This document shows, in pieces, positions 1 to 43,054 of a stretch of DNA of 43,054 nt (the stretch's first letter is position 1; each line of letters starts with the position of its first letter). Origin of the DNA: Actinomycetota bacterium (lineage in GTDB: Bacteria > Actinomycetota > JAICYB01); contig DATLFR010000151.1 in the NCBI GenBank assembly GCA_035540895.1, positions 1 through 43,054 on the forward strand, written 5' to 3'. The position numbers and the translations under genes are program-made. Below the pieces are notes generated by a model. It was not told the DNA's origin, made no database searches, and saw only the letters and a program-made list of their open reading frames with translations.

Positions 1-1418
1 GTACTGGACCACGTATGAGTGATGCAGGCCCCGGCGGTCCATCCCCTCCGTCACCTCGGGCGGCACGGTGCCGAGGTCCTCACCGACCACCGATGCCCCC
101 GCTCTGGCCGCCTCGAGCAGCAGTATCGCGTAGAGCTCCTCCGCGGGGTAGGTGACGTAGACGCCCTGCGACGGGTCCAGGCCCTCGGGCACCCAGAAGA
201 GGCGGTGGAGCCACATCACGTGGTCGACCCGCAGCAGGGTCGCGTAGCGCAGGAGGTAGGCGACGGTCGCGCGCACGTATCGGTAGCGGTCGGAGCGGAT
301 CCGATGGGGGTGCAGGGGCGGGAACCCCCAGTCCTGCCCCTGGGTGAAGAAGGCGTCCGGGGGAGCCCCGCCGGACGCGCCGAGCGCGAACGACTCCCGG
401 TAGCGCCACACGTCGTACCCGCCCCCTGAGACGCCGAGCGGCATGTCGAGGTAGAGCCCGGACCCCCGCTCCCGCGCGGCGGCGCCGACCGCTTCCAGCT
501 GCTCGTGCGCCAGCCACTGCGCGTAGAGGTGGTAGCGGGCGCGGGGATCGTCGACCGCCACCAGCGCGTCGTCGGGCCAGGCGGGCCACCCCGCGGCATG
601 CTCCTCGCAGGTGGCTCGGAACCGGGCGTACGTCTCGAGGTCGGGGTTCTCCTCCAGGTGACGCCGGAACCCCTGGGGCGGCGCGGCGAAGAAGGTCTGC
701 GACATCGGCTCGAGCACTCGGCGTTTCGCGGCGGCGGCCGCCCTGTAGTCGACGAGGTCACCCGACCTCAGACGCTCGAGCGAGTCCGCGAACGCACGGT
801 CGGCGAGGATCCTCCGCGCCTCGTCGCTCGTGTCGACCTCGGGTGCGGCGAGCGGGTCGACGTAGAGCTCGTTCGCGTACAGCCGGCTGACCGGGGAGTA
901 GGGGCTGGGCTCGAACGGGTCCGTGTAGAACTGGGCCAGCATCGGCAGGGTGGCCACGATGCCCCCGCCCAGCGACGCGGTCCACTCGATGAGCTCGCGC
1001 AGGTCCGTCAGGTCGCCCGTCCCCCAGTCGCGTCCGGACCGCACCGCGTACAGCGGGACGAACAACCCCCAGGAGTGACCCTCGGGTCGCGGGAGCCGGG
1101 CGGGAGCCGAGATCACGAGCGATGGCTCACCCCTCGCGTGGTGGAGCTCGTGGTACCCGGGCGGCAGGGGAGCGGAGGGATCGGCCTCCTCTCCGTCCTC
1201 GGTCACCACGGTGGCGCGGGAGCCGCGCGGCAGCTTCCCGTCCCAAGCCACCACGACGCCCGGGTCGTCCTCCCACGGGATGGTTCCGTCCTGCACGCCC
1301 AGGGCCTCGAGCGCTGCGGCCAGTGACTCGTCCGAGGCCTCGACCTCCTGGTCGCGCACGTCGCGGTACGACGCCTGGATGCCACAGCGCTCGGCGAGCC
1401 CGCGCAGCTCCTCCCCGC

Positions 1419-1422
<4 letters not shown>
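1..1422 (-). CDS. malQ: 4-alpha-glucanotransferase (amylomaltase), 3' end cut by window edge
   Basis: GH77 enzyme that transfers maltosyl and longer glucan units between alpha-1,4-glucans in the cytoplasm. The frame is open from the ATG at 1422 to base 1 (474 codons, no stop), so the C terminus lies outside the window. Seen: the family's core region with the nucleophile motif LLRVDH followed by WLHRLFW, and further on the acid/base motif VVGEDLGTVPPEV; a GG-rich substrate-loop region (GVSGGGYDVWRY) precedes them. The third catalytic Asp expected downstream is beyond the edge. The start ATG overlaps the stop of treS-mak as ATGA, so it is translationally coupled and the last seen gene of the glgE operon. 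It would link maltose and malto-oligosaccharides made around TreS/GlgE to longer glucans. I chose this start because of the overlap and because the residues after it match a MalQ N terminus. Confidence 0.9.
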
Positions 1423-4744
<3,322 letters not shown>

Positions 4745-4748
<4 letters not shown>

Positions 4749-6721
4749 AGGTAGGACTCGAAATCCCGCTCCGTCCGGTGGCCGGTGGCGATCCTGAACA
4801 CGTGCGCAGGCACGGACCCCGGGTCGAGCTGGACGAAGTTGTGGTCGCCCTGCCACTGGTACCGGGCGTCGGTCAGCAGGTCGTGCACCTGGTACGTCGG
4901 ATGGGCGTCGATCCCGAGGTCCTCGGTCGGTAGGTGGACCCATCCCGACTGGACGTTGAACGGGTCGAGGTTGACCACCACGCACACCAGGTTCTCGCCC
5001 TCTCGCTTCGTGTATGCGATCAGCTGCTCGTTGTCGATGTGGTGGAAGCGCAGGGAGCGGTCCGAGCGCAGTGCGGGGTTCGACCGGCGGATCCCGTTCA
5101 CACGGGAGATGAACTCGGCCAGGCTGTCCGGGTCCTTGAGGTCCCAGCTGCGTATCTCGTACTTCTCGGAGTGCAGGTACTCCTCCGAGCCCTCCCGGAC
5201 GGGCTCGTGCTCCATCAGCTCGAAGGCGGGTCCGTAGATCCCGTAGCTGGCGCCCAACGTGGCGGCGAGGACGAGCCGGGCCATGAACGCTCCCCGGCCG
5301 CCGGTCTGGAGCGTCTCGTGGAGGATGTCCGGCGTGTTCGGCCACAGGTTCGGCCGGAAGAAGTCCACCACCGGGGGCGACGTGAGCTCGGTGAAGTACT
5401 CCGTCAGCTCGGACTTCGTGTTCCGCCACGTGAAGTAGGTGTACGACTGCGTGAACCCGAGCTTGGCCAGCCGGTACATCACCTTCGGCCGCGTGAACGC
5501 CTCAGACAGGAAGATGACGTCGGGGTGCTCCCTGTGAACCTCGCCGATCATCCACTCCCAGAAGGCGAAGGCCTTCGTGTGTGGGTTGTCCACGCGGAAG
5601 ACCTTGATGCCGCGTCCGATCCAGAACCAGACCACATCGGCCAGGGCCCGCCACAGGTTCTCCCAGTCCTGCGACTCGAAGTCGATGGGGTAGATGTCCT
5701 GGTACTTCTTCGGGGGGTTCTCCGCGTACTGGATGGTGCCGTCGGGGCGCTGCTTGAACCACTCCGGGTGCTCCGCTACCCATGGGTGGTCGGGCGAGCA
5801 CTGGTAGGCCAGGTCGAGGGCGACCTCCATGTCCAGCTCGCGGGCCCGGGCGACGAGGCGGTCGAGGTCGGCCATGTCGCCGAGGTCGGGGTGCAGGGCC
5901 GTGTGTCCGCCTTCGGGAGCCCCGATGGCCCACGGGCTCCCGACGTCGTCGGGGGTGGGGTCGAGCGTGTTGTTGCGGCCCTTGCGGTAGGACGTCCCTA
6001 TCGGGTGTATGGGGGGCAGGTAGACGATGTCGAACCCCATGCCGGCCACGTAGTCGAGCCGGTCGGCGACGTCGGACAGGGTGCCGTGGCGGCCCTCGCT
6101 CCCCCAGGACCGGGGGAACAGCTCGTACCAGGCGCTGAACCGGGCGCGCTCCCGGTCGACCGCGACCTCCAGTTCGCGTGGCCACGTGGTGGACAGGGAC
6201 CGGTCCGGGTACCGGGAGGCGATCGCGGCGACGTCGCTGTCCATCGCGAGCTGCGGGTCGCGGGCAACCCTGTCCGCCCATCGCAGCAGGAGCGCTGCGT
6301 CGTCCCCCGAGGCTCGTCCAGCCGCCTCCCTCAGCAGCAGACCGCCCTCGAGCAGCTCGACCGATACGTCCTGGCCCGCCTCCACCTTCTTGGCGAGGCC
6401 GTACCTCCAGGTGGCGAAGTGGTCGACCCAGGCCTCGACCGTGTAGGCGTACCGGCCCATCCGTTCGAGGGGGAAGGAGCCCCTCCACACGTCGTTGTGG
6501 TCGGGCCGCATCGGCGTCTCCCGCCAGGTGTGGGTGTCGGGAGCCTTCCACCGCAGCAGAACGGCGATCCTGTCGTGTCCGTCGCAGAACGCGTCGGCCT
6601 CCACGACGAGCTGCTCGCCCACCGTCCGTTTCACTGGAAAGCGCCCGGCGTCCACCTCGGGGCGCACGGCGTCGATGACGGCGCGGCGCCGGCCGTCCTC
6701 GCTCGGGTGGTCTGCGGTCAT
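4745..6721 (-). CDS. glgE: Alpha-1,4-glucan:maltose-1-phosphate maltosyltransferase GlgE
   Basis: GH13_3 transferase of 658 residues that extends alpha-1,4-glucans with maltosyl units from maltose-1-phosphate, releasing phosphate. Seen: an N-terminal all-beta/helical region (1-190) as in GlgE, then the GH13 barrel with AWYELFPRS, nucleophile D378 (VFRVDNPHTKAF), acid/base E407 (FLSEAFTRP) and D465 (PNTPDIL), which match the catalytic triad of characterised GlgE enzymes. The length is normal for the family. Start: ATG at 6721 has a good purine-rich site directly upstream (AGGTGAGGGG); an in-frame ATG at 6739 is the alternative. The stop overlaps the treS-mak ATG. A TACAGT hexamer at 6761-6766 on this strand could be its own -10 element, so it may be transcribed separately from the upstream yihY gene. 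First gene of the glgE-treS/mak-malQ operon; a branching enzyme (GlgB) is not in view. Confidence 0.95.
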
Positions 6722-6760
6722 CCCCTCACCTGTCCCCATCGCGCGACGACTCGACACCCA

Positions 6761-6766
6761 ACTGTA
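6761..6766 (-). promoter_or_regulatory. Candidate -10 hexamer for the glgE operon
   Basis: TACAGT (TAnnnT) on the minus strand, about 22 and 40 nt upstream of the two candidate glgE starts. No convincing -35 is visible 17 bp further upstream, which lies in the 3' end of the yihY gene, so this is a weak call resting on hexamer and position only. Confidence 0.3.
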
Positions 6767-6768
6767 GG

Positions 6769-7668
6769 TCACTCCTTCGGAGGCGCCGGACGGCCCGCCG
6801 CCGGGTACTCCTTCTCTATCTCCGCGTTCAGCTCGGCTCCCAGCAGCAGGGCCAGGGCGCTCACGTAGACGAAGAGCAGGATCACGATCGGGGCAGCGAG
6901 CGGCCCGTAGGTGGTGCCGCCTTCGATGCTCACAGCAGCGTACACACGCAGGAGCCCCCCACCGATCAGCCACAGGAGGGTGGCGACGACCGCGCCGGGC
7001 ACGTCACGCATGAGGGGGGTGCGTCTCCCCGGTGCCAGGTGGAAGATGAGGACGATGAAGGCGATCCCGGCCAGCAGGACACCCGGCCAGTAGCCGATGC
7101 GCCACGCGGTGGCGAACGCGTCGCCCAGCCCCAGGGGGTCGCCGAGCGCCTGTCCGAGGCGGGGGCCGGCCACCACGAGGGGGATCAGCACGACGGCGCC
7201 CACCACGCCGATCAGGGTGAGGCCGAGGGAGATCAGCCGTCGCTTGACGGCCGACCGCTTGTCCGGCACGTCGTAGGCGATCGCGACCGCCTGCATGAAC
7301 GCGTTGGTCGCCCGCGACGCCGACCACAGCGCGATCAGCAGGCCGACCCCGATCACGTCCGCGCGCCCCCCGACGAGGAAGTCGTTGACGACGTCTTCCA
7401 CCCCGGCCTGGGCCTGGGGGGTGAGGAAGGTGGACACCACCCCCATGATCTGGCTCTGGATCCGCTCAGCCGCCTGGGGGCCGAGAGCCTCGGCGATGTA
7501 GCCGACCGACCCCAGGACGGCGAGGAGGGTGGGGGGGGTGGAGAGGAGCGCGAAGAAGGCGACCTCGGCTCCCAGCCCGGTCACCCTGTCCTCGACCGCG
7601 CTCGAGAGCGTCCGCCGCGTCAGGGCCCACAGCTCCGCCGGGTTGCTGGGGCGGCGCCTGGCTCCCAT
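6769..7668 (-). CDS. YihY/BrkB family inner-membrane protein
   Basis: 299-residue polytopic membrane protein of the YihY/BrkB (formerly 'ribonuclease BN') family; its biochemical role is not established and the nuclease name is obsolete. Seen: about six hydrophobic segments (near 30-55, 100-125, 140-165, 185-210, 215-240, 250-280), the family-typical beginning with a conserved AEVAFFALLSTPP stretch near residue 34, a GVGLLIALWSASRATNAFM stretch in the middle, and YGPLAAPIVILLFVYVSA with GAELNAEIE near the C terminus. It starts with ATG without a Shine-Dalgarno site but with TAGACT exactly 6 nt upstream, which suggests a leaderless transcript. It is divergent from arfB across a 32-bp gap and ends 47 bp before glgE on the same strand. 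Confidence 0.85.
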   Translation of the reverse strand: MGARRRPSNPAELWALTRRTLSSAVEDRVTGLGAEVAFFALLSTPPTLLAVLGSVGYIAEALGPQAAERIQSQIMGVVSTFLTPQAQAGVEDVVNDFLVGGRADVIGVGLLIALWSASRATNAFMQAVAIAYDVPDKRSAVKRRLISLGLTLIGVVGAVVLIPLVVAGPRLGQALGDPLGLGDAFATAWRIGYWPGVLLAGIAFIVLIFHLAPGRRTPLMRDVPGAVVATLLWLIGGGLLRVYAAVSIEGGTTYGPLAAPIVILLFVYVSALALLLGAELNAEIEKEYPAAGRPAPPKE

Positions 7669-7680
7669 CGAACGAGTCTA
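7669..7680 (-). promoter_or_regulatory. Leaderless-type promoter (-10 TAGACT) of the yihY gene
   Basis: Reading the minus strand, TAGACT (7680-7675) is followed by 6 nt and then the ATG at 7668. A TAnnnT hexamer at this distance places the transcription start on or next to the A of ATG, the arrangement of actinobacterial leaderless genes. No SD motif is present. Confidence 0.5.
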
Positions 7681-7688
7681 TGCGGCCG

Positions 7689-7700
7689 TAGCCTGGGTCC
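7689..7700 (+). promoter_or_regulatory. Leaderless-type promoter (-10 TAGCCT) of arfB
   Basis: TAGCCT at 7689-7694 followed by 6 nt and the ATG at 7701. It sits 8 bp from the opposed hexamer of the yihY gene, so two divergent promoters share a 32-bp gap and each one's -35 region would lie in the other gene's 5' coding end or the gap itself. Confidence 0.5.
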
Positions 7701-8129
7701 ATGGAGGGCGTCCGCGTGAACGGCGGTCTGACGATCCCGATGTCCGAGCTCGAGGTGCGGTTCTCGCGCGCCGGCGGTCCGGGCGGTCAGAACGTCAACC
7801 GCCGGGAGACGCGGGTCGAGGTCGTCCTCGACGTCGCCGGCGCTCCGTCCATCGGGCCGCGTCGGAGGGCTCGCCTGCTGGAGGCTCTCGGCTCCCGCCT
7901 GGACGCCGACGGGCGCCTGCGCGTGGTCGCCTCCGAGCACCGAACCCAGGCCGCGAACAAGGAGGCTGCCCTGCAGCGCCTGGCCGACGTGCTGCGGGAG
8001 GCCCTGAAGCCTCCACCTCCCCCGCGGAGGCGGACGAAGCCCAGCCGGGGCGCCACCGAGCGCAGGATCGCCTCGAAGAGGGCGCGGGGCGAGCGCAAGC
8101 GGGAGCGGTCCTGGAGGCCGGAGGAGTAG
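7701..8129 (+). CDS. arfB: Peptidyl-tRNA hydrolase ArfB (ribosome rescue, GGQ domain)
   Basis: 142-residue release-factor-like protein that hydrolyses peptidyl-tRNA on stalled non-stop ribosomes. Seen: the GGQ catalytic loop in RAGGPGGQNVNRRETRV (about residues 22-38), and a lysine/arginine-rich C-terminal tail (about 103-142: PPPRRRTKPSRG, RRIASKRARGERKRERSWR) that in the family enters the mRNA channel of the stalled ribosome. The length and order fit ArfB rather than RF1/RF2. Two starts are possible: ATG 7701, fitting the leaderless promoter, or GTG 7716, which has GGAGGG 7 nt upstream inside the same coding region; both keep the whole domain. The neighbour yihY is divergent. Another release-factor-like protein (eRF1 type) lies at 16264-17391. 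Confidence 0.92.
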   Translation: MEGVRVNGGLTIPMSELEVRFSRAGGPGGQNVNRRETRVEVVLDVAGAPSIGPRRRARLLEALGSRLDADGRLRVVASEHRTQAANKEAALQRLADVLREALKPPPPPRRRTKPSRGATERRIASKRARGERKRERSWRPEE

Positions 8130-8139
8130 GGAGGGGCGT

Positions 8140-10410
8140 CTAGCCCTCGAGGGCGAGCAGCTGGAAGTGGGGCGCGGGGGAGCCGAGCAGGAACCCTTGC
8201 GCGCCCCAGAACCCCATCGACTGGACCATCTGCAGGTCCTCGGGCGACTCCACCCCCTCGGCGATGGCGCGGGCCCCCGTCTGTCCGACGAGCAGCCGGA
8301 TGCCCTGGAGCAGGCGCCGCCTCGACGCATCGCCGGTCGCGCCGTGCACGAACGCCATATCGACCTTCACGTAGGTGAACGGGAGCCTGGCCAGGAGCTC
8401 GAGGTCGGCCCCGCCCGAGCCCAGGTCGTCCAGAGCGACCTCGAAGCCGGCCTCGCGGCACAGCCGCAGGTTACGGGCGAGCATCTCCGAGGTCGGGGAC
8501 CGCTCCTGCTCGGTGACCTCGATCACCACGCGACGGGTGGTCAGCCCGGCCTCGAGGACGGGTCCGACGAGCTCGTCGACCCGGAAGGACGGATCCTCTA
8601 GCACGGCCGGTGAGACGTTGAGGAAGAGCAGGCAGGACGGCGGGATATCCGCAACGGCCGCGAGCGACACGGACCGGCAGACCCGGTCGAGGTCGGGGAC
8701 GAGACCCATCGTCCCGGCCGCGCGGAACAGGGTCATGGTGGGCGCGCTCCCCACGTCCGGGTGGAGCCGGCAGAAGCTCTCGTACCCGATGACGCCTCCC
8801 GTGCCGAGCTCGACGATCGGTTGGTAGAGGGGGACCAGCTGACGCTCCCGCATGATCGCGGGGAGGTCGAGCCCGAGGACGCTCCCCTCGTAGGCGTCCT
8901 CCCTAACCGAGGTCACTGCGACCGCGTCGCCGCCGGCCATCTTCACCGCGTACATCGCCGCGTCCGCCCGGCCGAACAGCTCGTCGGCGGCCGCGCCGTG
9001 ATCGGGGAGGGAGGCGATCCCGCAGGAGATCGAGAGGCGGAGGTCCTTGCCTCCCCCGAGGGCCTCCCGCGCGACCGAGCGCCTCACCCGCTCGGCGAGA
9101 CGCGCCGCGGCGGCGGGCGGCGTCTCGGGCAGGATCAGCGCGAACTCGTCCCCCCCGAGCCGGAACGCGGCATCCCCTCTGCGCAGGTTCCGGCGGAAGT
9201 GCTCGGCCAGCCGGACGAGCACCCGGTCGCCGGTCTGGTGGCCCCAGGCGTCGTTGACCTGCTTGAAGTCGTCGAGGTCTAGCAGCACCAGGCTGACCGC
9301 TCGGCCGTGGCGCGAGGCGCGCTCCGTCTCGGAGCTCCACCGCTCGTGGAACGCGCGGCGGTTCCCGAGCTCCGTCAGCGGGTCGAGCAGGGAGGCCTCC
9401 AGGGTGCGCTGATACAGGAGCGCGTTCTGGATGGCTACCCCAGCCTGCGCAGCTATCGAGCGCGCCAGCGCCACCTCGTCCGGTCCGTACCGGCCGGCGT
9501 GCGACGAGTCGGCGTAGAACAGGGTGCCCAGCAACCCGTCGCGGGTGATGATCGGGCTGATCATGAAGCTGCGCAGCCTGAAGTGCTCGGCGATCTGACG
9601 GGAGGCGGGGTCAGCGGCCGCCACATCCGCGACGACGAGATCCTCGCCCCTTTCCAATCGTTCGAACTGCGGGACGTGGGTCAGCTCGACGCCGCGCAGG
9701 CCCTGGAGTCCCGTTGCCATCTCGTCGGAGACGCCCGACGTGTAGACCTCGAGGATCCGGCGCTCCTCAGCCTCGAGACGGTAGAGGATCACGTGCTGCG
9801 AGCCCATGACCTCCCGGGCCTCGTCCACCAGGGTCTGGAAGACACCCTCCTCCGACATCTGCGCGCCGAGGGCCGTTCCGATCCGGGCCAACGCCTGGGC
9901 CCTGACCCGGGTCCGCTCCTCGCGGTCGGTGATCCAGGCCAGCCCTTCGCCCACCAGCACGCACACCGGGATCGTCAGCGCGGCCGACCAGGCTCCCCCG
10001 GGCGCGGTGGGTCGGAGGAGCAGGGGGACGACGTAGGCGGCCGCGCCGAGCGGGGCGAAGCGCAGGGCGGTCCATTGAGGGTGCCCCATGCCGATCCAGG
10101 CGAAGACGACGACGTAGAAGACGCCGAACGTGTACGGGTAGTCGATCGTCCCCCAGTAGTTGCCGGCGGCGATGAGGACGAGCGCCACCGGGACCAGGGT
10201 GAGCGAGGCCGTCCTCGGCCACCTGTCCCACGGCGCGGCGACCGCGAGCCCCCCCGCGGCCGTCGCGGCGAGGCACACGCCCACGACGGCCAAGCGGTCC
10301 ATCATGGGGGGTCCGGGCAGGAACAGGTACCCGGCCGTGAAGAACCCGCTGCCGATCAGGAGGAAGCCCGCGAGGCGTCCGACCAGCGACGAGGAGATGG
10401 ACGTCGACAT
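8140..10410 (-). CDS. Membrane-bound GAF-GGDEF-EAL cyclic-di-GMP signalling protein
   Basis: 756 residues. Order: about six membrane segments (11-160), a GAF domain (about 175-330), GGDEF (340-500) and EAL (515-750). The cyclase site is canonical (GGDEF 419-423) with an RxxD inhibitory I-site (RRGD 410-413) five residues before it. The phosphodiesterase motif reads ESF rather than EAL (544-546), but the other expected metal and catalytic residues are present: N598 (FLNVSP), E631 (VIEVTE), D661-D662 (ALDDLGSG), K682 (YVKVD), E718 (AIAEGVES), Q738 (GAQGF). It is therefore probably able to make and cleave cyclic-di-GMP, with net output unknown. The membrane region closely resembles that of the sensor kinase at 41579 (shared PWxRWP, VVVFA, AAYVVP, IPVCVLVGE). 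It is divergent from the S2P-Lon fusion across 75 bp. Confidence 0.93.
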   Translation of the reverse strand: MSTSISSSLVGRLAGFLLIGSGFFTAGYLFLPGPPMMDRLAVVGVCLAATAAGGLAVAAPWDRWPRTASLTLVPVALVLIAAGNYWGTIDYPYTFGVFYVVVFAWIGMGHPQWTALRFAPLGAAAYVVPLLLRPTAPGGAWSAALTIPVCVLVGEGLAWITDREERTRVRAQALARIGTALGAQMSEEGVFQTLVDEAREVMGSQHVILYRLEAEERRILEVYTSGVSDEMATGLQGLRGVELTHVPQFERLERGEDLVVADVAAADPASRQIAEHFRLRSFMISPIITRDGLLGTLFYADSSHAGRYGPDEVALARSIAAQAGVAIQNALLYQRTLEASLLDPLTELGNRRAFHERWSSETERASRHGRAVSLVLLDLDDFKQVNDAWGHQTGDRVLVRLAEHFRRNLRRGDAAFRLGGDEFALILPETPPAAAARLAERVRRSVAREALGGGKDLRLSISCGIASLPDHGAAADELFGRADAAMYAVKMAGGDAVAVTSVREDAYEGSVLGLDLPAIMRERQLVPLYQPIVELGTGGVIGYESFCRLHPDVGSAPTMTLFRAAGTMGLVPDLDRVCRSVSLAAVADIPPSCLLFLNVSPAVLEDPSFRVDELVGPVLEAGLTTRRVVIEVTEQERSPTSEMLARNLRLCREAGFEVALDDLGSGGADLELLARLPFTYVKVDMAFVHGATGDASRRRLLQGIRLLVGQTGARAIAEGVESPEDLQMVQSMGFWGAQGFLLGSPAPHFQLLALEG

Positions 10411-10420
10411 GACTAGATAT

Positions 10421-10432
10421 CGGCCGCGGCCG
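10421..10432. repeat. 12-bp perfect palindrome between divergent genes
   Basis: CGGCCGCGGCCG is fully self-complementary and lies in the 75-bp gap between the cyclic-di-GMP gene and the S2P-Lon fusion gene. It could be an operator for either gene, but short GC palindromes arise easily at this base composition. Confidence 0.3.
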
Positions 10433-10485
10433 GGCCCCCATGAACACGGGGCGTCGGGACCGGCCTGGCGGGTATAGAGGGCGCC

Positions 10486-12603
10486 ATGGAGTCAAGTTTC
10501 ACCTTCCTGCGCGTCCGGGGCATAGAGATCGGCGCGAACTGGTCCTGGCTCATCGTCTTCGGTCTAGTGGGCTGGACCCTCGGATCGTTCCTGTTCCCCC
10601 AGCAGTACCCGGGGCTCGGGCGCTCTACCTACCTCGTGCTGGGCTTCGTCACGGCGATGCTCTTCTTCGCCTCCATCCTTCTCCACGAGCTCGGACACGC
10701 CTTCCAGGCCCTGAAGGAGGGGATGCGGATAGACGGCATCACCCTGTGGCTGTTCGGAGGGGTGGCCCGGTTCCAGGGGATGTTCCCATCGGCTGGCGCC
10801 GAGTTCCGCATCGCGATCGCCGGCCCGGTGGTCTCGATCGCGATCGCAGCGGCCTTCGCCGGCGTCGCCTGGGCGGGAAACGCGCTCGGTGACCTCGGCC
10901 CGGTCCAGCCCGCGGTCGAGTACCTCGCGTACATCAACGCGATCGTCGTGCTGTTCAATCTGGTCCCCGCGCTCCCCCTCGACGGCGGTCGGGTGCTGCG
11001 CGCGTACCTCTGGCACCGCCAGCGCAGCTTCACGGCGGCCACGCTCTCGGCCTCGAAGGCCGGCCGGGCCTTCGGGTTCACGCTCATAGCGGTCGGGGTC
11101 CTGGGGCTGTTCGGAGGCCGGGGGATCGGGGGCCTGTGGTTCGCGCTGCTCGGTTGGTTCCTGCTGCAGGCGGCCGGCTCCGAAGCCAACGTGGCTCTCC
11201 TGCGCCAGGCGCTGCGCGGCGTGAGGGCGGCCGACCTGATGTCCAGCGACCCGGCCACGGTGGGCCCCTCCGTCTCCATCAGCCGGTTCCTCGACGAGGT
11301 GGCGGGTCCGGCGGGTCACTCGACGTACCCCGTGCTCGAGGACGGCCGGCTCGTCGGGCTGATGTCCCTGCGCCGGGTCGGCGACGTGCCGCAGCACGAG
11401 AGGGCGATGCGGACGGTAGGGGAGGTCATGCTGCCGCTCGAGTCGGTGCCGGTCCTGGCTCCCGAGGCGGACGTCTTCGAGGCGGTCCAGGCGCTGGGGG
11501 AGCCGCCCGGACGGGCGGTCGTCTCCCGCGGCGGCGAGGTCGTCGGGATCCTGTCCGGGACCGATATCCGCCGGGCGCTCGAGCTCCAGCAGCTGCGCGG
11601 ACAGCCTGAGCCCGACCCGGGCGCGCGGTCCGCGGGTCCGTTCGTGTGGGTGGTCGTCTCGCTGGCCATCGCCGCCGCGGCCGGCTTCCTGTACCACCCG
11701 CCGGTCGCCGTCATCACTCCGGGGGACACCCTCGACGTGACCCGCGACATCACGATCTCGGGAGCCGAGACGTCGGAGGTGAACGGACGGTACCTGCTCA
11801 CGTCGGTCCGGCTCGAGCAGCCCAACCTCCTCGGCGTCGCGCTGGCCTATGCGCGCGGCTGGGAGGTGATGTCCATCAATCGGGTGATCCCGCCAGACAC
11901 CGACCCGGACCGGTTCCTCGACCAGCAGCGGGACACGTACCGGCAGAGCCAGATGGTCGCGGCCGCCGCCGCGGCGCAGGCGGTGGGGATGGAGGTCTCG
12001 ATCACCGGCAGCGGCGCCCGGGTCGAGGCGATCCCTCAGGGGGTCCCGGCGGCGGAGGCGCTCGAGGTCGGGGACGTGATCGTCGGGGTGAACGGGCAGG
12101 AGGTCCGCATCGCCGACGACCTGGGAGCGGCGATCCGGCCGCACCCTCCGGGGACCGAGTTCGCCCTGTCCGTGCGCCGGGGTGGGGGGACGACCGAGGT
12201 GAGGACCCGGAGCGCGCCGCTGCCGGAGAACGTGGTCGGGATCGGCGTGTACGTCTCGACCGTGGACATGGACGTCGATCTCCCGTTCGAGATCGAGTTC
12301 CGGCGGCGCGTGATCGGGGGCCCGTCGGCCGGGCTCGCGTTCGCGCTGGCGATCGCGGACATGCTCGATCCGGCCGATGTCGCCAACGGCCGAACGATCG
12401 CGGCGACGGGCCAGATATCGCTCGACGGTACGGTCCGGGAGGTGGGAGGCGTCTCCGAGAAGGCGACGGCCGTGGAGCGCCGCGGCTCCGACGTGTTCCT
12501 CGTACCGGGGAGCGAGGTGGCGGCCGCGCGCGCGGGCGGCGAGGTTCGCGTGTTCGGCGTCGGTTCGTTGGCGGACGCTCTCCGCCTGCTCCGGGCCGCT
12601 TGA
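10486..12603 (+). CDS. Fusion of site-2 protease (M50, CBS) with PDZ and Lon-type Ser/Lys protease
   Basis: 705 residues in one uninterrupted frame. Residues 1-230: membrane metalloprotease of the S2P/Rip3 type with zinc motif LLHELGHAF (H67, E68, H71) and the second motif NLVPALPLDGGR (D166). Residues 245-365: two CBS-like repeats, as in Rip3-type S2Ps. A further membrane segment at about 386-404 leads into a YlbL-like part: the AVITPGDTLDV start after the helix, PDZ at about 505-575 (ALEVGDVIVGVNGQEV) and a Lon C-terminal-type proteolytic domain at 580-705 with S614 (IGGPSAGLAFAL) and K659 (GGVSEKATAV), 45 residues apart as expected for the Ser-Lys dyad. Each half is a known family; the joined architecture is what is unusual. 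Likely role (inference): sequential processing of membrane or envelope substrates. GAGGG precedes the ATG. Confidence 0.9.
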   Translation: MESSFTFLRVRGIEIGANWSWLIVFGLVGWTLGSFLFPQQYPGLGRSTYLVLGFVTAMLFFASILLHELGHAFQALKEGMRIDGITLWLFGGVARFQGMFPSAGAEFRIAIAGPVVSIAIAAAFAGVAWAGNALGDLGPVQPAVEYLAYINAIVVLFNLVPALPLDGGRVLRAYLWHRQRSFTAATLSASKAGRAFGFTLIAVGVLGLFGGRGIGGLWFALLGWFLLQAAGSEANVALLRQALRGVRAADLMSSDPATVGPSVSISRFLDEVAGPAGHSTYPVLEDGRLVGLMSLRRVGDVPQHERAMRTVGEVMLPLESVPVLAPEADVFEAVQALGEPPGRAVVSRGGEVVGILSGTDIRRALELQQLRGQPEPDPGARSAGPFVWVVVSLAIAAAAGFLYHPPVAVITPGDTLDVTRDITISGAETSEVNGRYLLTSVRLEQPNLLGVALAYARGWEVMSINRVIPPDTDPDRFLDQQRDTYRQSQMVAAAAAAQAVGMEVSITGSGARVEAIPQGVPAAEALEVGDVIVGVNGQEVRIADDLGAAIRPHPPGTEFALSVRRGGGTTEVRTRSAPLPENVVGIGVYVSTVDMDVDLPFEIEFRRRVIGGPSAGLAFALAIADMLDPADVANGRTIAATGQISLDGTVREVGGVSEKATAVERRGSDVFLVPGSEVAAARAGGEVRVFGVGSLADALRLLRAA

Positions 12604-12610
12604 CGTCGGG

Positions 12611-13138
12611 TCAGCTCGGACCCGGGCTCCCGCCCGCCGCCGTCCGCAGGTGCTCCATCCAACCCGTGGGCGCCGAGCCGAACGGCTCGTCTCCCGCGCT
12701 GACCCGGGAGACGATGTCGTCGGCGGCGGCCCGGGCGTGGGCCACGACGTCGGGTGGGTACCCATACCGGACGCGGTGCTCCTCGAACTCGTCCACGTCG
12801 AGGACCTCCACCCGCCGGTCTTCGCGCCACCGGACGACGTCGAGGTCGAGGTCGACTATCTCGACCCGGTCCCCGTCCCAGGTGGCGGGCGCGGCGATAT
12901 CGACGTAGACCTCGAACCGACCCGTCTCCGGGTACCTGGCGACCCACCAGGCGCCGCGCGGGACGAGCATCACCGAGTGGCGGGTGCCGTGGTAGACGGT
13001 CCCATCCGGACCCGTCACCCGGTTGCCGGGCAGGACACCCAGCCACCGCCCCTGTGCATCCTCCCCCAGGAGCCTCGCCGTCCAGCGGTAGTGCTGGGAG
13101 CCCCCCCACTTCCTGTAGTCGACGTCGATCGAGGACAT
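12611..13138 (-). CDS. DUF402 domain protein
   Basis: 175 residues, cytoplasmic. It resembles the DUF402/FomD-like family, whose members act on nucleotides or phosphorylated substrates with divalent metals; the specific substrate here is unknown. Seen: an N-terminal beta-rich part (YRKWGGSQHYRWTARLLG) and the typical core with VYVDIAAPATWDGDRVEIVD, DLDLDVVRW and DEDEFEEHR-like acidic clusters (VLDVDEFEEHRVRYGYP), giving the Asp/Glu ligands expected for metal binding. The upstream frame stays open to 13654, but MSSIDVDYRKWG at 13138 is the natural start: TACACT lies 9 nt upstream and there is no SD, so the transcript is probably leaderless or nearly so. It converges on the S2P-Lon fusion gene with a 7-bp gap and is divergent from the PAP2-DAGK gene. 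Confidence 0.75.
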   Translation of the reverse strand: MSSIDVDYRKWGGSQHYRWTARLLGEDAQGRWLGVLPGNRVTGPDGTVYHGTRHSVMLVPRGAWWVARYPETGRFEVYVDIAAPATWDGDRVEIVDLDLDVVRWREDRRVEVLDVDEFEEHRVRYGYPPDVVAHARAAADDIVSRVSAGDEPFGSAPTGWMEHLRTAAGGSPGPS

Positions 13139-13147
13139 GGGGGGCCG

Positions 13148-13153
13148 AGTGTA
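13148..13153 (-). promoter_or_regulatory. Candidate -10 (TACACT) for the DUF402 gene
   Basis: TACACT on the minus strand 9 nt before the ATG at 13138. This predicts a leader of at most 2-3 nt. It lies in the 46-bp gap shared with the divergent PAP2-DAGK gene. Confidence 0.4.
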
Positions 13154-13184
13154 GTGGCTCGGGGGGCCGGGTATCCGGAGGTGC

Positions 13185-14753
13185 ATGCGCCGACGGAAGC
13201 CCGTCCCACCCACACGCAGGGCCACCCTGCGCCTCCTGCGCCGAGCCCCCGTGGGGGCCCGCGTGCCCTGGTACGCGTTCTGGCGGGAGCGGGTCACGCC
13301 CGACGCCATCGTGCGTGCCGACCTCGCGCTCTTCCAGCGCGTCGCGCGATGGGACACCCCCTTGGGGGACCGGGTCCTGCCGCGGCTGACCCGGGCGGCG
13401 AACCACTCACGGCTGTGGATGGTCATCGCGGTGGCGCTCGACCTGGCCGGAGGGAGGTTCGAGCGCCGGGCGGCCCTGCGGGGGATGGTCTCGGTGGGTC
13501 TCGCATCGGCGATAGCGAACGTCCCCGCTAAGCTGATCGCCCGCCGGGTGCGGCCCGACCAGACGGGGGTCCCGATGGTGAGGAGGCTGGCCCGGCTCCC
13601 GTCCTCGTCGTCGTTCCCGTCCGGACACTCCGCGTCCGCGTTCGCTTTCGCCACGGGAGCGTCGATCGAGAAGCCGGCGCTGGCTCCCGTGCTCCTCCCC
13701 CTCGCCGGCGCGGTCGCGTTCTCCCGCGTCTACACCGGGGTCCACTATCCCTCCGACGTCGCCGTGGGGTCGGCGCTGGGAGTCGGGGTGGCGTTCGCGA
13801 CGCGCCGCTGGTGGCCGGTGGCGCCGGAGGAGCCGGCCGGGGCCCCCGCGCGCCTGACCCACCTGGCGGACCGACCCGGGTCGGACGGCGAGGGTCTGGT
13901 CGTCGTAGCCAACCCGGGGGCCGGCCCCACCTTCGGACCCGACACCGCCGAGGCGCTGCGGGCGGAGCTCCCGGCGGTCCAGGTCGTCGAGCGGGAGCCC
14001 GACGACGACCTCACGCACACCCTGGAGAAGGCGGCCGCCGGCGCGACCGTGCTCGGGGTCTGCGGCGGCGACGGGTCGGTCAACGCGGCCGCCGCCGTGG
14101 CGCGTCGACTGGGCGAGCCGCTGGTGGTGGTCCCCGGCGGCACCCTGAATCACTTCGCCCGCGACCTCGGCCTTCACGACGTCTCCGATGTGGTCGAGGC
14201 CGTGCGCGCCGGACATACGGTCGCGGTCGATGTGGGCGAGATCGACGGCCGGGTGTTCATGAACACGGCGTCGCTCGGGTCCTACGTCGACCTCGTGGAC
14301 GCCCGCGAGGCGCTCGAGAGCAGGATCGGCAAGTGGCCGGCCGTCCTGGTGGCCCTCCTCCGCGTACTCCGGCGTGGCCGGCCGGTGGAGGTGGAGATCG
14401 ACGGCCGCAGGATGAAGGTGTGGATGGTCTTCGTCGGCAACTGCGCGTACCACCCGCGCGGGCTCACGCCCAGCTGGAGGGAGCGGCTCGACGACGGGTT
14501 GCTCGACGTCCGCATCGTCGACGGGACCGAGCCGTACGGCCGTCTCCGGCTCATGTGGGCCCTGCTGACGGGCACCCTCGGGACGTCGCGGGTCTACCGC
14601 TGCTTCACGACCACGGGGCCCGTCCGGGTCCGGTCGTTGGACGGGCCCCTGCGTCTCGCGCGCGACGGAGAGACCTTCGACGCGTCCGCGACGGAGTTCA
14701 CGATCGGCAAGTCCGACGAGCCGCTGACCGTCTTCGCTCCCCGCCGCGACTAA
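13185..14753 (+). CDS. PAP2 phosphatase-diacylglycerol kinase family fusion protein
   Basis: 522 residues. The N-terminal PAP2-type membrane phosphatase (about 1-215) shows all three motifs: KLIARRVRP (K116-P124), FPSGHSAS (PSGH 145-148) and SRVYTGVHYPSD (S180, R181, H187, D191). The C-terminal half (about 235-522) is a diacylglycerol/lipid kinase catalytic domain with GGDGSVN (294-300) and VPGGTLNHFARDLG (316-329). Such PAP2-DAGK fusions are known in actinobacteria; natural substrates are not established, but a lipid phosphorylation/dephosphorylation role at the membrane is likely. The start ATG has CGGAGG 5 nt upstream. The gene converges with the FAD/Rieske oxidoreductase gene with a 4-bp overlap (14750-14753). 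Confidence 0.9.
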   Translation: MRRRKPVPPTRRATLRLLRRAPVGARVPWYAFWRERVTPDAIVRADLALFQRVARWDTPLGDRVLPRLTRAANHSRLWMVIAVALDLAGGRFERRAALRGMVSVGLASAIANVPAKLIARRVRPDQTGVPMVRRLARLPSSSSFPSGHSASAFAFATGASIEKPALAPVLLPLAGAVAFSRVYTGVHYPSDVAVGSALGVGVAFATRRWWPVAPEEPAGAPARLTHLADRPGSDGEGLVVVANPGAGPTFGPDTAEALRAELPAVQVVEREPDDDLTHTLEKAAAGATVLGVCGGDGSVNAAAAVARRLGEPLVVVPGGTLNHFARDLGLHDVSDVVEAVRAGHTVAVDVGEIDGRVFMNTASLGSYVDLVDAREALESRIGKWPAVLVALLRVLRRGRPVEVEIDGRRMKVWMVFVGNCAYHPRGLTPSWRERLDDGLLDVRIVDGTEPYGRLRLMWALLTGTLGTSRVYRCFTTTGPVRVRSLDGPLRLARDGETFDASATEFTIGKSDEPLTVFAPRRD

Positions 14754-16264
14754 TCGTCGGGTCGGTCCAGGTCGCGGATCGCGGGACCCTGCACCACGTG
14801 GCCTGACAGGTCGAACCTGGAGCCGTGGCAGGGACAGTCCCACGACTCCTCGGCCGGGTTGAAGGTCAGCTGACACCCCATGTGCGTGCACCAGGGGGAG
14901 ACGAGATGGACCTCCCCGTCGGCGGACCGCGCGGCCGCGAGCACCTGGCCTTCGTGGCGCACGACCTTGCCCTCGCCGGGCGCGACGTCATCGAGGCTCG
15001 GCAGGGGACCGAGAGCCTTCACGCGTTCGGAGACCAGCTCCGTCACCGCCTCCACGTTGTGGGTGACGACCTCCGGCAGGGAGGCCTTCAGGTTCAGACG
15101 GACGGGGTCGAACGTCTCCGCCCACGGGTTCTCCCGGCCCAGGATGCGGTCGGTGAGCAGGATCGCGGCCGCCGTACCGTTGGTCATGCCCCACTTCTGG
15201 AAGCCGGTCGCGACCCACGTCCGTTCGCTGCGGGCCGTGGCCCGGCCGACGTACGGGAGCCGGTCCACGGGTTCGTAGTCCTGGGTCGACCACCGGTGGA
15301 GGACCTCGGTCGCGCCCACGGCTTCCCGCGCCCAGGCCTCGAGCGCCGCGTAGCGCTCCCGGGTCTCGGTCTCGTGGCCCACCTTGTGGCCCTCGCCGCC
15401 CACCACCAGGAGCCGCTCGCCGTCGACCGTCAGCGGACGCAGGGAGCGAGACGGCGACGCAGCGGACAGGTACATGCCGTCCGGGATGCTCGCCGCCCGG
15501 ACCGTCATGGCGTAGGACCGCTCGGGCATCACCCGCGCGAACAGGAGGGTGCGGTCGAGGAACGGTATGTGCGTCGCCACGACCACGTGTCCAGCCCGGA
15601 CCGTCCCCCGCGTGGTCGTGAGCTCGCAGGGCTCCCCCTCGTCCACGTCCAGGACCCTGGTCCCCTCGGCGATGAGTCCCCCCCGCGACGCCACCAGATC
15701 GGCCAGGGCCAGGCAGTACCGCCGCGGATGGAAGTGGGACTGGTCGTCGACGCGCACGGCGCCGGCGGAGGGGTAGGGGAGCCCGGTGTCCTCGGTGAAG
15801 TAGGCGTCGACCCCCGCCTCCCGCGCCGCTTCGACCTCGTCGTGGACGTCCTGCAGATCGTCCGAGGTCGGCGCGTACGTCATCGCCGGAGCCGTCTCGA
15901 GGGAGCAGTCGATCCCCTCCCGCTCGACGATCTCGCGCACGGCGCTCAGACCCGCCGCCTGGGCCTCGGCGTACGTGCGCGCGGCCTCGGCTCCCGCCTC
16001 GCGGGTGATCGCGCTGTAGGCGAGGCCGTGCAAGACGGTGACCTTCGCGGTCGTGTACCCGGTGGCGCCGGACACCAGCCGGTCGGCCTCGAGGACCGCC
16101 ACGCTCAGACCCTCGCGCTGCAGGAGGTAGGCGGCGGTGAGCCCGGTGATCCCGCCGCCGCAGACGGCGACGTCGACCTCGACCCCATCGCCCACCGGGG
16201 CGTAGGCGGAGCCCGGGGCGGTATCGACCCAGACGGAGCGGTTCGGACCGTCGAGGGAGCCCAT
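14750..16264 (-). CDS. FAD-dependent oxidoreductase with C-terminal Rieske [2Fe-2S] domain
   Basis: 504 residues. The N-terminal DAO-type flavin domain has the dinucleotide fold VAVCGGGITGLTAAYLL (from about residue 32) and, near 365-385, the FAD-proximal stretch ATGFQKWGMTNGTAAA. The C-terminal Rieske domain binds 2Fe-2S with C459/H461 (CTHMGC) and C477/H480 (CPCHGSRF); C464 and C479 match the pair that forms a disulfide in bc1-type Rieske proteins. The substrate is unknown. The architecture is common in soil bacteria as 'FAD-dependent oxidoreductase/Rieske' proteins. ATG at 16264 overlaps the stop of the upstream eRF1-like gene as TGATG, so the two are translationally coupled. Reading further upstream in this frame would only run antisense-type sequence inside that gene, so I kept the overlap start. 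Confidence 0.88.
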   Translation of the reverse strand: MGSLDGPNRSVWVDTAPGSAYAPVGDGVEVDVAVCGGGITGLTAAYLLQREGLSVAVLEADRLVSGATGYTTAKVTVLHGLAYSAITREAGAEAARTYAEAQAAGLSAVREIVEREGIDCSLETAPAMTYAPTSDDLQDVHDEVEAAREAGVDAYFTEDTGLPYPSAGAVRVDDQSHFHPRRYCLALADLVASRGGLIAEGTRVLDVDEGEPCELTTTRGTVRAGHVVVATHIPFLDRTLLFARVMPERSYAMTVRAASIPDGMYLSAASPSRSLRPLTVDGERLLVVGGEGHKVGHETETRERYAALEAWAREAVGATEVLHRWSTQDYEPVDRLPYVGRATARSERTWVATGFQKWGMTNGTAAAILLTDRILGRENPWAETFDPVRLNLKASLPEVVTHNVEAVTELVSERVKALGPLPSLDDVAPGEGKVVRHEGQVLAAARSADGEVHLVSPWCTHMGCQLTFNPAEESWDCPCHGSRFDLSGHVVQGPAIRDLDRPDD

Positions 16265-17391
16265 CAGAACCGCAGCAGCGCCGCCATGCCGCCGTGCTCC
16301 GCGAGCTCGTTGGGGGTGTGCCGCAGCAGGACGATATCGGCCGACTGCCCGAGCGCGAGCTCGACGGCCTTCTCGGTCATGTCCTCGTGCGGCTCGGTCG
16401 AGGTCCCGTCGATGGGACAGGTCGACCCGCCCGCGCCGACCCAGTCGCACGACGTACAGGCCACTCCGGGGACCTGGGTCCCGGGCTGCAGGATCAGGGA
16501 GCCGACCCGCCTCTCGAACAGAGCCGTGAGCACCCCGTCCGGACCCGCCGCCGCCCCCTCGTTGCGGCCGAGCCCCTCGTTGAGCCGCTCGAGCACCTCG
16601 TCCTCACGGCGACGCTCGTCCTGCTCGATGGCGGGACGGGCGGCCTCCAGGACCTCAGCCCAGGAGGTGTTCTCGATATCGACGTCGAAGCGGCCCACGT
16701 AGCGCTGAGCGAGGTAGTCGTGGAGGTTGCCCTCCACCTCGGGGAGCATCTCCTCCGCGCAGCCGATGAGCAGCCGGTCGAACGGCGACCGCTTGTACAT
16801 CTCGAAGAGGACGTCGCAGGCGTGCTTCACGTGGTCGTCCACGATCTTCTCTATGTGCCGCTCGTACCGCTGCTGAGAGCGTCCTCCCGTGTCGTGCTGG
16901 CCGGGCACGTCGTCGGCCACCTCCGCGCGCTGCCGTAGCTCGTCGCGGGTGCCGCGCAGGATCCGGGCGGTCCTCCGGTTGACCAGGAAGACGCACCAGT
17001 CGTCGACCGGGAGCAGCCCGGTGAGCGGCTCGACGTAAGGGGACCGGTCGACGACGGCCGTCGACTCCACGCTGGCCGGGAGGGGGATCGCCTCGAAGAG
17101 GTCGGCGCTCGCCGAGGAGAAGACGGCCACGGCACGCACGCCTTTCGCGGAGAACTCGTTGTTGAAGAACGACCTGACCCTCTGGATGTCCTCCTCTAGG
17201 CCCTGGGCCGACTCCTTGTCGAGATCCCCGGCCTTCTTCCCGGCCTCGCTCAGCAGCGATTCGATCTCGGTCTGGCGTGCGCCCTCGTTCGGGAGCCGGC
17301 TCGGGTCCAGGTCTACGTAGACGCTCAGTACGTTGCCGCTCTCAACCTTCAGCTCCGCCAGGCGGCGGAGCGTCTCTATCCCTCGTGGCAT
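16264..17391 (-). CDS. eRF1-like (baeRF/Vms1-type) putative peptidyl-tRNA hydrolase
   Basis: 375 residues resembling bacterial homologues of archaeo-eukaryotic release factor 1 (baeRF; Vms1/ANKZF1-type), proteins thought to cleave peptidyl-tRNA on stalled ribosomes. Seen: an N-terminal SVYVDLDP segment (23-30), a VFLVNRRTARI core (134-144), and a GGxSxxR-type loop at 169-175 (GGRSQQRYERHIEK), the place of the catalytic loop in Vms1/baeRF, followed by an RNase H-like fold with DRLLIGCAEEMLPEVEG (205-221). Near the C terminus CTSC...CPIDG (C312, C315, C325) looks like a partial zinc knuckle. The ATG has AGGAGG 9 nt upstream. It is the first gene of a pair with the FAD/Rieske oxidoreductase. What links redox chemistry to this factor is not clear from sequence. 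The family call is by motif and fold order. Confidence 0.8.
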   Translation of the reverse strand: MPRGIETLRRLAELKVESGNVLSVYVDLDPSRLPNEGARQTEIESLLSEAGKKAGDLDKESAQGLEEDIQRVRSFFNNEFSAKGVRAVAVFSSASADLFEAIPLPASVESTAVVDRSPYVEPLTGLLPVDDWCVFLVNRRTARILRGTRDELRQRAEVADDVPGQHDTGGRSQQRYERHIEKIVDDHVKHACDVLFEMYKRSPFDRLLIGCAEEMLPEVEGNLHDYLAQRYVGRFDVDIENTSWAEVLEAARPAIEQDERRREDEVLERLNEGLGRNEGAAAGPDGVLTALFERRVGSLILQPGTQVPGVACTSCDWVGAGGSTCPIDGTSTEPHEDMTEKAVELALGQSADIVLLRHTPNELAEHGGMAALLRF

Positions 17392-17455
17392 CTCCGAGAG
17401 CCTCCTGTGGTCGTCGTGCCCAAGCCATTCCCCGGACGCGTGGGGTCAACCGTCG

Positions 17456-17896
17456 TCAGGGGACCCGGATCCGCCAGTAGGCGGTCCCGGGCACGGACCG
17501 GCTCATCCCGCTGGCGACACCGGTCAGGGTGAAGGTCTGGCCCTCCACGAACACCCCGTCGTGGCGCCAGCTGCAGGCGAGGGCGCTGAACGTCTGCTCG
17601 CACCTGATGGTGACGGAGCCGGTCGGGGTGGCGCCGCGGACGGTCACCCACCCGAAGTACCAGTACTCCACCCCCACCACGATGTCGAAGTTGCCCGTGA
17701 GCACCATGCTCCCCGCGCACTGGGCCTGCGTGGGGGCCCGTCCCTCGCAGTAGATGCGATCCTTCGTGGGAGTGGAGTCGGAGGCCGCCGCCTGCACCGG
17801 CAGCGTCACCCCGTCGACCACGAGCTCCGAGGCCGTCGCCACGGGCGCAGCGGCGGCCAGCGCGAGCGACAGGCAGAGCGCGATCATCCACCTCAA
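17456..17896 (-). CDS. Secreted four-cysteine protein of unknown function
   Basis: 146 residues if started at TTG 17896, 143 from ATG 17887. The TTG has AGGAGG 8 nt upstream and gives MRWMIALCLSLALAAAA, a proper signal peptide with a positively charged start; cleavage is likely after ATAS near residue 23. The mature part is small and beta-rich, with four cysteines (YCEGRAP, AQCAG, IRCEQ, LACSW) that could form two disulfides, and it ends in TAYWRIRVP. I do not recognise the family. Tryptophan/aromatic-rich short strands (VEYWYFGWVTVRG) suggest an Ig-like or carbohydrate-binding fold, which is only a guess. It is divergent from TerC, with an 8-bp stem inverted repeat in the gap. Confidence 0.7.
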   Translation of the reverse strand: MRWMIALCLSLALAAAAPVATASELVVDGVTLPVQAAASDSTPTKDRIYCEGRAPTQAQCAGSMVLTGNFDIVVGVEYWYFGWVTVRGATPTGSVTIRCEQTFSALACSWRHDGVFVEGQTFTLTGVASGMSRSVPGTAYWRIRVP

Positions 17897-17915
17897 GGCG
17901 CCATCCTCCTGGGCG

Positions 17916-17936
17916 CCGGCGTACCCGATACGCCGG
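17916..17936. repeat. Inverted repeat, 8-bp perfect stem with 5-nt loop
   Basis: CCGGCGTA, loop CCCGA, TACGCCGG in the 106-bp gap between the divergent secreted-protein and TerC genes. No T-run follows on either strand, so it is not a terminator. It may be an operator placed for both genes or a hairpin in a leader transcript. Confidence 0.5.
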
Positions 17937-17961
17937 GGTCTCAAACGCGCCCGCGCGGGAG

Positions 17962-17967
17962 TACCCT
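17962..17967 (+). promoter_or_regulatory. Candidate -10 (TACCCT) for the TerC gene
   Basis: TACCCT lies 35 nt upstream of the TerC ATG, giving a leader of about 29 nt that contains the GGAGG at 17992-17996. No clear -35 is seen. The inverted repeat at 17916-17936 would overlap or border the polymerase site. Confidence 0.35.
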
Positions 17968-18002
17968 CTTGACGCGCAGACGCACGACCCGGAGGTCCGC
18001 TG

Positions 18003-18977
18003 ATGGTGGTCCAAGTGTGGATGTGGGTGGCTTTCACCGCCTTCGTCCTCGCCATGCTCTTCATAGACCTGTTCGTCTTCCATCGCGAGGCCAAGACGGT
18101 GCCGATGCGTGAGGCGGCGACCTGGAGCGTCGTGTGGATCGCGCTGGGCCTCAGCTTCGGGGCCTTCCTGTGGTGGTGGCAGGGCCCCCAGGTGGCGGGT
18201 GAGTACCTGGCCGGCTACCTGATCGAGAAGGCTCTGTCAGTCGACAACATCTTCGTCTTCGCGCTGCTGTTCGCCTACTTCGGGCTGCCCGACGAGTACC
18301 AGCACCGCGTCCTGTTCTGGGGGGTCCTGGGCGCCCTCGTCTTCCGCGCCGGTTTCATCGCCGCGGGAGCAGCGCTCCTCGAGGCCTTCCACTTCACCAT
18401 CTACGTCTTCGGGGCGTTCCTGGTCTTCACCGGGATCAAGATGGCGCGGCACAAGGAGGTGGAGATCCACCCGGAGAACAACCCGGCTCTCCGCCTGTTC
18501 CGGAAGATCCTGCCGATCACGAACCAGTACCACGGACAGCGGTTCTTCATCCGTGAGGACGGCCGGCGGTGGGCGACGCCGCTATTCGCCGTCCTCGTGG
18601 TCGTCGAGACGACCGATGTGGTCTTCGCCGTGGACTCGATCCCGGCCATCTTCGCCGTCACGAGGGAGCCGTTCATCGTCTTCACATCGAACGCGTTCGC
18701 CATCCTCGGCCTGCGTGCCCTGTTCTTCGTCCTGGCCGGGATGATCCGCAAGTTCCAGTACCTCAAGCTGGGCCTCTCTGCCGTCCTGGTCTTCGTGGGA
18801 GCCAAGATGCTGGCGAGCGACCTCTACCACGTCCCGATCTGGCTCTCGCTCGGAGTGATCGGAGCCGTCCTGGCCGTCTCGGTCATCGCCTCGCTGCTGC
18901 GTCCGATGGAGGCCGAGGTCGAGGTCCCGCCGACGGGGCCTGCGTTCCGCCCCGAGGACGACGTCCCGTCCGGCTAG
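18003..18977 (+). CDS. TerC family integral membrane protein (Alx-like)
   Basis: 324 residues, about nine membrane segments. TerC/Alx proteins act in metal (mainly Mn2+) export or in metalating secreted proteins; the exact ion here is not shown. Seen: the two family signatures with acidic membrane residues, KALSVDNIFVFALLF (about 79-93) and VETTDVVFAVDSIPAIF (about 203-219), and the loop with NPALRLFRKILPIT between them. The length is that of Alx-type proteins. The start ATG has GGAGG 6 nt upstream (GGAGGTCCGCTG). Its TAG stop is also the first half of the -10 hexamer of the next gene (aldo/keto reductase). It is divergent from the secreted four-cysteine protein. I found no yybP-ykoY-like riboswitch in the short upstream gap. 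Confidence 0.92.
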   Translation: MVVQVWMWVAFTAFVLAMLFIDLFVFHREAKTVPMREAATWSVVWIALGLSFGAFLWWWQGPQVAGEYLAGYLIEKALSVDNIFVFALLFAYFGLPDEYQHRVLFWGVLGALVFRAGFIAAGAALLEAFHFTIYVFGAFLVFTGIKMARHKEVEIHPENNPALRLFRKILPITNQYHGQRFFIREDGRRWATPLFAVLVVVETTDVVFAVDSIPAIFAVTREPFIVFTSNAFAILGLRALFFVLAGMIRKFQYLKLGLSAVLVFVGAKMLASDLYHVPIWLSLGVIGAVLAVSVIASLLRPMEAEVEVPPTGPAFRPEDDVPSG

Positions 18978-18986
18978 GCTGTCGAG
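18975..18986 (+). promoter_or_regulatory. Leaderless-type promoter (-10 TAGGCT) of the aldo/keto reductase gene
   Basis: TAGGCT at 18975-18980 followed by 6 nt (GTCGAG) and the ATG at 18987. The first three bases are the TAG stop codon of the TerC gene. GTCGAG is not a convincing SD at zero spacing, so leaderless initiation is likely. Confidence 0.5.
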
Positions 18987-19808
18987 ATGCAGACGCCGTG
19001 CGTCGAGGTTCGAGGAGCGCGCATACCGGCCCTCGGCTTCGGGACGTGGCAGCTCGAGGGGGACGTGTGCACCGAAGCCGTCCGCCATGCCCTCGAGCTC
19101 GGGTACCGGCACATCGACACGGCCCGCATGTACGCCAACGAGCGGGCCGTCGGGAAGGGGCTGAGGGACTCGGGCGTCGACCGCGACGAGGTCTTCGTCG
19201 TCACGAAGCTCTGGACCGACGAGATGCGGGCGGACCAGGTCGCCAAGTGCGTCCCGGACAGCCTCCGCCGGCTGGGCCTCGACCACCTGGACATGCTCCT
19301 GATCCACTGGCCGAGCTCTGACGTCCCCCTCGCCGAGACGCTCGACGCGATGCGGGCCCAGCAGGAGAAGGGCCGCGTGCGTTTCCTCGGTGTGAGCAAC
19401 TTCCCTCCCGGGCTACTGAAGGAGGCGCTCGACCTGGCCGATATCGTCTGCAACCAGGTCGAGTACCACCCCTACCTGGCCCAGGACGAGCTCCTGGCGA
19501 TGGCCCGGGAGCACGAGCTGACCCTGACCGCCTACTCCCCGCTCGCCCGGGGACGGGTGCACCGGGACATGACGCTGCGCCGCATCGCGGACCGCCACGG
19601 GGTCACGCCCGCCGAGGTGGTGCTGAGGTGGCTCATCCAGCAGCCCTATGTGTCGGTGATCCCCCGGTCGGCCGACCCTGCGCACCGTCAGGCGAACCTG
19701 GCCGCGCTCCGCATCAGGCTGGACGCCGACGAGATGCGCCGGATCTCGGCCCTGGGCCGCGACCAACGCCTCATCGACCCGGAGTTCGCCCCGGATTGGA
19801 CCTCCTAG
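18987..19808 (+). CDS. Aldo/keto reductase
   Basis: 273 residues, NADPH-dependent carbonyl reductase of the AKR superfamily (2,5-diketo-gluconate reductase-like group), a cytoplasmic TIM barrel. Seen: the catalytic tetrad D44 (RHIDTARMY), Y49, K74 (VVTKLW) and H107 (LLIHWPS), the FLGVSNF strand (about 133-139), NQVEYHPYL (about 156-164), and the cofactor-binding VSVIPRSADPAH segment near 222. Length is normal. It follows TerC by 9 bp but probably has its own leaderless promoter. The physiological carbonyl substrate cannot be told from sequence; it may detoxify aldehydes. Confidence 0.92.
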   Translation: MQTPCVEVRGARIPALGFGTWQLEGDVCTEAVRHALELGYRHIDTARMYANERAVGKGLRDSGVDRDEVFVVTKLWTDEMRADQVAKCVPDSLRRLGLDHLDMLLIHWPSSDVPLAETLDAMRAQQEKGRVRFLGVSNFPPGLLKEALDLADIVCNQVEYHPYLAQDELLAMAREHELTLTAYSPLARGRVHRDMTLRRIADRHGVTPAEVVLRWLIQQPYVSVIPRSADPAHRQANLAALRIRLDADEMRRISALGRDQRLIDPEFAPDWTS

Positions 19809-19825
19809 CCCGGCCCGGGCCCGGA

Positions 19826-19831
19826 TAGGCT
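19826..19831 (+). promoter_or_regulatory. Candidate -10 (TAGGCT) for the MscS gene
   Basis: Same hexamer as before the aldo/keto reductase gene, here 27 nt before the ATG, leaving a short leader that carries the AGGAGGAG ribosome-binding site. Confidence 0.35.
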
Positions 19832-19858
19832 CTAGGCCCGCGACCCAGAGGAGGAGCC

Positions 19859-20884
19859 ATGCCCGCCTTCCTCTCCTTCCTCCAGTCCCAGCCGTGCGGA
19901 CCTCCCGAGGAGGCTGCGGCCCTATGCGACTGGGTCTACGACGCCACCGGCAACGAGCTGCTCGCCCGCGCGAGCGATGTCCTCGTCCTCCGGCCCGTGC
20001 GCATCGTGATGATCCTCCTCGTGGCGTTCGTCCTGAACCGGCTGGCCAAGCGGGCCATCGCCAGGTTCGTCCGTAGCCTGCAGACGGACCGCATGCGCAG
20101 GGGGCTGGAGACGATCCGTGAGAAGCCGGCCGCCGGGGCGCTCTTCACCACCGACGAGCCCAGCCAGCGTGCCTCGTTGCGCGCGAGCACGACGGGAGCC
20201 GTCCTGTCCAGCGTGACGGGCTTCGTCATCTGGACCATCGCCTTCATCTACGTCCTGGCCGAGCTGCGGATCAACCTGGCTCCCCTGATCGCGGGTGCGG
20301 GCATCGCCGGTATCGCGATCGGCTTCGGGGCCCAGAACCTCGTGCGTGACTTCCTGTCCGGCCTGTTCATGCTCATCGAGGACCAGTACGGCGTCGGCGA
20401 CGTGATCGACGTCGGGGGTGTATCGGGGGTGGTGGAGGGCGTGAGTCTGCGGACGACTAGGCTGCGCGACGTCCACGGCAACGTGTGGCACGTGCCCAAC
20501 GGTACGATCGAGCGTGTGGGGAACCGGTCCCAGCTGTGGGCCCGATCGCTCCTGGACGTGTCGGTCGCCTACGACACCGACCTCGACCACGCCATGGAGG
20601 TCATCGGCAGGGTCGCTCGGGAGATGGCCGACGATCCAGCGTGGCGGGAGGCGATCCTGGAGGAGCCCGAGGTGTGGGGGGTCGAGAACCTCGGGGAGAG
20701 CGGCATCGACATCCGCCTGGTGGTCAAGACGAAGCCCCGCTCTCAGTGGGAGGTGTCACGCGAGCTGCGGCGTCGCCTGAAGCAGAGCTTCGACGCGGAG
20801 GGGATCCAGATACCGTTCCCGCAGCGCACCGTCTGGACCCGCACCGACGAGGGAGCTGAGCGCGACGTCAGAGGTCCTGGGTGA
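19859..20884 (+). CDS. Mechanosensitive ion channel family protein (MscS-type)
   Basis: 341 residues. MscS-type channels open under membrane tension to release solutes in hypo-osmotic shock. Seen: a membrane segment at about 45-60, one at 115-135, then the pore-lining TM3 at about 138-170 with the Gly/Ala-rich pattern LIAGAGIAGIAIGFGAQNL and VRDFLSGLFMLIEDQYGVGD, which is the most conserved part of the family. The beta domain (VSLRTTRLRD, HVPNG) and an alpha/beta C-terminal domain follow. ATG has AGGAGGAGCC upstream. The last 17 bp overlap the convergent metallophosphoesterase gene. Confidence 0.92.
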   Translation: MPAFLSFLQSQPCGPPEEAAALCDWVYDATGNELLARASDVLVLRPVRIVMILLVAFVLNRLAKRAIARFVRSLQTDRMRRGLETIREKPAAGALFTTDEPSQRASLRASTTGAVLSSVTGFVIWTIAFIYVLAELRINLAPLIAGAGIAGIAIGFGAQNLVRDFLSGLFMLIEDQYGVGDVIDVGGVSGVVEGVSLRTTRLRDVHGNVWHVPNGTIERVGNRSQLWARSLLDVSVAYDTDLDHAMEVIGRVAREMADDPAWREAILEEPEVWGVENLGESGIDIRLVVKTKPRSQWEVSRELRRRLKQSFDAEGIQIPFPQRTVWTRTDEGAERDVRGPG

Positions 20885-22286
20885 CGAGGCGGCGGTCGAT
20901 CGTCAGGCTCCCGGTCGTTGGGGACTGCTGGACGACGTCGTAGGCGACGAGCCGCGGCGTGGCCCCCGGCCGGAAGTACAGGATCTGCGCGGACAGCGGA
21001 ACGCCCCCGGGCTCGGACAGCAGGTTCACGCCGGCGCCTCCCGTCGTGCCGGCCCGGAGGAACAGCGTCGAGTCGCGGGTCTCCTCCGACTGGGTGTGGT
21101 AGTGCCCGGACACGACCAGCGGGACGGAGCCGGCGAGCGCCCTGGCCATCCGGTCGTCGTGGACGGCCACGACGTCGGGTGACCGCGGCAGGGCTCGCAG
21201 GTCGGAGGCGATGCGCGCGGACGCCGACCGGGCGAGCTCGACGAACCGCTCGTGGTCGAGCTCCTGCTCCTTGTTCTCCGTGTAGGCGGGGTGTCCCAGC
21301 CCGTAGAGGAGCAGGCCGTCCAGCTCGGCCGTGTCCCCGTCGAGCACGATGCCGTTGGGGAGCTGGCGGATCGCATCCTGCACCGCGGGGGGATCGTGGT
21401 TCCCGCGCACGAAGACGTACGGGACCTCCAGTGACGGGATCGCCTGCACGACCGCCTCCTCCAGCGGGGTTCCGTACGAGGTGAGGTCCCCGGTATCGAG
21501 CACGAAGGCCACGTCGAAGCCGCGGGCGAGCTGTCGCATCATGCCGATCCCGAGGGGGGAGACGTGGATATCCGACACGTGCAGGACGCGTACCTCGTCA
21601 GGCTCCCTGATCGCGCTCGGCTCGAGAGCCGTGTAGGCGCGGACGGCGCTCGACACGACCCGATTCAGCTCACGCCGGAAGGCTTCCAGCCGGTCCGTGA
21701 CCTCCTCCACCGAGCCGATCAGCTGCGGGGCGAGGACGAGGGAGCCCGAGAACCTCGGCTCCCGGAAGGCCTCCGGCCTCCAACCCGTCCACGCCGAGGC
21801 TCCGCTCCCACCGACGGCCAGGACCGCCGCCGCGGTGCACACGGCGACGGACGCCCACGCCCGACGGAACAGCAGGAGTCCCACGAGGAGCCCTCCCGCC
21901 AGCGCGATCAGCGTCATGCGCACGGCGTAGGGCCGCAGGCTGCGACGCGCGTCCGCCTCGACCCGTTCGGCGAGCGCGCGCGTGCTCCCTCCGCGCAGCT
22001 CCTCGCCCAACCCGTTCACATCGACCCCGCGCAGCGTCGCTGTCAGACGGAGCGGGGCGTCGTGCGTGTCGGCCGCCAAGGCTCCCAACGGCGGGAGCTC
22101 GATCGACGTGACGCCCCGTCCGAGCCGGGAGTGCAGCTCGACGGTGAACGGCCCCATCTCCTCCTGCTTCGCGCCGAACGCGAGCAGGGCGACGGCGGCG
22201 GCGAGCACTCCGGCCGCGACCGGGAGCAGCAGACGGACCAAACCGAGCGCCGTTCGACGGACCGTCTCCACGCGCGGACGATACAT
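20868..22286 (-). CDS. Membrane-anchored metallophosphoesterase
   Basis: 472 residues. N-terminal region: membrane segment at about 17-37, a roughly 85-residue soluble stretch (38-122), then two more at about 124-140 and 146-161, so with three segments the catalytic domain is expected outside the cytoplasm. Catalytic domain (about 230-472) has all calcineurin-like motifs: VSDIH (D239, H241), DTGD (D264-D267), RGNHD (N296, H297), VAVHD and SGHYHTQ. The enzyme should bind two metals and cleave a phosphoester; substrate unknown. The ATG is preceded by a weak SD. It overlaps the 3' end of the MscS gene and is divergent from the antiporter-like gene at 22341. Confidence 0.88.
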   Translation of the reverse strand: MYRPRVETVRRTALGLVRLLLPVAAGVLAAAVALLAFGAKQEEMGPFTVELHSRLGRGVTSIELPPLGALAADTHDAPLRLTATLRGVDVNGLGEELRGGSTRALAERVEADARRSLRPYAVRMTLIALAGGLLVGLLLFRRAWASVAVCTAAAVLAVGGSGASAWTGWRPEAFREPRFSGSLVLAPQLIGSVEEVTDRLEAFRRELNRVVSSAVRAYTALEPSAIREPDEVRVLHVSDIHVSPLGIGMMRQLARGFDVAFVLDTGDLTSYGTPLEEAVVQAIPSLEVPYVFVRGNHDPPAVQDAIRQLPNGIVLDGDTAELDGLLLYGLGHPAYTENKEQELDHERFVELARSASARIASDLRALPRSPDVVAVHDDRMARALAGSVPLVVSGHYHTQSEETRDSTLFLRAGTTGGAGVNLLSEPGGVPLSAQILYFRPGATPRLVAYDVVQQSPTTGSLTIDRRLVTQDL

Positions 22287-22340
22287 CGGCGCCGACGCAG
22301 GTGCAGCCGGATGCGTTAGAAACCCCCCGGAGGTGGCGAT

Positions 22341-23291
22341 CTGTCGGTCCTAGCGGTCGTTGGCGGGCTCGCGCTGATGGCGTGGGCATCCGAGCACTTC
22401 GTGATGGGGGCGTCCAGGCTCGCCCTCGCTCTGCGGGTGTCACCGGTCCTGATCGGCGCCGTGGTGATCGGGTTCGGCACGAGCGCCCCCGAGATGGTCA
22501 CCTCGGTCCTGGCCGTCGCGGCCGGCTCCCGGGACATCGCGCTCGGCAACGTGATCGGATCGAACGCGGCCAACGTCACGCTGGTCCTCGGGATCGCCAC
22601 ACTCATCAGGCCGGCGACCGTGGCGAGCGCGACGCTCCGTCGCGAGGCTCCCATGTCGACGCTCTCGGTCGGCCTGCTGACGATCCTCCTCCTGGCCGGG
22701 GTCAGCCGTCCGGAGGGGATCGCCTGTCTGCTCGCGCTGGTCGTCTTCATGGTCCTCATCGTCCGGGGCTCCCGGGACGGTGGGGAGCCGATCGCCCACG
22801 AGGTCGAGGAGCTGCTCGGCGAGGGCTCCCCGCCCGTCTATCGCACCTCGGCCGAAGCCCTACGGACCGGCCTCGGCCTCGCCGGGACGCTGGGCGGAGC
22901 CCAGCTGCTCGTCTGGGGAGCCGTCCGGATAGCGGAGGGGATCGGGGTATCGCAGGGGTTCGTGGGTTTCACGCTCGTCGCGGTCGGGACGTCGCTGCCC
23001 GAGCTCGTCACGGCCATCCAGGCCGCCCGCAAGGGGGAGACCGACCTCGTCGTCGGGAACGTCCTGGGCAGCAACGTGTTCAACAGCCTCGCGGTCGCCG
23101 GCACGGTGGCCGTCGTCTCTCCGGGCCCCCTCGTCGACCGCGGACTCGCCGGCCCCGGCGTCTTCATGATGGCGGCGGTCTGCGCGATCGCCTACCTGTT
23201 CATGGCGACGGGGGGGTGCATCACGCGCCGGGAGGGGGCGGTCCTGCTCGCGATGTGGGTGATGACGACGCCGCTGCTGGTGGTGCTCTGA
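22341..23291 (+). CDS. Calcium/sodium antiporter-like CaCA family protein (CTG start proposed)
   Basis: 316 residues from the proposed start, ten or so membrane segments, with the two internal alpha-repeats of the cation/Ca2+ exchanger family: GFGTSAPEMVTS with GNVIGSNAANVTLVLG, and AVGTSLPELVTAIQA with GNVLGSNVFNSLAVAG. These hold the ion-binding acidic and polar residues. The first ATG in frame (22377) has no SD and removes part of the first membrane helix; CTG 22341 has GGAGGT 7 nt upstream and restores SVLAVVGGLALMAWASEHFV, the usual beginning in this family. An in-frame TAG lies just before, so no earlier start exists. If CTG is rejected the gene is 22377-23291. The family exports Ca2+ or exchanges Na+/Ca2+; the ion is not proven. 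Converges with the YflT-like gene with a 3-bp gap. Confidence 0.85.
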   Translation: MSVLAVVGGLALMAWASEHFVMGASRLALALRVSPVLIGAVVIGFGTSAPEMVTSVLAVAAGSRDIALGNVIGSNAANVTLVLGIATLIRPATVASATLRREAPMSTLSVGLLTILLLAGVSRPEGIACLLALVVFMVLIVRGSRDGGEPIAHEVEELLGEGSPPVYRTSAEALRTGLGLAGTLGGAQLLVWGAVRIAEGIGVSQGFVGFTLVAVGTSLPELVTAIQAARKGETDLVVGNVLGSNVFNSLAVAGTVAVVSPGPLVDRGLAGPGVFMMAAVCAIAYLFMATGGCITRREGAVLLAMWVMTTPLLVVL

Positions 23292-23294
23292 CCG

Positions 23295-23858
23295 CTAGGC
23301 CTGCCGGCCGTCGAAGTGGTCGATGCGCTCCGCACCCGCTTCGCGCAGGATCGTCTCGGCCCGCTCCAGCTCCTCGGCCGTCGGGGCGCTGACGCCGACC
23401 GGCGTCTGGCCCGCCGCATGCAGGGCCTCGTCCTTGTCCTCGGCGGCCTTCTTGCCGGCTCCGATGACCATCCCGGCGACGGCGCCGAAGAGCCCGGCGG
23501 CGAGGGTCGTGACACCGACCATGGCCGGGTCGTCCAGGACGCCCATGGCGACCAAGACGAACCCGATGACGAGTCCGGCGACCGCGAACAGCAGTCCGCC
23601 CGACACGATCCCCAGTCCGCCGCCCTTCACCATCGATTCGGTGGCCACGGGGACCGGACCCGGCGACATGACGATATGGTCACGCTCTTCCACCTGCTCG
23701 GCGGCGCCGACCTGCTTCGAGTCTGTGTCCCGACCGACGTCGATCCGGTCCGGTCCGAACCCGGCCTCCCTCAAGCGGTCCGCGGCGCGTTTGGCGGCGT
23801 GGGCGTCGGCGAACGTGGCGACGATCGTGTTCGGCTGCTGGGCGTCGTCGGTCCTCAT
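23295..23858 (-). CDS. General stress protein YflT/17M-like with membrane segments
   Basis: 187 residues. The N-terminal part (about 10-45: NTIVATFADAHAAKRAADRL, GFGPDRIDV) resembles the YflT/heat-induced stress protein domain; then a glycine-rich hydrophobic hairpin at about 82-128 (GGGLGIVSGGLLFAVAGLVI and VGVTTLAAGLFGAVAGMVIGAG), and a C-terminal repeat of the N-terminal pattern (TAEELERAETILREAGAERID). The function is not known; homologues in other bacteria are stress-induced. GGAGAG precedes ATG 23858; the frame is open to 23891 with another possible start. It converges on the CaCA gene. Confidence 0.7.
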   Translation of the reverse strand: MRTDDAQQPNTIVATFADAHAAKRAADRLREAGFGPDRIDVGRDTDSKQVGAAEQVEERDHIVMSPGPVPVATESMVKGGGLGIVSGGLLFAVAGLVIGFVLVAMGVLDDPAMVGVTTLAAGLFGAVAGMVIGAGKKAAEDKDEALHAAGQTPVGVSAPTAEELERAETILREAGAERIDHFDGRQA

Positions 23859-23946
23859 GCTCTCCGGATACCCCGCCTCAGACCCCCCCAATCACGCCTG
23901 CCGTCCCTGGGTTGGCTCGGACGTCACCGACGATCACACTGGTCGG

Positions 23947-25521
23947 GTGGGGCGCAAGACATGGACGCTGGTGTCGGTGGTGCTCGCTTCGGGGTCGGTC
24001 TTCCTCGACACCACCGTCGTCAACGTGGCTCTCCCCGCCATGGGCGAGGATCTTCCCTCGGCCGTCTTCGGGCGGTACGAGGCCCAGAACTACGTCTACT
24101 ACGGCTACCTCCTGGCTCTCTCCTCACTCCTGATGCTGGCCGGCGGTCTCTCCGACCACGCGGGGAGGAGAAGGACGTACCTCGTCGGACTCATCGGGTT
24201 CGGCGTCACGTCTCTGCTCTGCGGGCTGGCTCCAACGATGGACCTTCTCATCGTGTTCCGGCTCTTGCAGGGAGCGGCGGGAGCGCTCCTGGTTCCTGGG
24301 TCGCTCGCGATCATCACGGCCACCTTCGAGGGGGACGAGCAAGGACGCGCGTTCGGTATCTGGGCGGCCGCGTCGGCCGTCACGTCCATCCTGGGCCCCG
24401 TCGTCGGGGGGGTGCTGGTCGAGGGGGTCACGTGGAGGGCGGTGTTCCTCGTGCACCTCCCACTCATCGGGGTGGCCGTCTGGGGAGCCTGGCGCCACAT
24501 CGAGGAGTCGAGCCCTGAGGAGGTGCCCTTCGACGGGGTCGGCGCGACCCTGGCGGCCGTCGCCGTGGGGGGCCTGGCGTTCGGTGCGATCCGCGGTCAG
24601 TCGTCGTCGTGGGAGGGGGCGGTGCCCTATGTCTCGCTCTCCGTCGGCGTGGGAGCCGCTGTGGCGCTGCCGTGGTGGATGCGGCGGGTTGCGAACCCCC
24701 TGGTCCCCCTCGAGGTCTTCCGGTCCCGCAACTTCGTCGTCACGAACGTGTCGACGCTCCTCATCTACGGAGCGCTGTACGTGATGCTGCAGGTGCTCGC
24801 CCTGTACACGGTCGGGATCCTGGGCTACACCGAGGTAGCCTTCGGGATCGGCGTCGTTCCCATGTCGCTGTTCCTCGCCGTCTCAGCCGGTCGCTTCGGC
24901 CAGATAGCTGCACGGGTGGGTCCTCGCCGGTTCATGGCCGCGGGCCCGGTCATGTCGGGGATCGGCCTGCTGTGGCTGGCCCGTCTCCCCGACGACAGCT
25001 CGCCGTGGAGGGCGACGGGGACCGAGCTCGCGTCCTACATACCGAGCCGGGGGTACGTGGTGGATCTGCTCCCTGGCCTCGTCCTGTTCGGCCTCGGACT
25101 CATGGTCATGGTCCCACCCCTCACCATGACCTTGATGCGCTCCCTGCCGGTCCGCCACGCAGGCATCGGGTCGGCATTCAACAACGCGGTCTCACGCGTG
25201 GGCCCCCAACTGGTCGGGGCCCTGCTCTTCGTGGCGATCACGGCTTCGTTCCAGAGCGCGATGTGGGCGCGGTTCCCCGACCTCGACATCACGTCGCCCG
25301 AGGCCCGGCAGCGGATCAGCCCATTGAACCGACCCGACCCCTCCGTACCGGAGCGGGTTGCCGGCGTGGCCCGCGAGGCGTCCGGAGACGCGTTCCGTCT
25401 CGCGATGGGCGTAGCCGGGTTCCTCGCGATCGTGGGGGGTGTGGTGAACGGCATCGGGATCAGCGACAGGGAGGCCCTCCATCCGCCCCACTCTGAAGCG
25501 TCAGCCTCGGGGGACGATTGA
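23947..25521 (+). CDS. MFS transporter, DHA2-type (EmrB/QacA-like) drug/solute exporter
   Basis: 524 residues, 14 predicted membrane segments. The proton-coupled exporter of the DHA2 family. Seen: motif D1-like LDTTVVNVALPA (about 17-28), motif A-like GGLSDHAGRRRTYL (about 64-77), RLLQGAAGALLVPGSLAII (about 101-119), and motif C-like LGPVVGGVLVE (about 149-159), which together mark an antiporter rather than a uniporter. Substrate unknown. The start is GTG 23947 (VGRKTW); CACACT lies 6 nt upstream and no SD is seen, so a leaderless start is possible. The same reading frame stays open upstream but there runs antisense through the stress-protein gene. Confidence 0.88.
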   Translation: MGRKTWTLVSVVLASGSVFLDTTVVNVALPAMGEDLPSAVFGRYEAQNYVYYGYLLALSSLLMLAGGLSDHAGRRRTYLVGLIGFGVTSLLCGLAPTMDLLIVFRLLQGAAGALLVPGSLAIITATFEGDEQGRAFGIWAAASAVTSILGPVVGGVLVEGVTWRAVFLVHLPLIGVAVWGAWRHIEESSPEEVPFDGVGATLAAVAVGGLAFGAIRGQSSSWEGAVPYVSLSVGVGAAVALPWWMRRVANPLVPLEVFRSRNFVVTNVSTLLIYGALYVMLQVLALYTVGILGYTEVAFGIGVVPMSLFLAVSAGRFGQIAARVGPRRFMAAGPVMSGIGLLWLARLPDDSSPWRATGTELASYIPSRGYVVDLLPGLVLFGLGLMVMVPPLTMTLMRSLPVRHAGIGSAFNNAVSRVGPQLVGALLFVAITASFQSAMWARFPDLDITSPEARQRISPLNRPDPSVPERVAGVAREASGDAFRLAMGVAGFLAIVGGVVNGIGISDREALHPPHSEASASGDD

Positions 25522-25615
25522 CCTCGCTGCCCCCCTGCGTCCGGACCCCTCGTTCACCGATGACGCCGCGGGAAGGGAAAGCGACGTCGGCGGGTTCATG
25601 CGACGGAGGAACATG

Positions 25616-26677
25616 ATGGAACGTTCGAGGCAGGAGTTCGGCTCCCACGAGCCGGGACGGGCGAGGCCGCGGCGCGCATGGATCGCGGTCGGGCTCTGCG
25701 CGCTGCTCCTGGTCTCCGGGACGGGGGCGGCGTGGGGTTTCGACCGGACCCGGAGCGCGGTCCTGCCCGCCGGGACCGTCGTCGGAGGGGTGGCCGTGGG
25801 AGGTCTCACGGAGCAGGAGGCGACCGACCGGGTCCATCGGGCGGTCGTCCCTCCGCTGCAGGTACCGGTCCTGCTGCGGGCGGGGGAGGTGCAGCGCAGC
25901 GTCAGCCCCTGGGAGCTGGGCTTGCGCGTCGACGGCCCCGGAGCGGTCCGGGCGGCCTTCGACGGGTACCGGTCCGCGCCGCTGCCCCGCCGCCTCTGGG
26001 ACAGCCTGACGGGCAACGGGGGACGGGTAGATGCGCCACCGCAGCTCGACCGGGAGGTCCTGCGCCGAGCCCTGGCCGACCTGGCCGCCGAGGTGGACAG
26101 GCAACCGCAGGAGGCCCGGCTGGACGTGTCGGGGGGCTGGGTGCAGGTGGTCGGCGCGCAGGACGGACAGCGTCTCGAGCTCGACGCCGCCGTCGACGTC
26201 GTGTCGCGATCGCTCGGCCCCGGCGCGGCTCCCATCGACCTGCCGGTCTCGACGGTCGCCCCGGCGGTCCCCACCGATCGGTACAGGTCGGTCGTCCTCG
26301 TGAGGAGGGCGGAGCGGCGCCTCTACCACTACGTCGACGGTCAGGTCGCGCGGACGTACCCGGTGGCGGTCGGGAAGCTGGGTCACTCCACTCCCAGCGG
26401 CGTCTTCGAGATCACCGCGAAGCGGCGCAACCCCGCCTGGTACAACCCGGGCAGCGAGTGGGCGCGGGGGATGCCCCGGGTGATCGCCCCGGGGCCGGCC
26501 AACCCGCTGGGCACGCGAGCGCTGAACATCAACTCTCCCGGGATACGGATCCACGGCACCGCCGCGGCCGCGTCCATCGGCCAGGCGGCGTCCCACGGCT
26601 GCATCAGGATGCTGCGGGCCGACGTGGAGGAGCTCTTCGAGCGGGTCGAGACGGGTGACGCGGTGGTGATCGTCTAG
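25616..26677 (+). CDS. L,D-transpeptidase (YkuD) with N-terminal membrane anchor and peptidoglycan-binding-like domain
   Basis: 353 residues. A membrane helix at about 22-40 anchors the protein; residues 50-215 form a tandem VanW/PG4-like peptidoglycan-binding region (TVVGGVAVGGLTEQEATDRV, VQVVGAQDGQRLELD); residues 222-353 are the YkuD catalytic domain with RIHGTAAAASIGQAASHGC (H313 to C329) and R331, the catalytic Cys-His motif. The enzyme makes 3-3 (meso-DAP) crosslinks or attaches proteins to the wall, acting outside. Start: GGAGGA (25605-25610) lies 5 nt before ATG 25616; ATGs at 25598 and 25613 are also in frame. Its TAG stop shares CTAG with the convergent next gene. Confidence 0.92.
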   Translation: MERSRQEFGSHEPGRARPRRAWIAVGLCALLLVSGTGAAWGFDRTRSAVLPAGTVVGGVAVGGLTEQEATDRVHRAVVPPLQVPVLLRAGEVQRSVSPWELGLRVDGPGAVRAAFDGYRSAPLPRRLWDSLTGNGGRVDAPPQLDREVLRRALADLAAEVDRQPQEARLDVSGGWVQVVGAQDGQRLELDAAVDVVSRSLGPGAAPIDLPVSTVAPAVPTDRYRSVVLVRRAERRLYHYVDGQVARTYPVAVGKLGHSTPSGVFEITAKRRNPAWYNPGSEWARGMPRVIAPGPANPLGTRALNINSPGIRIHGTAAAASIGQAASHGCIRMLRADVEELFERVETGDAVVIV

Positions 26678-27204
26678 ACGTTCCCGGCGGCGCACTCGAG
26701 GATGAGCCACCCCAGCGCGGCCAGCCCCTGCGGCCCGCGGACGTAGATCGACAGGTACCCCGACTTCGCCGCCTCGCGCACCTCGACGTTCGGGAGCTGG
26801 GGTATCTGCCGGCGGGCGGCGTCGCTCGGGTGGAACAGCGTCGCCCGGATGTACTCGTCGTAGGCCCAGCACTCCATGACGCGCCTCCCCTCGCGCGTCA
26901 GGCGCACGCCCGGAGCCCCGTTGTTGCGACGGACCTCGGCATCGAGCCCGGCGGGCGGGTCCTGCAGCAGACGGCTCAGGTACCCCCTTATCCATCCGGC
27001 CCCGCGGTCGATGGCCGGGTCGAGCCGCGAAGACGTCTGGGTGATGGAGGACTCGACGCGTCCGGGGTGGGGTGCGCGCGGCTCGCCCTGTCCGATCTGC
27101 AAGCCCGACGGGGCGGGAGCCGCGCCGCGGCGGTGCACCAGCGCCCACACCGCCAGCGCGCTCCCCGCCGCGGCCGCCATGACGACGAGCGTCCGCTTCC
27201 GCAT
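26674..27204 (-). CDS. Membrane-anchored protein of unknown function
   Basis: 176 residues: a basic start (MRKRTLVV), one membrane helix (about 7-25) and a Pro-rich linker, then a soluble domain of about 110 residues with no motif I recognise (PAIDRGAGWIRGYL, CWAYDEYIRATLFHP, SIYVRGPQGLAALGWLILEC). Three cysteines are not in a metal pattern. Start choice: TATGGT lies 7 nt upstream of ATG 27204 on this strand, an actinobacterial leaderless arrangement; ATG 27216 would fall inside that hexamer. It is divergent from RNase D (58-bp gap) and convergent with the L,D-transpeptidase. Confidence 0.6.
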   Translation of the reverse strand: MRKRTLVVMAAAAGSALAVWALVHRRGAAPAPSGLQIGQGEPRAPHPGRVESSITQTSSRLDPAIDRGAGWIRGYLSRLLQDPPAGLDAEVRRNNGAPGVRLTREGRRVMECWAYDEYIRATLFHPSDAARRQIPQLPNVEVREAAKSGYLSIYVRGPQGLAALGWLILECAAGNV

Positions 27205-27217
27205 GGGTCCGACCATA
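27205..27217 (-). promoter_or_regulatory. Leaderless-type promoter (-10 TATGGT)
   Basis: On the minus strand TATGGT (27217-27212) is followed by 7 nt and ATG 27204. No SD is present. This decides the start of the 176-residue membrane protein. Confidence 0.45.
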
Positions 27218-27246
27218 ACCGGAGGACACACGCACCCGCCGTCACG

Positions 27247-27252
27247 TAGCAT
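27247..27252 (+). promoter_or_regulatory. Candidate -10 (TAGCAT) for RNase D
   Basis: TAGCAT ends 10 nt before the ATG at 27263, predicting a leader of about 3-4 nt. This supports the earlier of the two ATGs. Confidence 0.35.
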
Positions 27253-27262
27253 CCGCACACGC

Positions 27263-28444
27263 ATGGACGGAGCGAAACCCACGATGGTCACCGACGACAC
27301 CGCCCTGCGCGCGGTCTGCGAGCGCCTCGCGGGGGCGGGCTCGTTCGGCATGGACATGGAGTTCCGCCGGGAGAAGACCTACCTGGCCCGGCTCGACCTC
27401 GTCCAGGTGGCGAGCGTGGACGAGGTGGCCCTGGTCGACCCGCATGCGGACGTCGACCTCCAGCCGCTGCTGGACCTGATCGCCGACCCGCGGGTCGAGG
27501 TGATCGTGCACTCCGGGCGTCAGGACCTCGAGATCGCGTACGAGCTCGGCGGCGTCATCCCAGCCAACGTCTTCGACACGCAGATCGCTGGCGCCCTCGT
27601 GGGGTTCGGTGAGCAGGTGCCCTACGACCGCCTGCTCAGCTCGCTCGTCGGGAAGCAGATCGGCAAGCTCGAGACGACCAGCGACTGGTCGCGGCGTCCC
27701 CTGACCGAGCGGCAGGTCTCCTATGCCGTCGACGACGTCCGCTACCTGCCCGAGCTCCGTCGGAAGCTGGGGGAGGAGCTAGAGTCGCGGGGGCGCACGG
27801 AATGGGCCGCCGAGGAGATGGCCTCTCTCCACGACGCCGCGACCTACGACCGGGACGGGTCCGAGCTGTGGCGGAGCGTGTCCGGGTCCGGACGGTTGAA
27901 GCGCCGCGAGCTGGCCGTCCTGCGCGAGCTCGCCATCTGGCGGGAGGAGCTCGCCCGCCGCCGGGACCTGCCCCGCCGGTGGGTGCTACCCGACGACGTC
28001 CTGCTCGACATAGCTCGCCGGGCTCCCGAACGCGTGGAGGACATCGAGACGATCAGCCGCCTCCCCGAGAAGGTCCTGAAGCGCGAGGGAGCCGAGATCG
28101 TCGCGAGGGTGAGGCAGGCGCTCGACACCCCCCAGGACACGTGGCCCAAGCCCGCGTCCGGACGTGAGGACCCCGACGTGGTCGCGGCCGCCGACCTGCT
28201 GGACATGTTCCTGCGCATCCGGGCCGCCGAGACGGGCGTCGCCCAGACCTACCTGGCCACCCGCAAGGACCTCTTGGCCGCCGTCCGGTCCGTGCGCAAG
28301 GGCTCCGGGGAGCAACCCCCGCTGCTGCGTGGATGGCGGCGGGAGCTCGTGGGCGAGGACTGCGTCCGCATCGTCCAGGGCGAGGTCTCCCTGCGTTACG
28401 ACCCCGACTCGGGCCGAGTCGCCGTCTCCCGCGTGGGCGACTGA
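27263..28444 (+). CDS. rnd: Ribonuclease D
   Basis: 393 residues. DEDD-family 3'-5' exoribonuclease acting on tRNA and other RNA 3' ends in the cytoplasm. Seen: motif I D31/E33 (FGMDMEFRREKTY), motif II D88 (VIVHSGRQDLEI), motif III Y154 and D158 (YAVDDVRYLPEL), which places it in the DEDDy subgroup; an HRDC domain follows at about 205-285 (RELAVLRELAIWREELARRR, WVLPDDVLLDIAR), and a short C-terminal extension ends at 393. The start is ATG 27263, with ATG 27284 also possible; no good SD is present at either. TAGCAT upstream argues for the first. The gene is divergent from the small membrane protein and 40 bp upstream of the acyl-CoA dehydrogenase pair. Confidence 0.93.
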   Translation: MDGAKPTMVTDDTALRAVCERLAGAGSFGMDMEFRREKTYLARLDLVQVASVDEVALVDPHADVDLQPLLDLIADPRVEVIVHSGRQDLEIAYELGGVIPANVFDTQIAGALVGFGEQVPYDRLLSSLVGKQIGKLETTSDWSRRPLTERQVSYAVDDVRYLPELRRKLGEELESRGRTEWAAEEMASLHDAATYDRDGSELWRSVSGSGRLKRRELAVLRELAIWREELARRRDLPRRWVLPDDVLLDIARRAPERVEDIETISRLPEKVLKREGAEIVARVRQALDTPQDTWPKPASGREDPDVVAAADLLDMFLRIRAAETGVAQTYLATRKDLLAAVRSVRKGSGEQPPLLRGWRRELVGEDCVRIVQGEVSLRYDPDSGRVAVSRVGD

Positions 28445-28458
28445 CCACGCGCCTTCCA

Positions 28459-28464
28459 TATCAT
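28459..28464 (+). promoter_or_regulatory. Candidate -10 (TATCAT) for the acyl-CoA dehydrogenase pair
   Basis: TATCAT lies 20 nt upstream of the GTG start, giving a leader of about 14 nt that holds GGGAGGA. A convincing -35 is not seen 17 bp upstream. Confidence 0.35.
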
Positions 28465-28484
28465 CGAGCCCCAGGGAGGACCGA

Positions 28485-29600
28485 GTGGCGACGACGCAGA
28501 CCAGCATCTTCACGCCTGAGCAGGAGGAGCTGCGCAGCTCCTCCAGACGCTTCTTCGAGGAGAGGTTCACGCCGGAGCGTGTCCGCGAGCTCATGGAGAC
28601 GCGCGAGGGGTTCGACCCGGACACGTGGCAGCGTATGTGCGACCTCGGATGGTCGGGGATCGCCATCTCGGAACAGGACGGCGGCCTGGGCTTCGGGTTC
28701 GTCGAGCTCGGGGTCCTGCTCGAGGAGATGGGTCGCCGACTCGTCGCCTCCCCGTTCCTCTCGTCGGTCGTGCTCGGCGCCAACGCGATCGCGCTCGCCG
28801 GGACCCCCGGACAGCGGCAGGCCCTCCTGCCCTCGATCGCGGACGGCACATCGCGCGCCACGCTCGCCTTCACGGGCCCGTCCGGACGGTGGGGCGCCGA
28901 CGGCATCGACGTCCGGACGAGCGACGGCTCCCGGCTCGACGGGATGGCGTCCTTCGTGCTGGACGGCGCCTCCGCCACCCTGCTCGTCGTCGCCGCCCGG
29001 ACCCCGGACGGGGTAGGCCTCTTCCTCGTCGATCCCGACACCGCCGGGGTGACGCGCACCGCGATGCACACGCTGGACGCGACCCGCAAGCAGGCCCAGA
29101 TCGCCTTCGAGGGGGCCGAGGCGGAGCGGCTCGGCGAGGGCGGCGACGCGTCGGACGCGCTGCAGCGGACGCTCGACCTGGGGGCCATCGCGCTCGCGTG
29201 CGAGTCGGTCGGGGGGACCCAGTGGTGCCTAGACGCCTCCTCTCGCTTCGCGAACGAGCGGTACCAGTTCGGCCGTCCCATCGGCGCTTTCCAGGCCATA
29301 AAGCACCGATGCGCGGACATGCTGATGCACCTCGAGACCGCGCGCTCCACGGCGTACTACGCCGCGTGGGCGGCCGCCGCAGACGATCCCGAGCTACCGC
29401 AGATCGCGAACATGGCGAAGGCGGCCTGCTCGGACACCTTCTTCGAGGCGGCGGCGGACACGATCCAGATACACGGCGGCATCGGGTTCACGTGGGAGCA
29501 CGACGCCCACCTGTACCTGCGGCGCGCCAAGACGAACGAGATCTACCTGGGGGACGCCGAGTACCACCGGGCGCAGCTGGCGAACAGGCTGGGGGTGTAG
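28485..29600 (+). CDS. Acyl-CoA dehydrogenase, probable non-catalytic partner subunit
   Basis: 371 residues of the ACAD family, GTG start with GGGAGGA 4 nt upstream. Seen: N-terminal helices (TPEQEELRSSSRRFFEE), AISEQDGGLGFGF, the FAD-contact motif ERYQFGRPIGAFQAIKH, and C-terminal IQIHGGIGFTWEHDAHLYLRR. Unlike typical monomodal ACADs it has IYLGD where the catalytic Glu motif of MCAD-type enzymes (YEGT) would be, and the helix-G position of IVD-type enzymes is Gly/Ala (TLDLGAIALA). The subunit therefore seems to lack a catalytic base while keeping the FAD-binding Arg. It is 2 bp from the second ACAD gene. Such gene pairs form alpha2-beta2 heterotetramers in actinobacterial sterol degradation (ChsE4-ChsE5 type). 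Confidence 0.88.
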   Translation: MATTQTSIFTPEQEELRSSSRRFFEERFTPERVRELMETREGFDPDTWQRMCDLGWSGIAISEQDGGLGFGFVELGVLLEEMGRRLVASPFLSSVVLGANAIALAGTPGQRQALLPSIADGTSRATLAFTGPSGRWGADGIDVRTSDGSRLDGMASFVLDGASATLLVVAARTPDGVGLFLVDPDTAGVTRTAMHTLDATRKQAQIAFEGAEAERLGEGGDASDALQRTLDLGAIALACESVGGTQWCLDASSRFANERYQFGRPIGAFQAIKHRCADMLMHLETARSTAYYAAWAAAADDPELPQIANMAKAACSDTFFEAAADTIQIHGGIGFTWEHDAHLYLRRAKTNEIYLGDAEYHRAQLANRLGV

Positions 29601-29602
29601 GT

Positions 29603-30847
29603 ATGCGCTGGACGCTCGAGGACACACCGGAGCAGGCCGCCTTCCGTGACGGGTTCAGGTCGTGGCTGCGCGACAACGCCCCCGACGAGTGGGTCGACGC
29701 CGTCGAGGCGGGAGACGAGGAGCGCTTCACCCAGATCCGCAAGGGGTTCGACGTCATGCGGTGGATGCGCACCATCGGCGAGAGCGGGTACGCGGCTCCC
29801 CTGTGGCCGCGCGAGTACGGGGGGATGAGCGGCGAGGTCTGGATGCAGCAGGTGGTCCGCGAGGAGCTCGCCAGCTACCGCCTACCGCTGATCGGCATCA
29901 ACATCCTGGGCGTCGGACTCGCTGGTCCCACGCTGATCGCCCACGGCACCGACGAGCAGAAGCAGCGGTACCTCCGGAAGATCCTGACCGGCGAGGAGAT
30001 CTGGTGCCAGCTCTTCTCGGAGCCCGGGTCGGGGTCCGACCTCGCCTCCCTCGGCACGAGGGCGGAGCGGGTGGGGGACGACTGGGTCATCAACGGACAG
30101 AAGGTCTGGACATCGATCGCCCAGTTCTCCAAGTACGGGATGCTCCTCGCGCGTCACGACCCGACGCTGCCCAAGCACGCGGGTCTCACCTACTTCATCG
30201 TCGAGATGCAGGCGCCGGGAGTGGAGGTCCGTCCGCTCCGTCAGATCACCGGCTCGGCCGAGTTCAGCGAGGTCTACTTCACCGACGTCCGGGTTCCCGA
30301 CACGAACCGGGTTGGGGAGATCGGGCAGGGGTGGGAGGTCGCACGGACCACGCTCATGAACGAGCGCGTCGCGCTGTCCGGGATCTCCACCGGGATGGAG
30401 TCGTTCACCGGCGGCGCCCGGCGCGACCCCTGGCAGGCGTTCCTCGAGACGCTGCCCGACCGCGACGACCCCGTGGTGCGCCAGCGGATCGCCCAGGTGT
30501 GGATCGATCAGCAGGCGAAGGAGATCACCTCGTTCCGCGCGGCGGTCGCCCGCCGGGCCGGCACCCCGGGAGCCGAGGGCGGGGTGCTCAAGGTCTTCAA
30601 CGCCGAGTTCAACCAGCGACGGACGAACCTGGCCATGAACGCAGCGGGAGCCCGCGCCATCGCCTGGCTCCCGGGCGACGACAAGGCCGAGAACCGGGCG
30701 CACGGTTTCCTCCGCGCGCGCGCGAACACCATCGAGGGCGGGACGTCGGAGGTGCTGCGCAACCAGATGGCCGAGCGCATCCTCGGCTTGCCGCGCGACG
30801 CGGCGGTGGACAAGGACCTCCCATGGAAGGACATCCGCCGCAGCTAG
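29603..30847 (+). CDS. Acyl-CoA dehydrogenase, probable catalytic subunit
   Basis: 414 residues of the ACAD family. ATG 29603 lies 2 bp after the first ACAD stop, and GGGGGTGTAG upstream is a moderate SD. Seen: LWPREYGGMSGEVWMQQVV, CQLFSEPGSGSDLASL (about 134-149) as the flavin/substrate loop, VINGQKVWTSIAQ, FSEVYFTDVRVP, and helix G TTLMNERVALSG with a Glu at the position of the IVD-type catalytic base (inferred by alignment of the pattern). The C terminus has NTIEGGTSEVLRNQMAERILGLPR-type end (about 374-397). It lacks the RxQFGxPI FAD-contact segment that the first subunit has, so the two may complement each other in one heterotetramer. The acyl-CoA substrate is unknown. Confidence 0.9.
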   Translation: MRWTLEDTPEQAAFRDGFRSWLRDNAPDEWVDAVEAGDEERFTQIRKGFDVMRWMRTIGESGYAAPLWPREYGGMSGEVWMQQVVREELASYRLPLIGINILGVGLAGPTLIAHGTDEQKQRYLRKILTGEEIWCQLFSEPGSGSDLASLGTRAERVGDDWVINGQKVWTSIAQFSKYGMLLARHDPTLPKHAGLTYFIVEMQAPGVEVRPLRQITGSAEFSEVYFTDVRVPDTNRVGEIGQGWEVARTTLMNERVALSGISTGMESFTGGARRDPWQAFLETLPDRDDPVVRQRIAQVWIDQQAKEITSFRAAVARRAGTPGAEGGVLKVFNAEFNQRRTNLAMNAAGARAIAWLPGDDKAENRAHGFLRARANTIEGGTSEVLRNQMAERILGLPRDAAVDKDLPWKDIRRS

Positions 30848-30893
30848 CGCCCTCCTCGCGCCGCCGATCCGGCTAGCGGTCAGGCGACGCTCG

Positions 30894-31055
30894 TCAGGTG
30901 TCGGCTCCAGGCATCGCCCCTGCGACGAGCGTCAGCTGGCTCCGCGCGGCGTAGTGCAGGACGACATCGTCGGTCCAGCACGCGACCATCCCTTCGACAT
31001 CCCCTCTCGCCCCCGCATCGAAGAAGCGTCGGACGACGGCATCAGCCGAGCCCAT
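30894..31055 (-). pseudogene. Truncated NTF2/SnoaL-like remnant
   Basis: 53 codons with a good SD (GGAGGACGGG) before ATG 31055. The sequence SADAVVRRFFDAGARGDVEG and CWTDDVVLHY match the first helix and strand of an NTF2/SnoaL-like domain, but the domain normally runs about 120 residues and here stops after about 50. Only 46 bp remain before the acyl-CoA dehydrogenase gene, and no further frame continues the fold, so it is a 3'-deleted copy or a very short gene. The intact relative is at 31561-31944. It lies 52 bp downstream of the rhodanese gene. Confidence 0.55.
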
Positions 31056-31107
31056 CCCGTCCTCCCCCGGCATCACGTGCGGGAGTCCAGGTGGTGCTCA
31101 GGGGGGA

Positions 31108-31488
31108 TCAGGCGCCCGGTTCGGTCGTCCGCCCCGCCTCCTGCCACGCCTTGATCCCGCCGTCGAGGTGAGCCACGTTCTCGTAACCCATCCTCTGCAG
31201 GGTCGCCGCGGCCAGGGCCGACCTGCCCCCGCTCGCGCAGTGGAGGATGATGCGGCGATCGTGGGTGAACTCGGGCTTGTGATAGGGGAGGTCGGGGTCG
31301 GCGTAGAACTCGAGCATCCCTCGTGGGGCGGCGATCGCCCTGGGGATGCTCGCCGCGGCCCTCTCCTCGGGTTCCCGGACGTCGACGAGGAGGGCGCCCT
31401 CCTCCAGTTCCTGGGCCACCTGATCCGGGGTGAGGTTCTGCACCTCGCGCTTGGCCTCTGCGACCAGATCGGTTGCTGACTTCTTCAT
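31108..31488 (-). CDS. Rhodanese-like domain protein
   Basis: 126 residues, single-domain sulfurtransferase-like protein in the cytoplasm. Seen: NLTPDQVAQELEEGALLVDVREPEE (about 18-42), the active-site loop LHCASGGRSALAA with the catalytic Cys (about C84), and the terminal GYENVAHLDGGIKAWQEAG typical of GlpE-type domains. ATG has GGGAGGTACGGG (SD with 7-nt spacing). It may transfer sulfane sulfur or act in cyanide or thiol handling, with the partner unknown. It sits 72 bp downstream of the intact NTF2-like gene in a co-directional block. Confidence 0.9.
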   Translation of the reverse strand: MKKSATDLVAEAKREVQNLTPDQVAQELEEGALLVDVREPEERAAASIPRAIAAPRGMLEFYADPDLPYHKPEFTHDRRIILHCASGGRSALAAATLQRMGYENVAHLDGGIKAWQEAGRTTEPGA

Positions 31489-31560
31489 CCCGTACCTCCC
31501 TTCGTCCAGCGACTACGCCCGCTCCTGGTGCGCCCGGCGATACCCGTACCGACGCGGTGA

Positions 31561-31944
31561 TCACGATCGGAGCCCGTACGCGCGCACATGAGCGATGACC
31601 CATCGGCCGTCTCGCCGGACCAGCACGTCCGTGAAGCGATGCCTCACCGACCCTCCCCCGAGCGCGCTTCCCAATCGTGCCTCGCCGTCCACCACGGCTA
31701 CATCCGGCGTCACGAACCAGATGCTCATCAGGTCGCTGAAGTGTAGCCACCCTCGGGCTTCGCCCTCTAGGAAGGCCCCGAGCTGCCGCTGGATCTCGGC
31801 GTGGCCGATCGCACGTTCCCCGCGGGGGTTCACCAGCACGGCGTCATCGGCGAAGCACGCGATCAGCGACGCAACATCACCGGCGTTCCACGCGGCGTCG
31901 TAGGCGTCCTCCACGGCTCGGATCTCGCGCTCCTGCCCCCTCAT
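31561..31944 (-). CDS. NTF2-like (SgcJ/EcaC, DUF4440-type) protein
   Basis: 127 residues, complete NTF2/SnoaL-like alpha+beta barrel. Seen: EIRAVEDAYDAAWNAGDVASLIACFADDAVLVNPRG (helices and first strands, about 6-42), HAEIQRQLGAFLEGE, and the terminal strands RHRFTDVLVRRDGRWVIAHVRAYG, the most conserved part of the family. No catalytic function can be assigned; these domains bind small ligands or serve as isomerase-like or scaffold folds. Starts 12 bp after the stop of the cation/proton antiporter gene (33198-31957). It is the only intact one of three NTF2-like copies within 2.8 kb. Confidence 0.85.
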   Translation of the reverse strand: MRGQEREIRAVEDAYDAAWNAGDVASLIACFADDAVLVNPRGERAIGHAEIQRQLGAFLEGEARGWLHFSDLMSIWFVTPDVAVVDGEARLGSALGGGSVRHRFTDVLVRRDGRWVIAHVRAYGLRS

Positions 31945-31956
31945 GGTTCATCGTGC

Positions 31957-33198
31957 TCATCCGTCCGGGGACGTCTCCTCGTGAGACGCGGCCGTGCGGC
32001 CGTACAGTCGGGTGAGCGGAGCCGCCGTCATCCCATGCGCGATGACCGAGGCGCAGATGGCCAGACTGGCGACGTGCCAGATCCGCGGTTCGTGCAACCG
32101 GTGCTCCATGAGAGCGGCGTAGTACGCCGCCGCGACCGCGATGGGTCCGAACCACCCCATGTAGAGCGCGTCTCTGGTGCTCCGGACGCTGGGTAACACC
32201 GGCCGAAGCAGCAGCAGCACGGGCGGACGACGGAGGAGCAGGAGCAGGACCGCCACCAGCGGACCCTTCCAGCCCATCTCGGCCCATCCGCGCCAGGGGA
32301 GGGCGGTGCCTATCAGCGCGAAGATCGGGATAGAGAAGAACCGGTTGACGGCCTCCTGGCCGTGTTCCTCGGCCTTGCGGTCGTCGGGGCCTACGACCTG
32401 AGCGAACGCGGCGCCGGCTGCGAAGACCAGCAGCACCTCGTCGCTACGTATGAGCCTTCCCGCCCCCACGGCGAGAAGGGCCATCGCTGCGACGTACACC
32501 ATGCGCCAGTCCTCCTGGATCAGGTCCCGACGCTCGGCGGCCTGCAGCGACCGCCCTGCGGCCCAACCCAGAGCGATCCCGAACGCCGTCGCCGCCCCGA
32601 CCTCCCACAGCAGCGTGTGAACCAGCCAGTGCGACACCGCCTCCTCCGCCGGGCGGGTCAGCAGCAGGAACGGGAGGAAGACGAAGAGGTATGCCAAACC
32701 GTCGTTGGCGCCCGATTCGAAGGAGATGGCCCGCCTCATGCGGTCGGGCAGGTTCTGCTCGGCCAGGCGTCCGGTCACGATGGGCGTTGCAGCGATCGGA
32801 TCGGTCGCGGTGACCGCCGCTCCGATCACCGCCGCCAAGGCGAGGGGTAACCCAAGCACCAGATGGACCACGGCGGTGCTGAGGCCCCACATCAGGACCA
32901 TGCCCAACGAGATCAGGGTGATCATCTCGCGCCAGTGTCGACGTGGGTACTCCTTCGGGATCCTCAGGGCCACGCTGACCAGACCGATGCCAAGGGTCAG
33001 CCGGGCTGCCCTCTCCAGGATCACGGGGCGCTCGCCGAGTGCCGCTGGGTCGACCCAATGCAGGACGGCCGGGCCAACCAAGACCCCGGCGAGCAGCGCC
33101 AGGAGCGTCGCGGGCACGGGTGTCCTCTCGAGCCACTTCGAGCCGAGTCCGAGCGCGAGGATGAGCGCTCCGATGACCGTGACGATCGTGTTGAACAT
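31957..33198 (-). CDS. Cation:proton antiporter, CPA1-type (Na+/H+ exchanger-like)
   Basis: 413 residues, about twelve membrane segments. Family: CPA1-type antiporters exchange H+ for Na+, K+ or Li+. Seen: the ion-site region AAVTATDPIAATPIV (ATDP, about 137-151) and FESGANDGLAYLFVFLP (about 163-179), the ND/D motifs that bind the cation in NhaP-like proteins; hydrophobic C-terminal segments follow, ending in a short charged tail. Start ATG 33198 has a weak SD (AGGAC). It follows the split NTF2-like gene by 19 bp and precedes the intact one by 12 bp. The exact cation is unknown; a role in pH or salt homeostasis is likely. Confidence 0.88.
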   Translation of the reverse strand: MFNTIVTVIGALILALGLGSKWLERTPVPATLLALLAGVLVGPAVLHWVDPAALGERPVILERAARLTLGIGLVSVALRIPKEYPRRHWREMITLISLGMVLMWGLSTAVVHLVLGLPLALAAVIGAAVTATDPIAATPIVTGRLAEQNLPDRMRRAISFESGANDGLAYLFVFLPFLLLTRPAEEAVSHWLVHTLLWEVGAATAFGIALGWAAGRSLQAAERRDLIQEDWRMVYVAAMALLAVGAGRLIRSDEVLLVFAAGAAFAQVVGPDDRKAEEHGQEAVNRFFSIPIFALIGTALPWRGWAEMGWKGPLVAVLLLLLRRPPVLLLLRPVLPSVRSTRDALYMGWFGPIAVAAAYYAALMEHRLHEPRIWHVASLAICASVIAHGMTAAPLTRLYGRTAASHEETSPDG

Positions 33199-33217
33199 GA
33201 GTCGGGTCCTGTCTCGG

Positions 33218-33541
33218 CTAGGTCGCTTCGACGGGAGGGGGTGGGGTGACGGACCCGTCGATCGCGATCGCTGACCAAGTGAGCAGCGTCGAGTCTCCGT
33301 CCGAGTGCAACCACGCGGAGGTGAAGCTGTACACACCGCTGAAGGGCTCTCCGCCTGGAGTCGTTCCGATACCTTCAGCGCGACCCATGACGATGGCTGC
33401 GTGGCCGTGATGGCGGACGTCCAGGTCCTCCACCCGATAGGAGTCGACAGCTACCGTCCGTTCCCTGAGCCCCCTTAGCACTTCGGATCGGGACACGACG
33501 ACGCCGGCCGGTCTGGTGAAGACGTGATCCGGTCCCCTCAT
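33218..33541 (-). CDS. C-terminal part of a split NTF2-like protein
   Basis: 107 residues from an ATG that overlaps the stop of the N-terminal piece (ATGA, 33541-33538). The sequence (PDHVFTRPAGVVVSRSEVLR, SYRVEDLDVRHHGHAAIVMGR, YSFTSAWLHSDGDSTLLTW) covers the strands of an NTF2/DUF4440-like domain, missing the first helices, which are present in the other frame just upstream (33538-33672). The two frames differ by one base, which fits a one-base loss in one former gene or a translationally coupled two-piece protein. It ends 19 bp before the antiporter gene. Expression as a stable protein is uncertain. Confidence 0.55.
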   Translation of the reverse strand: MRGPDHVFTRPAGVVVSRSEVLRGLRERTVAVDSYRVEDLDVRHHGHAAIVMGRAEGIGTTPGGEPFSGVYSFTSAWLHSDGDSTLLTWSAIAIDGSVTPPPPVEAT

Positions 33542-33672
33542 CCGCTGAAGACCTTCACCGCACTCGCGGTCATCATCGCATCGGACAGCTCGTCCAGTAC
33601 CTCGATCAGTCGTCTGCTCTTCGTGTGTTTCGGCAGTAGCGGGGACGCCGGTTCCGCTCCTCGCGTCCACAT
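33538..33672 (-). pseudogene. N-terminal part of a split NTF2-like gene
   Basis: 44 codons from ATG 33672 (GGAG 7 nt upstream) to TGA. The end reads RLIEVLDELSDAMM then ASAVKVFSG, matching the first helix of NTF2/DUF4440-like proteins, and stops where the domain should continue as PDHVF in the next frame. Together with 33218-33541 it makes a full-length domain, so this looks like a frameshifted gene. It lies 42 bp downstream of a small membrane protein. Confidence 0.5.
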
Positions 33673-33714
33673 CGTTGTGCTCCGTCGGCATGAGGCTTGG
33701 CGGTTGGTCGACCC

Positions 33715-34071
33715 TCACATGAACGGTTTGTCGATGATGAACTGCGCCGTCCCGATCGCGCCTCCCAGGAGCACCGTACCTGCCGCGGCCAGCGCGCTCC
33801 TCCGGACCCATCCCCGCGGGAAGAGGCCGAACTCAGCAGCGGCCCGGTTCGCGGCCCACACGAGAGCGCTACCCATCGCCACGGCTACCGTGACCAGCGC
33901 GAGCACGTTGAGGCCTCGTAGGATCCAGTCCCGTTGGGTCATGTCGAAGGCTTCGTGATCGCCCACGGGGAGGGTCGTTACGACGTAGGCCATCAGGGCG
34001 CCAACGAGGGATCCGACAGCCTCTACTCCCAGCAACAAGCTCGTTGCCATCGGGATCCGTCGTCCGTCCAT
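33715..34071 (-). CDS. Small membrane protein of unknown function
   Basis: 118 residues with three hydrophobic segments (about 8-28, 47-67 and 87-108) and a short soluble link containing FDMTQRDWILRG. I do not recognise the family. ATG 34071 has GGAGAG upstream (9 nt); ATG 34050 is possible. It is the first gene of the co-directional block that continues through the NTF2-like genes, the antiporter and the rhodanese. Local GC is lower than in the rest of the window. Confidence 0.6.
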   Translation of the reverse strand: MDGRRIPMATSLLLGVEAVGSLVGALMAYVVTTLPVGDHEAFDMTQRDWILRGLNVLALVTVAVAMGSALVWAANRAAAEFGLFPRGWVRRSALAAAGTVLLGGAIGTAQFIIDKPFM

Positions 34072-34295
34072 CTCAGGTCTCTCCACCCGACCAGGGGCTA
34101 CGTTCCCCACCGTGACGTTCAGGATGACACCTCAGGCCGCGAGGGAGGGCATCGGCTCGGCGGCGGGTCACCCCGCGCGATCGCGCGGTCCGCCTTGCGG
34201 CCTACCTCAAGACGTGAGGTCGGTGGCCCGCTGGTCTCCCGCGAGGAGTTCCAGGCGGTGTCGGACCCGTCTCCCGTTTCGTGGCTCGGACCGGG

Positions 34296-34327
34296 GGGGA
34301 TCCTCCTGGAGAGAGAAGGAGGTCCCC
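34296..34327 (+). promoter_or_regulatory. Hairpin predicted to sequester the RBS of the small basic protein
   Basis: GGGGA (34296-34300), a bulged T, CCTCCT (34302-34307), a 9-nt loop, AGGAGG (34317-34322, the SD) and TCCCC (34323-34327) form an 11-bp stem with one bulge, ending one base before ATG 34328. The SD is fully paired, so translation should be low unless the hairpin melts or is bound by something. Confidence 0.6.
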
Positions 34328-34480
34328 ATGGCCGGAGGCAAGCGTCCCAGCGTGAAGAACGAGAAGCAGTACGAGGCTCTCAAGGACAAGGGCATGTCCA
34401 AGGAGCGGGCGGCGAAGATCGCCAACACGCCCAACGCGTCGAGCAAGGGCGGCAAGAAGTCCGGGAAGAAAGGCAAGTGA
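34328..34480 (+). CDS. Small basic protein, DUF7218-like
   Basis: 50 residues, rich in Lys, Ser and Gly: KRPSVKNEKQYEALKDKGMS, then KERAAKIANTPNASSKGGKK. Similar short proteins occur in many actinobacteria (DUF7218 type) and their role is not known; the KGMSKERAAKIAN part looks like a helix and the rest is disordered, so a nucleic-acid-binding role is possible. The longer frame begins at 34112, but ATG 34328 with AGGAGG 5 nt upstream is the proper start. The RBS lies in a strong predicted hairpin. Its stop overlaps the next gene's GTG start (GTGA). Confidence 0.75.
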   Translation: MAGGKRPSVKNEKQYEALKDKGMSKERAAKIANTPNASSKGGKKSGKKGK

Positions 34481-34656
34481 GCCATCACGAGCACGCCTCG
34501 GATCAGCCCGGTGACGACCTTCCCGTACCGGAGGCGGTGAGCGTGAACGCCGAGTGTCCCTCCTGCGGGCGGGACGTACCCGTCACGTTGGGTGTCGAGG
34601 AGGCGTGTCCCGACTGTGGGACGGCGGTCTCCGTCGATGACATCCCGGCTCCCTGA
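34477..34656 (+). CDS. Small zinc-ribbon protein
   Basis: 59 residues from GTG 34477, which overlaps the stop of the basic protein (GTGA). An acidic N-terminal tail (HASDQPGDDLPVPEA) is followed by a zinc ribbon with two CxxC knuckles, CPSCGRDVPVT and ACPDCGTAV, spaced as in rubredoxin-like small ribbons. The function is unknown; tiny ribbons often bind RNA, DNA or a partner enzyme. A GTG at 34538 is an alternative start. It is 10 bp upstream of the metallothionein-like gene. Confidence 0.65.
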   Translation: MSHHEHASDQPGDDLPVPEAVSVNAECPSCGRDVPVTLGVEEACPDCGTAVSVDDIPAP

Positions 34657-34666
34657 GGAGGCAGCG

Positions 34667-34900
34667 ATGGCGACCTGTGACAGCTGCGGGAACGACTACC
34701 ACCGTTCGTTCGAGGTGCGCATCGACGGGGAGACCCACACGTTCGACAGCTTCGAGTGCGCGATCCACAAGCTGGCTCCCACCTGCGAGACCTGCGGGGT
34801 GAGGATCGTCGGCCACGGGATGGAAGACGGCGAGCGCGTCTTCTGCTGTGCCCACTGCGCGCACGCCTCCGGCGTCACCTCGGTAAGCGACAGCGCCTGA
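34667..34900 (+). CDS. Metallothionein-like small cysteine-rich protein
   Basis: 77 residues with GAGGAGG 6 nt upstream of ATG. Metal-binding pattern: C4xxC7 (CDSCGNDYH), a central HTFDSFECAIH with Cys 37 and His, CETCGVRIVGHG, and a CCAHCAH cluster near the C terminus; this matches the actinobacterial 'prokaryotic metallothionein-like' set. It likely binds Zn2+ or Cu+ in the cytoplasm, for storage or detoxification; the metal is not shown. It is the third of three small genes and is followed 5 bp later by Mug. Confidence 0.75.
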   Translation: MATCDSCGNDYHRSFEVRIDGETHTFDSFECAIHKLAPTCETCGVRIVGHGMEDGERVFCCAHCAHASGVTSVSDSA

Positions 34901-34905
34901 CGCCT

Positions 34906-35499
34906 TTGCGCAGACCCACGCCGGACGAGCTGGCGTCAGCCGTCGGGCGCACGATCGTCGACGTGCTCGCTCCCGGGCTGGATGTCGTCTTCTGCGGGAT
35001 CAACCCAGGCCTTTACTCGGGGGCCGTCGGCCACCACTTCGCCCGTCCAGGCAACCGGTTCTGGCCGGTGCTGCACCGGTCGGGGTTCACGCCGCGACAG
35101 CTGAGCCCGGACGAGGAGCGCGAGCTGCTCTCCTACGGCCTCGGCGTGACCAACATCTGCGCCCGGACGACCGCCAGGGCCGACGAGCTGACGACCGACG
35201 AGATCCGCGACGGCGCGCGCCGCCTACGGCGCAAGATCCGCAGGCACCGTCCTCGATGGCTCGCCGTCCTCGGCCTGACCGCCTACCGCGTCGCGTTCGA
35301 CGCTCCCGACGCAGAGGTCGGCGAACAGCCGCTGATGGTCGCGGACACCCGCATCTGGCTGCTTCCCAACCCGAGCGGGCTCAATGCCCACTATCAGATG
35401 GACGCGCTGGTCTACGCGTTCACCGAGCTTCGCAGGTGCGCGTCGAACCAGGCCGCTACCCGCTCCGAGGCCGGACCCACGAAGCCTTCCTGGTCGTAG
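34906..35499 (+). CDS. mug: Mismatch-specific DNA glycosylase Mug (G:T/U)
   Basis: 197 residues from TTG 34906 (RRPTPDELASAVGRTIVDVL is the usual beginning of actinobacterial Mug proteins; CTG 34897 is the only other nearby start). Removes thymine or uracil from G:T/G:U mismatches in the base-excision repair pathway. Seen: the active-site motif FCGINPGLYSG with N33 (activates water in the family) and the second motif LLPNPSGLNAHY. The enzyme core resembles Mug/TDG. The end overlaps the convergent alpha/beta hydrolase gene by 88 bp, so the C-terminal tail after ELRRCASN may be extra. It follows the metallothionein-like gene by 5 bp. Confidence 0.85.
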   Translation: MRRPTPDELASAVGRTIVDVLAPGLDVVFCGINPGLYSGAVGHHFARPGNRFWPVLHRSGFTPRQLSPDEERELLSYGLGVTNICARTTARADELTTDEIRDGARRLRRKIRRHRPRWLAVLGLTAYRVAFDAPDAEVGEQPLMVADTRIWLLPNPSGLNAHYQMDALVYAFTELRRCASNQAATRSEAGPTKPSWS

Positions 35500-36320
35500 A
35501 GATCGATGTGGTTCGAGGTGTCGAGCCACACGAGCTCCTTCGGCTCCCCGAGACGGTCGTAGAGGGCCTGCGCGCCCGCGGGGGAGCAGTAGTCGTCGTT
35601 GCGACCGTGGACGATCAGCGCGGGGGTGGGGGAGAGGAAATCGGCCGCCGACATCGCATCGAGCGTGATCAGCTCCCGTATCGACAGCACGCTCACCCGG
35701 TTCTCCCAGTGCGGGCTCGCCGACCTGTCGGTCCCGTAGTAGTCGAACGGCTCCTGTCCGCCCATCGCCGCTTCGCCGCCGTCCGCGGCGACGGCTGCCA
35801 TGTACTCGACCTCGCCGGTGGCGTGCTGGCGTTGCGAGACCTCGGCGAACCGCCTGAGCATCCCTCGGTAGTTCTCGGGGCCCATCCCCTCACGAATCAC
35901 CCTCGGGTCGTTGAAGGCGGCCGCGACGAAGGCGACGGCGCCGATGCGAGGATCGAAGGCGGCGAACCTCAGCGCGTACGCGCCGCCCAGGCAGATCCCG
36001 ACGCATCCGAGCCGCGACGCATCGACCTCGTCGAAGGAAGCCAGGTGGCTCGTCGCGTCCCGCAGGTCGGCCACCTTCCCGGCCGAGTCCTCGTGCTGAC
36101 GCGGTTCGCCTTCGCTCTCCCCGAAGTTGCGGTGGTCGAAGGCGAGCGTGACGTACCCGGCCTCGGCGAGCCTCCGCGCGTACGAGCCGGTCACCTGATC
36201 CTTCACGCCCGTGAAGGGCCCCGTGAAGACGAGCCCGGGGGCCGGGGTGCGGTCCGGGATGTGCAGGTCGCCGACGAGCGTCAGGCCGTCACTGCGGAAT
36301 GTGGTCCTGCGGTGCTGCAT
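35412..36320 (-). CDS. Alpha/beta hydrolase with Cys nucleophile (dienelactone-hydrolase-like)
   Basis: 302 residues. A cytosolic esterase/lactonase-type fold. Seen: LVFTGPFTGVKDQ as the oxyanion-hole region (about 30-42), the nucleophile elbow GICLGGAY with Cys 110 in place of the usual Ser, RNDDYC with Asp and NHIDLY with His near the C terminus, completing a Cys-Asp-His triad as in dienelactone hydrolase. The substrate is not identified. The ATG 36320 has no SD but TAGGCT 6 nt upstream, so it is probably leaderless. The last 88 bp overlap the Mug gene. Confidence 0.85.
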   Translation of the reverse strand: MQHRRTTFRSDGLTLVGDLHIPDRTPAPGLVFTGPFTGVKDQVTGSYARRLAEAGYVTLAFDHRNFGESEGEPRQHEDSAGKVADLRDATSHLASFDEVDASRLGCVGICLGGAYALRFAAFDPRIGAVAFVAAAFNDPRVIREGMGPENYRGMLRRFAEVSQRQHATGEVEYMAAVAADGGEAAMGGQEPFDYYGTDRSASPHWENRVSVLSIRELITLDAMSAADFLSPTPALIVHGRNDDYCSPAGAQALYDRLGEPKELVWLDTSNHIDLYDQEGFVGPASERVAAWFDAHLRSSVNA

Positions 36321-36332
36321 GCGACAAGCCTA
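36321..36332 (-). promoter_or_regulatory. Leaderless-type promoter (-10 TAGGCT) of the alpha/beta hydrolase gene
   Basis: TAGGCT on the minus strand (36332-36327) followed by 6 nt and ATG 36320. The hexamer equals the one before the aldo/keto reductase gene at 18975. Confidence 0.5.
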
Positions 36333-36974
36333 CTCGCCGCACTCCTCGCCCCCGTGCACGCTCGAGATCGTGTCCGTGTCGGCGGTACCGGTGACGTTGC
36401 CGAACAGCGCGCCGGAGGGCGTCTCGACCCGCCAGCGCGGACCGAAGGTTGGGTCGTCCTGCACCTCGGCCTCGGGGTGCGCGCCCCGCAGCGCGGAGAC
36501 CGTCGATCCGACCCCGACCCCGGAGTCCGTCTTCAGCCCGGTCGGCTCCGTCTCACGACCCCGCTCGTCGTAGCGGGAGTCCATGTACGAGAAGAGATGG
36601 CGGGTCCCGGCTGCCGCGTACGAGGTCTCGCCGTTCCCGAGGTAGACGAACAGGCTCTTCCATCGCACGACCCGCAGCTCCGTCCCCGGACAGGTGCCGA
36701 AGGCCCCAGACGACGCCCCCCATCCGCTGTCGGAGGTCGGCTCCCCGAGCCTCTGCGTCACCGCGGCCACGACGACGTCCGGGTCCTCACCGAACCTCGC
36801 CACGCCGATACCGTCCGGCGCGAGCGTGAGCGTCTCCGGCTGTGGGGACCCGGCGACAGGAGTCGGGGACGGCCGCGTCGTCGGCGTCGCGGTGGGGGGC
36901 GGCTCGTCGGTCCGGCAGGCCCCCAGCAGCAACGCAGCGAGGAGGGCGAGCGCCGATCGCTTCAACGCGCTCAT
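36330..36974 (-). CDS. Lipoprotein of unknown function
   Basis: 214 residues. A lipoprotein signal (KRSALALLAALLLGAC; cleavage before C20) gives an outer-leaflet lipid anchor, followed by a Pro/Thr-rich linker (TATPTTRPSPTPVAG) and a soluble domain of about 150 residues (ARFGEDPDVVVAAVTQRLGE, LRVVRWKSLFVYLG, GLKTDSGVGVGSTVSALRG) with no motif I know. The ATG overlaps the stop of the upstream small gene (ATGA), so the two are an operon. The end is 9 bp from the hydrolase start, so the -10 element of that gene lies within this gene's last codons. Confidence 0.75.
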   Translation of the reverse strand: MSALKRSALALLAALLLGACRTDEPPPTATPTTRPSPTPVAGSPQPETLTLAPDGIGVARFGEDPDVVVAAVTQRLGEPTSDSGWGASSGAFGTCPGTELRVVRWKSLFVYLGNGETSYAAAGTRHLFSYMDSRYDERGRETEPTGLKTDSGVGVGSTVSALRGAHPEAEVQDDPTFGPRWRVETPSGALFGNVTGTADTDTISSVHGGEECGE

Positions 36975-37258
36975 CCTGTCCGGCTCCCGAACCGTTCGAC
37001 GATGCGCTCGGCGTAGCGGTCCTCCCAGCGCCTGCCCTCCGCGTCCTGGCCGCGTCCCAGCTCCACGAGCTCGTGTATCAGCTCCGACCGCACGGGCCGG
37101 GAGCCCAGGATCTCAGGGAGCTCCGAGAGCTCGATGAGCCAGGAGGCGTACCAGGACGCCCAGTCGGGGTCGTCCCCGTCCACCATCCGATAGACGGCGT
37201 GGTGGAGCTCCGACGCCTCGTGCAGGAGCTCGGCGACCCTCTCGGTCCTCTCGTTCAC
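36971..37258 (-). CDS. Hypothetical small protein upstream of the lipoprotein
   Basis: 95 residues from GTG 37258; ATG 37276 would add six residues. Mostly helical and charged (ERTERVAELLHEASELHHA, DDPDWASWYASWLIELSE), with an acidic, aromatic-rich core and an Arg-rich end. I do not recognise it, though DDPDWASWYA patterns occur in other actinobacterial small proteins. The start is weakly supported because neither candidate has a clear SD. It is translationally coupled to the lipoprotein gene, so the two may work together. Divergent from the ABC transporter operon. Confidence 0.55.
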   Translation of the reverse strand: MNERTERVAELLHEASELHHAVYRMVDGDDPDWASWYASWLIELSELPEILGSRPVRSELIHELVELGRGQDAEGRRWEDRYAERIVERFGSRTG

Positions 37259-37381
37259 CTGTCGAGGTTGCCGCATACGCCGCGGATGCGTCCAGAGCCG
37301 GACACGCGACACCGTCACGGCCCCCGGGAATGGGACATCCTTGACCGGGTTTGCAACGCGACGGGCTGACACGGGAGGACC

Positions 37382-38344
37382 ATGAGCGACGCGGCGATCG
37401 AGGTGCGCGACCTCGTCAAGACGTACGGCGGGGCGGTCAGGGCCCTGGACGGCGTCACGTTCAGCGTCGAGCGGGGAACGGTGTTCGGACTGCTCGGTCC
37501 GAACGGGGCCGGCAAGACGACGGCCGTCCGTGTACTCACGACCACGCTGCGCCCCGACTCGGGAACGGCGCGCGTGCTGGGGCATGACGTGGTGGATGAC
37601 GCAGCGGTCGTCCGGGCACGCATCGGGCTGGCCGGCCAGTTCGCGGCCGTCGACGAGAACCTGACCGGCCGCGAGAACATGCGGCTGATCGGACGGCTGA
37701 ACCACCTACCCCGCACGGAGTGGTCGAGGCGCGCGGACGAGCTCATCGAGAGGTTCGGCCTCGCGGAGGTCGCCTCGCGTCCGGCCCGCACCTACTCGGG
37801 CGGACAGCGCCGCCGCCTGGACCTCGCCGCCGCGCTCATCTCTCGCCCCACCGTCCTGTTCCTGGACGAACCGACCACCGGCCTGGACCCTCGCTCGCGC
37901 CAGGACCTGTGGGAGGTGATCGAGCAGCTCGTGCTCGAGGGGACCACCGTCCTGCTCACCACGCAGTACCTCGAGGAGGCCGACCGACTGGCCGATCAGA
38001 TCGCGGTCGTCGACCACGGGACGGTGATCGCCCAAGGGACGCCCGCGGAGCTGAAGTCGAAGATGGGGGCGACCGTCCTGGAGCTCGAGCTGGCCGACGA
38101 GGCGGCGGCCGCGAAGGCGGCGACGGCGCTCGAGAAGGTCGCGTCGAAGCCGCCCACGCTCGACGGGGTCACGGTGGAGCTCACCGTCGACGACGGGCCC
38201 GACCTCCTCCTCACGGCCCTGCGCGCCCTCAGCCGGCGCAAGCTCACTCCCACGCGGGTCGCCCTGCGGGAGCCGAGCCTCGACGACGTGTTCCTCGCGC
38301 TGACCGGCCACCGGGCCGAAGGACCGCAGGAGCGCGACCGATGA
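37382..38344 (+). CDS. ABC transporter ATP-binding protein, DrrA-type
   Basis: 320 residues; nucleotide-binding subunit of an ABC-2 exporter, the class that includes daunorubicin-resistance DrrA. Seen: Walker A GPNGAGKTT (about 39-47), signature YSGGQRRRLDLAA (about 137-149), Walker B LFLDEPTTGLD (about 159-169) and TTQYLEEADRLAD with Gln at the H-loop position as is usual for DrrA proteins. A C-terminal extension of about 90 residues (from ATVLELELADEAAA) is typical of the subfamily. GGGAGG precedes the ATG by 4 nt. Its stop overlaps the permease ATG (ATGA). Substrate unknown: a drug, lipid or polyketide. Confidence 0.92.
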   Translation: MSDAAIEVRDLVKTYGGAVRALDGVTFSVERGTVFGLLGPNGAGKTTAVRVLTTTLRPDSGTARVLGHDVVDDAAVVRARIGLAGQFAAVDENLTGRENMRLIGRLNHLPRTEWSRRADELIERFGLAEVASRPARTYSGGQRRRLDLAAALISRPTVLFLDEPTTGLDPRSRQDLWEVIEQLVLEGTTVLLTTQYLEEADRLADQIAVVDHGTVIAQGTPAELKSKMGATVLELELADEAAAAKAATALEKVASKPPTLDGVTVELTVDDGPDLLLTALRALSRRKLTPTRVALREPSLDDVFLALTGHRAEGPQERDR

Positions 38345-39132
38345 GCGCCGCCACCCTCGCCCCAGGGGCACGCTTGCGCTGGAGCCTCGCCGATATCGCT
38401 GCGGTCACGCAGAGGAACCTGATCGCGTACCTGAGGATCCCTCAGGCTCTCTTCTTCGCGAGCGTCCAGCCGATCATGTTCGTCCTGCTGTTCCGGTACG
38501 TGTTCGGCGGCGCCATACGGGTGCCCGGCTTCGACTACGTGAACTTCATGATGCCGGGGATCTTCGTGCAGACGGTCCTGTTCGGGGGGATAGGGACGGC
38601 GATCGGGCTGTCCGAGGACCTGCACAAGGGGCTGATCGAGCGGTTCCGCGCCCTGCCGATGGCCCGGTCCGCGGTCCTCGCCGGACGCACGATCGCCGAC
38701 CTCGTCCGCAACGCATTCGTGATCGGTCTCATCACCGGCGTCGGCTACCTCGTGGGGTTCCGCGTCCAGACGAGCGTGCTCGCCTATCTCGCGGGAGCCG
38801 CGGTGATGCTCCTGTTCGCCTACGCGGTCTCGTGGGGGTTCGCGATCGTGGGTCTCTCCGCTCCCAACAGCGAGGTCGCGCAGACGATGGCCTTCCCGCT
38901 GATCTTCCCGCTCATCTTCATCTCGTCGGCGTTCGTCCCCCTCCAGACGCTGCCCGCTCCCCTCGAGGTGTTCGCGAGGCACCAGCCGGTCAGCATCACC
39001 ATCGAGGCGGCCCGCGCCCTGATGCTCGGGGGACCGACGGCCACCAACGTGGTGAAGTCCCTGGCCTGGTCGACCGGTATCCTGCTCGTCCTCGTTCCGC
39101 TCGCCGTCCGGCGTTACCGGCGGGTCGTCTAG
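38341..39132 (+). CDS. ABC-2 type permease, DrrB-type
   Basis: 263 residues, six membrane segments (about 33-53, 68-90, 110-135, 145-170, 180-200, 238-257). Partner of the DrrA-type ATPase; ATGA overlap with it. Seen: the DrrB-type start (AVTQRNLIAYLRIPQALFF), MMPGIFVQTVLFGG and the signature GLIERFRALPMARSAVLAGR coupling segment near 100-119, and the SSAFVPLQTLPAPLEVFARHQP segment near the C terminus. The TAG stop shares CTAG with the convergent methyltransferase gene. Confidence 0.92.
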   Translation: MSAATLAPGARLRWSLADIAAVTQRNLIAYLRIPQALFFASVQPIMFVLLFRYVFGGAIRVPGFDYVNFMMPGIFVQTVLFGGIGTAIGLSEDLHKGLIERFRALPMARSAVLAGRTIADLVRNAFVIGLITGVGYLVGFRVQTSVLAYLAGAAVMLLFAYAVSWGFAIVGLSAPNSEVAQTMAFPLIFPLIFISSAFVPLQTLPAPLEVFARHQPVSITIEAARALMLGGPTATNVVKSLAWSTGILLVLVPLAVRRYRRVV

Positions 39133-39878
39133 GCCTCCCGGCGGACCTTCCAGATCTGTTCGGCCGGCCAGCGCCGCATCCACGAATACGGCGCGAGGTC
39201 GTAGGTGCTGGAACCGCCGTCCGGGGGCCTGAGCTCGATCAGGTCCTCCACGACCAGACCGTTGCGTCGGAACAGGCGGATCCACTCGCCGTACGGGAGC
39301 TGGAAATCGACGCTGCCGTCCGTGTCCTCGAACCGGTGCATGGAGAAGTAGTCGGCGTGCAGGATCGGCTCGGTCTGGCTCGCCTCCGGGTTCCAGCACA
39401 CGTACAGCCAGGGCGACGTGTGGGAGAACGCGAGCAGCCCGCCCGGACGCAGGACGCGCGCGGCCTCCGGGACGGTCAGGTACGGGTCGGCGAAGCTCAT
39501 CGCGCCGTGGTCACAGAAGACGACGTCGAAGGACGCGTCGCGGAACGGGATCTCCGTTCCGGACGCCCTCACGAGCGGGACCTTCGTCCCGATCTCGGAC
39601 ATCCTCCGCCGCGCGTGTCCCAGCTGCCGTGCAGAGGAGTCGAGCCCGACCACGCGCGCCCCCGCGCGGGCGAGCGCCACGGACCACTGCCCGGCCCCGC
39701 ATCCGAGCTCGAGCACGTCGCGTCCGGACACGTCGCCCAGCACCCCCAGCTCGGCCTCGGGGGCGCTGTAGGTGCCCCAGGCCAGCGGGGCCGCCTCCAG
39801 CTGGGAGCCATGCAGCCGCTGGTACTCGTCGCTCGCTGACTCCCAGTAGCGGATGTTGGAACGGACGTCGTCGGTCAC
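39129..39878 (-). CDS. Class I SAM-dependent methyltransferase
   Basis: 249 residues. Seen: motif I DVLELGCGAGQWSVAL (about 54-69) for SAM binding, motif II VVGLDSSARQL, motif III FDVVFCDHGAMSF and the VLRPGGLLAFSH strand. The acceptor substrate is unknown. The start is GTG 39878; TAGCCT is 8 nt upstream, suggesting a short or absent leader, and CGAGGACC overlaps it as a weak SD. It converges with the DrrB gene (shared CTAG) and is divergent from the S15-type hydrolase. Confidence 0.88.
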   Translation of the reverse strand: MTDDVRSNIRYWESASDEYQRLHGSQLEAAPLAWGTYSAPEAELGVLGDVSGRDVLELGCGAGQWSVALARAGARVVGLDSSARQLGHARRRMSEIGTKVPLVRASGTEIPFRDASFDVVFCDHGAMSFADPYLTVPEAARVLRPGGLLAFSHTSPWLYVCWNPEASQTEPILHADYFSMHRFEDTDGSVDFQLPYGEWIRLFRRNGLVVEDLIELRPPDGGSSTYDLAPYSWMRRWPAEQIWKVRREA

Positions 39879-39886
39879 GGTCCTCG

Positions 39887-39892
39887 AGGCTA
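39887..39892 (-). promoter_or_regulatory. Candidate -10 (TAGCCT) for the methyltransferase gene
   Basis: TAGCCT on the minus strand, 8 nt before GTG 39878; predicts a transcript that starts on or within 1-2 nt of the start codon. Confidence 0.4.
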
Positions 39893-39941
39893 GCCGGTCG
39901 GCAGGACTCCGCGGGCCCCCCGTCGAACCGTCTCGAGGCTG

Positions 39942-39959
39942 GGGCGGCTGCGGCCGCCC
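39942..39959 (+). repeat. 7-bp stem hairpin in the leader of the S15-type hydrolase
   Basis: GGGCGGC, TGCG loop, GCCGCCC. It lies 26 bp upstream of the ATG at 39986. No T-run follows. It could be a leader structure or a promoter-side operator; short GC stems are frequent at this composition. Confidence 0.35.
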
Positions 39960-39985
39960 GACCCTGGGGAGAACGAGGAGGAAGG

Positions 39986-41467
39986 ATGCGCCGAAGGCAT
40001 CTGCCTGGTCTGCTGGCCCTGTCCGTCGCCCTGACCGCGCTCGTGGGAGCCGGACCGTCCGCGTCGGCCGCGCCGCAGCACGTCTCCGTGAAGAGCTTCG
40101 ACGGCACGGAGATCTGGATCTCGATCTACAAGCCGGCGGATGCGACCGCCGAGGAGCCCGTGCCGGTCATCCTGCAGTCGCACGGGTGGGGCGGCTCCCG
40201 CACGACGAGCCCGACCGCGTTCGGAGCATGGCTCGAGGAAGGGTTCGGGGTCGTGAGCATCGACCAGCGCGGCCACGGCCAGACCGGGGGCACCGCCCAC
40301 GTCCAGAACCCCGACTACGAGGCGCGCGACATCATCGCCGTCATCGACCACGTGGCGACGCTCGACTGGGTGCAGCTCGACGGGCCCGGCGACCCGGTCA
40401 TGGGCGCGATCGGGGGGTCGTACGGCGGCGGGTACCAGATGATCACCTCGCTCACCGAGGTCTTGACCAAGGGGAGCACGCGGTTCAACGCCCTCGCCCC
40501 TCAGATCACCTGGTACGACCTGCCGCGCAGCCTCGGCCCGAGCGACGTCCCGCGGACGCTGTGGAACACGCTGCTGTACGCCGCGGGCGCGTCGCGGCTC
40601 CCCGACTACGTGCACCGCTCGTACGCGCTGGGCGTGGCCACGGCGACCTTCCCCAACGGGGAGATCCCCGAGACGTACAACCTGAAGGAGCGCTTCTACA
40701 ACAACAGCCCCGCCTGGTTCGTCGACCAGGAGGTGCAGCTCGACATCCCGCTCCTCGTCGGCCAGGGCACCTCGGACAACCTGTTCCCGCTCAACGAGGG
40801 TTGGGACATCTTCAGCCAGGCGCTGACCGACGACGCCCGGGAGCGCAGCCTCTTCATCGGCTACAACGGCGGACACGCGCTGCCGCAAGCCCTGCCGCTG
40901 GGTAGCTCGAGCGGTGCGGACGCCTGCTCTGGCGGGTTCGACGCGCTCAGCCGCGCCTTCTTCAAGAGGGCCTTCGCGGGTGAGGACACGAGGGAGCTCC
41001 TCCGCAAGCAGGTCGGCATCACGACCGCCACCGGTCAGTGCCTGTGGGTCGACACCCTCGAGCCGAGCGCCTCCGTGGAGCTCGGCACGCTGGCCGCCCC
41101 GACCGCGGTCGGAGCGCCGATCTCCTACGAGATCGCCAGCGGACCCATGACGATCGCGGGTGTGCCCGTGCTGCTCGCGAAGGTGACGTCAGCCGCGCCC
41201 GAGGCGCGGGCGTTCTTCGCCCTGTCGGTGGGCACCTCTCCCGCGAACGCCACGGTCCTCCAGAACAACGTGATGCCGATGAGGCTGCGGCTCCCGAAGC
41301 TCAGTGAGGCCTTCTCGCTGGAGCTCGCTGGTGTCGCCGCGACCCTGACGGAGGGACAGAAGCTGTACCTGACCGTCTCCCCGACCTCGGACATGTTCAT
41401 CGGTACCAGCCGGGTCCCCAGCGTCGTCCTGCTCGAGGACGCGGTGGTGGACCTGCCGGTCCGTTAG
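39986..41467 (+). CDS. Secreted S15/CocE-type alpha/beta hydrolase
   Basis: 493 residues. A signal peptide (RRRHLPGLLALSVALTALVG, cleavage near ASA-AP at about 29) sends it outside. The catalytic part has the nucleophile elbow IGGSYGGGYQM with S145, and HGWGG (66-70) as oxyanion region; an Asp in GQGTSDNLFPL and a His in YNGGHALPQ give the triad. The pattern and the beta-rich C-terminal domain (from about 370; galactose-binding-like) match X-Pro dipeptidyl-peptidase/CocE-type S15 hydrolases. The substrate (dipeptide, ester or amide) is not determined. GAGGAGG upstream of ATG is a good SD. A strong hairpin follows the stop. Confidence 0.9.
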   Translation: MRRRHLPGLLALSVALTALVGAGPSASAAPQHVSVKSFDGTEIWISIYKPADATAEEPVPVILQSHGWGGSRTTSPTAFGAWLEEGFGVVSIDQRGHGQTGGTAHVQNPDYEARDIIAVIDHVATLDWVQLDGPGDPVMGAIGGSYGGGYQMITSLTEVLTKGSTRFNALAPQITWYDLPRSLGPSDVPRTLWNTLLYAAGASRLPDYVHRSYALGVATATFPNGEIPETYNLKERFYNNSPAWFVDQEVQLDIPLLVGQGTSDNLFPLNEGWDIFSQALTDDARERSLFIGYNGGHALPQALPLGSSSGADACSGGFDALSRAFFKRAFAGEDTRELLRKQVGITTATGQCLWVDTLEPSASVELGTLAAPTAVGAPISYEIASGPMTIAGVPVLLAKVTSAAPEARAFFALSVGTSPANATVLQNNVMPMRLRLPKLSEAFSLELAGVAATLTEGQKLYLTVSPTSDMFIGTSRVPSVVLLEDAVVDLPVR

Positions 41468-41474
41468 TCGAAGT

Positions 41475-41503
41475 GGGGCGGGACCCGGCCGCGGTCCCGC
41501 CCC
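41475..41503 (+). terminator. 11-bp perfect stem hairpin after the S15-type hydrolase gene
   Basis: GGGGCGGGACC, a 7-nt loop, GGTCCCGCCCC, 7 bp after the TAG stop. No T-run follows, so it is either a U-less actinobacterial terminator or an mRNA 3'-end stabiliser. Placed between a gene end and the next promoter region, a termination role is likely. Confidence 0.6.
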
Positions 41504-41578
41504 CTCCAACGCTGTCCTTGCAGGACCGTTGCCCCCAAACTAGGGGTGGCCGGTCAGTCGATATCTCGGGAGCGGTGG

Positions 41579-43054
41579 GTGTCCTCAGTGGGAGCCTCGG
41601 TCAGCGGGGAGTACTCCGGCCGGCTCGCCGCGAAGCTCTTCCTCGCCGCGGGCGTCCTGACCATCGTCAACAACCACATCCCGCCCTTCGAGCACCTCGA
41701 TCGCCCCGTCCTGTACGGGGTGGGAGCCAGTGCCATCGCGTGGGGGGCCGCGTGCTGGTTCCTCCCGTGGCAGAGGTGGCCGCTGTCGGCGACGCTCGCC
41801 CTCGGCCCCGTCGCGTTGGGCCACATCGCGGTGGCGAACCTCTTCGGCGGCGTCTCCGCCTACAGCTACGCCGTGTACTTCGTCGTCGTGTTCGCCTACA
41901 TAGGCTTGACCCAGCCACCCCGGACGAGCCTCTTCATGTCCCCGCTCGCGACGGCTGCGTACGTCGTGCCGCCGATGCTCAACCCCAGGCAGGGCGCCGC
42001 CGCCGCCCTGTCGGCGACGGTCGCCATCCCCGTGTGCGTCCTCGTCGGGGAGGTGATCGCCCGCAGCTCCTGGAGAGCCCAGGAGGAGAGGCTGCTCGCC
42101 GAGCGTCGCGCGCACCTCCTCTCGTCGCTGGCCCGGTCCTCGGAGGAGATCAACAGCCTCGACCCGCTGCGCGTCATCGAGACCGTGATCGACACGGCCG
42201 CCGACCAGGGAGCCGAGGCCGTCCAGGTGGCGCTCTACGACCCGGAGGCCGCGGTGACTCGAACATTCATGGCCCGCAACCTCCCGCAGGGGTACAGCGG
42301 AGAGGAGTACCCCATCGATGCGGGGATCTCCGGACAGGTCTGGCAGATCAGACGAACGGTGGTCGTTGACGACTACGCGGCGCAGCCCTACGCCGACCCC
42401 GCCTTCGCGCGCGAGGGGTTCAGAGGGGTCGTGGCCACACCCATCTGGTCCGGCGGTCAGCTCGTGGCAGCGCTGGTGGCGGGGTCCCGACGTGCGAGCG
42501 TCTTCCGCGAGGAGGTCGAGATGTTCGAGCTGCTGGCCGCGCAGGCCGGCCGCGCCCTCGAGAACGCCGACCGGTTCGAGGCGGAACGGAAGATGGTCGA
42601 GCAGCTCGCCGAGCTGGACAGGCTCAAGGAGGACTTCCTCTCCAACATCTCCCATGAGCTGCGGACGCCGCTGACCGTGATCGAGGGCAACGGGGTGACC
42701 CTGCGCGACCGATGGGACGAGATCGACCCGGCGACCCGGCGCGACCTGCTGGACCGGCTCAACCGCAACGCTCAGACCCTGAGGCAGATCATCACCAACC
42801 TGTTGGACTTCTCCCGCCTCCAGGCCGGCCGGATCAGCGCACACCCGTCACAGGTGAACCTCGGCGAGCTCACGACCTCCGTCGCCGCCAGGCTCGGCTC
42901 CCTCTTCTCGGACCGCGAGCTGCAGGTGAAGGTCGAGTCGGCCCGGACGGTCGAAGCGGACGGGATCCTGATCGAGAGGGTCCTCGAGAACCTGCTCTCC
43001 AACGCGTCGAAGCACACGCCCGCGGGGACGAACGTGGTGGTCGCCGTGAAGGAC
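41579..43054 (+). CDS. Membrane sensor histidine kinase (GAF, HisKA, HATPase), 3' end cut by window edge
   Basis: 492 codons to the edge, no stop. GTG 41579 has GGGAG 6 nt upstream and gives SSVGASVSGEYSGRLAAKLF, aligned with the beginning of the cyclic-di-GMP protein. Order: about six membrane segments (15-160), GAF domain (about 195-330), coiled coil, HisKA H359 (FLSNISHELRTPL), and HATPase with N475 in the N-box (VLENLLSNASKH); the G boxes are beyond the edge. The autophosphorylation site is intact. The membrane part shares PWxRWP, VVVFAxIG, AAYVVP and IPVCVLVGE with 8140-10410. A cognate response regulator is not in view. The gene follows the secreted hydrolase by 111 bp with a terminator-like hairpin between. 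Confidence 0.92.
   Translation, partial: MSSVGASVSGEYSGRLAAKLFLAAGVLTIVNNHIPPFEHLDRPVLYGVGASAIAWGAACWFLPWQRWPLSATLALGPVALGHIAVANLFGGVSAYSYAVYFVVVFAYIGLTQPPRTSLFMSPLATAAYVVPPMLNPRQGAAAALSATVAIPVCVLVGEVIARSSWRAQEERLLAERRAHLLSSLARSSEEINSLDPLRVIETVIDTAADQGAEAVQVALYDPEAAVTRTFMARNLPQGYSGEEYPIDAGISGQVWQIRRTVVVDDYAAQPYADPAFAREGFRGVVATPIWSGGQLVAALVAGSRRASVFREEVEMFELLAAQAGRALENADRFEAERKMVEQLAELDRLKEDFLSNISHELRTPLTVIEGNGVTLRDRWDEIDPATRRDLLDRLNRNAQTLRQIITNLLDFSRLQAGRISAHPSQVNLGELTTSVAARLGSLFSDRELQVKVESARTVEADGILIERVLENLLSNASKHTPAGTNVVVAVKD

Follow-up and report, generated by a model that had tools for sequence, protein, structure and literature searches.

A predicted two-protease fusion in Actinomycetota that joins a CBS-type site-2 protease to a YlbL-type PDZ-Lon protease

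A shared substrate is normally the only point of contact between site-1 and site-2 proteases, and the hand-over between the two cuts is still debated. In the relay formed by DegS and RseP, DegS acts first. For most site-2 proteases (S2Ps) of the CBS type, we know of no substrate. The general scheme of an S1P cut followed by an S2P cut is known from separate proteins (PMC10202637), and the outer PDZ serine protease SpoIVB likewise precedes the S2P SpoIVFB (PMC11486902).

Here, we analyze a stretch of 43,054 nucleotides from an Actinomycetota bacterium (contig DATLFR010000151.1; hereafter the window), in which a single gene encodes two unrelated predicted proteases joined end to end. The N-terminal part resembles group III S2Ps (MjS2P, A. 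fulgidus S2P, SpoIVFB, actinobacterial S2P-CBS) in its HExxH and LDG motifs, six-helix core and C-terminal CBS pair. Unlike group III S2Ps, which are described without a PDZ domain, the fusion adds a seventh helix, a PDZ domain and a second protease. The C-terminal part shares with YlbL/DdcP/SepM a single helix, a PDZ domain and an ATPase-free Lon_C domain with Ser and Lys 45 residues apart, but an entire S2P precedes its anchor helix and it forms a clade apart from solo YlbL. The order proposed here for the fusion, with a PDZ serine protease outside preceding an intramembrane metalloprotease, is that of the SpoIVB-SpoIVFB and DegS-RseP relays. In contrast to the fusion, however, the two partners of these relays are made as individual chains, and neither SpoIVB nor DegS is a serine protease of the Lon type. 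Each half of the fusion can be assigned to a known family. The initial annotation knew of no description of the fusion, and our searches do not show it to be an already common annotated family: no NCBIfam model fits the whole protein, the best being SepM_fam_S16 (equivalog NF041438) with 100.9 bits against a curated cut-off of 200, and the searched open-access papers held no description of the fusion or of a corresponding operon.

Domain architecture of the fusion protein

The features of the gene are as follows (window positions, all on the + strand).

10486..12603, +: fusion gene, 705 aa, M50 (S2P), 2x CBS, TM, PDZ, Lon_C; stop-free open frame, with 15 more genes of the same layout
10486..11205, +: S2P (M50) membrane domain, residues 1-240, six predicted helices; Pfam Peptidase_M50 1.1e-18
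10684..10698, +: zinc motif HELGH, residues 67-71; H67, E68, L69 and H71 invariant in 15 full-length fusions
10981..10983, +: D166, predicted third zinc ligand, in LDGGR; invariant in the fusions and all sampled solo and paired S2Ps
11230..11580, +: tandem CBS domains, residues 249-365, predicted cytosolic; Pfam CBS 3.6e-13, two stretches
11638..11694, +: predicted seventh membrane helix, the fusion junction, residues 385-403; hydropathy peak 2.13, mean over 15 fusions
11695..12600, +: YlbL-type half, residues 404-705, predicted extracytoplasmic; NCBIfam SepM/YlbL family 6.8e-29 over 388-680, positive-inside counts
11986..12204, +: PDZ domain, residues 501-573; Pfam PDZ_2 9.1e-09
12211..12600, +: Lon-type (S16) protease domain, about residues 576-705; Pfam Lon_C 2.5e-08, Lon structures 8dvh and 5e7s
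12325..12327, +: predicted catalytic serine S614; invariant in all sampled fused, paired and solo homologs
12460..12462, +: predicted catalytic lysine K659; invariant in all sampled fused, paired and solo homologs

All four Pfam domain types of the protein (M50, CBS, PDZ_2 and Lon_C) score above their curated cut-offs, and sequence matches in the PDB follow along the chain in the order M50, CBS pair, DegP PDZ and Lon protease domains. The initial annotation had given the coordinates and length of the continuous 705-codon frame exactly and had placed HELGH, D166 and the S614/K659 pair, 45 residues apart, at the correct positions. The CBS-like region, extra helix, PDZ and Lon-C that it described correspond to the Pfam domains and the helix at 385-403.

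The M50 part combines the features that define this protease type, namely HExxH, a distal Asp in LDG and a multi-helix membrane domain. MjS2P (3b4r) matches it both by sequence (1.4e-19, residues 48-208) and by fold, with a TM-score of 0.82 on target length for the AlphaFold model, which is good through most of its first 370 residues (block means mostly 71-94). SpoIVFB (8vjl) also matches by fold, and its sequence match spans residues 50-187. As in group III S2Ps, the membrane core is followed by CBS domains, with two stretches above cut-off. They match the CBS pair of A. fulgidus S2P in sequence (5g5r, residues 250-368), and the fold of the AlphaFold model matches 5g5x. The PDZ domain at 501-573 departs from the group III definition, in which PDZ is absent.

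The C-terminal half has the membrane helix, PDZ domain and Lon_C domain with a Ser/Lys dyad, and no AAA+ domain, that characterize YlbL/SepM proteases. Its profile picks up the YlbL PDZ structures 2kl1 and 2kjp and, among further matches, the PDZ region of A. aeolicus S2P (3wkl). The spacing of S614 and K659 equals that of S234 and K279 in B. subtilis YlbL (45 residues; PMC6051672).

A stop or frameshift at residues 370-410, named at the outset as a possible refutation, is excluded, as the frames of the 14 other full-length fusions are open across the junction. A sequencing artefact or frameshift is likewise ruled out, since 15 other genes share this layout and none of them has an internal stop. 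We also sought a separate translation start for the C-terminal half. The fusions have no conserved Met at the junction, so its separate translation appears disfavored.

Distribution and repeated origin of the linkage

Among 397 sampled genomes of the phylum, 14 carry the layout of the window protein (type A), in 16 copies distributed over five families (f1, f2, f7, f38 and f42). One copy (G124) is broken off by a contig end, leaving 15 full-length proteins including that of the window. The 14 others are 43-54% identical to the window protein and contain no stops, and H67, E68, H71, D166, S614 and K659 are invariant in 15/15. In the class with f2, f38 and f42 (24 genomes), type A is present in 6/6 genomes of f42, 2/2 of f38 and 2/16 of f2; in the class of f7 in 2 of 27 genomes; and in the small class of the window itself in two of three. 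Two genomes (G167 and G253) have two diverged fused copies each. The type A fusion is a real, recurrent gene family. The proposed covalent two-protease membrane device made of S2P-CBS and YlbL-type parts is supported, with both active sites conserved.

The fusion is usually an addition rather than a replacement, since separate PDZ-Lon copies exist in most fusion genomes: an unfused gene was found in every other fusion genome except G127, G253 and G264. The window genome (G000) itself has a stand-alone PDZ-Lon gene (C142, L171:7697-8716) and a stand-alone S2P-like gene (C63), and one type A genome (G189) also carries an adjacent separate S2P/PDZ-Lon pair (L147). In family f13, fragments in one genome (G028:C46 and G028:C821) are 36-64% identical to the fusion in several separate matches, one piece spanning the CBS/PDZ-Lon junction (335-506); they may derive from a fusion copy that is broken or was poorly assembled. 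Viral contigs gave weak M50 matches only, with PDZ-Lon absent. A scan of genome contigs with exact short peptide patterns returned five solo S2Ps and no fusion, and matches in 194 cyanobacterial genomes at E <= 1e-45 were S2P-only.

The linkage also exists in the form of separate adjacent genes. In the class of G010 (f9, f44 and f69), the usual arrangement is an S2P gene followed immediately, in the same orientation, by a PDZ-Lon gene. Of 30 fetched PDZ-Lon loci (L090-L119), 28 have an S2P immediately upstream, many overlapping by 1 or 4 bases; the two exceptions are L118, which is itself fused, and L108. Four genomes of this class (G097, G353, G063 and G215) carry a second fusion layout, M50-TM-PDZ-Lon without CBS, in single frames of 600-640 aa (type B). 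In f44, a dnaX-like gene is located downstream of the operon in 3/3 genomes examined (L175 in G279, L176 in G118, L177 in G205), and in f9 (G010, G051, G075 and G226) it adjoins a glutamine amidotransferase-like gene. In the paired operon of G118 (L170:2732-3847), the HExxH of the S2P is degraded to RDAAQ and the adjacent PDZ-Lon keeps its Ser/Lys dyad. This S2P is a probable pseudoprotease partner, and the loss of the zinc motif next to a retained Lon dyad suggests that M50 can act as a binding scaffold as well.

In the M50-only tree, type A forms a single clade (97/96), and solo S2P-CBS proteins are closest to it (joint clade 100/97). Paired S2Ps, type B and two solo rows form another clade (97/93). 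A single origin of all linkages is rejected for the M50 half, as a tree constrained to unite every linked M50 fails the AU test (p-AU 0.0031). Since the type B M50 comes from a different subfamily than that of type A, the fusion arose at least twice, possibly three times. The PDZ-Lon tree contains three groups (solo; type A with the unfused window-genome copy; paired and type B), which in this tree without outgroup are not orderable, and a sister relation of fused and paired Lon halves is not claimed. Type B falls among the paired genes. One event for type B is weakly rejected by the Lon half (p-AU 0.023), and the M50 half groups type B (92/92); type B may itself represent two events. The unfused PDZ-Lon of the window genome clusters with the fusions (100/99) rather than with solo YlbL and may be a split-off or a pre-fusion form. 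As type B is independent and lacks CBS, the CBS domains are dispensable for the two-protease arrangement. The occurrence of both enzymes as fused or adjacent genes suggests that they work as a team, and the repeated linkage points to an unrecognized partnership between YlbL-type proteases and CBS-type S2Ps.

Predicted membrane topology

Family-averaged hydropathy and the known helix order of MjS2P and SpoIVFB assign six helices to the M50 part and one more to the stretch between the CBS pair and the PDZ domain, a helix which AlphaFold places at 384-403 with low pLDDT. Mean K+R counts are 2.7 (1-18), 2.2 (72-84), 1.5 (92-106), 3.9 (168-188), 3.4 (228-250) and 2.7 (372-386) in the predicted inner segments, and 0.7, 0.6 and 0.2 in the predicted outer loops. 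The region 404-705 is acidic (24.7 K+R vs 40.1 D+E). The odd number of helices and the K/R counts place PDZ-Lon opposite CBS. Thus, the N-terminus and CBS domains are predicted to lie inside, the M50 site within the membrane and PDZ-Lon outside. The CBS domain of SpoIVFB is cytosolic in the structure (PMC11486902), and B. subtilis YlbL is thought to act outside the cell (PMC6051672). The outer half of the AlphaFold model has no alignment depth and a pLDDT mostly <50, and no conclusions were drawn from it.

This topology speaks against the order of events first envisaged, in which a membrane-bound regulator is released and then degraded. That order needs a cytosolic Lon site, and a PDZ-Lon outside could not degrade a regulator freed into the cytosol. 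A cut outside followed by an intramembrane cut fits better and is the more likely sequence.

A proposed relay and competing readings

We propose that the fusion is a site-1/site-2 protease pair in one chain that performs regulated intramembrane proteolysis, a reading to which we assign a probability of about 0.5. The PDZ domain would bind or check a membrane-anchored client at its outer portion or at its newly made C-terminus, and the Lon-type Ser/Lys site would cut the client outside first (site-1). The shortened stub would then be handed on within the chain to the M50 site, where a cut inside the membrane (site-2) would free the cytosolic portion. An adenine-nucleotide signal from the cytosol may adjust this second cleavage in those members that have CBS domains. 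Protease activity is predicted from sequence, and we infer the cut order, the substrate and the CBS role. The relay is favored because all 15 full-length fusions keep the two active sites unchanged despite the 43-54% identity of the others to the window protein, because the linkage of the two activities evolved repeatedly and because PDZ-Lon and CBS are predicted on opposite sides of the membrane. Such a natural fusion fixes the proteases 1:1, so that hand-over, order and gating might be tested by single mutations in one protein.

Several observations count against the relay. No conserved neighbor that could be a substrate candidate lies beside the fusions, as neighbors differ between families, and the outer half of the AlphaFold model is of low confidence. 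The G118 partner without zinc motif indicates that M50 may serve without cutting. Purified B. subtilis YlbL without its helix shows no protease activity (PMC6051672). Furthermore, SpoIVB cleaves SpoIVFA, an inhibitor of the S2P, and not Pro-sigmaK (PMC11486902), that is, its target is an inhibitor rather than the substrate. This last point also suits a second reading, possible yet clearly not the one we would expect, in which PDZ-Lon regulates the S2P as an outer size filter, like the PDZ of group I RseP, or as an inhibitor cutter, like SpoIVB. CBS-type (group III) S2Ps are without PDZ (PMC10202637) and the fusion provides one, and the PDZ region of A. aeolicus S2P is among the profile matches. 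A mere filter, however, needs no Ser/Lys dyad, yet the dyad is invariant in every fused, paired or solo copy examined.

It is unlikely that the two sites serve membrane clean-up, independently degrading membrane-anchored proteins or remnants from both faces, with the fusion just keeping them together. Candidate targets would be signal-peptide remnants or division inhibitors like YneA, a membrane-anchored inhibitor that YlbL (DdcP) removes in B. subtilis (PMC6051672). The varied neighbors, among which no single signaling partner stands out, and the position of the f44 operon upstream of a dnaX-like gene are consistent with clean-up. On the other hand, such proteases rarely need a fixed one-to-one partner, whereas the link arose at least two times and is an operon in most of one class. 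Neutral read-through of two co-expressed neighboring genes without joint function could be achieved by stop loss, and both type B halves do fall among sequences of adjacent genes, but it is very improbable given that type A extends over five families with both sites retained, that sampled solo members of its M50 subfamily are without adjacent PDZ-Lon within the fetched flanks and that two genomes keep two diverged fused copies each.

Other genes in the window include another fusion, of a PAP2 phosphatase and a diacylglycerol-kinase/YegS-type kinase (13185-14753, +), and a 1336 aa protein with an alpha-amylase/trehalose-synthase-like part and a maltokinase N-cap (1419-5429, -), which resembles known TreS-maltokinase fusions. 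A baeRF family 10 release-factor-like protein is encoded at 16264-17391 (-). A short RF-1 domain protein (ArfB-like; 7701-8129, +) also adjoins the fusion in G002.
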